Part shown: piece after piece, positions 1-64,000 of the stretch | How the letters are laid out: each line of letters opens with the position of its first letter | How positions within the stretch are numbered: the stretch's first letter is position 1 | NCBI GenBank assembly: GCA_016234495.1 | Contig: JACRBI010000039.1 | Location: 1 to 64,000, forward strand | Length of the DNA stretch: 64,000 nt | Direction of reading: 5' to 3' | DNA from: Chloroflexota bacterium | GTDB lineage: Bacteria > Chloroflexota > Anaerolineae > Anaerolineales > Villigracilaceae | Notes under the pieces: model-generated | Told to the model about the DNA's origin: nothing | Seen by the model: the letters and a program-made list of their open reading frames with translations, nothing else | Databases searched by the model: none | Made by a program: the position numbers and the translations under genes

Positions 1-85
1 GAAAACGAAAACATCCCTTCGTCAGGGATGTTGTGGCGGAGAGGGCGGGATTCGAATGTTATCCCTCGATGGGGCGCGCGAACCT
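1..85. repeat. Tandem partial duplicate of the tRNA-Ser 3' end plus terminator
   Basis: Bases 1-56 are identical to 86-141: terminator hairpin, CCA, acceptor 3' strand and the T-loop side of tRNA-Ser. After base 56 the copy diverges, so the T-stem no longer pairs, and only a short cgcgaacct match returns near 77-85. The copy is a broken tRNA fragment, not a functional tRNA. It may reflect unequal exchange or an old integration at the tRNA 3' end. It may also extend beyond the window start. Confidence 0.85.
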
Positions 86-116
86 GAAAACGAAAACATC
101 CCTTCGTCAGGGATGT
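85..116 (-). terminator. Intrinsic terminator of tRNA-Ser
   Basis: A 7-bp stem, ACATCCC/GGGATGT (96-116), closes a 7-base loop. On the minus strand it is followed by TTTTCGTTTTC. It begins two bases after the encoded CCA of the tRNA. The same hairpin recurs at 11-31 within the upstream partial duplicate. Confidence 0.75.
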
Positions 117-118
117 TG

Positions 119-208
119 TGGCGGAGAGGGCGGGATTCGAACCCGCGAACCTTTGTGGGTTACACGCTTTCCAAGCGTGCGCGCTAAGCCAGACTACGCG
201 ACCTCTCC
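119..208 (-). tRNA. tRNA-Ser (anticodon GGA)
   Basis: Read on the minus strand, the acceptor arm GGAGAGG pairs with CCTCTCC. The anticodon stem CACGC/GCGTG encloses the loop TTGGAAA, giving anticodon GGA. A long variable arm (AACC...GGTT) and a T-arm with GCGGG/CCCGC around TTCGAAT confirm the serine class. Discriminator G and an encoded CCA lie at 119-122. An extended -10 sits upstream and an intrinsic terminator downstream. Confidence 0.95.
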
Positions 209-774
209 ATTTTTGGACGGGCAGATTATACCACAAGGATTTTTACAGCTTTTTGATTTGATCAATGTCGTTTTGTAATTTTGAGTGCAGCGGGGTCATT
301 GTGAATCTATCCCGAAGAAAATACTTCTTGTAACAGAGGCAGGCCTGCTTCCAGGGTGGAGGCGGAGTTATTTCCCCGCTCATTATTAAAAAGTAAAACC
401 CAATAGTACCCCTTGCAAAAAAGAAAGGTGCGAGTAACGTTCTTATCACGGAAGATGAGAGCCCTTCATGATATTTTAATGCAGCCAATGTCGCAGGAGA
501 TTTTGGGGAATCTCGGGGTTGACGCGGCATTCGTTTCATTGCAGAAGCATTGTAATGGGTAACTTTAATGCAAAATGAGCGACTGCCAACTAGCAACTAA
601 TTTTCCAGGATTTTTTAATGGGCTTCTCATGTTGTGCTAAGAAGAGAAGCAGAATTCTTAAAAACGGCAATTATCCAGTTTTTGATCACCCAATTTTCCA
701 GTGGATGGAGGTACTTTTCTGATGCTTTGCGGCAAATTTGAATATGAGCGCCGGGCATGGAACGGAGACTTATT
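209..774. other. Gap between tRNA-Ser and the multiheme cytochrome gene
   Basis: About 560 bases hold the tRNA-Ser promoter at the left edge and, at 622-650, a hairpin with stem GCTTCTC/GAGAAGC lacking a T-run. The open frames here have no start context or protein-like composition. I see no convincing gene. Confidence 0.5.
225..233 (-). promoter_or_regulatory. Extended -10 promoter element of tRNA-Ser
   Basis: On the minus strand the sequence TGGTATAAT is a perfect -10 (TATAAT, 225-230) with an extended TG. It lies 16 bases before the mature tRNA 5' end. No good -35 is visible, as expected for an extended -10 promoter. Confidence 0.6.
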
Positions 775-3700
775 ATGAAATTGACAGCACATGGGTGGGC
801 TTCTTCTTTTTCAGGACTTATTGTCGCGGCAGCGACTATTTTAGGCATCACCGGCGTGGCTTTTGCCAGCGGCGGAGAAATTTTCAACCCGGGGAGTCTG
901 AGCAATCAGGTTGGGGCGCCTTTGGGCGGCGTGACCTCACATTCTGAAATTCAACAATGCAGCGCGTGCCATGCAAGCCCGTGGGAAACCGCCACCATGG
1001 CTGACCGCTGCATTGCGTGCCATACCGACATCACCGCCCAGCTTCAAGACCCGACCAGCCTGCACAGCCTGGTCAAATTTGGGCAGACCGACCTGAACTG
1101 CCGCACTTGCCATACCGAACACCACGGCCCAACCGCAACGCTGACTCGAATTCCGCCCGGCTGGGACCCGCATGACCAGCTTGGTTTTTCGCTTAAAACG
1201 CACCGACTGCGAATGGACGGCACTCCGTTCGAATGTAAAGACTGCCATGAAAAAGGATATAGCGGCCCGTTCGACCAACTCGTCTGCGCCACCTGCCATT
1301 TGAAAGTTGACCAGGTCTTCACGCAGGATCACATCCTGACCTTCTGGACCGACTGTCAGGCCTGCCATGATGGACTGGACACACACGGTTCAACCTTCGA
1401 CCATAACCAGGTCCCGTTCAAATTGGTGGGTATGCACGCTTTGACATTGTGCTCCAAATGTCATGTCAATGCGCGCAACCTGCCCGACCTGCAAGCCACC
1501 GCACAGGACTGTTTTGCCTGCCACGAAAAAGATGACCAGCACCTCGGTCAGTTTGGAACGAAATGCGGAGTTTGTCATACTGCCGAAGGCTGGGGAAAAT
1601 CCGCGCAGTTCGATCATAACCTTGCGAACTTTAAATTAACAGGCAAACACGTAACGGTCGTCTGTGCCGCATGTCATGTCAACAATAAATACAAGGGCAC
1701 TCCTTCAGATTGTTTCTCGTGCCATTCGAAGGATGACAAACACAACGGTCAATTTGGAACCGACTGTGCCTCCTGCCACACATCCGATGGATGGAACAGG
1801 GCGGTGGATCATTCGCAGTTCGCGTTCAAGCTCGAAGGGAAACATTCAATCGTCGCATGCGAAAGCTGCCACAAGGATACCGACTTCAAGAACACTCCGA
1901 CAAACTGTGTTGCCTGCCATGCAAAAGACGACACACACGCCGGTCAGTTTGGCGCGCAATGCGAATCCTGCCATACACCTGAAAACTGGACTTCCGCAAC
2001 CTTTGATCACAACTCCGTTTCGTTCAAATTAACGGCTCACCAGACCAGGTCAGACGGCACTGCATTTGCCTGCAAAGATTGTCACGTAAAAGGCTACGCC
2101 AGTCCCTTTGACCAGACCGCCTGCGCCAACTGCCATTTGAATGAGAATCAGGCCTTTGCTTCGGAACACATCCTCACGTTCTGGACGAACTGCATGGCCT
2201 GTCATGACGGCATTGACTCGCACGGCAAGGCCTTCGATCACAACAACGTCCCGTTCAAACTGGCCGGCAAACATGCGCTGGCGAAATGTTCCAGTTGTCA
2301 TATCAATGACCGCACCATCGCGGACATGCAAGCCACGTCGCAGGAATGTTATACCTGTCATCAAAAGGATGACTTCCATCAGGGACAGTTTGGCACACAA
2401 TGCGGTTCATGCCATGCTCCCGACGCCTGGAAACCTGCAAAGGTGGATCACTCGAAATTCGCATTCCATCTTGACGGAAAACACTCGACAGTTGCCTGCG
2501 CGAGCTGCCACATCAATGGCGTCTTCAAAGGTACGCCACAAGACTGCGCTTCCTGCCACACGAAAGATGATGCGCACGCCGGCTCACTTGGTAATCAATG
2601 CGGAACCTGCCACAGCCCTGCTGGTTGGACTCCTGCCACATTTGATCACAACTCGGTTTCATTCAAACTGACCGCGCACCAGACCAAGTCAGATGGTACT
2701 GCGTTTGCCTGTAAAGATTGCCATGTCAACGGATACGCCGCGCCGTTCGATCAGAACGCCTGCGGAAACTGCCACCTGCAAATTGATCAGGCATTCTCCA
2801 CCGAGCACTTCCTGACCTTCGGCACCGACTGCAAAGCCTGTCACGACGGCGTTGAGTCGCACGGCAAGGCATTCGACCATAACAAAGTTCCGTTCACCCT
2901 GATGGGCAAACATGCCGCAGTGAAATGCTCCGCCTGCCATGTCAACGCGCGCACGCTCACTGACCTCAAGTCCGCGCCGCAGGCGTGCGAATCCTGCCAC
3001 TTGAAAGACGACCATCACAACGGTCAGTTTGGAACCGACTGCGCCGCCTGCCACTCTCCCGAAGGATGGAGCCTCGCCAAGGTCGATCATTCCAAGTTCG
3101 CGTTCCAGCTCGACGGGCAGCATGCTTCTGTTTCCTGCGACAGCTGCCACAAGAATGGCGTTTTCAAAGGCACCCCGCAGGATTGCTTCTCCTGTCATGC
3201 GCAGGATGACAACCACAAAGGCCAGCTCGGCACGCAATGCGCGGCCTGCCATTCGCCCAGCGGATGGAAACCCGCGAAGGTTGATCACTCGCAATTCGCA
3301 TTCCACCTCGATGGCAAACATTCTGCTGTTGCCTGTGAAAGCTGCCACATCAATGGAGTCTTCAAAGGCACGCCCAAGGACTGCGCCTCCTGCCACACCA
3401 AGGATGATGCACATGCGGGTTCGCTTGGCGCGCAATGCGGAACCTGTCACAGCCCCGCAGGTTGGAGTCCGGCGGTCTTTGATCACAACACGGTTTCATT
3501 CAAATTAACCGCGCACAAGACCAAATCAGACGGAAGCGCGTTTGCCTGTAAAGATTGCCATGCAAACGGATATTCCAAACCGTTCGATCAAAATACATGC
3601 GGCAACTGCCACTTGCAGGTCAATCAGGCATTTTCCACCGAGCACTTCCTGACCTTTGGCACGAACTGCATGGCCTGCCATGACGGCATCGACTCGCGCG

Positions 3701-6141
3701 GTTCAAACTTTGACCACGATAAAGTTGCCTTCAACCTGGATGGCAAACATATCCTTGCGAAATGTTCAGCCTGTCATGCCAATGCCCGCACGCTCGCCGA
3801 CCTGAAAGCCACTCCGCAGGAATGTGTTGCCTGCCACTTGAAGGATGACAATCACAACGGCCAGCTTGGCACGCAGTGCGGCGCATGTCACATGCCCACC
3901 GGCTGGAAGCCCGCCACAGTCAACCATTCCCTGTTCGCCTTCCACCTTGATGGAAAACACGCATCTGTTGCCTGTGAAAGCTGCCATGTCAATGGCGTGT
4001 TCAAAGGCACGCCGATGGACTGTGCTTCATGCCACACGAAAGATGATGCTCACAACGGAACGCTCGGCACTTTATGCGGAGCCTGTCACTCGCCCAACGG
4101 CTGGAAGCCCGCCACTGTCGATCACTCGAAGTTCGCGTTCCACCTCGACGGGCAACATGCTTCTGTTTCCTGTGAGAGCTGCCACAAGAATGGCGTTTTC
4201 AAAGGCACCCCGCAGGACTGTGTTTCCTGCCACATCGAGAATGATGTTCATGGTGGCACGCTCGGCACGCAATGCGCAGCCTGTCATTCGCCCAATGGCT
4301 GGAAGCCCGCCACAGTGGATCATTCCAAGTTTGCCTTCCATCTCGATGGCAAACACGCCACTGTCGCTTGCGCAAGCTGTCATCAAAATAATGTCTTCAA
4401 AGGCACACCGCAAGACTGCGCCTCGTGTCACACCAAGGATGACGCGCATAATGGCACGCTTGGCAATCAATGCGGAACCTGTCACAGCCCCGCCGGTTGG
4501 AGTCCCGTCACATTTGACCACAACAAGGTTTCGTTCAAACTGACCGCGCACAAGACAAAATCTGACGGCTCGGCGTTTGCCTGCAAAGACTGCCATGTCA
4601 ATGGGTATTCCAAACCGTTCGACCAGAACACATGCGGAAACTGCCACTTGCAGATCAATCAGGCATTTTCCACCGAACACTTCCTGACCTTCGGCACGAA
4701 CTGCATGGCATGTCATGACGGCGTTGAATCGCTCGGCTCAGGCTTCAACCATAATATGGTGCCGTTCAAGTTGACCGGCAAACACGGACCGCTGGCTTGT
4801 TCCAAGTGCCATGTCAACGCGCACACGCTCAACGATTTGAAAGCCACACCCCAGGCGTGCGTATCCTGCCACTTGAAAGACGACCATCACAACGGTCAGT
4901 TTGGAACCGAATGCGCAGCCTGTCACTCTTCCGAAGGATGGAGTCTCGCCAAAGTCGATCATTCCCTGTTCGCATTCAAACTCGATGGCAAACACGCCGC
5001 AGTTGCCTGTCAGAGTTGCCACATCAACGGACAGTTTAAGGGCACGCCGCAAGACTGCGCTTCCTGCCACATCAAGAATGACGCGCACAATGGGCAGCTT
5101 GGCACGAACTGCGCAACCTGCCACACGCCCAATGGCTGGAAGCCATCCACGTTCAACCATGCCAACTCAGCCTTCCCGCTGACCGGCAAGCACACTTCCG
5201 TCAACTGCACCGCCTGCCACATCAACGGACAGTTCAAAGGCACGCCCATGGACTGCGCTTCATGCCACGCCAAAAATGATCCGCATGGCGGCAAACTCGG
5301 CTCGCAATGTTCAGAGTGCCACACAACCAATGGCTGGATGCCGACAACATTCGATCACAAGAATTCAAACTTCCAGTTGACGGGCAAGCATACGACAGTC
5401 ACCTGCGCTCAATGCCACAAGGATAAATTCTTCGTCGGCACACCCACTGCTTGTTCCTCCTGTCATGGTTCCACCGACCCGCACAGCGGTGCGCTTGGCG
5501 CTCAATGCGAAACCTGTCATACCACGGCCGCATGGAAACCGACCACCTTCAACCATGCCAACTCCGCCTTCAAGTTGACCGGCAAGCACACCACCGTTTT
5601 GTGCGCCGCGTGTCACAAGGATATGAAATTCAAAGGCACGCCCACAACCTGTTTCGCCTGTCACGCGGCCAATGACCGTCACGGCGGCAAGTATGGAACG
5701 AACTGCGAAACCTGCCACACCACGACAGCCTGGAAGCCGGCAACATTCAATCACAACCTTTCAGCCTTCCCGCTCACCGGCGCGCATATCAATACCGCCT
5801 GCAGCGCTTGTCATATCAATGGTGTGTTCATCGGCACGCCCAAGGACTGTAATTCCTGCCACAAAGGCAAAGACCCGCACGCGGGCAAGGCTGGCACAAA
5901 TTGTGCAACCTGTCACACCACCACAGCCTGGAAGCCGGCTACCTTCAAGCACACCTTCCCGCTCACTCACGGCAAGAATCCGATCGCCACGTGCGTAACC
6001 TGCCATCCGAGTACGACCTCCGCTTATACATGTTTTAGCTGCCACGAGCATACAGCCACCAACATGGCGGAAAAACACAAGGAAGTCAAAAATTACTCAA
6101 CCACCACCTGCGCGAACTGTCATGCAGATGGAAAAGATTGA
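775..6141 (+). CDS. Giant secreted multiheme cytochrome c, about 75 hemes
   Basis: This 1788-aa protein starts at the ATG at 775, which has an ACGGAGA ribosome site 6-7 bases upstream; an ATG at 757 in the same frame lacks one. A signal peptide (hydrophobic run ending at ALA-like VAFAS) is followed by almost nothing but CxxCH heme sites. I count 75, falling into 25 triplets: one N-terminal unit, five type-B units (CKDCH, CxNCH, CxACHDG), eighteen type-A units (CH after GKH, FKGTPxDCxSCH, LGxQCxxCH) and one C-terminal unit. Conserved FDH and GKH histidines between sites are probable distal heme ligands. There is no membrane anchor, LPxTG or other catalytic domain. The likely role is extracellular electron conduction or storage; the partner proteins are not known from this window. 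Confidence 0.93.
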   Translation: MKLTAHGWASSFSGLIVAAATILGITGVAFASGGEIFNPGSLSNQVGAPLGGVTSHSEIQQCSACHASPWETATMADRCIACHTDITAQLQDPTSLHSLVKFGQTDLNCRTCHTEHHGPTATLTRIPPGWDPHDQLGFSLKTHRLRMDGTPFECKDCHEKGYSGPFDQLVCATCHLKVDQVFTQDHILTFWTDCQACHDGLDTHGSTFDHNQVPFKLVGMHALTLCSKCHVNARNLPDLQATAQDCFACHEKDDQHLGQFGTKCGVCHTAEGWGKSAQFDHNLANFKLTGKHVTVVCAACHVNNKYKGTPSDCFSCHSKDDKHNGQFGTDCASCHTSDGWNRAVDHSQFAFKLEGKHSIVACESCHKDTDFKNTPTNCVACHAKDDTHAGQFGAQCESCHTPENWTSATFDHNSVSFKLTAHQTRSDGTAFACKDCHVKGYASPFDQTACANCHLNENQAFASEHILTFWTNCMACHDGIDSHGKAFDHNNVPFKLAGKHALAKCSSCHINDRTIADMQATSQECYTCHQKDDFHQGQFGTQCGSCHAPDAWKPAKVDHSKFAFHLDGKHSTVACASCHINGVFKGTPQDCASCHTKDDAHAGSLGNQCGTCHSPAGWTPATFDHNSVSFKLTAHQTKSDGTAFACKDCHVNGYAAPFDQNACGNCHLQIDQAFSTEHFLTFGTDCKACHDGVESHGKAFDHNKVPFTLMGKHAAVKCSACHVNARTLTDLKSAPQACESCHLKDDHHNGQFGTDCAACHSPEGWSLAKVDHSKFAFQLDGQHASVSCDSCHKNGVFKGTPQDCFSCHAQDDNHKGQLGTQCAACHSPSGWKPAKVDHSQFAFHLDGKHSAVACESCHINGVFKGTPKDCASCHTKDDAHAGSLGAQCGTCHSPAGWSPAVFDHNTVSFKLTAHKTKSDGSAFACKDCHANGYSKPFDQNTCGNCHLQVNQAFSTEHFLTFGTNCMACHDGIDSRGSNFDHDKVAFNLDGKHILAKCSACHANARTLADLKATPQECVACHLKDDNHNGQLGTQCGACHMPTGWKPATVNHSLFAFHLDGKHASVACESCHVNGVFKGTPMDCASCHTKDDAHNGTLGTLCGACHSPNGWKPATVDHSKFAFHLDGQHASVSCESCHKNGVFKGTPQDCVSCHIENDVHGGTLGTQCAACHSPNGWKPATVDHSKFAFHLDGKHATVACASCHQNNVFKGTPQDCASCHTKDDAHNGTLGNQCGTCHSPAGWSPVTFDHNKVSFKLTAHKTKSDGSAFACKDCHVNGYSKPFDQNTCGNCHLQINQAFSTEHFLTFGTNCMACHDGVESLGSGFNHNMVPFKLTGKHGPLACSKCHVNAHTLNDLKATPQACVSCHLKDDHHNGQFGTECAACHSSEGWSLAKVDHSLFAFKLDGKHAAVACQSCHINGQFKGTPQDCASCHIKNDAHNGQLGTNCATCHTPNGWKPSTFNHANSAFPLTGKHTSVNCTACHINGQFKGTPMDCASCHAKNDPHGGKLGSQCSECHTTNGWMPTTFDHKNSNFQLTGKHTTVTCAQCHKDKFFVGTPTACSSCHGSTDPHSGALGAQCETCHTTAAWKPTTFNHANSAFKLTGKHTTVLCAACHKDMKFKGTPTTCFACHAANDRHGGKYGTNCETCHTTTAWKPATFNHNLSAFPLTGAHINTACSACHINGVFIGTPKDCNSCHKGKDPHAGKAGTNCATCHTTTAWKPATFKHTFPLTHGKNPIATCVTCHPSTTSAYTCFSCHEHTATNMAEKHKEVKNYSTTTCANCHADGKD

Positions 6142-6161
6142 CCGAACTCCGTAACAGAATC

Positions 6162-6195
6162 AGCCCCTGCGTCCAAAAGGCGCGGGGGCTTTTTG
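6162..6195 (+). terminator. Intrinsic terminator after the multiheme cytochrome
   Basis: The hairpin AGCCCCTGCG...CGCGGGGGCT is followed directly by TTTTT. It starts 20 bases after the cytochrome stop codon, so the cytochrome appears to be monocistronic. Confidence 0.85.
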
Positions 6196-6320
6196 TGAGG
6201 ATGAAGTTCACCCGCATCTTTCCACTCCGTAAACTGCTCCAGCGATTCTGATGCAGTTCCTTTCCCTCAGCATTTTCCCTGCCCATGTCACGATGCTGTA
6301 CAATCAGCGCGGAGAAAATT

Positions 6321-6860
6321 ATGCAAGCATTCATTGAACAACCAAAACGAATCCCGCTTATTCTCAAACTTGGCATCTGGGTATCTGAAAAAATAACCGG
6401 CAAGACCATGCTCCCCGCGCGGATACTGGCCTGGTATCCCAAAGCCGCAATTGGCTCAGGCATCATGGAATCACTCGTCGCGCACAAAGATGGCGCGATG
6501 ACACAGCGTATGCTCAAATTGATTCGCATGACCGCTTCGCACGCGGTTGCCTGCCCATTTTGCATTGACATGAACTCTCACGAACATCGCGAAGCAGGCA
6601 TCACCGACGAAGAAGCTGAATCCCTGCGCGGTGATGTTGAGAAGGTGGGCACTTTCTCTGAACGCGAAAAACTGGCGATTCAATACACGCGCGTCATCTC
6701 GCAGACGCCGTTGAAGTTTCACCCTGATCTGGTGGAACGAGTAAAGTCCGCGTTTACCGAACGCGAGTTTGTGATTCTTGCCAGCACAGCCGCGCAGGTC
6801 AATTATTGGGCAAGGTTGATCCAGTCGCTGGGAATCCCGCCTGCCGGGTTTGGGGAATGA
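6321..6860 (+). CDS. AhpD/carboxymuconolactone decarboxylase-family protein
   Basis: This 179-aa cytosolic protein has the AhpD-type redox motif CPFC followed by MNSHEH, the CxxC plus histidine arrangement of peroxidase-associated AhpD proteins. The start at 6321 is chosen because GGAG lies about 7 bases upstream, while the earlier ATG at 6285 has no site. Family members recycle peroxiredoxins or decarboxylate carboxymuconolactone; the CxxC favours a thiol redox or peroxide-defence role. It stands alone between the cytochrome and the convergent sigma-factor operon. The substrate cannot be assigned. Confidence 0.85.
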   Translation: MQAFIEQPKRIPLILKLGIWVSEKITGKTMLPARILAWYPKAAIGSGIMESLVAHKDGAMTQRMLKLIRMTASHAVACPFCIDMNSHEHREAGITDEEAESLRGDVEKVGTFSEREKLAIQYTRVISQTPLKFHPDLVERVKSAFTEREFVILASTAAQVNYWARLIQSLGIPPAGFGE

Positions 6861-6913
6861 AATGAGTTTTTAAATTACACCTCTGTACGGGTTATTTTTC
6901 CAAATGCCCATAG

Positions 6914-6960
6914 AAAAAAGGTCTCCGCCATTTCAGCCCGGAGACCTTTTGAGTTTTTTT
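6914..6960. terminator. Bidirectional intrinsic terminator
   Basis: The stem AAGGTCTCC/GGAGACCTT (6918-6948) is flanked by T-rich stretches on both strands. It lies between the AhpD-like gene (plus) and the DUF5667 gene (minus) and can serve both. Confidence 0.75.
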
Positions 6961-6990
6961 GAAGCTCGTCAACTTACAGGGTCGTGCAAA

Positions 6991-8100
6991 CTATGGCTTG
7001 CCTCCATTCCCATTCTCATTTCCATTCGAATCTGTCGGGCCGGTTCCGTCGCAAGTGCAGTCGCCAGAAGGGCAATTGGGACAGGTGCCGTCACCGGGGC
7101 CAGTTCCAGTTCCATTGCCGGGGTCGGCGGTTGGGGCGGCTGTTGGCGCTGGGTCAGGCGTTCCATTTTGATTCTGGTTTTGATTTTGATTCTGGTTTTG
7201 GTTTTGATTCTGGTTTTGGTTTTGATTTTGATTCAAGTCGCCTGATTGATTCTGATTCTGGTTTTGGTTCTGATTCAGATTACCGTTCTGACTCTGGGAT
7301 TGATTCTGATTCTGCTCTTGTAGTTCATCCTGCAACTGCTGCTGGATCTGATCCTGCTCGCGGATGCGGAGCTGCTCACGCAGCCATTGCGGGTCTTCCG
7401 CTCCGTCTTGGCACAGTTGAAGTTGTTCCTGAAGCATCGCTTGAGTCTGTTCGCGGACTTTCAGCAAAGCCGGGTCGTCATTCTGAGTCTGCTGCAATTG
7501 AGCCATGGTTTGATTATGGATTTGCAGTTGGGTCTGCACTTGCTGCAATGCCGCTTGAGATTGTTCCTCCGGCATGTTCACAGCCAGATGCAGTGCCTGC
7601 TGCAATTGTTCTTGCAGGCGCGCCATGACGGCTTGCGGCGGAATTTCGCCTGCCTGAAGCATGGTTTGAATCTCTGCCATGCGGCGCGCGGCAAATGTCA
7701 ATGCAAGTTGAAGCTGGGACTCTTGATCGTTTGAGATGGAGATGCGGACGTCTTCGCTCCAGACTTTCATCTGATAGAGCGCGTCATCGGGCATGCTTGC
7801 TTGAGCGGCTGCCACAGTGCCTCCGCCAAATGCAAGGCTTAAGACAACGAACAGGGTTAGTACTGTACTTAACATGGATACTCCTTTTTGTTTTTCAGGG
7901 ATTCGGAAAGTTGTGTTTGCTGCGATCCATTCTTTCAGACGTTGGATCGGGCTGGGAGGTACGCTCTTTGCGGCAGTCCTTGCTTCAGCGAGGAAAATTG
8001 CCCGTTGAACAGAGGCAGTTTGCGGGTCGCGCGGAGGCGTTTTGCGCAGCTGCTCGATCTGCTCGATCAGTTCAGGGTCGATTTGGTCATTGTGATCCAT
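6991..8100 (-). CDS. DUF5667-type membrane protein with Asn-Gln repeat tail, putative anti-sigma partner
   Basis: This 369-aa protein has a cytosolic N-terminus (1-70), one membrane helix (about 75-100) and an outer domain starting PDDALYQMKVWSEDVRI, the hallmark of DUF5667. A Gln-rich helical region follows (about 150-260), then a nearly pure Asn-Gln dipeptide tract (263-312) and a Pro/Gly/Asn tail with a CPNC...CTC cluster. It starts 3 bases after the ECF sigma stop, so it is cotranscribed and probably translationally coupled. The arrangement suggests an anti-sigma or surface sensor. The NQ tract is encoded by near-identical 6-base units and is likely length-variable. Confidence 0.8.
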   Translation of the reverse strand: MDHNDQIDPELIEQIEQLRKTPPRDPQTASVQRAIFLAEARTAAKSVPPSPIQRLKEWIAANTTFRIPEKQKGVSMLSTVLTLFVVLSLAFGGGTVAAAQASMPDDALYQMKVWSEDVRISISNDQESQLQLALTFAARRMAEIQTMLQAGEIPPQAVMARLQEQLQQALHLAVNMPEEQSQAALQQVQTQLQIHNQTMAQLQQTQNDDPALLKVREQTQAMLQEQLQLCQDGAEDPQWLREQLRIREQDQIQQQLQDELQEQNQNQSQSQNGNLNQNQNQNQNQSGDLNQNQNQNQNQNQNQNQNQNQNQNGTPDPAPTAAPTADPGNGTGTGPGDGTCPNCPSGDCTCDGTGPTDSNGNENGNGGKP

Positions 8101-8103
8101 GGG

Positions 8104-8649
8104 CTAAACCTTTTCCGCTTCCAATAAAAATCTTTGCAGTGAACTTAACGCGCGGTGTTGAAGCGACTTGACCGCGCCGATCGGTTTCCGGATGCTTTCC
8201 GCAATTTCGGCAATATCCCAACCTTCCACAAAGCGCAGGGTGATGACATGACGCTGGTCTGGTGTAAGTTTTTCCAGCGCCGTGCGAATATTCTGGCGGG
8301 TGATGTTTTGCTCGGTTTGCTGACAGGGATCATCGTCTGGGTCGGGCAGTTCACTGTATAAATCCAGTTCCAGCGTGGGTTTGCGGCGGTAGTGATCTGT
8401 GACCCAGTTATGAACGCTGCGATAAAGATATCCTTTCAGGTTTTCTTTTGGTCCGCCGCCGTTGCGGAACGTTTTCAACAGGCGGCTGAATGTTTCAGCG
8501 ACGCAATCTTCAGCGAGCGCGGTATCTCCCAGCAGGCGCACGGCATAATAGTACAAGCCATTGTTGTACCGATCATAGATCGCTGTAATGGATGCCAGGT
8601 CAAAGCGGCGGGCTTGTGCGAGGAGTTCATCATCTGATGGTAGATCCAT
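8104..8649 (-). CDS. ECF-family RNA polymerase sigma factor
   Basis: This 181-aa protein has the two sigma domains of extracytoplasmic-function factors: region 2 near residues 20-90 (YDRYNNGLYYYAVRLLGD onward) and region 4 near 120-175 (LTPDQRHVITLRF, then the HTH IAEIAESIRKPIGAVKSL). The length is normal for the family. It is the first gene of a two-gene operon with the DUF5667 membrane protein, which probably controls it. The target genes are unknown. Confidence 0.92.
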   Translation of the reverse strand: MDLPSDDELLAQARRFDLASITAIYDRYNNGLYYYAVRLLGDTALAEDCVAETFSRLLKTFRNGGGPKENLKGYLYRSVHNWVTDHYRRKPTLELDLYSELPDPDDDPCQQTEQNITRQNIRTALEKLTPDQRHVITLRFVEGWDIAEIAESIRKPIGAVKSLQHRALSSLQRFLLEAEKV

Positions 8650-9124
8650 GCTTCTATTAATTATGACGTGTAACCTAAAAAATGGGTACGGGGGAGAGGC
8701 GGATAAATATGTCTCTTATATAGGTCGGAGTGTACAAGTAAAAGTTACGCCCGCCCTCTTAATTGTTCCAAGCTTCAATAATGCCCGCGTCGGCCGCTGG
8801 AGAGGAGAGCCGCCTATCAACTTGAGGTTGAAGGGTGGGTATGAAACTCGAGCGTTGTAATAAATAATTGAAATATGTACAAATAAATGTTACACTGAGT
8901 TTGAATTTCAAACCTTGCCGTTGCACTTCGGTTCGATAATGAGCGATGAATCGGGTTGTGGGTGGGCGAATATTTCCTTTCGGCAATAACACCCCGAAGA
9001 TCAAAACAGCGAAACCGGCCGGGATGGCTGGTCTTTTTAATTTGTTAGAAAGGAGGAATACTTTATTGAAAGACACTATCACGATTCTCGTTGATATTCT
9101 CCAACCAAACCTAAAGGAGGCACC
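8650..9124. other. Divergent intergenic region with a terminator-like leader hairpin
   Basis: This region must hold the promoters of the leftward sigma operon and the rightward exported-protein gene. At 9014-9032 a 7-bp stem (ACCGGCC/GGCTGGT) is followed by CTTTTTAAT, so the rightward transcript may contain an early terminator. A strong ribosome site AAAGGAGG lies just before the ATG at 9125. The 107-codon minus-strand frame inside looks non-coding. I recognise no known riboswitch. Confidence 0.4.
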
Positions 9125-10321
9125 ATGATCTATAAGCGGTTTGTAACCGCCTTAATATTGTCAACTTTGATATTGGGGATGATCGCCATCAACAGTGTTG
9201 AAGCGAGCGATCCTGTAAATTACGAGGCGCGTGGCAGACCCACCCGCACCCCAACTGCAACCCCAACGCCCATTGGCCCGCCAGGAGGTGGAAGCGGCGA
9301 AATTGACTATGGCTCCCTGTACGGTGACTTGTATGTGATTCTGAGAAATGTCGATGGCGTCCCCATCCTAGACGAATACGGCTGTGTCCAGCCCATTTCC
9401 ATCATCACAGGCGAGCCGTTCCAGTTGCTGACCGATTTGGCTGCTGACATTCTCTGCGAATTAACCGCGGAAATGGCCACCTGGGTGGAGGCTGTTGATT
9501 TTGGCCGACTCAACATGGGGCGCGCTCCGAATGCGGTTTTATTCCACGCCTTTGATGAAGCCATCAACTTGATGAACTCCGCTTCTGCCTTTGACCTTGA
9601 CCCTGCCGGCCGTTTAATGATGTTGATCGGCGGCGAATGGAAGACCATTGATGCCCCCGCAGAGAATTTGGCGCTCTATATCAAGATGATGCAGGAAGGG
9701 CATTGGATCACCACAGACACCAGCCCGATAGTCCGCGGCGGCCCACCCGAGGGATCAGGTCCGCCTGTGGGAGAGGGGCCATCCGCAGAACCCCGCCCTG
9801 TTCTTTCACCAACTGCGATCAGCCTGCTTGGGGCGGTCGGGTACGGCAACTTGGGAGATGTAAATAACACCCTGAACAACCACGACCTTCTACTGGCGGC
9901 TTCTCTGCTCTCTGCTGCCGCAGACAAAACCGGCACCATGACCCTCGACAAAGTGATCTACATCAACTCAATCCTTGGTATCAACCAACTTGGCACTTTG
10001 CCGGGTGAGCTTGCTGGCATTACCTACTTCGATTTCCGCGGATTTGGTTACGATAGATTGGAGGTTTACGGAAATCAAAGGGGCAGCATGGAATGTCGGT
10101 CTGCTTTCGGCAACGGTTACCTTTGGGTGCTTCGCCCGGCCGACGATACCGGCCTATTGTGGGCAAGCGACTGCTTGAATACACTAAGTGAGGTTCATCA
10201 TTTACGCGGTAATGAAACCATGAATGTCCGGGGCTTCGTGCAGGCTGCTGACGATGCACTTCAGGTCATCGAATACATTCATGAATTCCGCGTGCCCGTC
10301 CCTTTGCCTGAACTTCCATAA
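9125..10321 (+). CDS. Exported protein of unknown function
   Basis: This 398-aa protein starts behind a strong AAAGGAGG site 7 bases upstream. It has an N-terminal signal peptide (hydrophobic residues 9-22, cleavage near VEA-S) and a Thr/Pro linker (TRTPTATPTPIGPP, about 39-52) typical of exported Chloroflexota proteins. Two further regions are separated by a Gly/Pro stretch near residue 200-220. Four cysteines in the mature part (YGCV, ILCEL, MECRS, SDCLN) could form disulfides. I recognise no domain. It is followed by a strongly structured intergenic region. Confidence 0.75.
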   Translation: MIYKRFVTALILSTLILGMIAINSVEASDPVNYEARGRPTRTPTATPTPIGPPGGGSGEIDYGSLYGDLYVILRNVDGVPILDEYGCVQPISIITGEPFQLLTDLAADILCELTAEMATWVEAVDFGRLNMGRAPNAVLFHAFDEAINLMNSASAFDLDPAGRLMMLIGGEWKTIDAPAENLALYIKMMQEGHWITTDTSPIVRGGPPEGSGPPVGEGPSAEPRPVLSPTAISLLGAVGYGNLGDVNNTLNNHDLLLAASLLSAAADKTGTMTLDKVIYINSILGINQLGTLPGELAGITYFDFRGFGYDRLEVYGNQRGSMECRSAFGNGYLWVLRPADDTGLLWASDCLNTLSEVHHLRGNETMNVRGFVQAADDALQVIEYIHEFRVPVPLPELP

Positions 10322-10674
10322 TCTGTTGTTCAGCACGAACGGAGTGCGTCGCACCTGACAAGGGGAAGGGGTGAATCCAATAAAGTGGATTTATCCCCTC
10401 AAGGTGGCGCGGCGCACTCTTAACTTTTAATTGTCAGGGATGGTTTTGCCTGCCGGAGTACTCCATTGCATTACTCCATGCTGCCATTAATAAGGACGAA
10501 TAACCCGGCAGGCGGATACGGGCGGAATTTTTGTAATGATTATTTTTTCTTCCCCATTTCTCGTTCATGGTTCCGGCCATCTCGAACTTTCTAAAATTTA
10601 CAGACAGTCCCGTATCTAAAAACCCAGCACCTCGTCGTAATAAATGGCTGCACCATCAAAAAAGGAGATGAACC
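10322..10674. other. Structured intergenic region with two long inverted repeats
   Basis: Two strong foldable blocks occupy this gap. Block 1 (10342-10419) has an outer stem GAGTGCGTCGCACC/GGCGCGGCGCACTC with wobbles and an inner hairpin GGGTGAATCC/GGATTTATCCC; it may terminate the preceding gene. Block 2 (10448-10513) has a perfect 9-bp stem GCCTGCCGG/CCGGCAGGC closing about 48 bases. A ribosome site AAAAAAGGAG precedes the next ATG. Confidence 0.5.
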
Positions 10675-11046
10675 ATGAAACGATTGATTTTGTTTGTACT
10701 TGTGTTCGGGCTGGTCTTTGCCAGTGTCTCGCCGGCATTGGCGGCTGGGAAGGGACCGCGCGGCACGTTCGCGCTGGCGGGGACGATCACTGCAATTGGT
10801 GATGGATCAGTGACTGTTCAAGTCCTCGGCGGAAGCAAGCTCGTAAAGCCTTTTATTAATCAGGCATTGACCGTGACGGTCACAGCGTCCACCCGCTACC
10901 TGTTGAAGGAGGGAACGACAACCACATTGATCAGTTTTGCGGATTTGAAGGTTGGCGATTCGGTCAGCGTGAATGGGACAGTGGCAAATAATGTTTGGAC
11001 GGCCAAACGGATCACGGTTGGCGCTCAGTTAATCCACTATCCGTAG
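10675..11046 (+). CDS. Small exported protein, DUF5666/OB-like
   Basis: This 123-aa protein has a clear signal peptide ([16 protein letters not shown], cleavage after ALA at about residue 23). The mature domain has alternating beta strands ([49 protein letters not shown]), the layout of DUF5666-type or OB-like small beta-barrels. A GGAG ribosome site precedes the start. It is followed by a very strong terminator, so it is a separate transcript. The function is unknown. Confidence 0.8.
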
Positions 11047-11059
11047 GCTTTGCTTTCTT

Positions 11060-11097
11060 AAAATAGAAAACGGGCGAAAGCCCGTTTTCTATTTTTT
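11060..11097. terminator. Bidirectional intrinsic terminator
   Basis: A near-perfect stem with core AAAACGGGC/GCCCGTTTT around a GAAA loop (11067-11088), extended by A/T pairs and ending in TTTTTT. It separates the rightward exported-protein gene from the leftward etf genes. Confidence 0.9.
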
Positions 11098-11106
11098 ACA
11101 GGATTT

Positions 11107-12120
11107 CTACTTTCCCATTTTTTTCTTCATCGCTTCTGTCAACGCGGGGACAATGGCAAACAAATCCCCGACCACGCCATACTTGGCCTGCTTGAAGACC
11201 GGCGCGTCGGCATCCTTGTTGATTGCCACAATGACTTTGGCGTTTCTCATGCCGACCAGATGCTGGATCGCGCCGGAGATGCCGCAGGCGATGTACAGGT
11301 CAGGGGTGACGACTTTGCCAGTCTGTCCCACTTGATGGGCGTAGGTGATGTAGCCGCCGTCCACAGCTGCGCGGGATGCGCCGACTGCGCCGCCGAGCAA
11401 TGTCGCAAGCTCGGTGATGAGCGCGAAGCCCTGTTGGGCGCGCCAGACTTCGGCTTGCTTTTCGTCCAAGCCGGCAGGCGGAGTTAATGCCGGGTTGTTT
11501 GAAACACCGCGCCCGCCGGAAACGATCACAGCCGCGTCGCCGAGGTTGACCGCGCTTTCAGAAGCAGAATAGCCTGCAACCGTTGAAAGGGCTTCGGTCT
11601 TGGCTTCTCCCTTCGTGAGCGTGCCAGTCTTGCCGGCTTCACGCGCAGGCTTGGGGAAAATACGTCCGCGAATGGTGGCCATGACTGGTTTACCAGAGCA
11701 GACAGTTTTCTCGAGTAGCTTGCCTTCGTAAATAGGACGGGTTGCAATCATCTGGTCGCCGTTCACTTCGAAGCCTGTCACATCGGTCAGCACGCCTGTG
11801 GACAAATCCACTGCAGACATGGCGGCCAACTCACGGGTTCGGGCAGTCGTCGGAAACAGAATCAGGTCCGGGGTCGAAGAAGAAGCGAGCGCCGAAAGAG
11901 TGGAGGCATACGGTTCAGCGCGATAATCTGTCAGCGCCGGGTCATCCACAACGATGACTTCGTCGGCGCCATATTCAAAAGCGGCTTTTGTAATTTCATC
12001 TGCGTCCGCGCCAAAAACAAGAGCCACGGCTGTGCCATATTTTTTCGCGAGGCCAATCGCCTCCCACGAAGCGGGCTGAACCTCACCCTTGAAATGATCG
12101 ATATAAACAAAAGTTTTCAT
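11107..12120 (-). CDS. etfA: Electron transfer flavoprotein alpha subunit
   Basis: This 337-aa protein is a full-length ETF alpha. The N-terminal alpha/beta domain begins [13 protein letters not shown]. The C-terminal FAD domain carries [48 protein letters not shown] and INKD, the canonical FAD-binding segments. It pairs with EtfB to move electrons between flavin dehydrogenases and the quinone pool. Its ATG overlaps the etfB stop by 4 bases (ATGA), so the subunits are made in a coupled way. No acyl-CoA dehydrogenase or ETF-quinone oxidoreductase lies nearby. Confidence 0.96.
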
Positions 12121-12887
12121 AGCACTTTCTCCGCGAGGATTTTGTCGGCGAGTTTGTCGGCGATCTCGGTCGGGCTGTCGCCTGTGATCATCTCAACGGC
12201 AGTTTCTTCGCTCGGCGGGTTGATCAACTCGCTGCGCGTGATGACGGGCGCGGGCGCGGCGACGCTGATATCTGCCAGCGACCAAACGGGGATGGTTGCC
12301 TTCGACGCTTTGCGGATGCCCATGAACGACGGGTAGCGCGGTTCGCCAATGCTTTGGACGACGCTCAACACGACAGGCATTTTCGCGCTGACGGTTTGCC
12401 GGCCTTCTTCGAGGACTCGTTCAACGGTCACGCTTCCACCGTCGACTTTGATCTGGCCTGCCAACCCAAGCATCGGCCACCCGATAATGCGGGCAGTCTG
12501 CGCGGGGGTGAGGCCTGCGCCATTGTCGAGGGTCTGACGCCCAAAGATGACCATGTCTGCGCCGCCGATCTTGTTGATGGCCGCTGCCAACACGCGAGCC
12601 GCGCCGACCGTGTCGAGGTCGGTGAGCGCCGCGTCAGAAACGAGGACTGCATCATCTGCGCCCATGGCGAGCGCGTGCTTGAGCGCATCCTTGGCTGATT
12701 CGCCGCCGACGCACAAAACTGTCACGGTTCCGCCCAGAGCTTCCTTCTGCTGAAGCGCGCCTTCGACCGCGTACTCGTCGAACGGGTTGATGACCAACGG
12801 CGCGTCCCCCCACGATACCTGCCCGCCCTCGGCTTTGACTTTCGCCTCCGAGTCGGGTACTTGCTTGATACATGCGATGATTTTCAA
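12117..12887 (-). CDS. etfB: Electron transfer flavoprotein beta subunit
   Basis: I place the start at a TTG (12887) because AAGGAG lies 6 bases upstream and the protein then begins with LKIIACIKQVPDSE, exactly where ETF beta proteins begin. An in-frame start at 12938 would add 17 unrelated residues overlapping a repeat. The 256-aa product has the AMP/FAD-binding hallmarks NPFDEYAVE, GADDAVLVSD, GRQTLDNGAGLTP and the C-terminal recognition-loop region. It is the first gene of etfBA. Repeat element B1 sits just upstream and may affect its promoter. Confidence 0.94.
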   Translation of the reverse strand: MKIIACIKQVPDSEAKVKAEGGQVSWGDAPLVINPFDEYAVEGALQQKEALGGTVTVLCVGGESAKDALKHALAMGADDAVLVSDAALTDLDTVGAARVLAAAINKIGGADMVIFGRQTLDNGAGLTPAQTARIIGWPMLGLAGQIKVDGGSVTVERVLEEGRQTVSAKMPVVLSVVQSIGEPRYPSFMGIRKASKATIPVWSLADISVAAPAPVITRSELINPPSEETAVEMITGDSPTEIADKLADKILAEKVL

Positions 12888-12915
12888 GATGTACTCCTTG
12901 TTGAAATCCTTTTTT

Positions 12916-12974
12916 ACCACGAAGGACACAAAGGGCACGAAGTTTTTCTTGGTGTTCCTTCGTGAGCTTGGTGG
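12916..12974. repeat. Palindromic repeat B1
   Basis: An imperfect inverted repeat: ACCACGAAGGACACA near the left end mirrors TGGTGTTCCTTCGTG toward the right end. It belongs with the copies at 25470-25540, 39904-39986 and 41099-41186. It sits between etfB and a repeat of another family. Confidence 0.65.
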
Positions 12975-13020
12975 ATAATATTATTGAAAATATGCCATCA
13001 GTACCAATACATCCGCGCTT

Positions 13021-13121
13021 CCGTCATTGCGAGAAGGATGCTCTTCCCGACGAAGCAAACCCTTCTCTGGTGATGGAGATTGCTTCGCCGCAAAGAGCAG
13101 GAGCGCGGCTCGCAATGACGG
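13021..13121. repeat. Palindromic repeat A1 with perfect 13-bp ends
   Basis: The 101-bp element has perfect terminal inverted repeats CCGTCATTGCGAG/CTCGCAATGACGG and internal GACGAAGCAA and GAGATTGCTTCG motifs. Related copies occur at 38145-38241, 44417-44480 and 46458-46580. It has no coding capacity and is MITE-like in form. Confidence 0.85.
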
Positions 13122-13123
13122 GA

Positions 13124-13417
13124 TCATTTTATAAACGCCATCACAACCAAAATGTCCGCGCCAATCACTGCTACAAACCCGATGATGCTAAAAATCTTCT
13201 GTTCCACTTCCCAGCGCCTGCGGTTTTCCAGCCGCTTAAGAAAGAAATTCTTGAATGGGTACGGAGTTTTCTCGTTGGTCAGGCTTTTGTAAATGTCCTG
13301 ATAGTACGAGTCTGTTTTGAACCAGAGCTTGTAGGTGTTCGAGAGGAACAGCAAGCTGAATAGCAGAAAGACGAGCACAAATCCGAGCGGGGGGTTGTCA
13401 AAGTTTGAAAGGTTCAA
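13124..13417 (-). CDS. Small two-helix membrane protein, hypothetical
   Basis: This 97-aa protein starts at a TTG with AAGG about 8 bases upstream. It has two membrane helices (about 13-27 GFVLVFLLFSLLFL and 78-95 IFSIIGFVAVIGADILVV) joined by a basic, aromatic cytosolic or external loop. I recognise no family. Its end abuts repeat A1. Composition is protein-like, but the weak start makes it moderately certain. Confidence 0.55.
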   Translation of the reverse strand: MNLSNFDNPPLGFVLVFLLFSLLFLSNTYKLWFKTDSYYQDIYKSLTNEKTPYPFKNFFLKRLENRRRWEVEQKIFSIIGFVAVIGADILVVMAFIK

Positions 13418-13432
13418 TTAGTTTACCTTGAG

Positions 13433-13503
13433 GTTTACAGGTTGTCAGGTTTTAAAGTTTGAAGGTTTAAACCTGCCAACCTTTCAACTTTCAAACCTTA
13501 TTA
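13433..13503. repeat. AT-rich imperfect palindrome
   Basis: The segments AAGTTTGAAGGTTTAAACC and AACCTTTCAACTTTCAAACC form an imperfect inverted repeat between two leftward genes. A related motif (ACCTGACAGGTTTT...AAAACCAGTCAGGT) occurs at 47770-47832. Confidence 0.45.
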
Positions 13504-13511
13504 ACTTATAC

Positions 13512-13802
13512 TCATCGAAAAGTGGTGAAGCTGATTAACTTTCCAGATTTTAGGTCCAATTCACAGGCGTGACCGTTGAGCGTGTACGCGGAAAAGGTGC
13601 GTCCATCGTCGTTGAGTTTGACGCGGGTGAAGAAGGTGCCGGGGTCGGGTTTTTCAGCTTTCCAGATGATCCTGCCGTTCTGGCTGATCAAATAAAGATT
13701 GGATTCGGTGTGGGGAAATCCAGTTGAATTTTCCAGCACGATTACGCCCGCATTGACTTGAATCGTTTTTTCTATTTTGGTGTGAAGGGCTTCGATATCC
13801 AT
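13512..13802 (-). CDS. Hypothetical protein, 96 aa
   Basis: The start at 13802 is preferred because AAGG lies 5 bases upstream; an in-frame ATG at 13841 has no ribosome site. The protein alternates strands (NLYLISQNGRIIWKAE, FFTRVKLNDDGRTFSAYTLNGHACELDLKSGKLI), resembling one or two blades of a beta-propeller or WG-type repeat. There is no signal peptide or membrane segment. The function is unknown. It ends next to an AT-rich inverted repeat at 13433-13503. Confidence 0.65.
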   Translation of the reverse strand: MDIEALHTKIEKTIQVNAGVIVLENSTGFPHTESNLYLISQNGRIIWKAEKPDPGTFFTRVKLNDDGRTFSAYTLNGHACELDLKSGKLISFTTFR

Positions 13803-13895
13803 GATTACCTTGCTTTGCCAAAAACCTGTGAATATTGGCATTATATCCTAAAACAAACGTCCCTACCGAGCGGTAGGGAAATGCTGGATAAAAAA

Positions 13896-13929
13896 TAGCC
13901 CGACGCGTCTTTGGATTTGCGTCGGGCTA
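13896..13929 (-). terminator. Intrinsic terminator of the 40-aa ORF
   Basis: An 11-bp stem, TAGCCCGACGC/GCGTCGGGCTA, with a 12-base loop. On the minus strand it is followed by TTTTTT. It lies 14 bases beyond the stop of the 40-aa gene. Confidence 0.85.
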
Positions 13930-13942
13930 GGTGATTAGGTGG

Positions 13943-14065
13943 TCATCCATCATTTCTGTGGATACCCATGTTGCTGAGCTCGTCCGGATCGTACTGGGCA
14001 ACGAACATATTTGAGCCGGCGAGAATGAGCAGCAACATACAAACAATTGCGGCAATTATGAACAT
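13943..14065 (-). CDS. 40-aa single-helix membrane protein
   Basis: The start at 14065 has a consensus AAAGGAG site 6 bases upstream. The product begins with the hydrophobic helix MFIIAAIVCMLLLILAGSNM and ends in a polar tail DPDELSNMGIHRNDG. It has its own intrinsic terminator, which supports a real small gene. The in-frame extension to 14155 is cysteine-rich, lacks a ribosome site and is rejected. The function is unknown. Confidence 0.7.
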   Translation of the reverse strand: MFIIAAIVCMLLLILAGSNMFVAQYDPDELSNMGIHRNDG

Positions 14066-14236
14066 GGCAACTCCTTTCTGTTGATGCACAATATAACCAA
14101 ATTGACTACAAAAAGATATACCCCCTATCAGTACTGTAAAGCAGCAGCAATACATTTATGAAAGGAGTAAAAAGCAGACGCTGAAAAGATTGTTTTGTTC
14201 CCAACTCTCACGGTTGACCACCGGGTATCTCGATAT

Positions 14237-14276
<40 letters not shown>

Positions 14277-14281
14277 TCTTT

Positions 14282-14365
<84 letters not shown>

Positions 14366-14370
14366 CACTT

Positions 14371-14395
14371 GCCCGCTTTATGCGGGCATTTTAAT
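14371..14395 (+). terminator. Intrinsic terminator of tRNA-Leu
   Basis: The stem GCCCGC/GCGGGC around TTTAT is followed by ATTTTAATT, 5 bases after the tRNA. Confidence 0.75.
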
Positions 14396-14401
14396 TACAA
14401 G

Positions 14402-14482
14402 GTATCGCATATTTTGGTAAACAGAAATTCCGATTTCCTCTCGCGGTTTTCAACGAAATGTTTACTTGATTATGAGACAAGC
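14402..14482. repeat. Palindromic repeat D1
   Basis: An approximately 80-bp imperfect palindrome. TATCGCATATTTTGGTAAAC on the left mirrors GTTTACTTGATTATGAGAC on the right around a TCGCGG/CAACGA core. It is about 80% identical by eye to the element at 58570-58655 and resembles the one at 59546-59628. It lies just upstream of the polysaccharide operon. Confidence 0.8.
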
Positions 14483-14493
14483 AACAATCATTC

Positions 14494-15489
14494 ATGAAAA
14501 ACCTGTCCTGTTTATTTACCCGCAAGGCTTTCTTAAGCAGCCTCAAGTTGATTCTGATCCTTGCAATGCTGGCAGGATTTTTCTACTATGTTCCCCTGTC
14601 CAGGATTCTGGGCGTAATGAAGACAGTTGACCTCATTCCGTTGCTTTGGACCTTGGCGATCAGCCTGGTTGCCATTTATATCGCTTCGGTTCAATTATGG
14701 GTGTTGGCGCGCAAGCAGGGGATTGCGATATCTGTCCAGAAGCTGTTTGTGCTCAATTTAAGCGTGCGTTTTTACTCGTTTATTTCGCCTCTCTCCACCA
14801 TTGGGTCGCTTCTGCGCTGGCAAAGACTCGCTGTAGACGGTAAAGCAGCTGAAGGGTTGGTGGCAGTCGCGGCAAACCGTGTTTTGGATGTCATTGTTGC
14901 CGTGGCGGTCGGGTTATTTTGGGCGATCACAGCTCTAAACCAGGAAAATGTCAACGTGCCGTTGATCGCCGCTTATTTGGCGGTGTTTTTATTTGTACTA
15001 TGGCTCCTGTTGTATCTTAGCGATTCTGTCTCATTATGGGCAAGGCGCAATGCGGATGCCAGCCAGGGTCGTTTCACTGCCCAGTGCTTCGGCTTGTTGA
15101 CCAATCTTTTTCGGTCGTTAGCCATGTATCGCTCCTTTTCGAGCACTGATCTTTTTATACTGACCTTTACAGCAGTGATCAGTCAATTAATTACCCTTTT
15201 GGCCTATGTGCTGATTGCGCTTGCCTTGCATGTTTCCATCTCAATGGTAGATTTGGGCTGGATGCGCGCGCTGCTTTTTTTGGCATCGCTCGCTCCATTT
15301 ACAATGGCAGGCGGCTTTGGAGTGAGGGAAGTAAGCACCGTGGTTCTTATGTCTGGGATGGGGATCGCGCCTGACCAGGCCGCAGCCTTCTCCTTATTGA
15401 TCTACGCCCGAAGTTTGGCGGTTAGCCTGATCGGTGGAATACTGGAACTGTTCTTATTTCTCCTTGAGAGGAGGCTTCACCTCAAATGA
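14494..15489 (+). CDS. LPG_synthase_TM/flippase-like integral membrane protein
   Basis: This 331-aa protein has about eight membrane helices. It carries the family-typical RWQRLA, AANRVLDVIVAV and MAGGFGVREVSTV segments of the lysylphosphatidylglycerol synthetase transmembrane superfamily. The soluble aminoacyl-transfer domain is absent, so lipid lysylation is unlikely. Family members without that domain often sit in polysaccharide clusters as putative lipid-linked glycan translocases. It is first in a four-gene operon, overlapping the glycosyltransferase start by 4 bases (ATGA). No clear ribosome site was seen, and repeat D1 ends 11 bases upstream. Confidence 0.85.
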   Translation: MKNLSCLFTRKAFLSSLKLILILAMLAGFFYYVPLSRILGVMKTVDLIPLLWTLAISLVAIYIASVQLWVLARKQGIAISVQKLFVLNLSVRFYSFISPLSTIGSLLRWQRLAVDGKAAEGLVAVAANRVLDVIVAVAVGLFWAITALNQENVNVPLIAAYLAVFLFVLWLLLYLSDSVSLWARRNADASQGRFTAQCFGLLTNLFRSLAMYRSFSSTDLFILTFTAVISQLITLLAYVLIALALHVSISMVDLGWMRALLFLASLAPFTMAGGFGVREVSTVVLMSGMGIAPDQAAAFSLLIYARSLAVSLIGGILELFLFLLERRLHLK

Positions 15490-16571
15490 AGGTGTGCCTG
15501 ATTGCAGTTGAGATTTTCGCGTGGGGAAAGAATGGTGGATTTGGCCGTTCGACGCGCATGATCGGGCGGGAACTGGCTCGCCGCGGCGTGGAGGTGACAG
15601 CGGTTGTGCCACGCCGCGCGGACCAAAGGAAGGTTGAGATGCTCGACGGCATTCGCGTGCTTGGATTTGAACCGCATCAACCTATCTCAGCCCTGAAGCT
15701 GTTTCGTGAAGCCGATGCGGATATTTATCATTCCCAGGAGCCATCCTTTGGAACCTATTTGGCGAAACGCGCCATGCCAGACCGAAAGCACGTGGTCACC
15801 TTTCGGGATACGCGCGACTTTTATGACAGGTGGATTGAGTTCACCAACCCCTCATTGAATTACTTAAAGGCGCTGGCGAGTTCTTTCTATGAGGATAATT
15901 TCCTCGTCCACAATGCAGTTCGGTCTGCAGACCGCTGGTTCACAGCCTCTAAAATGCTCATCCCGAAGGCGCGAAAAAAGTATCAGCTGGGTGAGGATCC
16001 GCAGTTTCTGGCGTCTCCAATTCCTTTCGCAGAATCAGCCCAAAAGTCAGAAAGACCGCTGGTATGTTTTGTCGCCCGCCTTGATCGTATTAAACGTCCG
16101 CATATTTTTTTCGAGCTGGCAGGCCAATTCCCTGAGGTTGATTTTGTGGCTGTAGGTGCGGGACAAAATTCAAGTTTTGAATCCCAGTTGCGGATGCGCT
16201 ATGCCAGCCTGCCTAACCTCGAATTGCGCGGCTTTGTCGATCAATTTGACGGCTCGGAACTCTCTGACCTGTTGAGCAAGAGTTGGATTTTGGTGAACAC
16301 CTCGCTAAAGGAGGCGTTGCCTACATCGTTTGTGGAAGCGGCGGGGCATGGATGCGCAATTTTAAGCGAGCTGGACCCGGATGGTTTTTCCTCCAACTTT
16401 GGATATTACATTACCGATGGTGATTATGCTGCCGGTTTGCGGGCTTTGTTAAGAGATGGGAGTTGGATGGAAAAAGGCAGCCTTGGTCGCGAGTATTGCC
16501 GTGAGGTTTTTGCGGTTGATACCTCGATAAAAAATCATCTTAAGATCTACGAAAGCCTTCTTGCAAAATGA
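15486..16571 (+). CDS. Family 4-like glycosyltransferase
   Basis: This 361-aa GT-B protein has an N-terminal acceptor domain with the GGFGRSTRMIGRELARRG loop and a C-terminal donor domain (VARLDRIKRPHIFFELAG, then ELRGFVD, TSLKEALPTSFVEAAGHGCAIL), the GT4 nucleotide-sugar site with its E-x7-E pattern. It adds a sugar to a surface glycan or lipid carrier in the cytosol. It overlaps both neighbours by 4 bases. Donor and acceptor are unknown. Confidence 0.9.
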   Translation: MKVCLIAVEIFAWGKNGGFGRSTRMIGRELARRGVEVTAVVPRRADQRKVEMLDGIRVLGFEPHQPISALKLFREADADIYHSQEPSFGTYLAKRAMPDRKHVVTFRDTRDFYDRWIEFTNPSLNYLKALASSFYEDNFLVHNAVRSADRWFTASKMLIPKARKKYQLGEDPQFLASPIPFAESAQKSERPLVCFVARLDRIKRPHIFFELAGQFPEVDFVAVGAGQNSSFESQLRMRYASLPNLELRGFVDQFDGSELSDLLSKSWILVNTSLKEALPTSFVEAAGHGCAILSELDPDGFSSNFGYYITDGDYAAGLRALLRDGSWMEKGSLGREYCREVFAVDTSIKNHLKIYESLLAK

Positions 16572-17758
16572 CGCGAATAATTATAAGCACAACATGCCGC
16601 GCATCCTCGAATGATAAAAGTTCAGGCTGGCTTTATTTCGTAGATTTGGAGACGCGCACAATCCTCAAACGGACGGTCGGGGTTGAACCGCCTTATCGTG
16701 TAAATGATACCAATCCGCGAGGTGGCATGCGTGGGATGAAGGGCATGGGGTTTCGCAACGGAGAATTGGCTGTTGCCAACTACTCATCCATCCTCTTCTT
16801 TGACTGCCGCTGGAATCTACTGCGGGTTTTTAGCCATCCTTCCATTGCCTCCATACATGAAATATTCTATGCTGAAGAGGGGGTCTGGGTCACATCAACA
16901 GCGAATGATGTGCTGGCATGTTTTAATTTAGACGGCGGTTTAAATTCATTGAACTACTTGCGCGCTCATAAACCATTGATGCGTAAACTCGGAGGAACGT
17001 CCAAACTGGCAGTCAGACCCGCCGATCTTGCCTCCGGGAAAAAAGATTTTCGTGTCAGACCCTACTTCAATCTGGATGCGTACGACCGAACGCACCTCAA
17101 TAGCGTTTGCGAATTACCCGACGGGAGGCTGTTGCTTTCGATGGGGTTATTGGTGGGTGATTATTTTGGGCTATTAATGAATATCAAGACCTTGATGTTG
17201 AAACTGAACATTTGGAAATTTTTCCTGAAAATAAATCGCAGCCTAAGACAGTTCCTTCGCAAGGAAAAACAAATGCTCACTGATCTGGTGGTTCAGCCTG
17301 CAAAGGGAAGATCTGCCGTGGTGAGTTTGAATCCTATAAGCGGAGAATGGCAGGTAAACCTGCAAATAAACGCTGCCATCAACCCAAGTCATTCGGTGCG
17401 CGCTTTGTCTGATGGCACAGCCGTCTACTTGAATACCTCCAAAGGAGAATTGATACATTTCATGCTGAATGGTGAGGTGTTATCTGTAACAAAAATTACA
17501 GATAAGTTTTTGCGCGGCCTGCTTGAATTACCCGACGGACGTCTGCTGCTTGGAGACTGCAATACCTTGCTGATTTTCGACCTTGCCGCGCGCGCAGTTG
17601 TAGGTCAGATCGAATTGTCACCTGACCCCATGAATTCAATATTTGATATACAGCTCATGCCGCCTGAGTTTGACCTGCCGCCAGATTCCCTGGAAGCCAA
17701 AATCGGGAAGATCGTTGCGTTCGATGGGCAGAGTACCATCTGGAGCAAAAACGCATGA
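16568..17758 (+). CDS. Beta-propeller-like protein in the polysaccharide operon (DUF4915-like)
   Basis: This 396-aa protein has no signal peptide or membrane helix. It shows recurring strand-turn patterns such as YFVDLETRTILKRTV, ELAVANYSSILFFD, IHEIFYAEEGVWVTSTANDVL, LPDGRLLLSMG and LPDGRLLLGDCNTLLIFD. This suggests six or so propeller blades, and the SIHEI plus LNSV features recall DUF4915 proteins of glycan clusters. It is coupled by ATGA overlaps on both sides, so it probably acts with the glycosyltransferase and pyruvyltransferase. The enzymatic role, if any, is unknown. Confidence 0.7.
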   Translation: MTRIIISTTCRASSNDKSSGWLYFVDLETRTILKRTVGVEPPYRVNDTNPRGGMRGMKGMGFRNGELAVANYSSILFFDCRWNLLRVFSHPSIASIHEIFYAEEGVWVTSTANDVLACFNLDGGLNSLNYLRAHKPLMRKLGGTSKLAVRPADLASGKKDFRVRPYFNLDAYDRTHLNSVCELPDGRLLLSMGLLVGDYFGLLMNIKTLMLKLNIWKFFLKINRSLRQFLRKEKQMLTDLVVQPAKGRSAVVSLNPISGEWQVNLQINAAINPSHSVRALSDGTAVYLNTSKGELIHFMLNGEVLSVTKITDKFLRGLLELPDGRLLLGDCNTLLIFDLAARAVVGQIELSPDPMNSIFDIQLMPPEFDLPPDSLEAKIGKIVAFDGQSTIWSKNA

Positions 17759-18933
17759 GCAAGAACATCATTCTTTGGGGCGGCTGGTATGGCAGCAAAA
17801 ATGTGGGCGACCAAGCCTTGTTGCTGGCAATTACAGACCTGCTGGGTTCTGCGCATTTAGACGCGCAATTCACCGTACTCACCGCCAATCCGAATCATGT
17901 TCACTTATACACTACGCGCGATTCAAAATTCAACATCCGCGCACTTAACACAAGGCGCGAATTTCCCCGAGTCGTGCGGGCATTCATCGAGACAGACCTG
18001 TTCGTCTTTGGCGGCGGTGTCCCGTTCTTTGACCATGCTCCGCAAGTGCTCGCCATGTTTGTGCTCACCATGCTGGCACGGCTCTCTTGCACGCCGTATT
18101 TCCTTTGGTCGGTTTCCAGCCAAAAGGTTGAGTCGAAACTCGCGAAAAAAATCTTCGGCTGGATTCTGAAAGGCGCAGACGGAGTCACATACAGGGATGA
18201 ATTTACTCGCCAGCTTTTTTTGGATTGCGGGCTGCGCGTCGAAAACATGACCGTTGGGGGGGATTCGGTTATCCTGATGGAATCAGACTCCGCCGAATCA
18301 GTACTGGGGTTGTTGGCGCGCGCAGGCTGGACTCCGGGAGACCGTCCGCTCGCAGCGCTCACGCCGCGGGTCTTGCGTCCGTCAGATGGCGAAGCCGAAA
18401 CCCATTACGCCCCCAAAACACAGGAGCAATTTCAAAAGGAAATTGACACCTACTCATCCGTCCTCGACTGGCTGTGGGAACACGGTTACCAGCCCATCTT
18501 TGTTCCCATGAACACTGTCCCGCCTGATGACGACCGCCATGTCGCGCGGCTGATTATGTCGCATGCCCGGCATGGAAATCACGCCTTGATGATTGACGAG
18601 GAGGTTTATCCGCGGGCGGCTGCTGCGGTTTATGGGCAGTGCCAGGCTAGTCTTGTCTCGCGGGTTCATGGCTGCATCATGTCGGTCAAGGCCAACTGTC
18701 CCGTTGTGATGTACGCCTTTGACCGCAAGCACATCGGCCTGATGCAGGAATTGGGACTATCCGAATCCATTTTTTATCCCGAGCAGGATTCCGCCCTGGC
18801 TGTCCAGATGCTGGCAAATATTCTGGAAAATGGGGATGAAGCGCGCGCCGCGCTGGCGGAAAAACTGACCGAAGCAGGCAAAAAAAGCATGATTCCGCTG
18901 CGCCAGGTTCTGGAAATTTTGGAGAAAACATAA
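17755..18933 (+). CDS. Polysaccharide pyruvyl transferase family protein (CsaB-like)
   Basis: This 392-aa protein begins with KNIILWGGWYGSKNVGDQAL, the glycine-rich start of the PF04230 family, and has FVFGGGVPFFD, YRDEFTRQLF and VSRVHGCIMSVKANCPVVMYAFDRKHIGLMQELG near the C-terminus. Family members add pyruvyl ketals to surface polysaccharides, allowing binding of SLH-domain proteins in some bacteria. It is the last gene of the four-gene operon. No strong terminator follows before the gyrA promoter. Confidence 0.88.
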   Translation: MSKNIILWGGWYGSKNVGDQALLLAITDLLGSAHLDAQFTVLTANPNHVHLYTTRDSKFNIRALNTRREFPRVVRAFIETDLFVFGGGVPFFDHAPQVLAMFVLTMLARLSCTPYFLWSVSSQKVESKLAKKIFGWILKGADGVTYRDEFTRQLFLDCGLRVENMTVGGDSVILMESDSAESVLGLLARAGWTPGDRPLAALTPRVLRPSDGEAETHYAPKTQEQFQKEIDTYSSVLDWLWEHGYQPIFVPMNTVPPDDDRHVARLIMSHARHGNHALMIDEEVYPRAAAAVYGQCQASLVSRVHGCIMSVKANCPVVMYAFDRKHIGLMQELGLSESIFYPEQDSALAVQMLANILENGDEARAALAEKLTEAGKKSMIPLRQVLEILEKT

Positions 18934-18976
18934 GCGCTCCCGGCACACAGGTAAGCCGCCGTTGGGCGTCTTGTGA

Positions 18977-18985
18977 TGGTATAAT
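18977..18985 (+). promoter_or_regulatory. Extended -10 promoter of gyrA
   Basis: TGGTATAAT gives a perfect -10 (18980-18985) with extended TG. The predicted leader is about 90 bases and contains a terminator-like hairpin at 19021-19054. Confidence 0.55.
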
Positions 18986-19020
18986 TCCACTAACAAATAG
19001 CGCTTCCTTCATCTAATGCA

Positions 19021-19054
19021 GACACGAAGTTTTTCCCTATCTTCGTGTCTTTTT
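19021..19054 (+). terminator. Terminator hairpin in the gyrA leader
   Basis: A perfect 9-bp stem, GACACGAAG/CTTCGTGTC, with an 11-base loop and TTTTT immediately after. It lies downstream of the TATAAT at 18980 and 31 bases before the gyrA ATG. It may be an attenuator of gyrA or the terminator of the polysaccharide operon. The sequence resembles the half-sites of repeat family B. Confidence 0.65.
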
Positions 19055-19084
19055 GTGCCGTTTTGACGACTTTAAGGATATTTT

Positions 19085-21616
19085 ATGGCTGAAGAAAACA
19101 TTGTTCCCGCGAACACAGGCAACATCGAAAGTATAGACATTGACGTGCAGATGCGCACGGCTTATCTCGATTACGCCATGAGCGTGATCGTGGCGCGCGC
19201 CCTGCCGGACGCCCGCGACGGGCTGAAGCCCGTCCACAGGCGCATTTTGTATGCCATGCACGAACTTGGGATGCGCTCGAATTCAGCGTACAAGAAATCT
19301 GCCCGTATCGTCGGCGAAGTGCTCGGTAAATATCACCCGCATGGCGATTCGGCGGTGTATGAATCCATGGCGCGCATGGCGCAGGATTTCTCCATGCGTT
19401 ACCTGCTTGTGGATGGTCAGGGTAACTTCGGCTCAGTGGATGGCGATGCGCCTGCCGCCATGCGTTACACCGAAGCCCGCCTGCAAAAAATGGCTGAGGA
19501 ATTACTCGCCGACCTCGAAAAAGACACCGTGGATTTCGGACCCAACTTCGATGACTCGCTCGAAGAGCCGCTTGTCCTGCCTGCACGTTTGCCAAATTTA
19601 TTATTGAACGGTTCCTCGGGCATCGCAGTTGGCATGTCCACCAACATCCCGCCGCAGAATTTGCGCGAGCTGGTTGGCGCGATCAATTACATCATTGACA
19701 ACTACGACAACGCCGACGATATCACTGTCGATGACCTGATGAAGTTTGTGCTCGGACCCGACTTTCCCACTGGCGGCATGATCGTCGGGGTGGAGGGAAT
19801 TCACTCGGCGTACGGAACAGGCCGGGGCCGAATCGTGATGCGCGGTATTGCCCACATCGAAGAGACGAAAGCCGGGCGGTATCAAATCAACATTACGGAG
19901 ATTCCGTATCAGGTAAATAAATCCACCTTGATCGAACGCATCGCAGAGTTGGTGCGCGACGATAAGATCGATCAGATCTCTGACCTGCGGGATGAATCTG
20001 ACCAGCGCGGCATGAGCATCATCATTGAGTTGAAGCGCGGCGCACAGCCGAAGAAGGTGCTTAACCAGCTTTATAAATATACGGCGTTGCAATCTACATT
20101 TGGTGTGCAGATGCTCGCGCTGGTGGATGGCGAGCCGCGCACGCTGCCGCTCAAGCGCATGTTGCAGATTTTCATCGAACACCGTCAGACGGTGATCACC
20201 CGCCGCTCAAAATTTGAGCTTGCCAAGGCGCAGGCGCGTTTGCATATCCTTGATGGCTTGCTGATCGCGATCAATAATATTGATGCTGTCATTAAAACCA
20301 TCCGCGAGGCTGAAGACGCCGATGTAGCCAAGACCAACTTGATGAAGCGTTTCAAGTTGAGCGAGTTACAGGCGCAGGCGATCCTCGATATGCAATTGCG
20401 CAGACTGGCAGCGCTGGAACGCTGGAAGATCGAAGAGGAGCACAAACAGGTACGCGCGGTCATCGAGAGCCTCGAAGACCTGCTCGCGCACCCGAAGAAA
20501 ATTTTGGCCCTGATCAAATCTGAATTGGTTGAACTGGCTGAAAAATACGGAGATGACCGCCGCACGCAAATTTCGGCGGAAGCCAAGGAAAACATCCACG
20601 ATGAAGACCTGGTTGCCGATGAAGCCGTGCTGATCAGCCTGACCGCGCGCGGATATATCAAGCGTGTGGCCGCGACAGCCTTCCGTTCGCAAAGCCGCGG
20701 CGGACGCGGCGTGATGGGTCACACCACCAAGGATGAAGATGAAGTGGTCATGCTCATCCCGGCCCGCAGTTTGAATACCATGTTGTTCTTTACAGACAAG
20801 GGCAAGGTCTATTCCGAGAGGATATATCAGATCCCGGATTCTGACCGCGCCACGAAGGGCATCCCTTTGGTCAATGTGTTGTCGCTTGACGCAAATGAAA
20901 AGGTGACAGCGGCAATGGCGGTTGGAGATTTCTCGCCCAATACTTTTTGTATGATGATGACTTCGCGCGGCAAGATCAAGCGTGTGACGATGGAGGAGTT
21001 CGCATCGGTGCGCCCCTCGGGCTTGATCGCCATGTCTCTGGAGGAGGGTGACCAGATGGGCTGGGCGAGGCTTACCACCGGTAAAGATGAGATCATCATC
21101 GTCACCGAAAATGGACAAGCCCTGCGCTTCAGCGAAACCAAAGTCCGTTCGATGGGGCGCCAGGCTGGCGGCGTGCAGGGAATCAAACTCAAGAAGGATG
21201 ACCTCGTCACCAGCATGGACGTAGTCGAAAAGGACGGCGCCCTGTTGATCGTGACCACGCGCGGCTTTGGCAAGCAAACTCCTCTCGAAGAATACACACC
21301 GAAAGGACGCGCAACAGGCGGAATTTCCACGATAAATGTTAAAGCCATAAAGGAAGTCGGCAAGATCGCGGCAGCGCGTGTTGTGCAAAATGCAGACGAC
21401 CTGACGATCATGACTGCCAACGGCGTCACCCTGCGCATGAAGGTCAGGGAAGTAAAACAGTCAGGCCGCGCCACGAAAGGCGTGCATCTGATCAAGCCGA
21501 ATGAAGGCGATGGAGTTGCTTCTGTGGCGCGTACCTCCGCCGAAGATTTGAAGAAGGTCGGGGCGCAGGCTGGCGATGTCACCGAGAAGGAAGAAGTACA
21601 GCAAAAAATGATTTAA
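19085..21616 (+). CDS. gyrA: DNA gyrase subunit A
   Basis: This 843-aa protein is a full-length type II topoisomerase A subunit that breaks and rejoins DNA. The catalytic tyrosine is Y128 in AAMRYTEA. The quinolone-determining segment [11 protein letters not shown] has serine at the usual position (S89) and glutamate at the second (E93), the wild-type pattern of many Gram-positive-like gyrases. The winged-helix and tower regions are followed by a C-terminal beta-pinwheel with [14 protein letters not shown], a GyrA-box (consensus QRRGGKG). AAGGA lies about 6 bases before the ATG. gyrB is 30 kb away, not adjacent. Confidence 0.97.
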
Positions 21617-21618
21617 AT

Positions 21619-21655
21619 AAAACGGGCGCGGCAATCAGCCGCGCCCGTTTTGCTT
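21619..21655. terminator. Intrinsic terminator between gyrA and the 72-aa gene
   Basis: A perfect 14-bp stem, AAAACGGGCGCGGC/GCCGCGCCCGTTTT, with loop AATCA, followed by TGCTTTT. It serves gyrA and, by symmetry, possibly the convergent small gene. Confidence 0.9.
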
Positions 21656-21669
21656 TTAAAATATATTCA

Positions 21670-21888
21670 CTAGAATCCGATTTTGCCCAGCACAAGTAAA
21701 GCCATTGCTCCGATAACACACACTGCGAACATCAACATGACCGCAATCACAAACCTCTGAATTGGTGTCATGCCCAAAAAGCGGCTGGAACTGACAGGCT
21801 CGTCCTGCGTTGCGCTCAAGGTCGGTTCAAATTTTGCCTCTTCTTCGTAAAAGGGTCTGGATGCTTCTTCGCGGAGATCATCAAACAT
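21670..21888 (-). CDS. 72-aa single-helix membrane protein
   Basis: An acidic cytosolic N-terminus (DDLREEASRPFYEEEAKFEP) is followed by a Ser/Thr linker and one membrane helix (about 46-68, FVIAVMLMFAVCVIGAMALLVLG). A GAGG ribosome site lies about 6 bases before the ATG. It is downstream of birA with 34 bases between them, so it is probably in the same transcript. The function is unknown. Confidence 0.7.
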   Translation of the reverse strand: MFDDLREEASRPFYEEEAKFEPTLSATQDEPVSSSRFLGMTPIQRFVIAVMLMFAVCVIGAMALLVLGKIGF

Positions 21889-21922
21889 GGCTGCCTCTTT
21901 TTATGTGACTGGGCTTATTTTA

Positions 21923-22705
21923 TCACGCTGCCGGCCGCAGGCTGACATCCCCAAATCGGACTGTTATGGATTTGTCATTGGCATCCCGCAGGCGCAAACT
22001 GCCGTCTGATTCAAGCCCGAGCAGTTGGCCTGTGACTTGGTCTTCGCCTCCTGCCTTAACTTGAACCTGCTCGCCGCGAAAGGCAAGGCTCTCCTCCCAG
22101 GCTTTGATCAACTCATCCGTGCCCATGCGCGCGCGCCAGTGGATGAACGAGTTTAAGATGTTGTATAAAATTTCATCACGCGAGGGAATGTCTTTTCCAA
22201 GTTCGTCTTCGAGGCTTGTGGCGGGGAATTGCAAACGTTCCTGCGGCGGGACAGAAGCAGAATGAACGTTGATGCCCATGCCGACCACAACCGAGTCCAC
22301 GCTATCGCCCGACCAGACTGTTTCGGTAAGGATGCCGGCTGCTTTCTTCCCGTTCAACAAAACATCGTTCGGCCATTTGATGCGCGGAGCGAGACCAAGC
22401 GCACGGCAGGATTCTGCAATTGAAAGCGCAGCCAGCCCAACGGTCCGCGAGAGATGCGGGCGCAGGGGCGCGGCGGGGCGCAGGATCAAACTAAAAGCGA
22501 GGGCGCTTCCTTTGGGTGTGAACCATTTGCGGTTGAGTCTGCCGCGCCCCTGCGTCTGTTCATCCGCAATGACAATGGACAGGTCGCGCGCATCTTCCGT
22601 TGCCCATGCCAGCGCTTCGTCATTGGTCGAGCCGATGGAATCAAAATAACGCAAGCCGCCGATGTTTAATTTTGAAAGTGTTTTTTTGAGGAAGTGTTCG
22701 TTCAT
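21923..22705 (-). CDS. birA: Biotin--[acetyl-CoA-carboxylase] ligase
   Basis: This 260-aa class I biotin ligase lacks the N-terminal DNA-binding domain of bifunctional BirA. The signature SIGSTNDEALAW binds biotin, and GRGRLNRKWFTPKGSALAFSL is the adenylate loop. KWPNDVLLNGKKAAGILTE carries the catalytic lysine region. The C-terminal SH3-like cap ends FGDVSLRP. It attaches biotin to acyl-CoA carboxylase carrier proteins in the cytosol. It should not be a repressor because the HTH is missing. Confidence 0.95.
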   Translation of the reverse strand: MNEHFLKKTLSKLNIGGLRYFDSIGSTNDEALAWATEDARDLSIVIADEQTQGRGRLNRKWFTPKGSALAFSLILRPAAPLRPHLSRTVGLAALSIAESCRALGLAPRIKWPNDVLLNGKKAAGILTETVWSGDSVDSVVVGMGINVHSASVPPQERLQFPATSLEDELGKDIPSRDEILYNILNSFIHWRARMGTDELIKAWEESLAFRGEQVQVKAGGEDQVTGQLLGLESDGSLRLRDANDKSITVRFGDVSLRPAA

Positions 22706-22710
22706 GTAAA

Positions 22711-22765
22711 TTAAAACCCTAAAGGTCTTTACGAAGTCCCCGTAGGGGGAGACCTTTAGGGTTTA
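22711..22765 (-). terminator. Intrinsic terminator between the M23 peptidase and birA
   Basis: A 15-bp stem, AAACCCTAAAGGTCT/AGACCTTTAGGGTTT, with an inner CCCC/GGGG hairpin. On the minus strand it is followed by TTTTAATTT. It ends transcription of the M23 gene just before birA, or forms a leader structure for birA. Confidence 0.7.
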
Positions 22766-22770
22766 TTTAT

Positions 22771-23838
22771 TTATTGAACAATATCATACGGGTTGACGTT
22801 GGTGCCGCCGATGCGAATTTCAAAGTGCAGGTGCGCCCCGAAGGAGTTGCCCGTATTGCCGGATAAGCCGATCAATGTGCCCTGTCCGACTGATTGGCAC
22901 ACGCTCACGTTGTACTGGAGTAAGTGGGCATAGACCGTCACGTAGCCGTTACCATGGTCGATTTGCACCACATTTCCATACCCATAGTTGTAGCCGCCCT
23001 GTGCCATGGTCACAACGCCGTCGCCGGATGCGTAAACATTCGAACCTTCCGGAGCTGAGATGTCAATGCCGAGGTGTCCGGGCCCATAAGGATTGCCGGA
23101 AAGGGTATGATCGTCGGCTGGCCAGCCAAAACTGGAATCGGTGAGTCCGCCGCCGCAGGCATTACCGCCAAAATCAGATGTGCCCGTGCTGCCATTATTA
23201 CTGCGTCCCATGGTTTGCAGGTCGGCGGCCCAATTGCGCAATTCGCGCGAGCCGCCGGGAATCATCACCAATGTGCCGGGGTTCACCTTGGGGTTGGTCA
23301 GGTCAATTTTATTTCCGGGGAAGGTGATGATATCGTCGGCCTGCGCGTCGAATTCGCCGGCAACGGTTTCAAACGTGTCGCCGTCCTTCCATTCGTAATA
23401 CAGCCCGTCCACCGGCGGAATGGTCAACTCCATGCCGGGTTTTAAACTATGCGGATTATCTTCCAACTGCCTGTTGACGTAAAGAATGGTCTCAGATTTA
23501 ACTTTGTATTCATCCGCTATCGAAAGCATGGCGTCACCGCGCGAGACGCGATAAATGACAGGTTCATAGCGCGGCCGTTCGGGGATATTCGTCTTTAATT
23601 GCAGTTCGCGTTCGATGGATGAAACCCCGCCTCCATCTGCCCCGACAACTGGTGCGGGTACCTGAGGCTGACCGGGCGCTGGTTCAGATGTCGGCTGCGT
23701 CACCGCGGGTAAGGCTGCGGCGCGCGTGTTATTGTATGCAACCGCCGACCCCAATAGAGCAGCGACGATTACAAGGGTCACGACCCAGCTAACGACTGTG
23801 AAGCGATTTGCTCTAAATTTCTCTAAAAAGTTTTTCAT
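22771..23838 (-). CDS. LysM-containing M23 peptidoglycan endopeptidase
   Basis: This 355-aa protein has an N-terminal membrane anchor (about 15-34), a Pro-rich linker and two LysM-like modules (YRVSRGDAMLSIADEYKVKS and a second near YYEWKDGDTFETVAGEF). A C-terminal M23 domain carries the zinc ligands HLGID and HLHFE and the GYGNVVQIDHGNGYVTVYAHL strand. It cuts peptidoglycan cross-bridges outside the membrane. Four cysteines in the mature part (NACGG, SVCQS) are unusual. It lies between rho and birA on the minus strand. Confidence 0.93.
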   Translation of the reverse strand: MKNFLEKFRANRFTVVSWVVTLVIVAALLGSAVAYNNTRAAALPAVTQPTSEPAPGQPQVPAPVVGADGGGVSSIERELQLKTNIPERPRYEPVIYRVSRGDAMLSIADEYKVKSETILYVNRQLEDNPHSLKPGMELTIPPVDGLYYEWKDGDTFETVAGEFDAQADDIITFPGNKIDLTNPKVNPGTLVMIPGGSRELRNWAADLQTMGRSNNGSTGTSDFGGNACGGGLTDSSFGWPADDHTLSGNPYGPGHLGIDISAPEGSNVYASGDGVVTMAQGGYNYGYGNVVQIDHGNGYVTVYAHLLQYNVSVCQSVGQGTLIGLSGNTGNSFGAHLHFEIRIGGTNVNPYDIVQ

Positions 23839-23894
23839 TCTTTATTTTTACTCTGGAGTCTCGCAGCTCATGTGCCCTGTGGGTCTGTGAGATG

Positions 23895-25172
23895 TTACGC
23901 ATCCCTTGTCAGGTTCTCAAGAAATTCCATGTTGTTTCGCGCGCGTTCCATGCGGGTGATGATGGCTTCGGTGGCGACGGCATTGTCCATGCCTGCGCCC
24001 TGCGGCGGAGGTGAGATCATTTGAATGAACATGCGGCGCATCAGCCAGACGCGCTGGAGCAGATCGGGTCCAAGCAGCAGGTCTTCGCGGCGGGTGGACG
24101 AGCGTTCGATGTCCACTGCGGGGAAGATGCGGCGCTCCTGCAATTTGCGCGAGAGGATCAATTCCATGTTGCCGGTGCCTTTGAATTCCTCGTAGACCAC
24201 ATCGTCGAGGCGGGAGCCGGTGTCTACCAAACAGGTGGCGATGATGGTTAGCGAGCCGCCGTCTTCCACGTTGCGCGCCGCGCCGAAGAAACGCTTGGGC
24301 GGGTACAGCGCGGAGGGATCCATACCGCCGGAGAGCGTGCGACCCGAAGGATTGACCACAAGGTTATAGGCGCGCGCGAGGCGGGTGATCGAGTCCATTA
24401 AGATTACCACGTGCCGTCCGATCTCCACCAAACGCTTAGCCCGCTCTAAGGCAAGTTCCGCCGTGCGGACGTGCGAGGTGACGGGTTCATCGAAGGTCGA
24501 GGCGACCACTTCCGCGTCTACGGAGCGATCCATATCGGTCACTTCTTCGGGACGTTCGCCGATCAGCGCGATGATGAGATGCACGTCGGGATATTTGGTT
24601 GAAATGGAATTCGCAATCTGCTTGAGGATCGTGGTCTTGCCCGCCTTGGGAGGAGAAACGATCAATCCGCGCTGGCCTCTGCCGATGGGTGCGATCAAAT
24701 TAATGAGGCGCGGGGCGAGGGTGTCATGTTCAATTTCAAGGTCAAATCGTTTTTCAGGAAAAATAGGGGTGAGATTTTCAAAAACAATTCTGCGGGCGCC
24801 GATCTCTGGTTCCAACCCATTAATTGATTCTACTTTGAGCAGGCCGAAGTGTCTTTCACTTTCACGCGGCGGGCGGACTTGTCCAATAACGAGGTCGCCG
24901 GCGCGCAGATCATACTTCCTCAATTGCGCCTGCGATACATAGACATCCTGATCGCTGATGCGGTAATTGGTGGCCCGCAGGAAACCAATACCTTCGCTCA
25001 TGATCTCCAAAATACCGCCGCGCAGTTCAATGCCTTCCTTTTGAGCCTCGGCTTCGCGGATCATCATCGCGAGCGATTCCTTCTTCATGCGGTTGAAATT
25101 TGGGATGTTGAGGGTCTTTGCCATGCTGCGAAGTTTCGACAGCGGTTCGTTCTCTAGTTCGAGTATTTTCAT
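23895..25172 (-). CDS. rho: Transcription termination factor Rho
   Basis: This 425-aa hexameric RNA helicase has the Rho N-terminal domain (1-45), an OB-fold RNA-binding domain (GILEIMSEGIGFLRATNYRIS onward) and an ATPase domain. Walker A is PPKAGKTTILKQIA and Walker B is HVVILMDSITRLARAYN. The Q-loop (SGRTLSGGMDPSALYPPKRFFGAARN) and R-loop (KGTGNMELILSRKL) are present. The length is normal. A strong terminator hairpin in its leader suggests autoregulated attenuation. The M23 gene follows. Confidence 0.97.
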   Translation of the reverse strand: MKILELENEPLSKLRSMAKTLNIPNFNRMKKESLAMMIREAEAQKEGIELRGGILEIMSEGIGFLRATNYRISDQDVYVSQAQLRKYDLRAGDLVIGQVRPPRESERHFGLLKVESINGLEPEIGARRIVFENLTPIFPEKRFDLEIEHDTLAPRLINLIAPIGRGQRGLIVSPPKAGKTTILKQIANSISTKYPDVHLIIALIGERPEEVTDMDRSVDAEVVASTFDEPVTSHVRTAELALERAKRLVEIGRHVVILMDSITRLARAYNLVVNPSGRTLSGGMDPSALYPPKRFFGAARNVEDGGSLTIIATCLVDTGSRLDDVVYEEFKGTGNMELILSRKLQERRIFPAVDIERSSTRREDLLLGPDLLQRVWLMRRMFIQMISPPPQGAGMDNAVATEAIITRMERARNNMEFLENLTRDA

Positions 25173-25210
25173 GTTGTATCGTCTCTTAATGGGTTTGGGA
25201 TATGAATGCG

Positions 25211-25240
25211 AAAAAACCAGCGCCCCCTGCGGAGGGCTGG
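25211..25240 (-). terminator. Terminator hairpin in the rho leader (candidate attenuator)
   Basis: On the minus strand CCAGC-CCTCC pairs with GGGGG-C-GCTGG with one bulged C. It is followed at once by TTTTTT, 39 bases before the rho ATG. The nearest gene upstream on this strand already has its own terminator at 25559-25593, so this hairpin is most simply an attenuator of rho. Confidence 0.65.
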
Positions 25241-25469
25241 CGAAATTCCTTAGGATGTTGTTGGCGAATCAGGGGTTTGGGTCAAGGTTCTCGTTACGTT
25301 CTTGCACGCGGATATGTTTCGTGCGCTGGAAATCAGTTTTCAAAAAACTGGGGGAAGTGCCGCCATTATAGCACTCAGATTAATATGGCGCAAGCAGTCA
25401 ATGCTTTTGCTTTTTTCAAAACCTTTAAAGAGTATTTCTTAAGTCCGAGCATCGGCAAGAAAAGAGCAT

Positions 25470-25540
25470 TAACCACAGAGAACACGAAGATCACGAAGAA
25501 AAACCTTTCTAGCAGGGGGGCTGTGCCAAAAAAGCCTTAT
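25470..25540. repeat. Repeat B3
   Basis: TTAACCACAGAGAACACGAAG and a downstream GCAGGGGGGCTGTGCCAAAAAA segment match the layout of the copy at 39904-39986 (ACCACTGAGATCACAGAG, then GCAGGGTCTGTGCCAAAAAA). The right inverted end is degraded. Confidence 0.6.
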
Positions 25541-25558
25541 AAGAAATGGTCTATAAAA

Positions 25559-25593
25559 GAATGCGGCGGATAAATGGAAAACCCGCCGCATTC
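25559..25593 (-). terminator. Intrinsic terminator of the SQR-like/38-aa operon
   Basis: A perfect 11-bp stem, GAATGCGGCGG/CCGCCGCATTC, followed on the minus strand by TTTTAT. It lies 15 bases after the stop of the 38-aa gene. Confidence 0.85.
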
Positions 25594-25607
25594 TGCAGAC
25601 GACTGTG

Positions 25608-25724
25608 TTATGAGCGTTTGCTCCTGCCAACCACGATTAATATTTTGATGTTCAAAACAATGAAGCGCCAGAATTGGTACAGTTTAAAATTCATCCAGAA
25701 TTTTTCAGCGGGTGAGAATTCCAT
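25608..25724 (-). CDS. 38-aa hydrophobic small protein downstream of the SQR-like gene
   Basis: The ATG at 25724 has a strong AAGGAG site 7-8 bases upstream. The product begins MEFSPAEKFWMNFKLYQFWR and continues with a hydrophobic helix (FIVLNIKILIVVG), ending RSKRS. It lies 25 bases after the SQR-like stop and is followed by an intrinsic terminator. This places it as the second gene of that operon. An aromatic, basic amphipathic start plus a short helix suggests a membrane-tethering or assembly subunit, which is an inference. Confidence 0.72.
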   Translation of the reverse strand: MEFSPAEKFWMNFKLYQFWRFIVLNIKILIVVGRSKRS

Positions 25725-25749
25725 GGGATATCTCCTTTTTTATGTTCAA

Positions 25750-27189
25750 CTACTCTGGGATCAGCGTCCAGCCGGGCAGGGCTTTGAACTTCCAGATGAA
25801 TGTATGGTGGAGCATGAACTTCATCCATGCGCCGCTGGCGCCCATTTCAAGGTGGGATGTGAACAGGTCGCGCCCAAACTCGTTGTCGAACTTTTTGCGG
25901 TCGGGTACGACTGGATGCATGACGATCACGACTGCGTTGCCGTCCCAGAGCGAATCGCCCATGGAGGCAATGCAGGCTGCGACCATGTCTGTCATGCGCT
26001 CGCTGTGAGTCATCTCTCCTTTGGTGATGAGGTCGGCAATATTCAACGCGGTCACGCGCCCGATCACACCGCTGACCATGCCGGTGCGCGGTGGGGCTGG
26101 GGCAATCGCGAGGTTGTTCTTGTTCGTAAACGGCTTGGAGATTGGCCCGGGAGGCGCGAAGGCGATTCCCGCCGCGAATACGTTCTTGTAGGTGGGATTC
26201 TGATATCGGGCAGGCCATGCATCGGGAGTCTGGGCAAGCTCAGGGTAGGGGAGACCGTACTTTCCATCCACGAGCAGGAAGCCGGCAGGGTTGGTCAATT
26301 TCGAGGAAATATCCGAACCATCCTTCCCGATGTATTTGAACGGTTGACCTTTGAATTGTGGAATGAGCATCGAGAAGTCGAAGTCGGTTGTGCCTTCTTC
26401 GCCCTCGTAATTCTGCCAGTGGATTTTGCCATCTTCCACTTTGGTGACGCCGGTCTGCACCTGGTAGCGGATGCCGTGATCGTTGAAGACGGCTTTTATG
26501 AACTCGTCGCTTTTCTGCACGATGCCGTTGCGTTTGACCTGCACGCCGTTGACGCCGAAGTCGCCCAGTGCGGGTTCGTTTGAAAGCCAGAGAATGTCGG
26601 CCTTGTCGCGCAGTCCCTTCTTGACCAAATCCTTGTGGACGTTGACGATGTATTCGAAGGCCGCGCCCTGACAGGTTGCGCCGGGGTGCCCCGTGCCGAT
26701 GACGATCTTTACCTTTTCGCCTTTCTTCATGCGGTCACACAGGGCGAGATAGGCGTCGCGCGTTTTGACGGCGTGCGGCATCGAGCAGATGGAGTGAGTG
26801 AATCCGTTTTCAGGTCCGAGGCCGGGCGTGCCGGCAAAGTTGAGCAACGGTCCCGGCGCGACGACAAGGTAGTCATAGTCAAGGCGGACTTCCCTGCCTG
26901 AGTTGACTTCCTCGCCCAGAACATATTGGTCGCCTTCATCGGGGTGAATTTCTTTGGCCGCCGCATGGACGAATTTGACGTTCATGCGGTCATAGACCGG
27001 CTTGAGCTTGAAGACGGTCTGTTCCGGTTTCATGTGCCCGACTCCCACCCATACCCATGAGGGAACGTATCCGAACACATCGCGGTTGCTGATCACTGTA
27101 ACCTCGTGCTTCCGCCCGATCTTGCTGCCGAGGTACAGCGCCGCAGTATGCCCTGCGAAGCCCGCCCCTATCACAACAACTTTTGCCAT
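25750..27189 (-). CDS. Sulfide:quinone oxidoreductase-like FAD flavoprotein
   Basis: This 479-aa protein begins with the FAD motif VVVIGAGFAGHTAALYLG and has the second dinucleotide segment VIGTGHPGATCQGAAFEY. The SQR-type C-terminal part (NVFAAGIAFAPPGP, then MVSGVIGRVTALNIADLI) is present. Cysteines C135 (SICS) and C173 (ATCQG) match two of the redox cysteines of SQR. The third C-terminal cysteine is not at its usual place. The amphipathic C-terminal end (WMKFMLHHTFIWKFKALPGW) fits a monotopic membrane protein. It probably reduces quinone with sulfide or a related thiol. An AGGAGGAAG ribosome site supports the start. Confidence 0.82.
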   Translation of the reverse strand: MAKVVVIGAGFAGHTAALYLGSKIGRKHEVTVISNRDVFGYVPSWVWVGVGHMKPEQTVFKLKPVYDRMNVKFVHAAAKEIHPDEGDQYVLGEEVNSGREVRLDYDYLVVAPGPLLNFAGTPGLGPENGFTHSICSMPHAVKTRDAYLALCDRMKKGEKVKIVIGTGHPGATCQGAAFEYIVNVHKDLVKKGLRDKADILWLSNEPALGDFGVNGVQVKRNGIVQKSDEFIKAVFNDHGIRYQVQTGVTKVEDGKIHWQNYEGEEGTTDFDFSMLIPQFKGQPFKYIGKDGSDISSKLTNPAGFLLVDGKYGLPYPELAQTPDAWPARYQNPTYKNVFAAGIAFAPPGPISKPFTNKNNLAIAPAPPRTGMVSGVIGRVTALNIADLITKGEMTHSERMTDMVAACIASMGDSLWDGNAVVIVMHPVVPDRKKFDNEFGRDLFTSHLEMGASGAWMKFMLHHTFIWKFKALPGWTLIPE

Positions 27190-27211
27190 GGTTTCTTCCT
27201 CCTCTGGAAGT

Positions 27212-27254
27212 TAAAAAATCAGGACAGACAGCAACTAACGCCGCTGCCTGTCCT
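27212..27254 (-). terminator. Terminator hairpin in the leader of the SQR-like gene
   Basis: AGGACAGACAGC pairs with GCTGCCTGTCCT (27221-27254) with one wobble. On the minus strand TTTTTT follows directly, ending about 22 bases before the start codon. It is either an attenuator of the SQR-like gene or a distant terminator of the lipoprotein gene 235 bases upstream. Confidence 0.6.
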
Positions 27255-27488
27255 GTTGACGACAATCAAATACGCACGAAAGGACACCCTCCTTTGAAAG
27301 CGGGTGTGCCTGAAATATTTGCGAGCGAGTCACGGTGAAATACTCCATTCATCCTAAATCTGATGTGGAATTCACGACGCTCATCGAATGATAAAGTGAT
27401 GACCGTCTCGCGTATTTGGCTAACAGATCATATTAAATTTGGCGTTTTGACCGTAGACGGTAGACTGTGGTCTGCCGTTAAAAGATTT

Positions 27489-27911
27489 CTATTTTGGATT
27501 TGGATATGCAGTTTCTGTGCCCGGAGCTTCAACGCCGTCGATGGTGCGAGTTCCGTAAAGCTGCCCGTCAACAGTGATGGTGTACTCGCCTACGCCGCTG
27601 ATGGACTGGTCGGTTCCAGAGAGGCTGTTCCAGGTGAAAGTCAAATGATTACCTTCAAGGGTGCCCGTCCCTTCCTGAATGCCGCCAGAGACAAGCCATT
27701 GGAATTTATATTCATTCGGCTGTGTGCCAGCGCTGATGGTCAGTGTGCCGCCATATTGTTCGCCCGTCGGGTCGAGGGCGTTCAGGGCATACGAGCCGAT
27801 GATGTCCGGCACATTGTCGGCGGGCGCGTCTGCGCCAAGCGGACCGGGTTTGTTGCGTCCGCAAGCCGAGAGGCTGAGGGCTATCAATAAAAATAAAAAG
27901 ATTCGTTTCAT
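27489..27911 (-). CDS. Predicted lipoprotein, unknown function
   Basis: The start at 27911 has AAAGGAA about 6 bases upstream and gives a classic lipoprotein signal (MKRIFLFLLIALSLSACG, lipobox LSAC at residue 18). The 140-aa precursor carries a beta-rich domain (GSYALNALDPTGEQYGGTLTISAG, LEGNHLTFTWNSLSG, GEYTITVDGQLYGTRTI) resembling small lipocalin-like META/DUF domains. It sits between the fused cytochrome gene and the SQR-like gene, so a role at the outer face near these enzymes is possible. The 51-codon upstream extension is rejected. Confidence 0.75.
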   Translation of the reverse strand: MKRIFLFLLIALSLSACGRNKPGPLGADAPADNVPDIIGSYALNALDPTGEQYGGTLTISAGTQPNEYKFQWLVSGGIQEGTGTLEGNHLTFTWNSLSGTDQSISGVGEYTITVDGQLYGTRTIDGVEAPGTETAYPNPK

Positions 27912-27981
27912 GGGTTCCTTTGTTTGATGTGACAGTTGACCGTGGACGATTGACCATATTTTACGGTCTATCGTCAAATTT

Positions 27982-30318
27982 CTATTTTTCCTTCATCGTC
28001 ATCAAAAACGCGATGAGATCGTTAATTTCTTCTTCTGTCAAAATCTTTCCAAAATTTTGAATCATTTGTCCCTCGGGGAAGCCCGGCACGATAAAGGCAT
28101 TCGGCTCCACGATGGATTGATGCAGGTATTCTTCGGCTGTCAGGCCGGGTACGCGGCTGCCTGCGCGATCGGCAATGCCGTAAAACGACGGACCGATGAT
28201 CACTTCATCTTTTTCGAGCGAGTGGCAAATGCGGCAGCCAGCGTTAACTCCTGAAGCCGTCTCGTAGTAAAGCTGCTCGCCCGCCACAGGATCGGGGATG
28301 TGCATGTCCCTGAAATTTATCGTCAGCGATTGCCGCGCGGCGAGGGGAATTGTTTTGTCGAACAACACCTGCGCAAAGCCTGCATCCGGTCTGTCGTACA
28401 TTTTTATTGTAATTCGATGATTGCCGGCAGGCAAATGAACTTGTTTGAAGATCCGCGCGCCCTGGTTGATGCCGTCATCCTGATGCTCGTAGGTTTCATC
28501 GAAGACAGGCTTCCCATCCACTTCCAGCGTGAGGCGTGTCGGATGGTCAAGATCAGGCTCGAGCGTGGGCGGAAGCGCAACGTCGTGAATGGCGTATCCG
28601 CTGTGATGAGTCATCTGAATTGCCAGCACGGCTGAATCCGCGCTGAAAAATTTTGTCGGCCAATCGCTCAACCAGATTTGGAATGCGGTGATAACTGCCA
28701 GCACGCCGATCAGCGGGATGATAAAACGCAGATGCGATTTATTCGGCGCGAATGTAAAAGTATTCGGTTCAGACTTAATTTTTGAGTTGATTGCCCTTCC
28801 AAAATCAGTGGGCGCAGCCCAGGCAGTGTGAACCAGTGGAATAAAGTTCTGCTTAAGTTTGGGCAGGCGTTCACCCATGATGCGCTCGTTTAACCAGACA
28901 TTGCCTTCGCGGTTGGCGCAGTCTTCTGGCGGACAGCCAATGAATTGAACGTCACTCGCGCCCGCTTCAAGAGCCTGCGCCGCAAGGTTGGGATTCGCCA
29001 TCGCAATGCAGGTGAGCGGAACGATGTAAGTGCCAGGGTCGTCGAAGTGTTTGCCTGCGCCGTGCAGGGCGTGACGTTCGCAGGTGAAAACAACTTTAAT
29101 GTTTTTCTGTTCGGCAACTTCACTGAGGGTTGTTTTCCAAAGCGGGTTGAGCGGGGTGTCGCCAAAGGTCAGGGCGTTATCGGGGCAGCTTCCGATGCAT
29201 ACGCCGCAGGAGACGCAGAGATTGGGGTCGATGTCAGCTTGGAATTTGGGGCGCGCTCCATCGGTGCGCGGAATCATTTTGATCGCCAGATATGGGCAGT
29301 CGCGTTCGCAAAGGGTGCAGCCGTCACAATTGGCCAGGTCTACTTTGACAGGTTCGAGTTTCTTTGCGCGCGGCATGATCCACGGCAGGGCGGTAATCAG
29401 GCCGAGGATGAAAAGCAGGACGCTCCAAAAGAGCGCCTGTGGCCCGCGCAGGAAGGCGGGCAGGTAGAATAAATAAAATAAGTCAATCGGAGCCTGCTCC
29501 GCGAGCTGCGTGGCGTTGAGCAAGGGCAACATGCCAAGCGGGAACAGCGCTGATGAAAGCAGGAGCACGAGGGTTGAAATAACCATCCAATATTTTGGGG
29601 GCAGCCATTTTGCGCGGCTCATGCGTTTGAGATGCAGCCACAGAAAATAGGCGGTCAGCGCGGAAAGCCCAACATGCAGAAGGATGACGATCATCATGAA
29701 GACCCAGCCGTTGCCTGCGGCCTCCCCGACGATAAAGTTTACGATAAAGTTTTGTCCGCTTTTGAAATTGCCAAGGATGTTGAAAAGGCTTTGATTCAAG
29801 AGCTGCGTGCGGTTATCCCAGATCAGCCAGTAGCCGGTGATGCCAATCGCCCAGACCACTACTGCCATGCCGACACCTGTGATCCATGCCAGCCAGCGCG
29901 GTCCGCGGAAGCGGTCCTGGAAGAAGGTGCGCCAGCCGTGCAGGAGCGCGAAAATGACCGCCGCGTCTGAAGCGTAACGGTGCATGGCGCGGATGATGCG
30001 CCCGATGAAATTGGCTTCGATCTTGGATACTGCTTCGTAGGAGATTGTGAACCCGAACGGGTAGAACAGGGTCAGGTAGATGCCTGTCAGCAGGATGACC
30101 ACCAGCAGGAAGATGGTGATCGTGCCTGTGTGGTAGAGCGGATTGAAACGCGGGTCGTTGATCAGCCAGTTGAGCGGGGATTCAAGGCGCAGGGAAATGC
30201 TCTCGAAAAAATTGAGCAGTTGTCGGCTGGGAGAATTGAGCCGCGCATCCCAGTCCACGCTGGGGTTGCGCTCCGAGAGCGAATCGGTCAGTTGTTTTTT
30301 TGTCGGGGATGTGGTCAT
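27982..30318 (-). CDS. Fused cytochrome b / 2x[4Fe-4S] ferredoxin / FlpD-like / cytochrome c protein
   Basis: This 778-aa protein joins four redox modules. Residues 60-315 are a cytochrome b membrane domain with heme ligand pairs H113/H127 and H215/H229, both 14 residues apart as in bc1 complexes. Residues 331-378 are a two-cluster ferredoxin (C331-334-337-341 and C368-371-374-378). Residues 408-490 resemble FlpD/MvhD, with C413, C437, C462 and C467 and GCPPEDCANREGN. After a helix (531-549) and a beta domain comes a cytochrome c domain with C695RICH and a likely ligand M752. No Rieske protein is seen nearby. It starts 139 bases after ba3 oxidase subunit I on the same strand. It probably passes electrons from quinol or a cytosolic donor to an external heme. 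The exact reaction is unknown. Confidence 0.85.
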   Translation of the reverse strand: MTTSPTKKQLTDSLSERNPSVDWDARLNSPSRQLLNFFESISLRLESPLNWLINDPRFNPLYHTGTITIFLLVVILLTGIYLTLFYPFGFTISYEAVSKIEANFIGRIIRAMHRYASDAAVIFALLHGWRTFFQDRFRGPRWLAWITGVGMAVVVWAIGITGYWLIWDNRTQLLNQSLFNILGNFKSGQNFIVNFIVGEAAGNGWVFMMIVILLHVGLSALTAYFLWLHLKRMSRAKWLPPKYWMVISTLVLLLSSALFPLGMLPLLNATQLAEQAPIDLFYLFYLPAFLRGPQALFWSVLLFILGLITALPWIMPRAKKLEPVKVDLANCDGCTLCERDCPYLAIKMIPRTDGARPKFQADIDPNLCVSCGVCIGSCPDNALTFGDTPLNPLWKTTLSEVAEQKNIKVVFTCERHALHGAGKHFDDPGTYIVPLTCIAMANPNLAAQALEAGASDVQFIGCPPEDCANREGNVWLNERIMGERLPKLKQNFIPLVHTAWAAPTDFGRAINSKIKSEPNTFTFAPNKSHLRFIIPLIGVLAVITAFQIWLSDWPTKFFSADSAVLAIQMTHHSGYAIHDVALPPTLEPDLDHPTRLTLEVDGKPVFDETYEHQDDGINQGARIFKQVHLPAGNHRITIKMYDRPDAGFAQVLFDKTIPLAARQSLTINFRDMHIPDPVAGEQLYYETASGVNAGCRICHSLEKDEVIIGPSFYGIADRAGSRVPGLTAEEYLHQSIVEPNAFIVPGFPEGQMIQNFGKILTEEEINDLIAFLMTMKEK

Positions 30319-30408
30319 GTGCCTGATTGTTTTTTACAGATAATTTCGCACACGCGCTAATAAATAAAAATAATGACAAATAATAAAATTTGCGAAACAA
30401 AATGAAGA

Positions 30409-30447
30409 AGGTGACAGTCACCTTCGCGAAACGGGTGACTGTCACCT
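30409..30447. repeat. Inverted repeat between ba3 oxidase and the fused cytochrome gene
   Basis: AGGTGACAGTCACC and GGTGACTGTCACCT form a perfect 14-bp inverted repeat with an 11-base spacer. Each arm is itself nearly palindromic. It may be a partial terminator or an RNA-stabilising hairpin dividing the operon; there is no long T-run. Confidence 0.65.
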
Positions 30448-30457
30448 ATGTTTCAAA

Positions 30458-32107
30458 TTACCAGACTCTAAAGCCGGGGGAGGTGAGGGCGATGTTCTTG
30501 ATCATTTCGAAGAGGACAGGCCCGTACATGAGGACGATCAGGCCAAGCGCTCCGTAGATCCAGGGAGCCCAACGATCAAGCCAGACCGGGGTGAGGGACA
30601 CATCCTGCATTGATTCGGCAATCGGTACTTCCACTTCTTCTGTAACCTTTTCCTTGTTCAGGGCGGTCATGAGCATGATGGTCAGGTAAATGCTGCCGCT
30701 GATGAAGAGGATCGCGCCGCCAACGCCGACCTGGAAGAGGCGGCTGTTCCATTCAGCAGGAACGTAGGGGGCGAGACCAAGCGGTACGCGGCGCGGGGCT
30801 CCGAGAAGCCCCAGCACGTGCATGGAGTTGGAGAAGATGATCATGCCGATAAACCAGATCCATGATTGGGCGACGGCCCATTTGGGCTGCCAGAGTTTCC
30901 TGCCGGTCAGGTAGGGCAGGAGCCAGTAGGAAATTCCCATGAAGCTGAGGGTGACCGCTGTGGCAACTGTCAGGTGGAAGTGACCGGGGATGAAGGCTGT
31001 GTTGTGCAGAACGAGGTTGACGTTATAGGAAGCATTTGTCAACCCGCCGATACCACCGAAGAAGAACAGGATGCCGGCCAAAAGTTGCGCGGCTACCGAG
31101 GGGTCAGCCCAGTTCAATTTGCCGATCCAGGCGAGCGCGCCCTTGCCGCCGTTCTTGCGCCCCGCGTGTTCGAGGGAGGCGACCACGGTGAAGGCGGTCA
31201 TCATGGAGGGGAAGAATACGCCGAAAGTAAACATCGAGTGCAGGAACTTCCATGCTGGGGAAACACCCGGGTCCACATACTGGTGATGAATGCCGATGGG
31301 GGTTGAGAGTACGAGGAACACCCAGAAAGAAAGGCGGGCGAGTGAGTCGCTGAACATCTTGCCGTTGCCAGCCTGTTTGGGGAGCATGGCGTACCATGAG
31401 AGGTATGCCGGCAGAAGCCAGAAATACACAAGCGGGTGACCGGTGAACCAGAAGTACGTGCGGGCGAGTTGAGGATCAACTCCTTCGATCAAACCGAGGG
31501 ACCACGGCAGAAGCATGGTAAGGATTTCAACAGCCACCCCGAGGGTGCAGATTTGCCAAAGCAAAGCCGTGACAACGCTGGCAAAAGCAATGAAGGGCGA
31601 GGTTACGTTGGGGTTTTCTTTGCGCCAGGCGGCGAAGGTCATGAACAAGCCCCAGCCTTCCACCCAGCTTCCAACAACGACGAGGGTCAGGCCAACATAG
31701 AAAGCCCAGTTTGCCTTAAGCGGAGGGTAAAAGGTGAAGAGCACGGTGGCCTGATTGGCAAGAATCGGGATCGCAGCAGCGACCACGCCGACAACCATCA
31801 ACCAGAAGCCGACCTTGTTCAGGGTCGGATTTTTGAGCGGGCGTTTCAAGCCGAAGATCACGTTGAAGGTCAGGAAGCCCATGATGAAGAAGGTTGTCCA
31901 AACCAGAGCGTTCAAAACGCCGTGAACGGTAAGACCTTGATAGTAGGATTTGATCCAGGGTCTGAGGTAGGGATAAAAATCCCAGCCTGCATGTTCAAAC
32001 GCTTGCAGAGGTCCGAACAAACTGCCGACGGCAAGCGACAGGATGGCCACCAAAAGGTGTGAGCCAATAAATTTCTTTTCGCCAGTGGATAATTGATATT
32101 GTTTCAT
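30458..32107 (-). CDS. cbaA: ba3-type (B-family) heme-copper oxidase subunit I
   Basis: This 549-aa membrane protein has about 13 helices. Key residues are H62 and H378 (low-spin heme), H376 (high-spin heme), H224 with Y228 (CuB and the His-Tyr crosslink in GHPLVYFW) and H274-H275 (CuB). These match Thermus ba3 oxidase in order and spacing and lack A-family D-channel features, so it is a B-family enzyme with high oxygen affinity. It reduces oxygen to water and pumps protons. It follows subunit II by 18 bases in the order IIa-II-I seen in Thermus. Confidence 0.95.
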   Translation of the reverse strand: MKQYQLSTGEKKFIGSHLLVAILSLAVGSLFGPLQAFEHAGWDFYPYLRPWIKSYYQGLTVHGVLNALVWTTFFIMGFLTFNVIFGLKRPLKNPTLNKVGFWLMVVGVVAAAIPILANQATVLFTFYPPLKANWAFYVGLTLVVVGSWVEGWGLFMTFAAWRKENPNVTSPFIAFASVVTALLWQICTLGVAVEILTMLLPWSLGLIEGVDPQLARTYFWFTGHPLVYFWLLPAYLSWYAMLPKQAGNGKMFSDSLARLSFWVFLVLSTPIGIHHQYVDPGVSPAWKFLHSMFTFGVFFPSMMTAFTVVASLEHAGRKNGGKGALAWIGKLNWADPSVAAQLLAGILFFFGGIGGLTNASYNVNLVLHNTAFIPGHFHLTVATAVTLSFMGISYWLLPYLTGRKLWQPKWAVAQSWIWFIGMIIFSNSMHVLGLLGAPRRVPLGLAPYVPAEWNSRLFQVGVGGAILFISGSIYLTIMLMTALNKEKVTEEVEVPIAESMQDVSLTPVWLDRWAPWIYGALGLIVLMYGPVLFEMIKNIALTSPGFRVW

Positions 32108-32125
32108 GGTGTCTCTCTTTTCAGC

Positions 32126-32626
32126 CTACGGCGTAACGATGATTGCGCCGTACATAATGCCATGACCGCTGCCGCAGTATTCGGTACAAATGTAATTGTA
32201 CGTGCCGGGCTTGTCGAATTTAATGGTCAACTTGGAAACCTGGCCGGGCAGAACCATGAAGTTCGCATTGGTATCCTGGATCTTGAACCCATGCTGAACA
32301 TCAGAGGATGTCACATAGAAGGATACGCTGGAACCAGCCGGAATTGTGATTTCCTTGGGCAGGTATTCCCAGGTCGGTACGGCGCGAGCCAAAATATAGG
32401 CGTCATATTTGCCGGGCGCCACCTCGCGCAGGCCAGGCGATGACCAGGGGCTGTTGGGGTCTGTGCCCACTGTCTTGGGGTCAACACGTTGTTCGGGCGC
32501 TGGCACTTGAATACCCATGCCGAAAGCGGACACGCTGACGGCGGTCGCAAACAACACGAGCAAGACCGCAGTGAACATCATCCAATTGCGCTCGTATCGG
32601 TCAATGTGTATTTTATTGGCGCTCAT
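32126..32626 (-). CDS. cbaB: ba3-type cytochrome c oxidase subunit II (CuA)
   Basis: This 166-aa protein has one N-terminal helix (about 15-37) and a cupredoxin domain. CuA ligands are visible: the histidine in DVQHGF and the cluster CTEYCGSGHGIMYG (Cys, Cys, His, Met). The short single-helix form is typical of ba3 enzymes. It accepts electrons from cytochrome c or another external donor. Its ATG overlaps the stop of the IIa gene (ATGA), indicating coupled translation. Confidence 0.95.
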   Translation of the reverse strand: MSANKIHIDRYERNWMMFTAVLLVLFATAVSVSAFGMGIQVPAPEQRVDPKTVGTDPNSPWSSPGLREVAPGKYDAYILARAVPTWEYLPKEITIPAGSSVSFYVTSSDVQHGFKIQDTNANFMVLPGQVSKLTIKFDKPGTYNYICTEYCGSGHGIMYGAIIVTP

Positions 32627-32760
32627 AGTGTGCCTCCCCGGCCGACAAGGATCATATAGATCGTTGCCCAGATTGCGATTAGTGTGACGACAAAGATCGC
32701 CAAAACTGCGATTGTGCCAGTCGGGCGGAAGTCTTCGTCATCTTTATCTTTTTTTGCCAT
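32623..32760 (-). CDS. cbaD: ba3-type oxidase subunit IIa (45 aa)
   Basis: The ATG at 32760 has GGAG about 8 bases upstream. The 45-residue product has a charged start (MAKKDKDDEDF), then RPTGTIAVLAIFVVTLIAIW and a helix ending YMILVGRGGTL. The pattern P-x-G-x-hydrophobic helix-x-RG is that of Thermus ba3 subunit IIa (COX2A). Gene order IIa-II-I and the ATGA overlap with subunit II support the call. Confidence 0.85.
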   Translation of the reverse strand: MAKKDKDDEDFRPTGTIAVLAIFVVTLIAIWATIYMILVGRGGTL

Positions 32761-32870
32761 GTTTCATTCTCCTCATGAAAAAATGGATTTTGGATCTGCC
32801 GCTTCATGCGGCGCCGCAAATTGCGGCTTGGAAAAGTGGTTTCTGTTACGCTGTTGCAGTTACACCTCCA

Positions 32871-33461
32871 TTATTGATCTAACATGTACTTCAAATCACC
32901 GGCGATCTCATCCACTGTCACGCCGAATGGAAATACCAATTTCAAATAGCCTTCACGGTCCAACACAAGAAGCGTGGCGGTGTGATCGATCAAATAACTC
33001 TCCGCCGTGTTCCCCGGGCTTTTTTCGTAAAATATGCCGTAGAGGGATGTGACCTCTTCCAACTTTTCATTGGAGCCTGTAATGCCAATAAAGGACGGGT
33101 GAAAGTGGCCGACATACTCTGCCAGTTTTTGCGGAGTATCCCGCTCAGGGTCAACCGAGATCATGATGGTCTGGATCTGGCTGGCCTTGTCCTCACCCAA
33201 TTTTCTCAAGGCCTGCCCGACATTGGCAAGTGTGGCCGGGCAGACATCCGGGCAGAAGGTGTACCCGAAATAAACGAGCACCAGCTTGCCGCGGAAATCA
33301 CTCAGCGAAACATCGCCGCTAGCGCTGGTCAGTGTAAAGTTAAAGGATGGCTGCGGTGATTGGATCACCGTGCCGCTAAATGTATGCGGACGGAAGAAAT
33401 AAAATCCCGCTGCCAAACCAAGCATTATGACAAAAACGCTGAGGATGATTTTTATTTTCAT
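32871..33461 (-). CDS. SCO1/SenC-type copper chaperone
   Basis: This 196-aa protein has an N-terminal anchor helix (about 5-23) and a thioredoxin-like domain. CPDVC and the distant histidine in YLIDHTA form the complete copper site, and SVDPERDTP is the family signature. It delivers copper to the CuA centre of the oxidase encoded just downstream. It lies 10 bases after the second SCO gene and 110 bases before the IIa gene. Confidence 0.94.
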   Translation of the reverse strand: MKIKIILSVFVIMLGLAAGFYFFRPHTFSGTVIQSPQPSFNFTLTSASGDVSLSDFRGKLVLVYFGYTFCPDVCPATLANVGQALRKLGEDKASQIQTIMISVDPERDTPQKLAEYVGHFHPSFIGITGSNEKLEEVTSLYGIFYEKSPGNTAESYLIDHTATLLVLDREGYLKLVFPFGVTVDEIAGDLKYMLDQ

Positions 33462-33471
33462 GTTGAATTCT

Positions 33472-34146
33472 TTATGGCGCGTAGCACAGGAACAAATGCG
33501 CGGCCTCGTAGGCTAGTTTTGCCGAGCCTGTGCTGTTGCGGACTTCATCTGCTAACACGCCAAAATGACGAAGGATGCGGTCTGCGTTGGAGACTTCTGT
33601 CGAGTAGCGGTATTCGGCGCGGACAATACCCCAGCCGTCCACAAGTACGAAGGAAGGGTCAAATGCAAAACTGCCATTGCCTTTGTCTTCGTAATAGGTT
33701 TCAAATCCCGAGCCGATGATGGTTTTGAGCAGGGATTTGTTGGTGGTGGTGGCAAAACTCCAATGCTGGGTGTCGGCGTTGAGTGAACTCGCGTAGGCTT
33801 CCAGCGTTTCTGCCGTGTCGCGGTCGGGGTCAAAGGAGATGGTGACGTATGCAACTTCTATGCCGTCAAGTTCCACTTCATCTAAACGGGATTGTATCTC
33901 CTTGATGGTCTCGTTGATCTCATAGCAGGGAGCGGGGCAATTGGTGTACATGAAAGTGTAAAGCACGAATTTTCCGCGCAGGTCTTCGCTGGTAAGGCGT
34001 TCATTATTTTGATTTGTCAGGCTGAAGGCGGGTGATAACTGCATTCGCGGCAAAACCTGGATTGGTTGGAATATCTTGAAGGCAAATGCTGAAACAACAA
34101 TCAGCGCCAGCAGGCCGTACACTCCGTTTAAAAGGTACTTGTTCAT
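33472..34146 (-). CDS. SCO-like protein with altered copper site
   Basis: This 224-aa protein has an anchor helix (about 9-25), the thioredoxin-like motif CPAPC and the SCO signature SFDPDRDT. The usual copper-binding histidine is replaced: the aligned segment reads FAFDPSFVLVDGWG, with Pro where the neighbour has DHTA. It could act as a thiol reductase for CuA cysteines instead of a copper carrier, which is an inference. Its ATG overlaps the Rrf2 gene stop by 4 bases. Confidence 0.88.
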   Translation of the reverse strand: MNKYLLNGVYGLLALIVVSAFAFKIFQPIQVLPRMQLSPAFSLTNQNNERLTSEDLRGKFVLYTFMYTNCPAPCYEINETIKEIQSRLDEVELDGIEVAYVTISFDPDRDTAETLEAYASSLNADTQHWSFATTTNKSLLKTIIGSGFETYYEDKGNGSFAFDPSFVLVDGWGIVRAEYRYSTEVSNADRILRHFGVLADEVRNSTGSAKLAYEAAHLFLCYAP

Positions 34147-34646
34147 GCGGGGACATTCGAGGTGAGTAAAAGGTCACTCGTGACAGAATCAGGTATCAGG
34201 GCGGATGAGGCGTTTACCGTCAGGTTGGATTCGATCAACTGGCCTTCTTCCACCAGTTGTTGAAAGGTGATACGGGACATCTCCTCGCGAAGCAGATTCT
34301 TTAATCGCACCCATTGACAGTGGACAGGGCATTTTTTTTCAAAGGGACATTCGCCCGGTTTTAGGATGCAATCGGAGAGGTAAAGCTCGCCTTCAAAGTG
34401 CTCCACGACTTGAAGCAGGGTGATCTGGCGGGGTTCGTGAGCGAGGGTGATGCCTCCGTCGCGGCCAGCCTGGGTATGAATGAAGCCGCCGCCTGCCAGC
34501 TCGGCGACGATGCGCTGGAGAAGCGAGGGGGGGATGAGCATTTCGCGGCCAATTTCGGAGGTGGGCACGCGGCTGCCTTTGGCCTTTTTGGAAAGGGAAA
34601 GTATCACTCTAACGGCGTAATCGGTTTGTCGGTTTATTCGAAGCAT
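34143..34646 (-). CDS. Rrf2-family Fe-S transcription regulator
   Basis: This 167-aa protein has the Rrf2 winged helix at the N-terminus (LRINRQTDYAVRVILSLS, then PTSEIGREMLIPPSLLQRIVAEL and GGFIHTQAGRDGGITLA). A cysteine cluster C-x6-C-x5-C-x3-C (CILKPGECPFEKKCPVHC) resembles the NsrR/IscR cluster site. It probably senses NO, oxygen or Fe-S status. As first gene of the SCO-oxidase operon it is likely an autoregulator of respiration. A 16-bp palindrome lies about 90 bases upstream. Confidence 0.92.
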   Translation of the reverse strand: MLRINRQTDYAVRVILSLSKKAKGSRVPTSEIGREMLIPPSLLQRIVAELAGGGFIHTQAGRDGGITLAHEPRQITLLQVVEHFEGELYLSDCILKPGECPFEKKCPVHCQWVRLKNLLREEMSRITFQQLVEEGQLIESNLTVNASSALIPDSVTSDLLLTSNVPA

Positions 34647-34734
34647 GAGGTTTCCGGTAAATGTTGAGTGCGGAGGTCAACGTTTACGGCTATTGTAAGA
34701 ATATCGCCCTGATTTTTGACCTGTCATTGGTCAC

Positions 34735-34750
34735 TTTGTCATATGACAAA
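34735..34750. promoter_or_regulatory. Candidate operator: 16-bp perfect palindrome
   Basis: TTTGTCATATGACAAA is a perfect palindrome in the divergent region between the Rrf2 operon and lgt. Half-sites TTGTC-N4-GACAA have the geometry of CRP/FNR-family sites, and extra TGTCA/TGACA half-sites flank it. It could bind the encoded Rrf2 regulator or an FNR-like protein. Confidence 0.5.
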
Positions 34751-34865
34751 TGTCACTTCTTTTGTTGCGCTTCGTGAAGTATTTATTACAAAATAAGTCC
34801 GAATTGTTTTTCCAATTTAGCCAGATGCGGGTGCTTGGCTGGCAAAATTTCAAATCTTATTTGGA

Positions 34866-34874
34866 TGATATAAT
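34866..34874 (+). promoter_or_regulatory. Extended -10 promoter of lgt
   Basis: TGATATAAT contains TATAAT (34869-34874) with extended TG, 27 bases before the lgt ATG. No clear -35 at the normal spacing. Confidence 0.5.
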
Positions 34875-34901
34875 CGCCAAAAATTAATTCAGAGGTTATG
34901 G

Positions 34902-36203
34902 ATGATAGACCCGATTATTTTATCTTTCAAATTTTTCAACCTGGAGATCGTACTGCGCTGGTATGGCGTGCTGGTCATGTTGGGTGCGGTGGCCGGTGCG
35001 CTGATCGCGGAACGAGAGATCAGGCGCCGCGGCGAGAACGGCGATGTGATCTGGGATGCGATGGTGTGGGTACTGCCTTTTGGAATTCTTGGCGCGCGCT
35101 TATGGTATGTGGCGAGCAATATATTAAGCGGGAGCACGTATTACACTGAAGACCCAAGCTTTTTGAAGATCATCAATACTCTTGACGGCGGGCTGCATTT
35201 TTTTGGTGGATTGCTCTTTGGCGGAATCACGCTGCTTATTTACTTGAATAAAAATGGATATGATTTCTGGCTGTTTTTGGACGCGATCGCCCCGGCTGTA
35301 TTTATCGGTCAGGCGCTGGCGCGGCCTGCGAATTTTATTAATCAGGAACTATACGGCCAGCCGACAAACCTTCCCTGGGGAATCAAAATTGACCCAAGCC
35401 AACTGTATCAGACACCGACCAGTATGATCGGCCATTCCCAGCAGGAGGTACTCGAGTTCATCAAAGTGACTCGCTTTCACCCAACCTTTGCCTATGAGAT
35501 GATCTTGAATATTCTTCTGGCTTTGCTGCTTTTATGGGTTTCCCGCCAATACAAGGAGAGGATAAAACCCGGGGCGATCTTTTCGGGTTGGCTGGTGCTT
35601 GCAGGGCTGGCACGTGCTTTCATTGAGCTTTTCCGCCCGGACCAGCCGAAGATTGGAAATTCATTTGTCAGTTACACAATGTTTGTCTCATTTTTAATGG
35701 CAATTGTCGGCGTGGTGATGTTGCTCATCAGAAATCGAAAATTAGCGCCTGCTTTGGCAGATAGTTGGGAAGCTCAATATCAAGTCAAACGGGTCGGGAA
35801 GGAAACCCGCGTGCGCCGCGAGAAAGCCGTTGCGAAGGGTGAGGCTGTTTCTGCCATGGAAGCAGTTGCGGCGCCCGAAATAAATCAGGCTGTCGCTGAG
35901 AGCGCTCCTTTAATCTCAGCAGCTGCTGTTCCTGAAAAGAAGAAGCGCGCTGTGAAAGTGAAAGCGAAACCAGCCGTGAAGGCAAAAGCGAAAGCGCCTG
36001 CCAAGAAGGTCTCTGGCAGGAAGCCGCTGGCAGGCAAGAAGGCTCCTGTCGCGAAGAAGCCCGCCGTGAAAGCCAAGGTGACTGCCAAGAAAGTTTCTGG
36101 CAAGAAAACGCCCGCCGCGAAGAAGCCTGTTGTGAAGGCAAAGGTGACTGTCAAGAAGCCTTCAAACAAGAAAGCGTCCGCAAAGAGCAAGAGCGCGAAA
36201 TAA
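34902..36203 (+). CDS. lgt: Prolipoprotein diacylglyceryl transferase with long basic tail
   Basis: This 433-aa protein starts behind AGAGG about 6 bases upstream. Residues 1-280 form the seven-helix Lgt core with GARLWYV, DGGLHFFGG, RPANFINQELYGQPT (the Lgt signature) and HPTFAYE. It transfers diacylglycerol to lipobox cysteines. Residues about 281-433 are an unusual tail: a Glu/Ala linker, then repeated Lys/Ala/Pro/Val motifs such as AKKVSGKK and KPVVKAKVT, resembling histone H1-like tails. Normal Lgt is about 260-300 aa. The tail is predicted to be cytosolic and disordered. Confidence 0.92.
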   Translation: MIDPIILSFKFFNLEIVLRWYGVLVMLGAVAGALIAEREIRRRGENGDVIWDAMVWVLPFGILGARLWYVASNILSGSTYYTEDPSFLKIINTLDGGLHFFGGLLFGGITLLIYLNKNGYDFWLFLDAIAPAVFIGQALARPANFINQELYGQPTNLPWGIKIDPSQLYQTPTSMIGHSQQEVLEFIKVTRFHPTFAYEMILNILLALLLLWVSRQYKERIKPGAIFSGWLVLAGLARAFIELFRPDQPKIGNSFVSYTMFVSFLMAIVGVVMLLIRNRKLAPALADSWEAQYQVKRVGKETRVRREKAVAKGEAVSAMEAVAAPEINQAVAESAPLISAAAVPEKKKRAVKVKAKPAVKAKAKAPAKKVSGRKPLAGKKAPVAKKPAVKAKVTAKKVSGKKTPAAKKPVVKAKVTVKKPSNKKASAKSKSAK

Positions 36204-36217
36204 ACCGTCAACTTAAG

Positions 36218-36262
36218 GAATCAAAAAAGAGAACTTCGGAAGAGGCTCTCTTTTTTGATTCT
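36218..36262. terminator. Bidirectional intrinsic terminator
   Basis: The stem GAATCAAAAAAGAGA/TCTCTTTTTTGATTC lies between lgt and the convergent sulfotransferase gene. Confidence 0.8.
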
Positions 36263-36265
36263 GTT

Positions 36266-37450
36266 TTATATTTCAACTTTGATGTTTTTAGTTATTACCG
36301 GCTCACGTGTTTCAAAATTGAAGCGCTGAAAAACCTCGGAATACATTTCAACGATCTGTTCGCGGGTGAAGCCCATTTCTTCGTAGGAATAGGTGTGGTC
36401 GCTGTTGAAGGTGAGGGTTTCTTTTACGGCCTGGTCAATGATGACGGGCAGGCCGGGTTTATCGGGGTAGCCGAACTGTTCATAGAACGCGCGGATGACA
36501 TGCTCCGGGCGCTGGATCAGGTCATCGTATTTCAGGATCAGGTGCCGGGGCGAAGGATGCGCATCCAGATATTTAAGCGGGTGACTGTACCAGTGTTTGG
36601 TCATGTCCACGATCTCATCCAAATAATGGAATCCATCCACAGGGTCTGTGAACTGCCGCCGCGCATAGTTGATCCATGACACGGTGGAGGGCAGCATGTC
36701 CAACGGATTGCGGGCGAGATAGATGATGCGCGCCTCGGGGAAGAATTCCACCAGCGTTTCGATCTTTGCGCTGAAAGCTGGATTCTTGGCGACGTAATAC
36801 TTCCTGCCTGTTGCATACATGTGACGCTGTACCATGGACTTGTAGAAGGTCATGATGCTGCGTTTGTGTTCCGGGCTGAGCGCTTCGTCAAAATGCTGGT
36901 AGTTCGGCATCTCGTCCATGAAGGGGAAGAGGAAGGTGACGAAGTAGCCGTCCCAAATGTGCAGGTGAATATTTTCATCCTCTTCGGGTTGGAAGAATGA
37001 AATCGGATGAATCTTTATTTTGCCGAGCGTGGCCGCGTCAAATTTACGCAGCAGGCGATGGAAGGTGTTGTTTAAATATTTTGTGTCGAGCCGCGCGAAG
37101 AATTGGGTGATCTTCTTTTGCGTAACAGACGGGGTCAGGTAAATATCCCAGGTGGTCAGGCTGGTGAAGGTTTGCGAGTCACGGGAAAGCAGGCGGTGCA
37201 GGAAGGTTGATCCGCTGCGCAGGTTGCCGAGGATGAACAACGGTTTTTCGATGGGATGGTTTTTGTAGGCGGGGAAGAGGATGTCATCCAGCCAGAAGAA
37301 AAACCAGTGGATGAGTGAGCCGAGCGGCCAGACGATGTAGAAGAGCGCAAGGAAGATTGTGCGTTTTCGAGTGAGGCGGGCGGTCGTGTTTTTGGCCCCG
37401 AAGAAAGAGCGATAGAAGGTGCGCCAGAAAAGGCGGAAGTTATATTTCAT
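36266..37450 (-). CDS. Sulfotransferase-family protein
   Basis: This 394-aa protein has the PAPS 5'-phosphosulfate loop LGNLRSGSTFLHRLLS (about 74-89) and the 3'-phosphate motif ARNPLDMLPSTVSW (about 245-258), as in PF13469-type sulfotransferases. A hydrophobic segment at 31-55 (TIFLALFYIVWPLGSLIHWFFFW) suggests membrane association. The substrate could be a lipid or glycan; nothing in the context specifies it. It stands alone between a terminator and repeat C1. Confidence 0.85.
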   Translation of the reverse strand: MKYNFRLFWRTFYRSFFGAKNTTARLTRKRTIFLALFYIVWPLGSLIHWFFFWLDDILFPAYKNHPIEKPLFILGNLRSGSTFLHRLLSRDSQTFTSLTTWDIYLTPSVTQKKITQFFARLDTKYLNNTFHRLLRKFDAATLGKIKIHPISFFQPEEDENIHLHIWDGYFVTFLFPFMDEMPNYQHFDEALSPEHKRSIMTFYKSMVQRHMYATGRKYYVAKNPAFSAKIETLVEFFPEARIIYLARNPLDMLPSTVSWINYARRQFTDPVDGFHYLDEIVDMTKHWYSHPLKYLDAHPSPRHLILKYDDLIQRPEHVIRAFYEQFGYPDKPGLPVIIDQAVKETLTFNSDHTYSYEEMGFTREQIVEMYSEVFQRFNFETREPVITKNIKVEI

Positions 37451-37573
37451 GAACGGGTGTGTATCCTTGCGTTTTACGCTTACATATAAAAAGCCCGTTA
37501 GGGGCTTTTCTTCTTTTTGGTTATTCTATCACCAATTATCGTTCTGTTTGGCCGCATATTTTTATTTAATATT

Positions 37574-37695
37574 TCACTACCGTACATTTTCGAAATGGGA
37601 CGCTGATGAACGCAGAAAAACGCAGATTGTTCTCTTTTTTTTATCAGCGAAATCAGCGTTTTTCAGCGTCCAAAAAGATTTTGTACGGTAGTGAA
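37574..37695. repeat. Palindromic repeat C1 with perfect terminal inverted repeats
   Basis: The ends TTCACTACCGTACA and TGTACGGTAGTGAA are perfect inverted repeats. The interior GGGACGCTGATGAACGCAG is mirrored by ATCAGCG...TCAGCGTCC. Related copies: 42566-42686 and 58431-58565. It sits 8 bases before the stop of the 142-aa gene. Confidence 0.85.
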
Positions 37696-37702
37696 TTTGA
37701 TA

Positions 37703-38131
37703 TTACTCATCGCCGCCTTCGTCTCCGGCTCTGCCGGGCTGTTCCACGCGCAGGACTTCGCCGTGATAGTTGATGACCACTTTGAATCCCATCATGCCGA
37801 GGTAGGCGCGCATATCCTCCGGGATGCCGGTTTTCATCAGCGCATCGAATTGTTTGTCGATATTCTTGAGTTGCTGCTCGATCATGGCTTTTGAGAAAGG
37901 GTCATCCTGACCGAGCATTTTTGCGGTCTGTTCTGAAAGCAGATCCTCGCTGCCTTTCATCATCTCGGTCATTTGTGCAAGTACGGCGCGATCCACCTGT
38001 TCGGCAGGGATGTGACGGCGGAATCCCGCATCGTCCACGACGTAGCATGGCTCATTTCCAATGAAGGCAGATTCGGCGGGGCGGCCTTCTTCATCTATTA
38101 CAAGCCCGGCAAAGAGCGGTTGGTTTGGCAT
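37703..38131 (-). CDS. Hypothetical protein, 142 aa
   Basis: A compact cytosolic protein with an N-terminal beta part (PLFAGLVIDEEGRPAESAFIGNEPCYVVDDAGF), a helical middle (AVLAQMTEMMKGSEDLLSEQTAKMLGQ) and a strand near the C-terminus (MMGFKVVINYHGEVLRV), ending in an acidic tail. I recognise no family. Both flanks are palindromic repeats (C1 downstream, A2 upstream). No ribosome site is visible. Confidence 0.7.
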   Translation of the reverse strand: MPNQPLFAGLVIDEEGRPAESAFIGNEPCYVVDDAGFRRHIPAEQVDRAVLAQMTEMMKGSEDLLSEQTAKMLGQDDPFSKAMIEQQLKNIDKQFDALMKTGIPEDMRAYLGMMGFKVVINYHGEVLRVEQPGRAGDEGGDE

Positions 38132-38144
38132 GATGATTGGCTAA

Positions 38145-38241
38145 TGTCGTTGCGAGGAGCGCTCTTTCTCTTCGCGACGAAGCAACCTCCAGCATTGTAG
38201 GAGATTGCTTCAGGCGGAAAAGCACCGCCCTCGCAAGGACA
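38145..38241. repeat. Palindromic repeat A2
   Basis: A 97-bp element with ends TGTCGTTGCGAG/CTCGCAAGGACA (11 of 12 pairs), and internal GACGAAGCAACCTCC and GGAGATTGCTTC. Same family as 13021-13121. Confidence 0.8.
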
Positions 38242-38250
38242 TAATGATAT

Positions 38251-38826
38251 TTAACTCTGTCTTCCCTCAATTGCCGCGAGAAGAATCCCGGCGGCAATTC
38301 CAAGGCGGCGGTCGAGGCGATGGTGGATGTCCATGCTGAAATCCAGATTCAACTGGTATGTGAATGGGTTGAAGTTCTGCTTGAGGTCTGCCACGCGATC
38401 CGCGCCCATGGTGATGTCATAGTTCTGCGGGACAAGGTTGCTGAGGAAGCGGCGGATCAATGCCAGCCCCATGCTGTCTTCAAACAGCGACCCGATCACA
38501 GCATCGCCCGCGTCAAGAATTTCCCATTCATCGCGCAGCAAAGAAGCCAGCCCCTTGCGGCGCAACGCTCCAATTTTTTGGCCTGTGGCGCTATCCACCA
38601 CATCGAAGGCGGCGGAGAAATCAATGATCTGGCGCGCCTTGATCATCAACACTTCCTGCGCTTTGCTTTCGTCCGAAAACACGCGGATATCCTCGCGCAG
38701 CTTGAACATCTTTTGCTCGCTGAACAGCACGAGTTTTCCGCCCGGTTCAAAGAAGCGGAATTTACCGGCCAGTGCAAACACCTGGCGCTTAAGCAAATAT
38801 TGATTGAATTGAAAAGCTGGATTCAT
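38251..38826 (-). CDS. LURP-one/phospholipid scramblase-like protein
   Basis: This 191-aa protein has the twelve-strand barrel pattern of the LOR/Tubby-like fold: FNQYLLKRQVFALAGKFRFFEP, LVLFSEQKMFKLREDIRVF, LMIKARQIIDFSAAFDVVDSATGQKIGALRRKG, and a C-terminal helix DRRLGIAAGILLAAIEG. Proteins of this family occur in many bacteria with no settled function, possibly membrane-lipid related. It lies downstream of the transpeptidase array on the same strand. Confidence 0.82.
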   Translation of the reverse strand: MNPAFQFNQYLLKRQVFALAGKFRFFEPGGKLVLFSEQKMFKLREDIRVFSDESKAQEVLMIKARQIIDFSAAFDVVDSATGQKIGALRRKGLASLLRDEWEILDAGDAVIGSLFEDSMGLALIRRFLSNLVPQNYDITMGADRVADLKQNFNPFTYQLNLDFSMDIHHRLDRRLGIAAGILLAAIEGRQS

Positions 38827-38855
38827 TTTTTCTCCTTGTGATCTTGATGAGTTAA

Positions 38856-39881
38856 TTATACGATATTGACTCGCGTCCCCTCGCCGGGCAGATGCAGATA
38901 ATCCGTCTCAGGCGGGACTGGGGGGCTGGTCCAGCGATACAGCCATTTGGCATCCGCTGACGGCAGGTTGACGCAGCCGTGACTGCGCGGGCGGCCATAG
39001 TCATTGTGCCAGTACGCTCCGTGGAACGCGTGTCCCGCGCCGGTAAAGAATGAACACCACGGCACGCCAGCCAGATTATAGATGTTGTTCACGGCGTCGC
39101 CCTGATTGGTCATGTGGATGGACGGCCCTTTGTGATAAGTGGAGTATTCACCCTTCGGTGTATCTGTCCCTTGCTGGCCGCTGGAACAGCGCGAGGAGAA
39201 TACCAGCTTTTCGCCTTCGAAGGCGGTCACCATCTGCGAGGCAAGATCGACATGGATCAATTTTTCAGCGGCGGGAATCTCTGCAGAAAGCATGCCCAAC
39301 TCCTCGGGCGGAATGAGGCGCATGTTGTAGGATGGGACGTAGAAGAATTTCTTAAGCACCTTGTCATATATCTCGTACCAGATGCTTTTTTCCTCCCGCG
39401 TGACAACTACTTTTTTTATCCAATGAGTAGAGCCGTAAAATAGGCGGTGTTTGTTCTTCGCATAAAAATACGGGTCAACATACGTGAGACTCATCGGCAC
39501 TGTGATCTCGCCGAGTTGACCTGCGGCGGGGATTTCATAAACTGGTTTTTGATAAATTGTTTCAACGGGTTGCAGCCAGCCTGAGTAGGTGTAGCCGCCG
39601 TCCAGTTGATACCAGATTTTATTGAATGGATTGCCATAACCGGCGTCGCCTTCCACTTCGGCTTTGAGATCAACGACCTGATCAATGCCGAAGAGATGCA
39701 GTTTGTTTGCAACTAATGAGGGCGCATCGTACAGCGGAATACCGCTCCAGGTGATGCGTCCCTGCGAGGCGGGCGGAGATGCCAAAGCACGGTCAATGCC
39801 CATTTCGGAGAGAGCAAGCGCGAGCGCGCCAGAAGCGGAAAGCTTTAAAAAGTCGCGGCGGGAAAGAGGAAGATTTTTCAT
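38856..39881 (-). CDS. Tat-exported L,D-transpeptidase (YkuD), copy 1
   Basis: The start at 39881 gives a Tat signal (SRRDFLKLSASGALALALSEM); the in-frame ATG at 39959 lies in repeat sequence. The 341-aa precursor has SH3-like modules and a C-terminal YkuD domain with HGAYWHNDYG and the catalytic SHGCVNLP. It forms 3-3 peptidoglycan cross-links or attaches proteins outside the membrane. It is about as long as the next gene upstream and shares its layout, so the two are paralogs. Confidence 0.92.
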   Translation of the reverse strand: MKNLPLSRRDFLKLSASGALALALSEMGIDRALASPPASQGRITWSGIPLYDAPSLVANKLHLFGIDQVVDLKAEVEGDAGYGNPFNKIWYQLDGGYTYSGWLQPVETIYQKPVYEIPAAGQLGEITVPMSLTYVDPYFYAKNKHRLFYGSTHWIKKVVVTREEKSIWYEIYDKVLKKFFYVPSYNMRLIPPEELGMLSAEIPAAEKLIHVDLASQMVTAFEGEKLVFSSRCSSGQQGTDTPKGEYSTYHKGPSIHMTNQGDAVNNIYNLAGVPWCSFFTGAGHAFHGAYWHNDYGRPRSHGCVNLPSADAKWLYRWTSPPVPPETDYLHLPGEGTRVNIV

Positions 39882-39903
39882 TGTTGTTTCGTTCAAGTTT
39901 TTT

Positions 39904-39986
39904 ACCACTGAGATCACAGAGGTCACTGAGAAAATCTTTTCCTGCAGGGTCTGTGCCAAAAAACCCCGTGTGCTCTGTGGTGAAAT
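39904..39986. repeat. Palindromic repeat B4
   Basis: ACCACTGAGATCACAGAGG is mirrored by CTCTGTGGTG at the other end. It lies between transpeptidase copies 1 and 2. Shares the GCAGGG-CTGTGCCAAAAAA segment with 25470-25540. Confidence 0.7.
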
Positions 39987-40063
39987 CTTTTCGATGGTTG
40001 AGTTTGTCTGAGTTATCTTTTCGCAAAATCCTAAAATTGTAGGCGCAGGAGCAGGCGATATTC

Positions 40064-41089
40064 TTACACTACGATTTCAACAGCAGTGCCTGTGAAGCCA
40101 TAGGAAAATTCCTTTGACATGGATACCTGCGGCGAAGTCCAGCGGTAGAGCCACTTTGCGGCTTGCGGCGAAAGGTTGATGCAGCCATGCGAGCGCGGAC
40201 GGCCAAAATCATTATGCCAAAAAGTCCCGTGGAATGAGATGCCGCTTTTGGTGATGTACTGCACCCACGGCACGCCGGGCAGGTCAAAGCCGCTTGAGGC
40301 AATGTCGCCGGCAGCCATGTGGCGGGAGGGGCGTTTGTAATAGGTGATGAACGAGCCTTTCGGCGTGGTGTAGGTGCCGATTCGTAAAACGCCGCCCGTG
40401 GAAACAGGCGTCACAAATACGGGTGAATCGTTTTCATAAGCGGCGACGATCTGTTCGCCGAGGCGCACCACGATCTTTTTATTCCTGCCCGGAATCTCCG
40501 GCGTGATCGGAGCAAGCTCCTCGGCGGTGATGATGCGGATATGCTCCGCGCGCGCGAAATACAGGTTGTCCCATTTGTCGTCGCGCACCTGATACCAGAC
40601 CCCTCCATCCTGCGCGGTTGTCACAGCCTTGACCCAATGCGTGGTTTCGTAATACATGCGGTACGCCACTTTGGAAGTTTTGTCCGCGGCTTCGTGCGCA
40701 TCGGTGTATGGCACGCTGATCTCTGCCAGCAGCCCCTCTTTGGGAATGTCCATGCGCGGCGTGTTTAGGATCGTGCGGACAGGTTGAATATTTCCAGAAT
40801 ATAGATAGCCCTCCTGCCCGACCTCATACCAGACGCGGTTATGCGAGCCTTCGTCGTCGCTGATGGCGGTGTTGGTGATATTTACCAGCGTGTCTCGCTG
40901 GCACATTTTCACTTGATTCGCCTGATAGGATGGACGGTCGAACATCCAGATCATGCGCGTGGTGATGCGTCCCTGCTGGGCTGTGAAAGGGTCATCCATA
41001 AAAAAATTGAGCGGGGGCGCAAGCAAGCCTGCCAGCCCAAAACCGCTCAACTTTAAAAAGTCACGCCGTGATAAAGAGTTCAATTTCAT
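40064..41089 (-). CDS. Tat-exported L,D-transpeptidase (YkuD), copy 2
   Basis: This 341-aa precursor starts with a Tat signal (LSRRDFLKLSGFGLAGLLAP). Two SH3-like modules follow (GRITTRMIWMFDRPSYQANQ onward), then the YkuD domain with HGTFWHNDFG and SHGCINLS. It is a paralog of copy 1. A folded precursor crossing by Tat suggests cofactor-like or rapid folding. Repeats B4 and B5 flank it. Confidence 0.93.
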   Translation of the reverse strand: MKLNSLSRRDFLKLSGFGLAGLLAPPLNFFMDDPFTAQQGRITTRMIWMFDRPSYQANQVKMCQRDTLVNITNTAISDDEGSHNRVWYEVGQEGYLYSGNIQPVRTILNTPRMDIPKEGLLAEISVPYTDAHEAADKTSKVAYRMYYETTHWVKAVTTAQDGGVWYQVRDDKWDNLYFARAEHIRIITAEELAPITPEIPGRNKKIVVRLGEQIVAAYENDSPVFVTPVSTGGVLRIGTYTTPKGSFITYYKRPSRHMAAGDIASSGFDLPGVPWVQYITKSGISFHGTFWHNDFGRPRSHGCINLSPQAAKWLYRWTSPQVSMSKEFSYGFTGTAVEIVV

Positions 41090-41098
41090 TTAATAGTT

Positions 41099-41186
41099 TT
41101 TAACCACCAAGGGCACGAAGGTACACAAAGAGAACCAATTCTTTTTCGATCTCCTTTGAGCCCCTTAGTGGACTTCGTGGTTAAAG
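41099..41186. repeat. Palindromic repeat B5
   Basis: TTTAACCACCAAGGGCACGAA is mirrored by GGACTTCGTGGTTAAA with a CTTTGAGCCCCTTAG interior. It fills the gap between transpeptidase copies 2 and 3. Confidence 0.75.
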
Positions 41187-41189
41187 GTT

Positions 41190-42416
41190 TTAGTAATGCA
41201 CATTCACCAATGTCCCAACGGACGAGAAGTTATACAACCACTCCGCGTCGGGGATTGAAAGATTAACACAGCCGTGACTCATGGGCGTGCCAAAATTATT
41301 GTGCCAATATGTGCCGTGCAGGGCATAGCCCTTGTAAAAGTACATCGTGTACGGAACGCCCGGCAGATAATATCCCGGACCAGACATGGGAGTTGAAACC
41401 AGCTTGATCCAAATGTGATATTGCCCGGTCACAGTCGGTGTTTGCCAGGTGCCGGTCGAAACAATAAATGAATTGACAACCGTATCGCCGTCATAGGCGT
41501 ACACGCGCTGCTGCGAAAGGTCAACATCGATCCAGTGACCGCTCCCGGTTGTGGATGGGGGGATATCAGCCACAGCCGTCGGCGGCGGAGCATATTCCGA
41601 TGTCGGCGTATCCTCCACGATCTCAGCCAGCACCACCCCGGGGATGCTCGTCGCTTCAGGCTGTGTTGCGGCCGGCTCAATGGACGGGGTGCCCGTCGGC
41701 GCGACAGCTTGCGTATTTTGCGGAACAGCCGTCGCTTGAATTGCCTGCGTGTTCGACGGCGCAACTGCGGCTTGCGTATCGGCAGGCACGATCACCGCCT
41801 GCGCTATTTGAGCAGTTGTCGGCGTGGCGGTTGCGGTAAGCGGCTGACTCGTCGAAGTCGGCACCACTGCCACGGCAGTCGGCTGCGATACTGCCGGCTT
41901 GGCAATATCCACCTGCGCGAACGATTGCAAATGCGTGATCGGCTGTTCAACTTTTGGCGCGGCTAAATTCAGGATGGACGCCAGCACGGGCGACCTCACC
42001 GCAGACCATGCCGCGAAAAGTAAAACAGCGCCGCCAACCAGAATCAACAGGATGGGAAGCAGGCTGCGCTTCTTTGGACTTTTCTTTCCATCGTTCTTTG
42101 CCGCAGCCTTGGCCTGCTCCGCTTTCTTTGAGTTGACCTCATCTTTTGGAGTTTCGTTCAGCCGCCGCATGGCCCATTCCATGCCCTTCTTTGCGCGCGG
42201 ACTCTCCGGGTTCGCTTCCAATGCCTTGCGGATGTACTCCATGCTTTCGCGCGGGCTGGATGCCGCAGCCAGCACCAGCCACGGATCTTCGCTTTGAGGC
42301 GCAAACCTGGCCGCGCGTTCCGCCCACTGACGCGCTTCTTCCATGGCTCCATTCTTCAGCGCCTCACGGGCATACGATAAAGCTTCGCGGGATTCGATAA
42401 AATTATTATCATTCAT
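41190..42416 (-). CDS. Membrane-anchored L,D-transpeptidase with cytosolic TPR-like region, copy 3
   Basis: This 408-aa protein has an N-terminal TPR-like pair (EALSYAREALKNGAMEEARQWAERAA, SPRAKKGMEWAM), a lysine-rich stretch and one membrane helix (about 120-145). A long Thr/Ala/Pro-rich linker with repeats such as PSNTQAIQATAVPQNTQA leads to a YkuD domain with HGTYWHNNFG and SHGCVNLS. The linker spans the wall. The cytosolic TPR could connect transpeptidation to an internal partner, which is an inference. Confidence 0.92.
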   Translation of the reverse strand: MNDNNFIESREALSYAREALKNGAMEEARQWAERAARFAPQSEDPWLVLAAASSPRESMEYIRKALEANPESPRAKKGMEWAMRRLNETPKDEVNSKKAEQAKAAAKNDGKKSPKKRSLLPILLILVGGAVLLFAAWSAVRSPVLASILNLAAPKVEQPITHLQSFAQVDIAKPAVSQPTAVAVVPTSTSQPLTATATPTTAQIAQAVIVPADTQAAVAPSNTQAIQATAVPQNTQAVAPTGTPSIEPAATQPEATSIPGVVLAEIVEDTPTSEYAPPPTAVADIPPSTTGSGHWIDVDLSQQRVYAYDGDTVVNSFIVSTGTWQTPTVTGQYHIWIKLVSTPMSGPGYYLPGVPYTMYFYKGYALHGTYWHNNFGTPMSHGCVNLSIPDAEWLYNFSSVGTLVNVHY

Positions 42417-42434
42417 GGGTCACCTTTTATAAAC

Positions 42435-42544
42435 AGGACTTTTGCTTTTATCCGCTAATCCTCGCAAATCTACGCTCATTTGTTTTTAAATTCGTGGGGA
42501 TTGGCGGAGATTAGCGGACTATTTTTTGAGCGAGCGAAAGTCCT
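42435..42544. repeat. Palindromic element E
   Basis: Ends AGGACTTTTGCT/AGCGAAAGTCCT pair 11 of 12, and the inner TCCGCTAATC/GATTAGCGGA pair is perfect. It lies between transpeptidase copies 3 and 4, next to repeat C2. Confidence 0.7.
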
Positions 42545-42565
42545 TATAAAGTACGCGCGCGGCTG

Positions 42566-42686
42566 AATTTACTGTACATTTTAAAAATGGGACGCGGATT
42601 AACGCAGATGTATGCTGATTTAAAATTAATTTCCGCGTTTTCCGTTCTTGTCCGTGTCCCATAAAGGTTTTGTAAGGTAGAGAAAT
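42566..42686. repeat. Palindromic repeat C2
   Basis: TTTACTGTACATTTT...GGGACGCGGATTAACGCAGA on the left and GTCCGTGTCCCATAAAG...TTTTGTAAGGTAGAGAAA on the right match repeat C1 with divergence. It overlaps the stop end of transpeptidase copy 4. Confidence 0.7.
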
Positions 42687-43411
42687 TACCATTGAATTTC
42701 CACGGGCGTGCCGACCTCTGCCCAATCATAAAGCAGCTGCGATTCATAGGTTCCAAGTACAACGCAACCGTAGGATATTGGCGTGCCTAAATATCCTTCC
42801 CATAAGATCGCGCCGTTTGAAAGGATCGGCAGGGCGTGGATTCCGTTTTCCAGACCGCCCGCGTAGTAAATGCCAAGCCAGTTGGGCATCCAGATATTCC
42901 AGTTGCCGCCGTACGCGCTGGGGATTTTATCCAGCACGCTGAACAACCCCACCCGTGTGGCGTTTCCCATTCCAGTGGATGAGACGAAACTGTAAATGAC
43001 CGCGTCGCCTTCATATACATACATGTGTTGTTCCGAGATGTCCACCAGAATATATTTGTTCCCGCTATATGCCGGAGCAGAGTCAGCGTACGGATTCTGA
43101 ATGACCGGCGCGCCGAATTCGGATGTTGGCGTGTCTGCCACGAGCTCGGCAAGCGCCAGCGGCTCGGGTGTGTTTGTCGGTTCGGGGGTCGGGGAGGGGA
43201 TGTCTGTCGGCGAAGGGGTGAAGGTGGGTTTTGCGATCTGCGCCAGCGCAAACGGATTTGAATGGGTGGGAGTCGGCGGGCTGTTCACCAAGCCCATCAC
43301 AGGTGACGAGGTAGCCGTCCACGCCGCGACCCCGGCCACCGCGCAGATCAGGAAGATGATCAGCGCTGTGTACAGCGGGCTTCTTCGGGGAGAATCGGCT
43401 GATTGGCTCAT
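42686..43411 (-). CDS. L,D-transpeptidase variant (SYGC), copy 4
   Basis: This 241-aa protein has an N-terminal helix (about 14-32), a Pro/Thr linker and a shorter YkuD domain beginning KYILVDISEQHMYVYEGD. The catalytic motif reads PISYGCVVLG, with Tyr where the other copies have His; the cysteine is kept, and GIHALP supplies the upstream histidine. The SYGC form is a different YkuD subfamily. Its ATG overlaps the amidase stop by 4 bases. Confidence 0.88.
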   Translation of the reverse strand: MSQSADSPRRSPLYTALIIFLICAVAGVAAWTATSSPVMGLVNSPPTPTHSNPFALAQIAKPTFTPSPTDIPSPTPEPTNTPEPLALAELVADTPTSEFGAPVIQNPYADSAPAYSGNKYILVDISEQHMYVYEGDAVIYSFVSSTGMGNATRVGLFSVLDKIPSAYGGNWNIWMPNWLGIYYAGGLENGIHALPILSNGAILWEGYLGTPISYGCVVLGTYESQLLYDWAEVGTPVEIQW

Positions 43412-44232
43412 GGAGCAGTTGTCGGGAGTGGAGTCGGCGCGACGCTCTCATTCTTGAGGAAGCACAGGATGCCCTGTGTTACGCCCTGCGCGACTCGTTC
43501 TGTTTGTGTCGTGAGGATTTCACGGTCGAGATATAAAAACCCGGTCTCAATAATGGCGGTGATGGTCTCCGGGTCGATTTCAGAGAAGGCATGATACTGG
43601 GTCATGTCGGCGGTGATGCTGCCGGCGTGAAAGGTCATGCCTGTTGTTTTTTCATAGCGGTCTACAAGGCAGGCGGTGAGACGCTGGGCGCGGTTGATGT
43701 CGTGCGTGTCAAGCGATGACGCCACTTTGAAGCCCGTGGCCTGGTCGTTCACATATTCGCAGGAGTCATTATGAATGGAAACAAGCACCACGGCGCGGTA
43801 ACCGTTCAGGCGCGTGTCGAACTCGTTGAGCAAATCCACCTGATAGCCTTCGGCCACGAGGTTATCCTTGACGAAGTTGGCGATATTGCTGTTGACGTCT
43901 GCCTCTGTCAGCGTGTCCTGTCCGTTTTCGTCAGTGCAGACCGCGCCTGAGTCGTTGCCGGAATGTCCCGCCACGATTCCCACGCGCAATTGCGGCTGGG
44001 GAGTGTTGATGACCGTGTTCGGTCCCGCTTGAGGCGTGAGGATCAAAAGCAGTTGTTTCTGAAAACTATTGGAGAAAATGCTCGTCGGCGTCCATGCTGT
44101 AAAAAGAGTCGCAAGCAGAATCGCAACACCGAGCGTGGTTGTAAAGGCGTTTGAGGCGCGCGGCTTACCCCCGGCCTTTCGCGCAGGTTTCGAGTCAGGT
44201 TTCGGAGCGTGCTCTTGATTTGTAGATTCCAT
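43408..44232 (-). CDS. N-acetylmuramoyl-L-alanine amidase family 3
   Basis: This 274-aa protein has an Ala/Lys-rich cytosolic start, one membrane helix (about 32-50) and an Amidase_3 domain. The zinc ligands are visible: H in VAGHSGNDSG, E in LTEADVN and H in VSIHNDS; the catalytic Glu is in IIETGFL. It cuts the sugar-peptide bond of peptidoglycan. It is translationally coupled to L,D-transpeptidase copy 4, pairing a cutter and a cross-linker. Confidence 0.92.
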   Translation of the reverse strand: MESTNQEHAPKPDSKPARKAGGKPRASNAFTTTLGVAILLATLFTAWTPTSIFSNSFQKQLLLILTPQAGPNTVINTPQPQLRVGIVAGHSGNDSGAVCTDENGQDTLTEADVNSNIANFVKDNLVAEGYQVDLLNEFDTRLNGYRAVVLVSIHNDSCEYVNDQATGFKVASSLDTHDINRAQRLTACLVDRYEKTTGMTFHAGSITADMTQYHAFSEIDPETITAIIETGFLYLDREILTTQTERVAQGVTQGILCFLKNESVAPTPLPTTAP

Positions 44233-44599
44233 GTTCTGTTTGGCAATATTACCCTAAAACAGGCCAATTTTGCAGAAGAATGAGCTGGTCATTTCATAGT
44301 CAATTTTCCCCCGGCGGGATTAATCCGTTTGTCGTTGAAGTTAAGCCGCTTAACTCGGAAGTTTAGCGGCTTAACTTTGAAATTAAGAAGGCATGTAAAA
44401 ATAACTTCCCGTTTTATCGTCAATGCGAGGGTGGTTTTCCCGAAGCAATCCCCTTGTTTGCCAGAGGAGATTGCTCACCTGCACTGCACGCTGCACGCTA
44501 GTGCGGTGTTTCGCGAAAATTCGCCCAATTTGCGTAATTCGCGTTAAGCCTTGCCGCAAAATTAAAAAGGTGTCAAGCGACCTTGGAATCACCATGCCC
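44233..44599. other. Intergenic region with two repeats
   Basis: It holds an inverted repeat at 44338-44377 (AAGTTAAGCCGCTTAAC/GTTTAGCGGCTTAACTT) and a half copy of repeat A at 44417-44480 (CAATGCGAGGG, CCCGAAGCAATC, GAGGAGATTGCTC). The promoter of the amidase/transpeptidase genes should lie at the left edge. I see no gene. Confidence 0.6.
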
Positions 44600-45589
44600 T
44601 TATCTTCCCGCCTGCCAATCCTTCACCCGCGCGAACAAATCCTGCAACGGGTTTAAGCTCGAGATGGGCACATACAGGTTTTTTGTTTTTGTATGATCGA
44701 ACTGGAATACGCGCGAATTCTGCGCCATGAACTTCGCGCGTTGTCGAAACTCTCCGTGTGAAATAAAACCCGCCAGAATAATCTCCATGCCGTAGACCCA
44801 GATGTTTCCCCACTCCAGCGGCGCGATGACATGCGCCTCCTTATAAGCAGGGCTGTGGATGCCCAGCCGCGCCGCCGCCATTTTTTTGACATGGATGGAT
44901 GTGACCGAATAAAACGGGTCTTCGACCGTGACGCGCATCTTCGGCGGCAGATGCACCTGCCGCGTCAAAAATCCGCGCGCCGAATCCTGCCCGCTGACTT
45001 CGACCAGCATTTCCGCCTCTGAATCAGATTTCAAGACCAGCGGCCCAAGCGGATTCCATTTTAGCGGCTTGCGCCACTTGGCCGGCATCGCGTGAATCAG
45101 ATAATGCGGTTGGTTTGTTTCGGTCACCTTTTGCAAGTCGTCCTGTGAAGACGCGGTCAGCCCGGAAACGAAGGCGAACAGATACAGGTCATTGTCTGAA
45201 AATCCATCCATCACATGATGGTCGGAGGGAACCAGCGCCGGCGCGTTCAATATCACATCTGCGGAGCGGCGCATTTCCGCGATTTGATCGCGGTGTGAAA
45301 TGAGAAAGGACTTGATGTCACAGCGGTGCCCGCCCAGGGTGACGTTGAATTTATCCGGTTCGGTGAATGGCGCGGCCGGCTTCACCTCAAATGGAATCTC
45401 CTGCTGTGAAAGTTGACGCCGAAAGGCAAGTTCCACCGCCGCCTCAGCCGTGACCCGCCGCAGTCGTTGATACAGCGCCGCGCTGGTGTGGTCGAACGAA
45501 TACAGCAGCGAGCGAAGCGCAAACGCTATCCCGCCTTCGGTCAGGTCGGGGGTGTACGGCAGGCGGATGAAACTGGAGGAAGTCAGCAT
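44600..45589 (-). CDS. Hypothetical protein, about 329 aa
   Basis: I place the start at 45589 (MLTSSSFIRLPYTPD), because the 30 codons upstream translate the AAATCCA/AAATCGT simple repeat. The protein is cytosolic, with segments FNVTLGGHRCDIKSFLISHRDQI, FSDNDLYLFAFVSGLTA and WGNIWVYGMEIILAGFISHGEF. The D-x-K and surrounding strands vaguely resemble a PD-(D/E)xK nuclease fold, but I cannot assign the family. It is followed by the lipoprotein gene's repeat region upstream. Confidence 0.65.
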   Translation of the reverse strand: MLTSSSFIRLPYTPDLTEGGIAFALRSLLYSFDHTSAALYQRLRRVTAEAAVELAFRRQLSQQEIPFEVKPAAPFTEPDKFNVTLGGHRCDIKSFLISHRDQIAEMRRSADVILNAPALVPSDHHVMDGFSDNDLYLFAFVSGLTASSQDDLQKVTETNQPHYLIHAMPAKWRKPLKWNPLGPLVLKSDSEAEMLVEVSGQDSARGFLTRQVHLPPKMRVTVEDPFYSVTSIHVKKMAAARLGIHSPAYKEAHVIAPLEWGNIWVYGMEIILAGFISHGEFRQRAKFMAQNSRVFQFDHTKTKNLYVPISSLNPLQDLFARVKDWQAGR

Positions 45590-45644
45590 GTGAGCAGTAA
45601 TCAGTGAACAGTAACCAGTGAACAGTGTTTTAGGCGGGAAACAA

Positions 45645-45704
45645 AATCGCAAATCCAAAATCCAAAATCGTAAATCCAAAATCCAAAATCGTAAATCGTA
45701 AATT
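45645..45704. repeat. Heptamer tandem repeat, AAATCCA/AAATCGT type
   Basis: About eight consecutive 7-bp units (AAATCGC, AAATCCA, AAATCCA, AAATCGT, AAATCCA, AAATCCA, AAATCGT, AAATCGT). It shares the unit AAATCGT with the array at 63758-63806. Confidence 0.9.
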
Positions 45705-45706
45705 TC

Positions 45707-46600
45707 CTACGGCAGCGGGGTTCTGGTTGGCAGGACATAATCCACGTTTTGAATCATCAGGTCTGAAAAAGCCACGACCACCGGCGTATCTCCGGCCGAG
45801 TTGACAAAGACGCCGATGGTTCCGCTTGGGTAGCTTGGTTCGCGGATGCTGAATTGATAACGGCCATTCAGGAATAGCCGCATCTCCGGGCCGACCGCCC
45901 ATATCCCAATGCGCACTTCGCCCGGCGCGCCTGGCGGCACATCTCCGCTGGGGAGGGGAGCTTGCAAATTTAATTTTGTGCCATTGCTCAATCTGTCCAT
46001 GCGCACAGTCCCAGTGCAGGATAAAGCAAAACGGTAATACGCGGCGGAACTGGCGCGGACGAGAATTCCATAATCATCGTTGCCGCGGCATAAATTGGGG
46101 CGGGCGGTGACCTCGGCGTAGAAATCGCCCAGCACATCGCCATGCCGCAGGCTGAGCATATGTACTCCGCTTTGCGCGGCGAGAATCAAACTGTTGTTTT
46201 CGATGGCGGCGCTGGCTTCGTCGGATGCGGCAATGTCCCAGAGTGATGAATTGGAGAAGTTGTCGGTGATGATGATCGAGCCGAGGCCGGGGCGCATCTC
46301 TGCGGCGGGAGGGTTGGTGGCAAAAACTCCCAGCGTAGGTGTGGCTGTTGAAGGGAACCAGTCTATGGTCGCAGTGGGAAGCGGAGTCTCAGTCGCAGGG
46401 ATTTCAACAGGTGTGGCATTCATCGAATCCAACGCGGCGCAGGAGGTGAAAATCATGGTCATTGAGAGGGCGCTAGCCCGAAGCAATCTCCAAATTAACC
46501 GGGGATTGCTTCGTTGCCTTGGTCTCGATACTGCCTCGAAGAGCATTCGGCCTACTCGACCAGCGGCTCCTCGCAATGACATAAACACATGCAACGACAT
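45707..46600 (-). CDS. Putative lipoprotein whose N-terminal coding region is a repeat element
   Basis: The conserved-looking part begins near residue SCAALDSMN (46438 downward): a Thr/Pro linker (TPVEIPATETPLPTATID) and a concanavalin/LamG-like domain (DNFSNSSLWDIAAS, YGILVRASSAAYYRFAL, LFLNGRYQFSI, GTIGVFVNSAG). A lipobox-like FTSC precedes it. Any start long enough for a signal peptide (46600 or 46546) falls in repeat A4 or just beside it, so the leader MSLRGAAGRVGRMLFEAVSR onward is repeat-derived. The start is therefore uncertain, and the gene could also be a 5'-disrupted remnant. Confidence 0.6.
   Translation of the reverse strand: MSLHVFMSLRGAAGRVGRMLFEAVSRPRQRSNPRLIWRLLRASALSMTMIFTSCAALDSMNATPVEIPATETPLPTATIDWFPSTATPTLGVFATNPPAAEMRPGLGSIIITDNFSNSSLWDIAASDEASAAIENNSLILAAQSGVHMLSLRHGDVLGDFYAEVTARPNLCRGNDDYGILVRASSAAYYRFALSCTGTVRMDRLSNGTKLNLQAPLPSGDVPPGAPGEVRIGIWAVGPEMRLFLNGRYQFSIREPSYPSGTIGVFVNSAGDTPVVVAFSDLMIQNVDYVLPTRTPLP
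46458..46580. repeat. Palindromic repeat A4 inside a lipoprotein reading frame
   Basis: Ends GTCATTGAGAG/CTCGCAATGAC match family A, with the internal CCGAAGCAATCTCC and GGGATTGCTTCG pair and about 45 extra bases. It overlaps codons of the lipoprotein at 45707-46600. Confidence 0.8.
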
Positions 46601-46678
46601 GGTGATTTTTTGATGACAGGATTTCATGGATTGTGTCGTAAAATTGATTGACATCATTCTAGCATATAAGGAGCGAAC

Positions 46679-47698
46679 ATGAGCGAGAAGCAGGTGCTTG
46701 TGACCGGGGCGTGCGGTGAAATTGGGCAGGCGTTGGTGCAGGGGTTGGCAAAACGGGGCGGGTACAAAATAGTGACAGCAGATTTTATGCCGCTGCCGGA
46801 GTCGATCAAAAGCCTTTCGGCGGAACATGTGCAGGGGGACCTGGTTTACAAGATCAAAACTTTTTACGATTACGATTTCGATATTATTTTTCATCTGGCG
46901 GCATCGCTTTCATCCAAGGCCGAGGTGGCAACCGAGGAGGCGCATCGCATCAACGTGGAAGGCACAATGCAACTGTTGATGCTGGCCGCATATCGTTCTG
47001 AAAAATACGGCAAGGCGGTCAAGTTTTTGTTTCCGAGTTCCATTGCCGCGTATGGGATGCCGGGTATTGAAGAGAAAATAAAAGCGGGCGCGGTGAAGGA
47101 GGACGATTGGAACACGCCGCACACGATGTACGGCTGCAATAAATTGTATTGCGAAAAACTGGGAATGTATTACGGAAAATATTTCGGCCAGAAACATTTG
47201 GATGAAAAACCGCCGGTCATGCTGGACTTTCGGGCGATCCGCTTCCCGGGGCTGGTCAGCGCCTTTACATTGCCCAGCGGCGGGACGAGTGACTACGGCC
47301 CGGAGATGCTCCACGCCGCGGCACAGGGTAAACCATATTCATGTTTCGTGCGCGCCGATACGAAGATATCCTTCATGGCCATGCCGGATGCAATTAAATC
47401 CTTGTTGATGCTGATGGATGTGCCGCGCGAGAAACTTACCGGTAATGTCTATAACATTGCGGCTTTTGCCATCACCGCCGAGGAATTCCGTCAGCGCGCA
47501 TTGAAGGCTTTCCCGGATGCAAACATTACCTACGACACAAATCCGCGCCGGCAGGGCATTGTCGATTCGTGGCCGGAGGATGTGGACGACTCACTCGCCC
47601 GCGCCGATTGGGGCTGGAAACCTGACTACGATGTAGACCGTTTCTTCGATGATTACTTCCTGCCTGAGATCCGCAAGAGGTACGGGAAGGGGAATTAG
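46679..47698 (+). CDS. Extended SDR, L-threonine 3-dehydrogenase-like
   Basis: This 339-aa protein has the NAD motif VLVTGACGEIGQALVQGL, the active site SSIAAYGMPG with MYGCNKLYCEK (Tyr-x3-Lys), and the C-terminal segment RRQGIVDSWPEDVDDSLARADWGWKPDYD, characteristic of SDR-type threonine dehydrogenases. Those enzymes oxidise threonine to 2-amino-3-ketobutyrate. A UDP-sugar epimerase is the alternative. AAGGAG lies about 7 bases before the ATG. Confidence 0.85.
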   Translation: MSEKQVLVTGACGEIGQALVQGLAKRGGYKIVTADFMPLPESIKSLSAEHVQGDLVYKIKTFYDYDFDIIFHLAASLSSKAEVATEEAHRINVEGTMQLLMLAAYRSEKYGKAVKFLFPSSIAAYGMPGIEEKIKAGAVKEDDWNTPHTMYGCNKLYCEKLGMYYGKYFGQKHLDEKPPVMLDFRAIRFPGLVSAFTLPSGGTSDYGPEMLHAAAQGKPYSCFVRADTKISFMAMPDAIKSLLMLMDVPREKLTGNVYNIAAFAITAEEFRQRALKAFPDANITYDTNPRRQGIVDSWPEDVDDSLARADWGWKPDYDVDRFFDDYFLPEIRKRYGKGN

Positions 47699-47769
47699 AA
47701 AGGATGAAGGTTGAAAAGTAAAAAGTAATCAGTAATTCCCCTTTGGGGACTTCGCAGTTATCAGTTGTA

Positions 47770-47832
47770 TGAAGACCTGACAGGTTTTAGTGTGGCGTGA
47801 GTCGATTAGGCTTCTGTGAAAACCAGTCAGGT
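47770..47832. repeat. Palindromic repeat
   Basis: AGACCTGACAGGTTTT is mirrored by AAAACCAGTCAGGTCT with one mismatch around a 31-base centre. It sits just before a 52-aa ORF. Confidence 0.65.
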
Positions 47833-47839
47833 CTGTGTG

Positions 47840-47998
47840 ATGAGCAGTTTTGATGCCCGCAAGGAAATGGCGGTCGAACTTGGCTGCCCCGCAGATGCAA
47901 TGAACGACTCGACCAGAATGAACGTCTGGCTTCACAAGACGGTGCTGAGGCAGATCGCCGAGAACGGCGGTAATATCCCACAAGACCTTTTCGATTAA
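47840..47998 (+). CDS. 52-aa hypothetical protein
   Basis: The ATG at 47840 begins MSSFDARKEMAVELGCPAD and ends AENGGNIPQDLFD. The composition is protein-like, with two predicted helices and no membrane segment. An intrinsic terminator lies just after the stop. No ribosome site is visible and the 5' side is a palindromic repeat, so confidence is moderate. I recognise no family. Confidence 0.5.
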   Translation: MSSFDARKEMAVELGCPADAMNDSTRMNVWLHKTVLRQIAENGGNIPQDLFD

Positions 47999-48012
47999 TT
48001 AGCCAAGACGCA

Positions 48013-48053
48013 AAACAGCGCGGCTCTGATTTCAGAGCCGCGCTGTTTTTTTG
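48013..48053. terminator. Bidirectional intrinsic terminator
   Basis: A perfect 16-bp stem, AACAGCGCGGCTCTGA/TCAGAGCCGCGCTGTT, followed by TTTTTT on the plus strand. It separates the 52-aa gene and the convergent plsY-like gene. Confidence 0.9.
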
Positions 48054-48743
48054 TTATGAATTACTGGAGTCTCTGGCTTCGCGCCTTGCCCTAAGCCAGC
48101 CGTTCAAACTATATTTCACCACGCGTTCATTGCCCTCGAATAACTTTTTGAGGTTTGGCCTCAGCGCCCAAATCAGCAAAATTTCCGCGCCCACGCCGTA
48201 CCACACATCCACCCATTGACCGTCAAACAATAATGCGCGGATGGCAAAACCGATGATGGCGAACAAGGCCACGGCCATCGTGGTGATGGACGCAATGCCG
48301 ACGGTGAAGAAGGTCAACATGCCGAGCGGTAGAATGAAAAGAATCGATGCCGGCCACAACCCCATCGCGCCGCCGACAGAGGGCGCCCCGCCCGCTCCGC
48401 CGCGCAAACGGAATCTGCCGTTCTCACCGCGTTCAGCCAGAAAGATGGAGTAGTTATGCCCGAGGATCGCAGCGATCGGCGTAAGCACATGCACCCAGTC
48501 GCTGTTTGGGGTAAGCCATTGCGACACCCACACGGCCAGCGCTCCCTTTAAAATATCGAGAATGGCAGTGGCGAAGCCGGCCCAAAACCCTGCGGCGCGC
48601 ATGGCGTTCGTCCCGCCTGTGCGGCCGCTTTCAACCTCGCGAATATCTTTCCCGGTTTTAAGTTTGACGATCAGTAATCCAAAGGGGATCGAACCAAACA
48701 GGTAAGCCAGAATCACGATCCCAATATCGAATGCAATTTGCAT
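48054..48743 (-). CDS. PlsY-like glycerol-3-phosphate acyltransferase, divergent
   Basis: This 229-aa protein has six or so membrane helices and the PlsY landmarks GSIPFGLLIV, SGRTGGTNA (usually SGNxGATN) and GHNYSIF. The third motif, normally GGKGVAT, reads RGGAGGAPSVGGAMG after an Arg-rich insertion. PlsY makes lysophosphatidic acid from acyl-phosphate. The altered motifs mean the activity or substrate may differ. It stands alone on the minus strand. Confidence 0.82.
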   Translation of the reverse strand: MQIAFDIGIVILAYLFGSIPFGLLIVKLKTGKDIREVESGRTGGTNAMRAAGFWAGFATAILDILKGALAVWVSQWLTPNSDWVHVLTPIAAILGHNYSIFLAERGENGRFRLRGGAGGAPSVGGAMGLWPASILFILPLGMLTFFTVGIASITTMAVALFAIIGFAIRALLFDGQWVDVWYGVGAEILLIWALRPNLKKLFEGNERVVKYSLNGWLRARREARDSSNS

Positions 48744-48844
48744 TGAAGCTCCTCCAAAATATTATGTCATTGCGGGGCAGGCGTTTTCCCTGCAATAACG
48801 GTAAAGTTCATACCCATAAAAACACGGAAAACGAAATATGGTTG

Positions 48845-49249
48845 CTAGATAACCTGCAAAACTACTTCGCTATAATTGCCATCTTCAATCCAAAAACCGC
48901 GGGCGCGCCACGCTTGCGAGCCTTCCACCGGCGCGAGGATGACCTGCACAACTGCATAGGCGGCCTGATCAACGTCAGTTGGCGATACAGTTTCAGGTCC
49001 AGTTGGATGCGAGTGGAAGATGCCGATCAAATCCAGCCCGTTGGATTCGATCCACTCGAAGGCATTTAACTGCTCGATGGGATCCATCACGAATCGGACT
49101 GCGCTTTGTGCCTGATTCGTCACCTCCAGCACTGACTCTACCTTTGAGTCTCGTCCTGCCAAAAGTCCGCAGGCCTCCAGCGGCGCATGTGAGCGGACGT
49201 GCGAAATCATTTTTTGAAGTTGTTCATTTGTGAGGGTGAGGGAGCGCAT
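48845..49249 (-). CDS. JAMM/MPN-domain metalloprotease
   Basis: This 134-aa protein (start ATG 49249) has the complete JAMM zinc site: E in PLEACGLLAG, HSHPTGP and the S-x2-D in VSPTDVD. Bacterial single-domain members cleave isopeptide or peptide bonds, for example releasing sulfur-carrier proteins or cysteine from carrier conjugates. Its ATG overlaps the last base of the upstream gene's TGA, so it is translationally coupled to the membrane protein at 49249-50064. No sulfur-carrier partner is seen here. Confidence 0.9.
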   Translation of the reverse strand: MRSLTLTNEQLQKMISHVRSHAPLEACGLLAGRDSKVESVLEVTNQAQSAVRFVMDPIEQLNAFEWIESNGLDLIGIFHSHPTGPETVSPTDVDQAAYAVVQVILAPVEGSQAWRARGFWIEDGNYSEVVLQVI

Positions 49250-50064
49250 CAACGTAAGAATATTGCCGAGACCCACGCAATGCCGACGATGACAGCCGGG
49301 CCAAGCGCCGCGCGCCGCAGGGGAATTTCCTCTGCCAGGTTGGTGGAGAGTAACGTTAAAGCGTAAAGCACGCCCGTCAGCGCCAGCCCGAATTGAATCG
49401 GTGTTAGCGGCCAGTAGTGCAAGCCTGCCCCGACCTGGGCGCAGACAATGCCGATGCCGATCGCCCAGGGGAAGTCCCAGCGGTCGGAGCCGTCTAAATG
49501 AAGGAGGCGCAGGCAGATAAGTGCCGAGACGATGAAAATGGCAGGCACCAGCAGGAACATGCGCGCGCCGGAATATCGCAGCGAGGTGGTGAGAATCAGG
49601 AACAACGCATATCCCAGCGCAGTCAGACCCGCGCGCGCGAATCCGTAGGCTGGTGTGGACGGGTCAATGGTGATGTATTCGGCCAGAAAAATAAGGACCA
49701 GCAGGATCGCGGCAAATGAAAAGCCGGCCCACCAGGCGATTCCGTTTGGCAGCAAGGTCAGCGGAGCGCCGATGACGAAGGTGGTCAATGTGGGCAGCAT
49801 GATGTGTTCGATATTTGTCTTTTCACCCAGCGCGGGGTGTTCGCGGGTCAGCCAGTTCATGCCGGTGGCGCTCAGCGCGGCGGCCAGCACTGCCATCACC
49901 GAGCCGAGGGTGACCGGATATGCAAAATAGAAGCCGGGCAGGGCAATCGTCAACGTGTAGCGCGGTGATTGGATCAGCCGAGTCAGCGCAAATGCCAGCA
50001 GCACAGATGCGATCAGCACGCCCAACCGGTCTGCCGAGGGCAGGTAGGAACGGTTCTCTTGCAT
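49249..50064 (-). CDS. Multi-pass membrane protein, DUF5656-like
   Basis: I take the ATG at 50064 (MQENRSYLPSADRLGV); the ATG nine codons upstream has no ribosome site. The 271-aa product has about eight membrane helices (for example 14-30, 37-60, 85-135, 150-205, 215-265). No catalytic motif is evident. It is coupled to the downstream JAMM protease gene. The function is unknown. Confidence 0.75.
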   Translation of the reverse strand: MQENRSYLPSADRLGVLIASVLLAFALTRLIQSPRYTLTIALPGFYFAYPVTLGSVMAVLAAALSATGMNWLTREHPALGEKTNIEHIMLPTLTTFVIGAPLTLLPNGIAWWAGFSFAAILLVLIFLAEYITIDPSTPAYGFARAGLTALGYALFLILTTSLRYSGARMFLLVPAIFIVSALICLRLLHLDGSDRWDFPWAIGIGIVCAQVGAGLHYWPLTPIQFGLALTGVLYALTLLSTNLAEEIPLRRAALGPAVIVGIAWVSAIFLR

Positions 50065-50126
50065 GAGAAGATTGTACCTGTGGCAAGGCATGAGCGCAAG
50101 CAGGGGTATGGTAGAATCGAAACGTC

Positions 50127-53074
<2,948 letters not shown>

Positions 53075-53099
53075 AGAATAAACGAAATTTGTTTTGATG

Positions 53100-53132
53100 A
53101 AGAGAGATTGCCCTGCGCAGTCTCTCTTTTTG
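53100..53132 (+). terminator. Intrinsic terminator of gyrB
   Basis: AGAGAGA...TCTCTCT with a 13-base loop, followed by TTTTTGA, 26 bases after the stop. Confidence 0.7.
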
Positions 53133-53201
53133 ATTCGCCTTGCTTCTTTGTTATGAAAACAGCACACACCTGAAACCATTGTAGAGTAAAATTTGAACAC
53201 C

Positions 53202-56200
53202 ATGAAAGCACAGGCTGCGCAATCCGGTCTGCTTCAAGAATCAATACCTGCCAACAAATTGCTTGGCAATGTCCTTACGTGGATCGTCTTTGTTTATCAG
53301 ACAGCCGCAGTCTTCATTGTTTTTATGTGTGTCTATTGGGGGCTCGGCTGGATCCGAGAGCCATTCATCGGATCATTTTACGAGCACACCCTGGTTTTTG
53401 TAGATACCGGCCCAATTCAAAAAGGAAGCGCCTGGGAATTCAATGCGCTTGTCTCCAGCGGAGATCAACTTGTCGCGGTGAATCATGTGCCGGTCCGAAG
53501 CCAGAAGGATGTGCGGAATATCATCACGGGTAAGTTCTTTCCCGGAGAGACAATTCCCTTCACCGTACGGTTTGCCAGCGGCGAGACGCGCGACCTCGAC
53601 GCCACCCTGATGCTATTCCCCGCTGAAAGCGTCACGCTGTATTTTGTGATCCCAATTGTGATCAGTGTGATTTTTCTGATCTTCAGTTTATGGATCTTTG
53701 GCCTGCGCCGCAATGAACCGGCCGGCCGCGCGTTCTCGCTTTTTACATCTTCCATTGCCATCGCCACCGGCGCTTTCTTCAACATCTCAACCACTCACGA
53801 GTTTACAGTCATCTGGATGTTCAGCTGCGCCGTTTCCGGCGGGGCTGTGATCGCGCTTGCGCTTTCCTTCCCGCAGAATCCACGCCTGGTGCTTGACCGC
53901 CCCTACCTGCGCTGGATCGGTTTGGTCGCCGGGCTGTTCATGGCATTCATCGCAACTCCGACCATTTTCAACCTGAGTGCCCCCGTCGCATACATCAGCC
54001 AGTGGCGGACGATATATGTATTTGTCGCTTTTGGCATCCTGTTCCTGCTCGGTGCGAATCTTTATTACGCCTTTTATGCGCCATCGCCGGTGGTGAAAAC
54101 ACAGGCCCGTGCCACGTTGATCGGCGCGCTGATATCTTTCATTCCCCTTGGCATCTGGCTTGCACTTGGCGGAGTGCTGGCGCTCAACTTTTCTCCTTAT
54201 CTCTTTTTACCGATCATAATTTTCCCGGCAGTGATCGGCTACAACATCTTGCGTTTTAGATTCCTGCGCACCGATGACCTTGTCCGGCGCGGCTCCACGT
54301 ATATCCTGCTGAGCGTCTTTGTCGTTGGCGGATATGCTTTGATCGTTACAGGCATCAGCCTGTTCATGAATACCAGCCTGCCCGCAAACAACGCCTACCT
54401 GGTTGGCGGATTTGTTTTCGCGCTTGCCCTGTTGCTTGAGCCGATCCGCGCGCGCACGCAAAGCCTTGTCGATAATGTCTTTTTCCACGGCGAGCGCGCT
54501 TTTGCCGAGCAACTTGAGGGCTTCTCTCATAGATTAACCACCGCGCTGGATATCAACACCATTGGCATGATCCTGCGCGAACAGGTCGCATCGACTCTCA
54601 GCCCGAGCAGGATTCACATCTACACATATGATCCTCTCGAGGATTATTTCTCCGCCCTGCCCGGCGCAGACCGCCGCCCCACGAGCGACATCCGCTTCAC
54701 CGCCGCAAGTCCGCTTGCCATGTACTTTGAAAAAGAACAACTGCCGCTTTATTTGGATAATGCCGCGGTCATACCTTCCTCCTTGCAGTCTGACCAATCA
54801 CGCATCGCATTGCTTGGAGCGCGGCTGTTCATAGCCCTGCCCGGCAAGGAACGCGAAAATGGCTGGCTGGCTTTGGGTCCGCGATTATCCGGCCAACCGT
54901 ACACGCCGCGCGATTTGCGATTCCTGGAGAATATTTGCGACCAGGCATCTGTCGCGCTGGCACGCGTGCAAACCGTTGCGCGCCTTGAGCGGCAGATCCA
55001 CGAAATGAAGGCATTGACGCGCGTATCTCAGGGCGTGAACGTTACATTAACTTTTGACGATGTGCTTGAATTGATCTATGCCCAGACAGAGCAGATCATT
55101 CCCATCAATCATTTTCATATTACCTTGTACGACAAAAACAGCGACTACTTTTATTATGGCTTTTGCGTCGAGAATGGCGAGCGACTCCCCGAAAGGGAGA
55201 ATCTGCCATTTGCCGCCAACTCAGGCCTCAGCCCGGAAGTGATCCGCAAGAGTCGCCCGGTCATCACAACCGATTACCTGCATGAATGTCAGGCGCGCAA
55301 CCTTAATCCATCGATGGCGAAAACAATTGCGTGGATGGGCGTGCCGCTCAATGCGGGCGCGGAATCGATTGGCGCGCTCAGCATCGGGAATCAAGACAGC
55401 GTCACGGTTTATACGCGCGGGCAGCTTGAACTGCTGCAGGCGATCGCCGACCAAACTGCGGGCGCGATCGTCAAGGCGCGCCTGCTTCAAGAGACGCAGC
55501 AGCGTGAGCGCCAGCTTTCCATCTTGAATGAAATCACGCGGCAATTGACATCCACGCTGGAGCTTGGTCCGCTTCTGCAAAACATCCTTGAGAACGCGGT
55601 CGGCATTTTGAATTGCGAAGCCGGCAGTTTATTCCTTGTCGACGAGCAGACAGGTGATTTGATTTTTAAGGTCACGGTCGGTCCCGTTGCTTCAAATTTG
55701 ATCGGTCAGCGTTTGCCGGCTGGCACGGGCATCGTTGGACGCGCTGTGCAATTACGCGCGCCGGTCATCGAAAACGAAGACCAGCATTCGCCGGCGCGTT
55801 TCAAGGGCGTAGATCAGCAAACTGGATTCGTCAGCCGTTCGCTGATGGCTGTGCCCCTGCAATCGAAAGACATCGTCAACGGCGTGATCGAAGTCATCAA
55901 CCGCCGCGACGGACTGCCATTCGTGCGCGATGACCAGACCCTGCTGACCGCCTTCGCCGGGCAGGCTGCGGTTGCCATCGAGAACGCGCGCCTTTATGAA
56001 TTGACCGACCAAAAACTTGCCGCCCGCGTGGAGGAACTCTCGGTCATGCAGCGCATTGACCGCGAACTGAATGCCAGCCTCGAAATGGATCGCGCCATGC
56101 GCATTACGCTCGATTGGGCATTGCGGCAATCTCACGCGGAAGCGGGTTTGATCGGTATGCTGGATGAAAGCGACGACCTGCGCGTCATGTCGTTTCAAGG

Positions 56201-57227
56201 CTTTGACGAGCGGATCGCAAACCTGCCCGACCAGACCATGAAAATGGAGATCGCGGTCATGCTCAAGGCTGTGGAAACGGGTCAACCTCAACAGGCGGCA
56301 GTTGAAGCCTCGAAAGACAAATTGCTTCCCACAACACACACACAGATGATCATTCCCATCCGCCGCGAAACAGCGGTGATCGGCCTGCTGTATCTGGAAA
56401 GCACAAGCGATACGCAGGTGGATATTGATTTTCTAACCCGCCTCACAGACCATGCCGCCATCGCCATTTCCAACGCGCAGTTGTATGGCGAAGTGCAGCG
56501 CGCCAACCTTGCAAAGAGTGACTTCGTTTCATTTGTAGCGCACGAGTTGAAGAATCCGATGACATCCATTAAAGGATATACAGAACTGCTGGCCGGCGGA
56601 GCGGTTGGCACGATCAACGACATGCAAACCAGCTTCCTGCACACCATCAAGAACAATGTCGAGCGCATGTCCACATTGGTGTCAGATTTGAACGACAATT
56701 CCAAGATTGAAGCCGGCCGCTTGCGGCTCGAATATAAATCGACCGACGTGGCGGCTCTGGTTGACGAAGTTGTCCGCTCTATTAAACGACAGGTGGAGGA
56801 GAAGAAGCAGGCGCTGGAAGTCATCTTGCCTGAAAACCCTGCGCCGATGTGGGCTGACCGCATCCGCGTGGGACAGGTGCTGACCAACCTGCTCAGCAAC
56901 GCCAACAAATACACACCCGAAAGCGGAGTCATTCAAGTCGGCGCGGAGGAGACCGTCAATCAATGGGACTCCGAAGGCGCGCCGCGCGTCATCCATTTGT
57001 GGGTGAGAGATAATGGGATCGGCATGAGTCCCGAAGACCAGCAAAAAATGTTCCAGAAATTTTTTCGTTCAGAAGACCCCAAGGCGCGCGAAACACCCGG
57101 CACCGGGCTGGGGTTGAACATCACCAAGAGTCTGGTCGAAATGCAGGGCGGGCGGATCTGGTTTGAAAGCGAGTTCCGTAAAGGCACGACCTTTCATTTC
57201 ACCATTCCAGTTGCCGAAGAGTCGTGA
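53202..57227 (+). CDS. Large membrane histidine kinase with PDZ-like and four GAF domains
   Basis: This protein of about 1341 aa starts with a membrane helix (25-50), a PDZ-like external segment (GDQLVAVNHVPVRSQKDVRN) and a seven-helix block (about 155-420). Four GAF-type domains follow (about 440-600, 625-775, 785-935, 955-1100). HisKA has the phospho-acceptor in FVAHELKNPMTSIKGY, and the ATPase has NLLSNANKYTP, DNGIGM and GTGLGLNITKSL. No response regulator is adjacent. It is 8 bases before a FIST-domain gene. The ligand is unknown. An in-frame TTG at 53193 is an alternative start. Confidence 0.92.
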   Translation: MKAQAAQSGLLQESIPANKLLGNVLTWIVFVYQTAAVFIVFMCVYWGLGWIREPFIGSFYEHTLVFVDTGPIQKGSAWEFNALVSSGDQLVAVNHVPVRSQKDVRNIITGKFFPGETIPFTVRFASGETRDLDATLMLFPAESVTLYFVIPIVISVIFLIFSLWIFGLRRNEPAGRAFSLFTSSIAIATGAFFNISTTHEFTVIWMFSCAVSGGAVIALALSFPQNPRLVLDRPYLRWIGLVAGLFMAFIATPTIFNLSAPVAYISQWRTIYVFVAFGILFLLGANLYYAFYAPSPVVKTQARATLIGALISFIPLGIWLALGGVLALNFSPYLFLPIIIFPAVIGYNILRFRFLRTDDLVRRGSTYILLSVFVVGGYALIVTGISLFMNTSLPANNAYLVGGFVFALALLLEPIRARTQSLVDNVFFHGERAFAEQLEGFSHRLTTALDINTIGMILREQVASTLSPSRIHIYTYDPLEDYFSALPGADRRPTSDIRFTAASPLAMYFEKEQLPLYLDNAAVIPSSLQSDQSRIALLGARLFIALPGKERENGWLALGPRLSGQPYTPRDLRFLENICDQASVALARVQTVARLERQIHEMKALTRVSQGVNVTLTFDDVLELIYAQTEQIIPINHFHITLYDKNSDYFYYGFCVENGERLPERENLPFAANSGLSPEVIRKSRPVITTDYLHECQARNLNPSMAKTIAWMGVPLNAGAESIGALSIGNQDSVTVYTRGQLELLQAIADQTAGAIVKARLLQETQQRERQLSILNEITRQLTSTLELGPLLQNILENAVGILNCEAGSLFLVDEQTGDLIFKVTVGPVASNLIGQRLPAGTGIVGRAVQLRAPVIENEDQHSPARFKGVDQQTGFVSRSLMAVPLQSKDIVNGVIEVINRRDGLPFVRDDQTLLTAFAGQAAVAIENARLYELTDQKLAARVEELSVMQRIDRELNASLEMDRAMRITLDWALRQSHAEAGLIGMLDESDDLRVMSFQGFDERIANLPDQTMKMEIAVMLKAVETGQPQQAAVEASKDKLLPTTHTQMIIPIRRETAVIGLLYLESTSDTQVDIDFLTRLTDHAAIAISNAQLYGEVQRANLAKSDFVSFVAHELKNPMTSIKGYTELLAGGAVGTINDMQTSFLHTIKNNVERMSTLVSDLNDNSKIEAGRLRLEYKSTDVAALVDEVVRSIKRQVEEKKQALEVILPENPAPMWADRIRVGQVLTNLLSNANKYTPESGVIQVGAEETVNQWDSEGAPRVIHLWVRDNGIGMSPEDQQKMFQKFFRSEDPKARETPGTGLGLNITKSLVEMQGGRIWFESEFRKGTTFHFTIPVAEES

Positions 57228-57235
57228 GTTAAACC

Positions 57236-58396
57236 ATGGCATTGATTTCAGCGGTGGGTTCTGCGCAGGCGCTCGATGGACGCGAAGCCGGTTTACAGGC
57301 GGCGCATCAGGCTTTGAATTTCATGGGCGCAAGCGCGCCGGGGCTGGCGATTGTGATCTCGTCGCATCAATATCAGGCGCGTGAAGTGTACAACGGCGTG
57401 AGCAGCCTGCTGGGCGATGTTCCCCTGATCGGCTTTAGTTCTCCCGCCGGGCTGACGCAAGACGGGTTGCATCCACATTCTGTGGTGGTGGCGCTTCTTG
57501 CCGGTGATTTCCACGCCAATACCGTGTGGCTGCCGGGCTATGCCCAGTCGGGGCGTGAGACAGCCGCGAAGATCGAGAAGCATGTATCCGCGACAGCCGA
57601 ACAGCAATCCATGTTGTTCTTTGCAGATGGATTCAACGGCGACGCGGAACAATTTTGCGCGGGCATTTCACCCGATATGAAAGTGATGGGCGGACTTTCC
57701 AGCGGCGACCTGCACACGGGCAACACTTATCAAATGGCTGGCAGTCAGACCGGCGCCGGCGGATTGGTCGCCGCGTTTTTGCGCGGCAATCTTAAAATTG
57801 GAATTGGTTCCGATCACGGCTGGGACCCGGTCGGGAGGCAGTTCCGCATCACACGTTCACGCGGATTCTGGCTGCGGACCCTGGATGGACGTCCCGCTTC
57901 TGAAACATATGCCGGGCTGTTTGGCTACCCCGCCCGCGATTGGGCATTCCCGCCGCTGAATTACCTCTCGCGTTTGTATCCGCTCGGCATCGAGCAGGGC
58001 GAGGATTTGGTTGTGCGCTCCCCGATCCGCGTAGAGGCAGACGGAAGTTTCCGCATGAACGCCACCATCCGCGAAGGGATTGACGCATATCTGCTGGTGG
58101 GCAGCCGCGCCGCCTGCGAACGCGCCGCGCAGCAAGCCACTCAACAAGCCTTATTGCAATTGGGTGACGCCAAACCTGCATTCGCTCTCGTGCTGGTGGA
58201 TGTCGCCTGGCAGATGCTGCTCAAAGCCCAACCCGGCGTTGAGATTGACGCAGTTCAGGAAATTTTAGGGACGAAGATTCCGATTGCCGGCGGTTATACA
58301 TTGGGGCAAATTACATCTGCGGATTCGACAACCCCGAAGTTTTTGAACCAGCATATTGTTGTGATTGTGTTTGGGGAAAATCAGGAACAACGATAG
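57236..58396 (+). CDS. FIST domain protein
   Basis: This 386-aa cytosolic protein has the FIST N domain (VPLIGFSSPAGLTQDGLHPHSVVVALL, LFFADGFNGDAEQF, VMGGLSSGDLH) and a FIST C domain (PLGIEQGEDLVVRSPIRVEADGSFRMNATIREG, IPIAGGYTLGQI). FIST proteins are putative small-ligand sensors, possibly for amino acids, linked to signal transduction. It starts 8 bases after the histidine kinase stop, so the two genes probably form one sensory unit. Confidence 0.9.
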   Translation: MALISAVGSAQALDGREAGLQAAHQALNFMGASAPGLAIVISSHQYQAREVYNGVSSLLGDVPLIGFSSPAGLTQDGLHPHSVVVALLAGDFHANTVWLPGYAQSGRETAAKIEKHVSATAEQQSMLFFADGFNGDAEQFCAGISPDMKVMGGLSSGDLHTGNTYQMAGSQTGAGGLVAAFLRGNLKIGIGSDHGWDPVGRQFRITRSRGFWLRTLDGRPASETYAGLFGYPARDWAFPPLNYLSRLYPLGIEQGEDLVVRSPIRVEADGSFRMNATIREGIDAYLLVGSRAACERAAQQATQQALLQLGDAKPAFALVLVDVAWQMLLKAQPGVEIDAVQEILGTKIPIAGGYTLGQITSADSTTPKFLNQHIVVIVFGENQEQR

Positions 58397-58430
58397 CAAA
58401 CTCAAGCATAATTACCCCCGAACTTAATAT

Positions 58431-58565
58431 TGGACGCAGATGAACGCTGATTTTCGCTGATGAAGAAAAGATCAGCGTTTTCCCCTGGCACCGACCGCCA
58501 CATCGGCTTCGCATTCGCGGAGCGATGCCGAAGGGGCAGGTGTGCGTTTTTCAGCGTCCCATTTA
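58431..58565. repeat. Repeat C3 with internal insertion
   Basis: TGGACGCAGATGAACGCTGA on the left and TTTTTCAGCGTCCCATTTAC on the right match family C. About 60 extra bases holding a CATCGGCTTCGC/GCGATGCCG hairpin interrupt the middle. Repeat D2 begins five bases later. Confidence 0.7.
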
Positions 58566-58569
58566 CACA

Positions 58570-58655
58570 GTATCGCATAATTTGGTAAACTGAAATTTTG
58601 ATTTCCCCTCGCGTTTTTCAACGAAAAGTTTACTTATTTATGAGACAAGCGATAG
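58570..58655. repeat. Palindromic repeat D2
   Basis: The complete form of family D: TATCGCATAATTTGGTAAAC mirrored by GTTTACTTATTTATGAG, with ends TATCGC/GCGATA. It lies between the FIST gene and the convergent methyltransferase. Confidence 0.85.
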
Positions 58656-58694
58656 TTTTGAAATATGTCGCTCCCTCAGAGTGACATGTTCTTC

Positions 58695-59429
58695 TTATAT
58701 TTTTTCCACCACCCAAAAATGCGAAAGCCCAAACCACTTCAATGGAGTGGCTTCGAGGAATTGCAAGATCGCGCGTAGGAATTTTCCCATCACGCCAAAG
58801 CGTGCAATGATGTTGTCGTATGCGCCGAAGATGATCGTGCGTTCGATGAATTTCACAGGCAGGCCTTCGAATAATTTTTGCATGTCGCGCGTCGAGTACA
58901 CACGCACGTGCGGCGCGAGTTTGTTTCTCAGCGCGCGCGGCAAATAATTCACGAACAACTTGTTGCCAAAAAAATATTTTCCCTTCCAGAAAATTCCGTG
59001 TGTTTCATAAGGGTAGCCAAGGTTGGGGCAAAAGATCACGGCGCGTCCGCCAATTTTCAATAGACGGATCATCTCGCAGATCGCGGCGCGGTCATCTTGA
59101 ACGTGTTCGATCACTTCATGGCTGAGGATCAGGTCAAAGGTCGAAGCAGGAAGCGGGATGAACTCACCTGCGGCATTGATGATTCTGTCGGATTTGACTC
59201 GCGCATCGCGCGCCCGCTCGAAATCATATTCCAGCCCGATCACATGAGACCCGAGGCCTGTCAGCTTCTCGACGTACATTCCCACCCCGCAGCCGTTTTC
59301 AAGCACCAGCCCGTTGATGCGTTCGCCGGCGGCGCGCGTGATCATTTCCAAACGTCGTTGTTGCCCTGCACGCCATACATAAGAAGGTTCGCCGCGTAAT
59401 GCGGCCTTGTTCATGTCTCTTTCAGTCAT
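58695..59429 (-). CDS. SAM-dependent methyltransferase (class I)
   Basis: This 244-aa protein has motif I LVLENGCGVGMYVEKL, an acidic residue after motif I in VIGLEYDFERA, and DLILSHEVIEHVQD, typical of Methyltransf_11 proteins acting on lipids, quinones or glycans. The start ATG at 59429 has no ribosome site, but TATAAT lies about 12 bases upstream, suggesting a leaderless mRNA. The 57-codon upstream extension is unlike protein and is rejected. Confidence 0.87.
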   Translation of the reverse strand: MTERDMNKAALRGEPSYVWRAGQQRRLEMITRAAGERINGLVLENGCGVGMYVEKLTGLGSHVIGLEYDFERARDARVKSDRIINAAGEFIPLPASTFDLILSHEVIEHVQDDRAAICEMIRLLKIGGRAVIFCPNLGYPYETHGIFWKGKYFFGNKLFVNYLPRALRNKLAPHVRVYSTRDMQKLFEGLPVKFIERTIIFGAYDNIIARFGVMGKFLRAILQFLEATPLKWFGLSHFWVVEKI

Positions 59430-59440
59430 AGTTGCGATTA

Positions 59441-59446
59441 TACCTT
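59441..59446 (-). promoter_or_regulatory. Promoter -10 of a possibly leaderless methyltransferase mRNA
   Basis: GGTATAATCG on the minus strand contains TATAAT ending 11 bases before the ATG, so the transcript would start at or within a few bases of the start codon. Confidence 0.45.
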
Positions 59447-59545
59447 GCGCCTTCACACCCTCTATGCTAAAATCTCGGGCGCGAGGAAAACCCCATAAAG
59501 AAGACATCGAAAAGTGGGTAACCCCCACTTTTCTGCTTGTACGGA

Positions 59546-59628
59546 GTATCGCATAAATTGTTGAACTGATATCGCGATTTTTTTTCGCGATTTTCAGCAT
59601 AATTTCGATAATTTATGGATAAGCGATG
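59546..59628. repeat. Palindromic repeat D3 upstream of nusA
   Basis: TATCGCATAAATTGTTGAAC is mirrored by CGATAATTTATGGATAAGCGATG, with a central ATCGCGATTTTTTTTCGCGAT hairpin. Third member of family D. It ends about 25 bases before the nusA start. Confidence 0.75.
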
Positions 59629-59652
59629 AATAGGAGCGATGGAGTAGTTAGT

Positions 59653-61515
59653 ATGTCTAAAAACGAGTTTGCATTGGCTTTCAATGAAGTGATTGAAGAA
59701 AAACAACTTGCGAAAGATACGGTTGTTTCTGCAATTGAAGCGGCGATGGTATCAGCCTATCGCCGGGCTGTCGGCGCATCACAAGCACAGCATGTGGAAG
59801 CCAAACTAGACCCCGACACCGGCCATGTCACTGTGTCTGCCGAGAAGGAAGTTGTCGAAGGCAGTACCGTTGTTGACGAGCGCACGGAAGTTTTATTGGA
59901 TGTGGCGCGCAAGGTCAACCCCGATGTCCAGCCAGGCGACATGGTCATCATTGAAACGACCCCGAAAGATTTTGGGCGTGTGGCGGCGCAGACTGCGCGT
60001 CAGGTGATTCAGCAGCGCATCCGCGAGGCTGAGCGTTCGAATCAAATGAAATATTTCGAACGCCAGGTGGGCGAGATCGTTTCAGGTCTGGTGCAAGCCT
60101 CCAATGCTCAAAGCGTAACGGTCGGTCTGGATATGAAGGCCGAAGGCGTGATGCCGAACAACCAGAAGATTCCCGGCGAGAGACTTAAATTGCACGACCG
60201 CATTCGCGCGGTGGTAATGGAAGTTAAAGACGGCACACGCGGTCCGCAGATCGTGCTTTCGCGCGCGCATCGCAACTTCCTGCGCCGTTTGCTTGAAAAT
60301 GAAGTGCCTGAAATTTATCACGGCATTGTTGAGATCCGCGCCATTGCGCGCGAGCCCGGCGCCCGCGCCAAGGTGGCTGTCTCTGCCACGCAGGCTGGAA
60401 TTGACCCGGTCGGCGCGTGTGTGGGCATCAAAGGTGTGCGCATTCAAGCCATCGTCAAGGAATTGCACGACGAGAAGATTGACATTATCCAATGGGATCA
60501 GGACCCCATTATTTATATTTCCAAAGCCATCAGCCCGGCGCGTGTGAACGGCGTGTACCTTGCTGATAGTGAAGGCGCGCGCACAGCCACGGTGGTTGTG
60601 GGTGAGGATCAATTGAGCCTCGCCATTGGCCGCGATGGACAGAATGCGCGCCTTGCCGCCAAGTTGACCGGCTGGCGCATTGACATCAAGTCGTTGAGCG
60701 AAGCCTCCGGTGACGCGCTTAAGAAATTGCAGAGCAGCGCCGAGCTCGCATCGATGCTGCCTGCCGCAGTGGAAGCCGTTCCGCAGATCGAGGAAATTCT
60801 CGCGAAGAAGGTTGAGAACCGCCCGATCACGCCGGAAGAATATACGGTGCTCGGTCAGTTTGTAGACCGCGTGGAACGCCGCACGATCCAGATCAAGGAG
60901 GAAGCCGCCCGCGTGGAGGAGGAACGCACCACCGCCGCGCGCGCAGACATCCCGACTGCGGCATTTACCATGCCGCTCGATCAGGCCGGCATCAAGGAAC
61001 ATATCTTTAATATCCTGACCGAGGCGAATTTTGAAACTGTCGGTCAGTTGATGTTCTCGCTCAAGACCGACCCGAATAAAGTCCTTGGCTTGCCGGGGAT
61101 TGGGTCGAAGGCGATTCAGAATATTGAAGAAGCCATCGCGGCGATCAAGTTCCCTGAACCTGAGGTTGTGAAAGTGGAAGAACCCGTTGCCGTGGCGGAG
61201 TCTGTTGCTGCTCCTGTTTCAGCGGAGGAATTGTCTGTTGAGAAGAAGCAGGCTGAGGGAAAGAAGGATGCGAAGCGCGTCGTCGAAGAAGAGGATGAGA
61301 ATGCCAAGGACGGCGTCTCGCTCGATGAATTGTTCAAGATGAAGCCTGAGATCTTCCAGACTACCACCGTTGTTGATGATGACGCTGAGAAGAAAAAGGC
61401 CGGGAAGAAAGTCAAGAAGAAGGGCGTTGAATTGGAGTTCGACGAAGGCCTTGGTGCAGTTGTCGGGCGCAAGAAGCACAAGCGCGGCGATGATGCCGGC
61501 AGTGATTGGGAATAA
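59653..61515 (+). CDS. nusA: Transcription termination/antitermination factor NusA
   Basis: I take the ATG at 59653 ([19 protein letters not shown]), where NusA proteins begin; GGAG lies about 9 bases upstream, and the ATG at 59626 falls in repeat D3. The 620-aa protein has the N-terminal RNAP-binding domain, an S1 domain ([21 protein letters not shown]), two KH domains ([39 protein letters not shown]) and a helix-hairpin-helix region ([17 protein letters not shown]). The acidic then Lys-rich tail is longer than in model NusA. rimP is absent upstream. Confidence 0.95.
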
Positions 61516-61533
61516 TTATTCCTCGCGGATAAT

Positions 61534-61875
61534 TTGAAGGTGAAGAAGAAACCTGCCCAACGGATAAAACACATACCCCAACGGACTTGCGTGGGCTGCC
61601 GCGAAGTTTTGCCAAAAAGGCAAATGCTGCGGGTGGTGCGCACGGCTGATGGAGTTCGGATCGACCCGGGCGGTAAGCTGGCAGGAAGGGGCGCTTATTT
61701 GCATGACCGGCGCGAATGTTGGCAGCGCGGGTTGAGGGGAGCTTTGGCGAACGCGCTCAAAGCGGAATTGAGCGCAGAAGACCGCGCTCAATTGGAAAAT
61801 TTCATGATTACCCTGCCGCAAGACGACCCTGCGAGTCGTGCGGAAACCAATAAGGCAAGCCATGTGAACGAATAG
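61534..61875 (+). CDS. ylxR: YlxR-family nucleic-acid-binding protein
   Basis: This 113-aa protein carries the YlxR signature RTCVGCREVLPKRQMLRVVR and GGKLAGRGAYLHDRRECW. Its start is a TTG at 61534 or a GTG at 61540; neither has a clear ribosome site, so coupling to nusA, 18 bases upstream, is likely. The family sits between nusA and infB in many bacteria and binds RNA or RNase P. The C-terminal tail of about 40 aa is acidic. Confidence 0.9.
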   Translation: MKVKKKPAQRIKHIPQRTCVGCREVLPKRQMLRVVRTADGVRIDPGGKLAGRGAYLHDRRECWQRGLRGALANALKAELSAEDRAQLENFMITLPQDDPASRAETNKASHVNE

Positions 61876-61959
61876 CCACTCGCTCACAGGGCACTTGTTG
61901 GGGAATTGATTTGCGCGAATATGTTTGGATGATATTCGCAACCTAGAAGGAGGTGGCCT

Positions 61960-63729
61960 ATGAGCAGCAACGGTACCAAACTTGAATTACCCGCCAGTAT
62001 TGTGATTCGCGACCTGGCGCTGAAGATAGAAAAAAGCCCGATCGACCTGATTAAAAAATTAATGTCAAACGGTGTGATGGCAACCATCAACCAGACTGTG
62101 GATTTTGACACAGCCGCCATCGTGGTCGGCGAGTATGGATTCGACGCCGTCCTCGAAGCAGCCGAAGAAGTGACAAAGGAAGAAACGGGGGAGGTACCGC
62201 TCTGGCGTCAGATGATCGCCGGAGAAAATAACGCGCTATTAAAACCCCGTCCGCCGGTGGTTACAATTCTCGGGCATGTCGATCACGGCAAAACCAGTTT
62301 ATTGGATGCCATTCGCCAAACGGAAGTCGCCGCGGGCGAAGCCGGCGGCATTACCCAGCACATCGGCGCGTATCAGGTTGAAAAGAAGGGACGTTTGATC
62401 ACCTTCCTCGATACGCCCGGTCACGCCGCGTTTACGCAAATGCGAGCGCGCGGCGCGCAAGGCGCGGATATTGTCGTGCTGGTCGTCGCGGCGGATGACG
62501 GCGTGATGCCGCAAACCCGTGAAGCCATTGCCCATGCAAAAGCAGCGCGAGTCCCATTGATGGTGGCGCTGAATAAAGTCGACAAGGCGAATGCAAATCC
62601 CGATCGTGTCAAGCAGCAGCTCGCGGAACTTGAACTCGTCCCCGATGATTGGGGCGGCAACACAATGGTGGTTCCCGTTTCAGCAAAACTAAAACAGGGC
62701 ATCGACGATCTGCTTGAAGGTATTTTGCTTGTCGCAGACAGCAATGTCATCAAAGCCAACCCCGGCGGAAAAGTCATCGGCACAGTCATCGAAGCCGAGT
62801 TGGATAAATCCAAAGGCGTCATGGCGACCCTGCTCGTTCAGAATGGAACTCTTGAATCCGGCGACATCGTTGTGGCTGGAACTTCCTACGGAAAATTACG
62901 CGCCATCACCGACCACAAAGGCAAGCCGATCAAGAAAGCGGGTCCATCCACGCCGGTAGCTGTGATGGGATTAAGCGGCATGCCCTCCGCTGGAGATATT
63001 TTCCAGGTCGTCGATTCTGAAAAAGAGGCGCGCAGCATTGTTGCGGAACGTGCCGAGACTGCCAAGACCCTTTCCCAAACCAAGAAGAAAGTTTCGCTCG
63101 AAGATTTGTTCGCCAACGTACAGGCAGGCGAAGCCAAGGGACTCAACCTCATCGTCAAGGCCGATGTGCAGGGTTCGCTCGACCCGATCGTGACCGAATT
63201 AAATAAACTCGGTCAGGGCGAGATCGGTTTGCACATTCTGCACGCTGAGACCGGTAACATCGGCAATAACGACGTCATGCTTGCCGCTGCGTCGAAAGCC
63301 ATTATCATCGGCTTCAACGTTCAGGCAGACGTGGATGGCCGCCGCCTCGCTGAAAAAGAAGGCGTGGACATTCGCCTGTACGAGATCATCTATCGCATGA
63401 CCGAAGACATTGAGAAGGCGCTCAATGGTATGCTCGAACCCAAGCTCGTGGAAAGAGTCCTTGGACGCGCGCAGGTGCTTCAAGTCTTTGCCGCCTCCAA
63501 ATTTGGGCGCGTGGCTGGATGCAAATGCACCGAAGGCGAACTGCGGCGCGGCGCGCGCGTGCGCCTGTATCGCGGCGCGGACATGATCTACGAAGGCGAC
63601 CTGTCATCCCTGCGCCACGAGAAAGATGATGTGAAGGAAATTCGTCAGGGTTATGAATGCGGCGTTGGCTTCAAAAGCTTCAATGACATTGCGCCCGGCG
63701 ATCAGTTGGTTTGTTACATTGTTGAATAG
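61960..63729 (+). CDS. infB: Translation initiation factor IF-2
   Basis: This 589-aa GTPase starts behind a strong AAGGAGGTGG site. It has one IF2_N domain ([35 protein letters not shown]) without the long disordered N-terminal extension common in other bacteria. G motifs are [14 protein letters not shown] and NKVDK, followed by SAK. Domains II, III and C2 ([16 protein letters not shown]) are complete. It brings initiator tRNA to the ribosome. Confidence 0.96.
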
Positions 63730-63757
63730 TCTTTTAGTCGGCTGGTCTGTTAGTCTA

Positions 63758-63806
63758 AAATCGTAAATCGTAAATCGTAAATCGTAAATCGTAAATCGTA
63801 AATCGC
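63758..63806. repeat. Perfect heptamer tandem array (AAATCGT)
   Basis: Six AAATCGT units and one AAATCGC form a perfect 49-bp array directly between infB and rbfA, ending 2 bases before the rbfA ATG. It shares its unit with 45645-45704. Confidence 0.95.
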
Positions 63807-63808
63807 TT

Positions 63809-64000
63809 ATGCCATCAGGAATTCGTTTACAACGCATCCAGGACCGTGTCCGCCAGGAACTTTCGGAACTTCTTATCCGCGAGATCAATGACCCGCGCCT
63901 GAAAAACATCTTCGTCACCGACGTGAAAATTGACAAGGAACTTGCCTTCGCGCATATTTATGTTTCTGCCATCGAGGGTTCTTCCCGTTCCGCAGAAATC
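63809..64000 (+). CDS. rbfA: Ribosome-binding factor A, cut by the window end
   Basis: The first 64 residues are visible, with RLQRIQDRVRQELSELLIRE, INDPRLKNIFVTDVKIDKEL and AHIYVSAIEGS, the KH-like start of RbfA, a 30S maturation factor. It follows infB as in most bacteria. The heptamer array fills the ribosome-site position, so no Shine-Dalgarno is present. Confidence 0.92.
   Translation, partial: MPSGIRLQRIQDRVRQELSELLIREINDPRLKNIFVTDVKIDKELAFAHIYVSAIEGSSRSAEI

Follow-up and report, generated by a model that had tools for sequence, protein, structure and literature searches.

Organization of the locus

The giant cytochrome gene lies near the beginning of the window, the 64,000-nucleotide stretch of Chloroflexota bacterium DNA analyzed here, which forms the start of contig C25. 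The gene is a single unbroken frame of 1788 aa (positions 775 to 6141, + strand), with a good ribosome-binding site (ACGGAGACTTATTATG) just before its start. Counting motifs in this frame gave 75 CxxCH sites, the number that the original prediction had reached by eye, at a density of 23.9 residues per heme. The 150 cysteines amount to exactly two per motif, and CxxC without the histidine does not occur. By comparison, shuffled sequences of the same composition contained a mean of 1.15 and a maximum of 7 CxxCH motifs (2000 shuffles). The features of the locus are listed below; the N and C units and the cassettes were delimited by motif spacing.

119..208 (-): tRNA-Ser(GGA), a recurrent neighbor of the giant gene in L022, L024, L028 and L060
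775..6141 (+): whole 75-heme cytochrome gene (frame, motif count, Pfam, pN/pS)
775..867 (+): signal-peptide-like N-terminus, residues 1-31, MKLTAHGWASSFSGLIVAAATILGITGVAFA followed by S (read from the translation)
958..1233 (+): N unit, hemes 1-3, spacings 17, 30 and 45
1234..2070 (+): cassette 1, B-a-A-A, 12 hemes
2071..2709 (+): cassette 2, B-a-A, 9 hemes
2710..3546 (+): cassette 3, B-a-A-A, 12 hemes
3547..4581 (+): cassette 4, B-a-A-A-A, 15 hemes, modeled with its flanks
4582..5991 (+): cassette 5, the last, B-a-A-A-A-A-A, 21 hemes
5992..6138 (+): C unit, final three hemes, spacings 13 and 26, with a free C-terminus

Judged by eye from the translation, residues 1 to 31 resemble a Sec signal peptide ending in VAFA before S, in agreement with the secreted protein that had been predicted. 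This segment is also the sole strongly hydrophobic 19-residue window of the protein. No lipobox, LPXTG or other sorting motif, or second hydrophobic segment was seen in the sequence, and neither an S-layer domain nor an anchor was found by Pfam and sequence inspection. Lacking such elements, the protein, if exported, could diffuse away. The genome itself contains cytochrome c assembly genes and gave zero matches to Omp85. For an Anaerolineales-type genome this fits a monoderm envelope, as had been proposed from the sequence.

Triheme units and predicted heme ligands

The motif spacings split the 75 sites into 25 triheme units in the order N-B-aAA-B-aA-B-aAA-B-aAAA-B-aAAAAA-C. The arrangement predicted initially, 25 triplets ordered N-B-A3-B-A2-B-A3-B-A4-B-A6-C, is therefore correct by this parse and needs a single refinement: the first A after every B is always a variant, here called a, with spacing 20,18 instead of 16,18. 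The larger repeat of the protein is the cassette B-a-A^n, present in five copies.

Units 2 to 24 each carry three additional histidines at fixed places. Aligning 53 cassettes taken from the window and its relatives showed that the B and a units retain their distal histidines completely or nearly so; in the first A unit, conservation of these residues is 92 to 100%. With three conserved extra histidines per unit, every heme can be bis-His ligated; no vacant heme is expected, and no methionine ligand is needed (the protein has 16 methionines in 1788 aa and 25 units). As far as ligands can be predicted from sequence, the availability of two histidines for each heme argues for a role in electron transfer rather than catalysis.

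Selection on the frame and repeat content

Since the sequence is repetitive and the genome is a draft, the gene could in principle reflect an assembly repeat expansion or a non-coding frame. The data make this highly unlikely. For the 432 N-terminal and 519 C-terminal residues, pN/pS equals 0.13 to 0.21 relative to three relatives, with synonymous sites near saturation, which points to strong purifying selection. The longest exact repeat inside the gene is only 48 bp, and units of equal length are at most 83% identical in DNA (at least 17% different). Moreover, the same architecture, with one common grammar, was assembled independently in several other MAGs. The assembly artefact that the original prediction had named as a way to fail is thus not what is found here, although short reads, if used, could have shifted the exact copy number by a unit.

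Domain matches and predicted structure

The protein matches PF14522 (Cytochrome_C7; class III cytochrome type in Pfam) with 280.9 bits against a cut-off of 24.8 (each of the 53 aligned cassettes matches it too), and shows a partial match to the Pfam model of MtrC/MtrF domain II/IV. Only matches of the c3, c7 and MtrC type were obtained with Pfam, in line with the expectation of a protein nearly free of other domains. The NCBIfam model TIGR03507 (OmcA/MtrC outer-membrane decaheme) scored 19.6 bits, below its cut-off of 209.3. Membership in TIGR04257 (nanowire_3heme) was rejected, because the best score was 21.9 bits on a fragment versus a cut-off of 40 bits; nothing in the same genome exceeded this cut-off. 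The ActA pentaheme subunit was likewise discarded as an ancestor of the units, with similarity at chance level only.

Among solved structures, the best profile matches were to multiheme proteins of the c3/c7 type: HmcA (1z1n, E 8e-13), a nine-heme cytochrome (1duw, E 1e-7) and GSU1996 (3ov0, E 1.8e-7). An AlphaFold model of cassette 4 with its flanks, built without heme, reached a pLDDT of 78 and a pTM of 0.44, whereas a second model covering the C-terminal third (574 aa) was poor (pLDDT 61). A Foldseek search with the cassette 4 model returned nothing significant in the PDB or among viral models, and VIA gave NrfB alone, at Z 3.0; hydroxylamine oxidoreductase and NrfB were the sole PDB rows.

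The signal-peptide-like start, the many hemes and the c-type repeats would also suit a protein that polymerizes into cytochrome filaments, as OmcS, OmcE and OmcZ do, with the repeats stacking between molecules. These filaments are built from small subunits with few hemes each. The 75-heme protein and its relatives already link their repeats covalently, in varying number, which would make a regular polymer less likely, and no chain named OmcS, OmcE or OmcZ appears among the structure-profile matches listed, which is weak evidence in the same direction. Overall, we regard a filament subunit as improbable.

Family and heme-number series

The family to which the protein belongs ranges from about 15 to 105 hemes. 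Two paralogs in the same genome have 30 and 20 hemes, and other family members in the genus mostly have 14 to 21. Relatives in other Anaerolineales genomes carry 105 (L022), 81 (L028), 57 (L060) and 47 hemes (L092), and further relatives on broken contigs contain at least 78, at least 56 and at least 48. The complete close relatives with 57, 75, 81 and 105 hemes obey a single grammar, N-(B-a-A^n)^k-C, while the 47-heme protein is a tail variant in which an acidic tail replaces the last heme. In a tree built on the N-terminal nine-heme region, the proteins with 47 to 105 hemes form one clade with full support. Among 301 genomes sampled from the order, only seven have a match at an E value of 1e-130 or better, and all seven fall in one taxonomic family.

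Across the wider family, two C-terminal types recur in many members (for example, L006 and L007): a C-terminus without a tail behind the final CxxCH, or an acidic Gly/Asp tail. The acidic type (GGGDDDD) loses the last heme, leading to mostly 3n+2 hemes.

Both end regions of the 75-heme protein align unit by unit with those of its relatives, and the middle cassettes do not, indicating that growth and loss occur in the middle. The N unit is 92% identical to that of the 105-heme relative (L022) and 89% identical to that of the 81-heme relative (L028), and the units of cassette 1 align position by position with cassette 1 of both. In cassette 5, B, a and A3-A6 match equal positions in the last cassette of L022 and L023. 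The N unit and the first and last cassettes thus correspond one-to-one to those of the 105-heme relative, and the number of middle cassettes changes. The N-terminal regions of the 75- and 105-heme proteins are 85 to 88% identical, with 88% for the region used in the tree, yet the two proteins are 30 hemes apart.

Outside the Chloroflexota, a 40-heme plasmid protein of Emticicia oligotrophica is related (35% identity) but differs in spacing. On this plasmid (pEMTOL02, L079) of a cultured member of the Bacteroidota, adjacent 23- and 40-heme relatives stand near a CcsA gene. A viral or phage origin was rejected, as the phage and viral collections contained zero relatives of the 75-heme protein.

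Putative function

The reading that we favor, and to which we give about an even chance of being right, is that of an exported c7-like chain that relays electrons lengthwise, with defined ends, a middle of evolving length, and charge storage as a side effect. We infer that heme is attached at the 75 sites and that the tandem 25-unit protein is exported, which would place it within the cell wall or outside it, in an envelope that has no outer membrane. Electrons would enter at one conserved end, hop from heme to heme along linearly packed repeats, and exit at the other conserved end toward an extracellular acceptor or partner; the direction of this flow and the partners at either end are presumed. 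With 75 low-spin hemes, one molecule may hold up to 75 electrons, so that some charge could be stored as well. Fixed ends combined with a changing number of middle cassettes are what would be expected for a conduit that docks at both ends and owes its length to the middle. The original prediction of a dedicated conductor or capacitor holds insofar as the protein is multiheme, has no other domain and is expected to have no open heme site; a place on the cell surface, conduction along its length and a wire-like form are the putative parts of that prediction.

Alternatively, the protein may mainly store electrons, up to 75 per molecule, during gaps in acceptor supply, with length representing capacity rather than reach. 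This capacitor role has been discussed for GSU1996 (PMC10138318), and similar speculation exists for 112-heme proteins (PMC11495043). Heme number varies widely and freely in close relatives, and a change from 75 to 105 hemes, between proteins whose N-terminal regions are 85 to 88% identical, would be as acceptable in a reservoir as in a wire. Furthermore, storage would serve a facultative organism meeting changing oxygen: the genome encodes three heme-copper oxidase subunit I genes (one of them inside the window) and many multiheme cytochromes, which makes redox swings plausible. The position-by-position conservation of both end regions, however, suggests more than bulk storage, and we consider a primarily capacitive role possible but somewhat less probable than the lengthwise relay.

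Returning to the relay, a more specific and tentative version can be formulated in which the protein is a wire of tunable length in bacteria that lack an outer membrane. Entry and exit modules would be fixed, and the gain or loss of whole cassettes (k = 2 to 7) would set its reach, from 47 to 105 hemes. Electron export in bacteria without an outer membrane is poorly known, and the relatives with about 15 to 105 hemes, made from the same units in one genus, represent a natural length series. Such a series could separate wire from capacitor by comparing rate and stored charge with the number of units.

Comparison with known systems

The nearest structural precedent for the 75-heme protein is GSU1996, in which the hemes of four triheme c7 domains line up as a wire, with edge-to-edge distances of 3 to 5 A, and each domain has one His-Met heme (PMC10138318). 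Like GSU1996 and GSU2210, the Geobacter periplasmic "nanowires of hemes" (3ov0), the protein is a single chain of tandem triheme c7-type units, 25 in this case. In contrast, the Geobacter proteins have 12 or 27 hemes and reside in another envelope, and the His-Met heme in each GSU1996 domain gives way here to three distal histidines per unit, a difference read from the amino acid sequence.

Large MHCs are already described for Anaerolineales genomes without porin-cytochrome complexes (PMC7399161, Fig. 5). Close relatives among them differ in heme number by pairs or multiples, and the largest class has 30 to 53 hemes (PMC7399161). The protein studied here comes from the same order and is likewise large and variable in heme number; compared by description, it differs in its 75 hemes (81 and 105 in relatives), and its two-level cassette grammar and conserved distal histidines are set out explicitly here.

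Very high heme numbers are also known from archaea, including a 113-heme S-layer cytochrome of "Ca. Methanoperedens" (PMC7082337) and an 86-heme protein of ANME-2c (PMC9012536), for which extracellular electron transfer has been proposed. Those proteins have S-layer domains, whereas Pfam assigns no other domain to the 75-heme protein. Bacterial, secreted proteins with more than 100 CxxCH motifs occur in a Paludibaculum MAG (Acidobacteriota; 112 hemes) and in Saprospiraceae (Bacteroidota; over 100 hemes), with a speculated wire- or capacitor-like role (PMC11495043); they belong to other phyla and were compared by description. Given these 112- and 113-heme proteins, and the 105 hemes of L022, the initial description of the heme number as very high compared with any known cytochrome was too strong: 75 hemes is near, not above, the published record. 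Chloroflexota heme numbers do come close to that record. Together with the variable Anaerolineales cytochromes already published, this limits the novelty of the protein. In the open-access literature searched, neither the two-level cassette grammar and its conserved ends nor the Chloroflexota clade of 47- to 105-heme proteins was found described.

Genomic neighborhood

The end of contig C24 overlaps the start of C25 exactly over 89 bp, within an 85-bp tandem repeat, and genes of alternative complex III (ACIII) stand just before this overlapping end. In L024 and L028, ACIII, tRNA-Ser(GGA) on the other strand and the giant cytochrome gene are contiguous. This order, which would extend to the genome under study if C24 and C25 join, could suggest that the 75-heme protein is a dedicated acceptor of ACIII in a quinol-oxidizing chain. 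Several observations speak against such a link. ACIII adjoins tRNA-Ser without a giant gene there in two control genomes (G031, L107; G022, L108). In G021, a 57-heme gene lies by tRNA-Ser (L060) with ACIII elsewhere (L110), and in G121 the 47-heme gene is at another place, with tRNA-Ser not near. In addition, the opposite-strand tRNA separates ACIII from the giant gene. As the ACIII-tRNA-Ser order also occurs in genomes without a giant gene beside it, it is inherited, older synteny and not evidence for a complex. Coupling to ACIII on the basis of neighborhood, upstream in three genomes, was consequently rejected, and we consider a dedicated ACIII acceptor very doubtful. Physical electron flow from ACIII to the 75-heme protein is possible.

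The genes downstream of the giant gene are a dienelactone-hydrolase-like one, seen in relatives and assigned by its sequence, and one of the carboxymuconolactone-decarboxylase family; neither has an evident electron-transfer role. No co-transcribed partner was found for the giant cytochrome gene.

An 85- to 88-bp tandem array flanks the tRNA gene at its 3' side (window, 1-150; L021, 12077-12259; L028, 6841-7140). Each copy comprises the 3' end of tRNA-Ser(GGA) and a hairpin. The array accounts for the assembly break in the genome of the window and is present in another MAG.

Elsewhere in the window, a gene at 6991-8100 (-) encodes a protein whose long N/Q-rich tail (NQNQNQ...) is of low complexity; it adjoins an RNA polymerase sigma-factor-like gene at 8104-8649. 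At 27982-30318 (-), a 778-aa fusion combines cytochrome b, 4Fe-4S, FlpD-like and cytochrome c domains; it adjoins cytochrome oxidase genes (COX1 and COX2), two SCO proteins and an Rrf2 regulator. On a further contig (L017, 3-4424; G000:C32), a frame of about 2181 aa has 15 CxxCH motifs fused to a subtilisin-type-protease-like N-terminal part with Ig-like repeats, and is clustered with several other multiheme cytochromes.

Follow-up and report, generated by a model that had tools for sequence, protein, structure and literature searches.

The locus analysed here raises the question of where a single polypeptide that combines a cytochrome b, an Fe-S module of the HdrA2/MvhD kind and a cytochrome c takes its electrons from, and to what it delivers them beside a ba3-type oxidase. 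In the window (the whole 64,000-nucleotide stretch of DNA that was analysed), the gene occupies 27982..30318 on the minus strand, a strand that the preliminary description had not given; it starts with ATG, contains zero internal stops and encodes a 778-residue cytochrome b-2x[4Fe-4S]-FlpD-TM helix-beta-sandwich-cytochrome c fusion. One intact frame thus joins cytochrome b, two ferredoxin motifs, an FlpD-like domain and cytochrome c, as had been described, and the residues then listed (H113, H127, H215 and H229, the ferredoxin and FlpD cysteines and C695-R-I-C698-H699) all lie at the positions given. Along the chain, and always on the minus strand, cytochrome b helices A-F (residues 55-321; 29356..30156), delimited by Pfam, the bc1 fold match and conservation, are followed by two 4-Cys ferredoxin motifs in the cytoplasmic F-G loop (residues 325-385; 29164..29346; C331/334/337/341 and C368/371/374/378) and by an FlpD/MvhD-like domain (residues 405-482; 28873..29106; C413, C437, C462 and C467). 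A TM helix that overlays helix G of bc1 cytochrome b (residues 527-551; 28666..28740) then leads to an external beta-sandwich without a Pfam family above cut-off (residues 553-676; 28291..28662) and to the cytochrome c (residues 677-778; 27985..28290), with CRICH at 695-699 and M752 as the distal Met. The heme b ligands pair as H113/H215 and H127/H229; an invariant D279 lies in the ef loop and a near-invariant H63 on helix A.

The domain models accept both the cytochrome b and the FlpD assignments. Four Pfam families match above their gathering cut-offs, namely Cytochrome_B (residues 57-231, 4e-13), Fer4_7 (330-382, 9.5e-9), FlpD (427-480, 7.8e-8) and Cytochrom_C (680-776, 7.9e-6), and among NCBIfam models residues 325-480 match the ferredoxin-MvhD module at the C-terminus of HdrA2 (5.4e-15), and cytochrome b6 and ExtP models match towards the N-terminus. 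None of the NCBIfam models listed for the fusion comes near its own cut-off, and therefore no curated family covers the protein. The Pfam search gave neither the thioredoxin reductase-like flavin domain of HdrA (no Pyr_redox match) nor the NrfD domain of the membrane subunits of alternative complex III. In the PDB, the cytochrome c domain matches the corresponding domain in subunit II of a caa3-type oxidase (1w2l, 1.7e-6).

The predicted structure places these domains on two sides of the membrane. The AlphaFold2 model (62-sequence alignment) has a pLDDT of 90.6 and a pTM of 0.86, and its residues 55-321 match bc1-type cytochrome b chains with Z 19-22 over about 260 residues at 3.1-4.7 A; since many of these structural alignments reach residue 558 (model 55..558 against bc1 25..343), the TM helix at 527-551 falls on helix G. 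In the standard cytochrome b topology the N-terminus is cytoplasmic, and a helix count from there leaves the F-G insertion in the cytoplasm and the beta-sandwich with the cytochrome c on the outer side; the positive-charge counts of the D-E and F-insert loops fit this arrangement. The earlier proposal of a cytosolic Fe-S/FlpD side and an external heme thus agrees with the predicted topology. The likeness to cytochrome b extends to hhalign, in which residues 62-284 align with the bc cytochrome b of the same genome (E 6.6e-14). That alignment sets KAPWYF of the bc protein opposite QAPIDLFY of the fusion: by hhalign and conservation, the PEWY-type Qo motif is absent and PIDLFY, with the invariant D279, stands in its place. 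A phmmer alignment places H63 (window about 30130-30132) opposite the Cys of the cytochrome b6 'YC-GG' motif. Cys35 of cytochrome b6 carries heme c_n in b6f, and our guess is that H63 could be a ligand of an extra inner heme or of a quinone.

A fusion of this kind might have arisen from a sequencing error joining separate genes. We scanned 84,980 species genomes, found 172 loci with relatives and retained the best 80; among these, the same fusion turns up at 50 further loci whose records were assembled independently, which rules out a sequencing or assembly misjoin. The family alignment comprises 84 members, 51 fused to cytochrome c and 33 unfused, and the four heme-b His, the eight ferredoxin Cys and D279 are invariant in 84/84. 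The FlpD domain retains its four cysteines in 77 of the 84 sequences, the remaining seven being genus- or family-level paralogues; H63 is kept in 81, and the other three read HY for YH. CxxCH is present in 51/51 fused members and the distal Met in 47. We regard binding of the b hemes and the [4Fe-4S] clusters as close to certain, and a cluster in the FlpD domain as highly probable. In a quick tree the fused members form a single clade (SH-aLRT 100) that spans Chloroflexota and Acidimicrobiia, a topology compatible with one origin of the fusion. The family is patchy: at the thresholds used, a match was found in 12/400 Chloroflexota genomes and in 3/396 genomes of the phylum of one carrier recorded as Acidimicrobiia (G428).

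The gene neighbourhood points to the partner on the outer side. Upstream of the fusion, on the same strand, lie the genes for subunit I of a ba3-type heme-copper oxidase (30458..32107; COX1 9.7e-93; GHPLVYFWLLPAY), for subunit II with its CuA site CTEYCGSGHGIM (32126..32626), for two SCO1/SenC-type proteins, the first annotated as a copper chaperone (32871..33461 and 33472..34146), and for an Rrf2-family regulator that heads the conserved cluster (34143..34646). The COX1 fold, the HPxVY active-site Tyr and the CuA subunit II identify the oxidase as a B-family ba3 enzyme. The order Rrf2-SCO-SCO-ba3 II-ba3 I-fusion-lipoprotein is repeated across the fused clade, and ba3 subunit I lies at most 300 bp upstream of the fusion in 46/50 other fused loci, so that the adjacency to a ba3 oxidase noted at the outset proved very strong. 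The last gene of this order encodes a small LIC10280-like lipoprotein (27489..27977, minus strand; below the model cut-off), conserved directly after the fusion gene. Beyond it, an SQR-like FAD oxidoreductase gene (25750..27189, minus strand) adjoins the fusion cluster in some relatives; in the window the two are set apart by a stem resembling a terminator (27255-27220), which suggests that the SQR-like gene is a separate transcript. The Rrf2 regulator bears a cysteine cluster, CILKPGECPFEKKC, which suggests Fe-S, O2 or NO control of the ba3 cluster. Of 25 loci of the sister group, whose members are unfused, 12 have a distinct cytochrome c gene immediately upstream and 13 have ba3 I among the genes that precede the unfused member; the cytochrome c gene is flanked by those for ba3 subunit I and for the b/Fe-S protein.

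Three observations, namely the linkage to ba3, the invariance of the ligands and the cytochrome c as a Rosetta stone, lead us to consider it most likely, with a probability of roughly 0.6, that the fusion is an extra electron-transfer unit built on cytochrome b, without Rieske and dedicated to a heme-copper oxidase of the CuA type. Its core would be a bis-heme cytochrome b with helices A-G, interrupted on the side of the cytoplasm, close to heme bH, by an HdrA2/MvhD-like Fe-S arm that would hold two [4Fe-4S] clusters and probably one [2Fe-2S] cluster. Electrons, supplied by menaquinol and/or by a cytosolic donor docked at the FlpD domain, would travel along the hemes b, reach the cytochrome c tethered outside and enter the ba3 oxidase at its CuA. 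Cofactor occupancy, quinone binding, the identity of the partners and the direction of electron flow are parts of this model that we infer. Reduction of ba3 by the cytochrome c of the fusion appears very likely. The match of the model to bc1 cytochrome b, the single clade of fused members and the likeness of the cytochrome c domain to that of a caa3 subunit II (1w2l) all favour the electron-transfer reading.

The preliminary description had gone further and suggested that the complex replaces a Rieske bc complex. As a general statement this is rejected, because a marker of bc1 and/or alternative complex III occurs in 43/45 fusion-carrying genomes, the only two with neither being partial MAGs (G414 and G430). 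The genome of the window itself has both: cytochrome b and Rieske genes are neighbours on another contig than the fusion (Rieske matches on C28 and C45, none on the fusion contig C25), and a complete-looking alternative complex III operon, ActA- to ActE-like, lies at L122:3260-10002 (contig C24). The suggested survey of whether carriers lack a Rieske complex gave a bc1-type cytochrome b (E <= 1e-20) in 36/45, a cytochrome b match alone not being proof of a working Rieske complex, and ActD in 24/45. Fused clusters in general contain no Rieske gene, and several relatives have a split Rieske bc complex within the same cluster. At L098:968-12028, genes for ba3, cytochrome c, a GltD-like protein, petB-like and petD-like proteins, Rieske and a triheme cytochrome c precede an unfused member, and similar clusters occur in L061, L082, L090, L096, L099 and L105-L107. 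The GltD-like FAD/Fe-S protein of these Rieske clusters has about 670-690 residues, and the combination of ba3, GltD-like and split Rieske bc genes recalls the anammox Rieske/cytochrome b complexes with NAD(P) oxidoreductase.

These clusters bear on the possibility that the fusion bifurcates quinol electrons independently of Rieske: menaquinol would be oxidized on the outside, one electron being drawn by O2 reduction at ba3 through the tethered cytochrome c and the other passing through the hemes b to a low-potential Fe-S/FlpD arm and on to ferredoxin or NAD(P)+. The complete cytochrome b fold including the cd and ef regions, the invariant acidic D279 in the ef loop, the predicted position of the Fe-S arm beside the inner side and the GltD-like FAD/Fe-S genes found with Rieske bc in related clusters are in keeping with such a scheme, and the idea has a published precedent in the anammox complexes with NAD(P) oxidoreductase (PMC12954380). 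It is nevertheless improbable in our estimation, as the fusion cluster lacks a Rieske protein and the PEWY motif is altered. To our knowledge, there is no bifurcation at a Qo site lacking a Rieske partner. Inward bifurcating flow would conserve energy, but would have to do so without Rieske.

On the cytosolic side, FlpD had drawn attention to hydrogenase-heterodisulfide systems. A dehydrogenase adaptor can be envisaged in which FlpD is the docking site of an MvhAG/FdhAB-like enzyme or of HdrA, so that H2 or formate oxidation feeds ba3 directly; the FlpD/HdrA2-like module fits, as do the NiFe hydrogenase match in most carriers and the HdrC-HdrB-HdrA-FlpD-MvhGA-like genes of the genome studied here (L120:2639-9873, contig C11). 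That cluster is, however, already served by a standalone FlpD, and two carriers that are 96-98% complete (G392 and G120) have neither a NiFe hydrogenase match nor any FlpD besides the fusion. An obligatory Mvh hydrogenase partner is thereby excluded, the Mvh-type link first envisaged is not obligatory, and we regard the adaptor as very unlikely. Because of the same two genomes, a cytosolic partner, if any, is probably general, such as ferredoxin or an NAD(P)H enzyme. In the genome of the window, the soluble Hdr-Mvh-type system coexists with ba3 and other heme-copper enzymes.

One of these other enzymes is linked to a paralogue of the fusion, a 684-residue protein without the FlpD cysteines and without cytochrome c, encoded at L022:7045-14695 (contig C38) together with a COX1 protein, a CuA subunit CNEYCDVGHHTM, a DsbD_2 protein and a Cu P-type ATPase. 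In the COX1 protein GHPAQQ replaces GHPxVY. An eNOR has been described as lacking the active-site Tyr and having a Gln (Gln-323) (PMC8756737), and since the Tyr is missing and a Gln is present here, the neighbour of the paralogue is likely an eNOR-like NO reductase. The culturable Chloroflexota species Ardenticatena maritima is reported to combine an eNOR with a bc complex and a B-family oxidase (PMC4653789). Several genomes of the family repeat this pairing of paralogue and eNOR-like cluster. The linkage of the paralogue to another CuA-type heme-copper enzyme favours the electron-transfer reading.

The same cluster, with its heme-copper enzyme, DsbD_2/SafE-type protein and Cu P-type ATPase, resembles ccoGHIS-type clusters and brings in a further possibility, a CcoG-like assembly factor that would carry cytosolic electrons outward and reduce Cu(II) for CuA/CuB insertion while its periplasmic part docks copper chaperones. 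The two SCO genes of the fusion cluster would suit such a function, the two [4Fe-4S] motifs with an external beta-sandwich recall CcoG, and FixG_C gave no match in 11/12 genomes searched. Yet the beta-sandwich gave no sequence match to FixG_C (PF11614) up to E 5; folded alone, it yields a confident model with generic beta-sandwich matches only (best Z 7.8, below the meaningful level of the tool). A pure copper reductase would not be expected to keep its b-heme ligands invariant or to conserve a tethered cytochrome c, and the sister group has its cytochrome c encoded as a subunit of its own. We therefore judge an assembly role unlikely, although, as the main rival, slightly less so than bifurcation.

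The electron-transfer reading is in turn weakened by several observations: PEWY is altered to PIDLFY with its invariant D279, carriers own further quinol:cytochrome c reductases, no gene for a cytosolic partner is a regular neighbour, the SCO proteins and the Cu-ATPase of the paralogue also fit an assembly role, and electrons flowing from a cytosolic donor straight out to cytochrome c would dissipate energy. Such outward flow is chemically simple, and might serve O2 removal. The chances that the Fe-S arm is the point of electron entry are about even; that it is an exit is doubtful, and that it is neither is more doubtful still. Of the earlier proposal of a quinol- or donor-oxidising complex beside ba3, the oxidase link thus stands, and the replacement of bc is not supported.

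We found no paper in the open-licence literature that describes the fusion as a family, a search for cytochrome b with FlpD giving incidental mentions only. Table A3 of PMC8756737 lists one protein, RME88945.1, with cytochrome b6, DMSOR_beta-like, FlpD and cytochrome c domains, as a domain list without function or cluster. The fusion thus looks like an undescribed electron-transfer unit serving ba3 in many uncultured Chloroflexota and some Acidimicrobiia. If this is true, a respiratory module made of one chain, and widely distributed, connects an Fe-S arm in the cytosol with the core of a cytochrome b and with the cytochrome c of an oxidase, in aerobically respiring members of lineages usually taken for fermenters, and it offers a testable case of how HdrA/MvhD-type electron modules became joined to aerobic respiration and of whether a cytochrome b works without a Rieske protein.

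Several known systems share parts of this design. Like CcoG/FixG/RdxA, the fusion is a membrane protein with two [4Fe-4S] motifs and an external beta-sandwich encoded in oxidase clusters, but it adds b hemes and a cytochrome c and has no FixG_C match. With the HdrA2 C-terminal ferredoxin-MvhD module and MvhD/FlpD/VhuD it shares two 4-Cys motifs followed by an FlpD domain; unlike HdrA2, it lacks the HdrA flavin domain, and the module is embedded in a membrane cytochrome b. The anammox complexes (PMC12954380) likewise combine cytochrome b with an electron path through Fe-S centres in the cytoplasm and with cytochromes c on the outside, but they employ Rieske and separate FAD/NAD(P) subunits, whereas the fusion is a single chain without flavin. 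Finally, the fold with helices A-G, the two bis-His b hemes and the cd and ef elements are those of bc1/b6f cytochrome b, from which the fusion differs in the lack of Rieske in its cluster, the replaced PEWY, its own cytochrome c and the large Fe-S/FlpD insertion in the F-G loop; we accordingly rate it as a kind of cytochrome b and not as a member of complex III.
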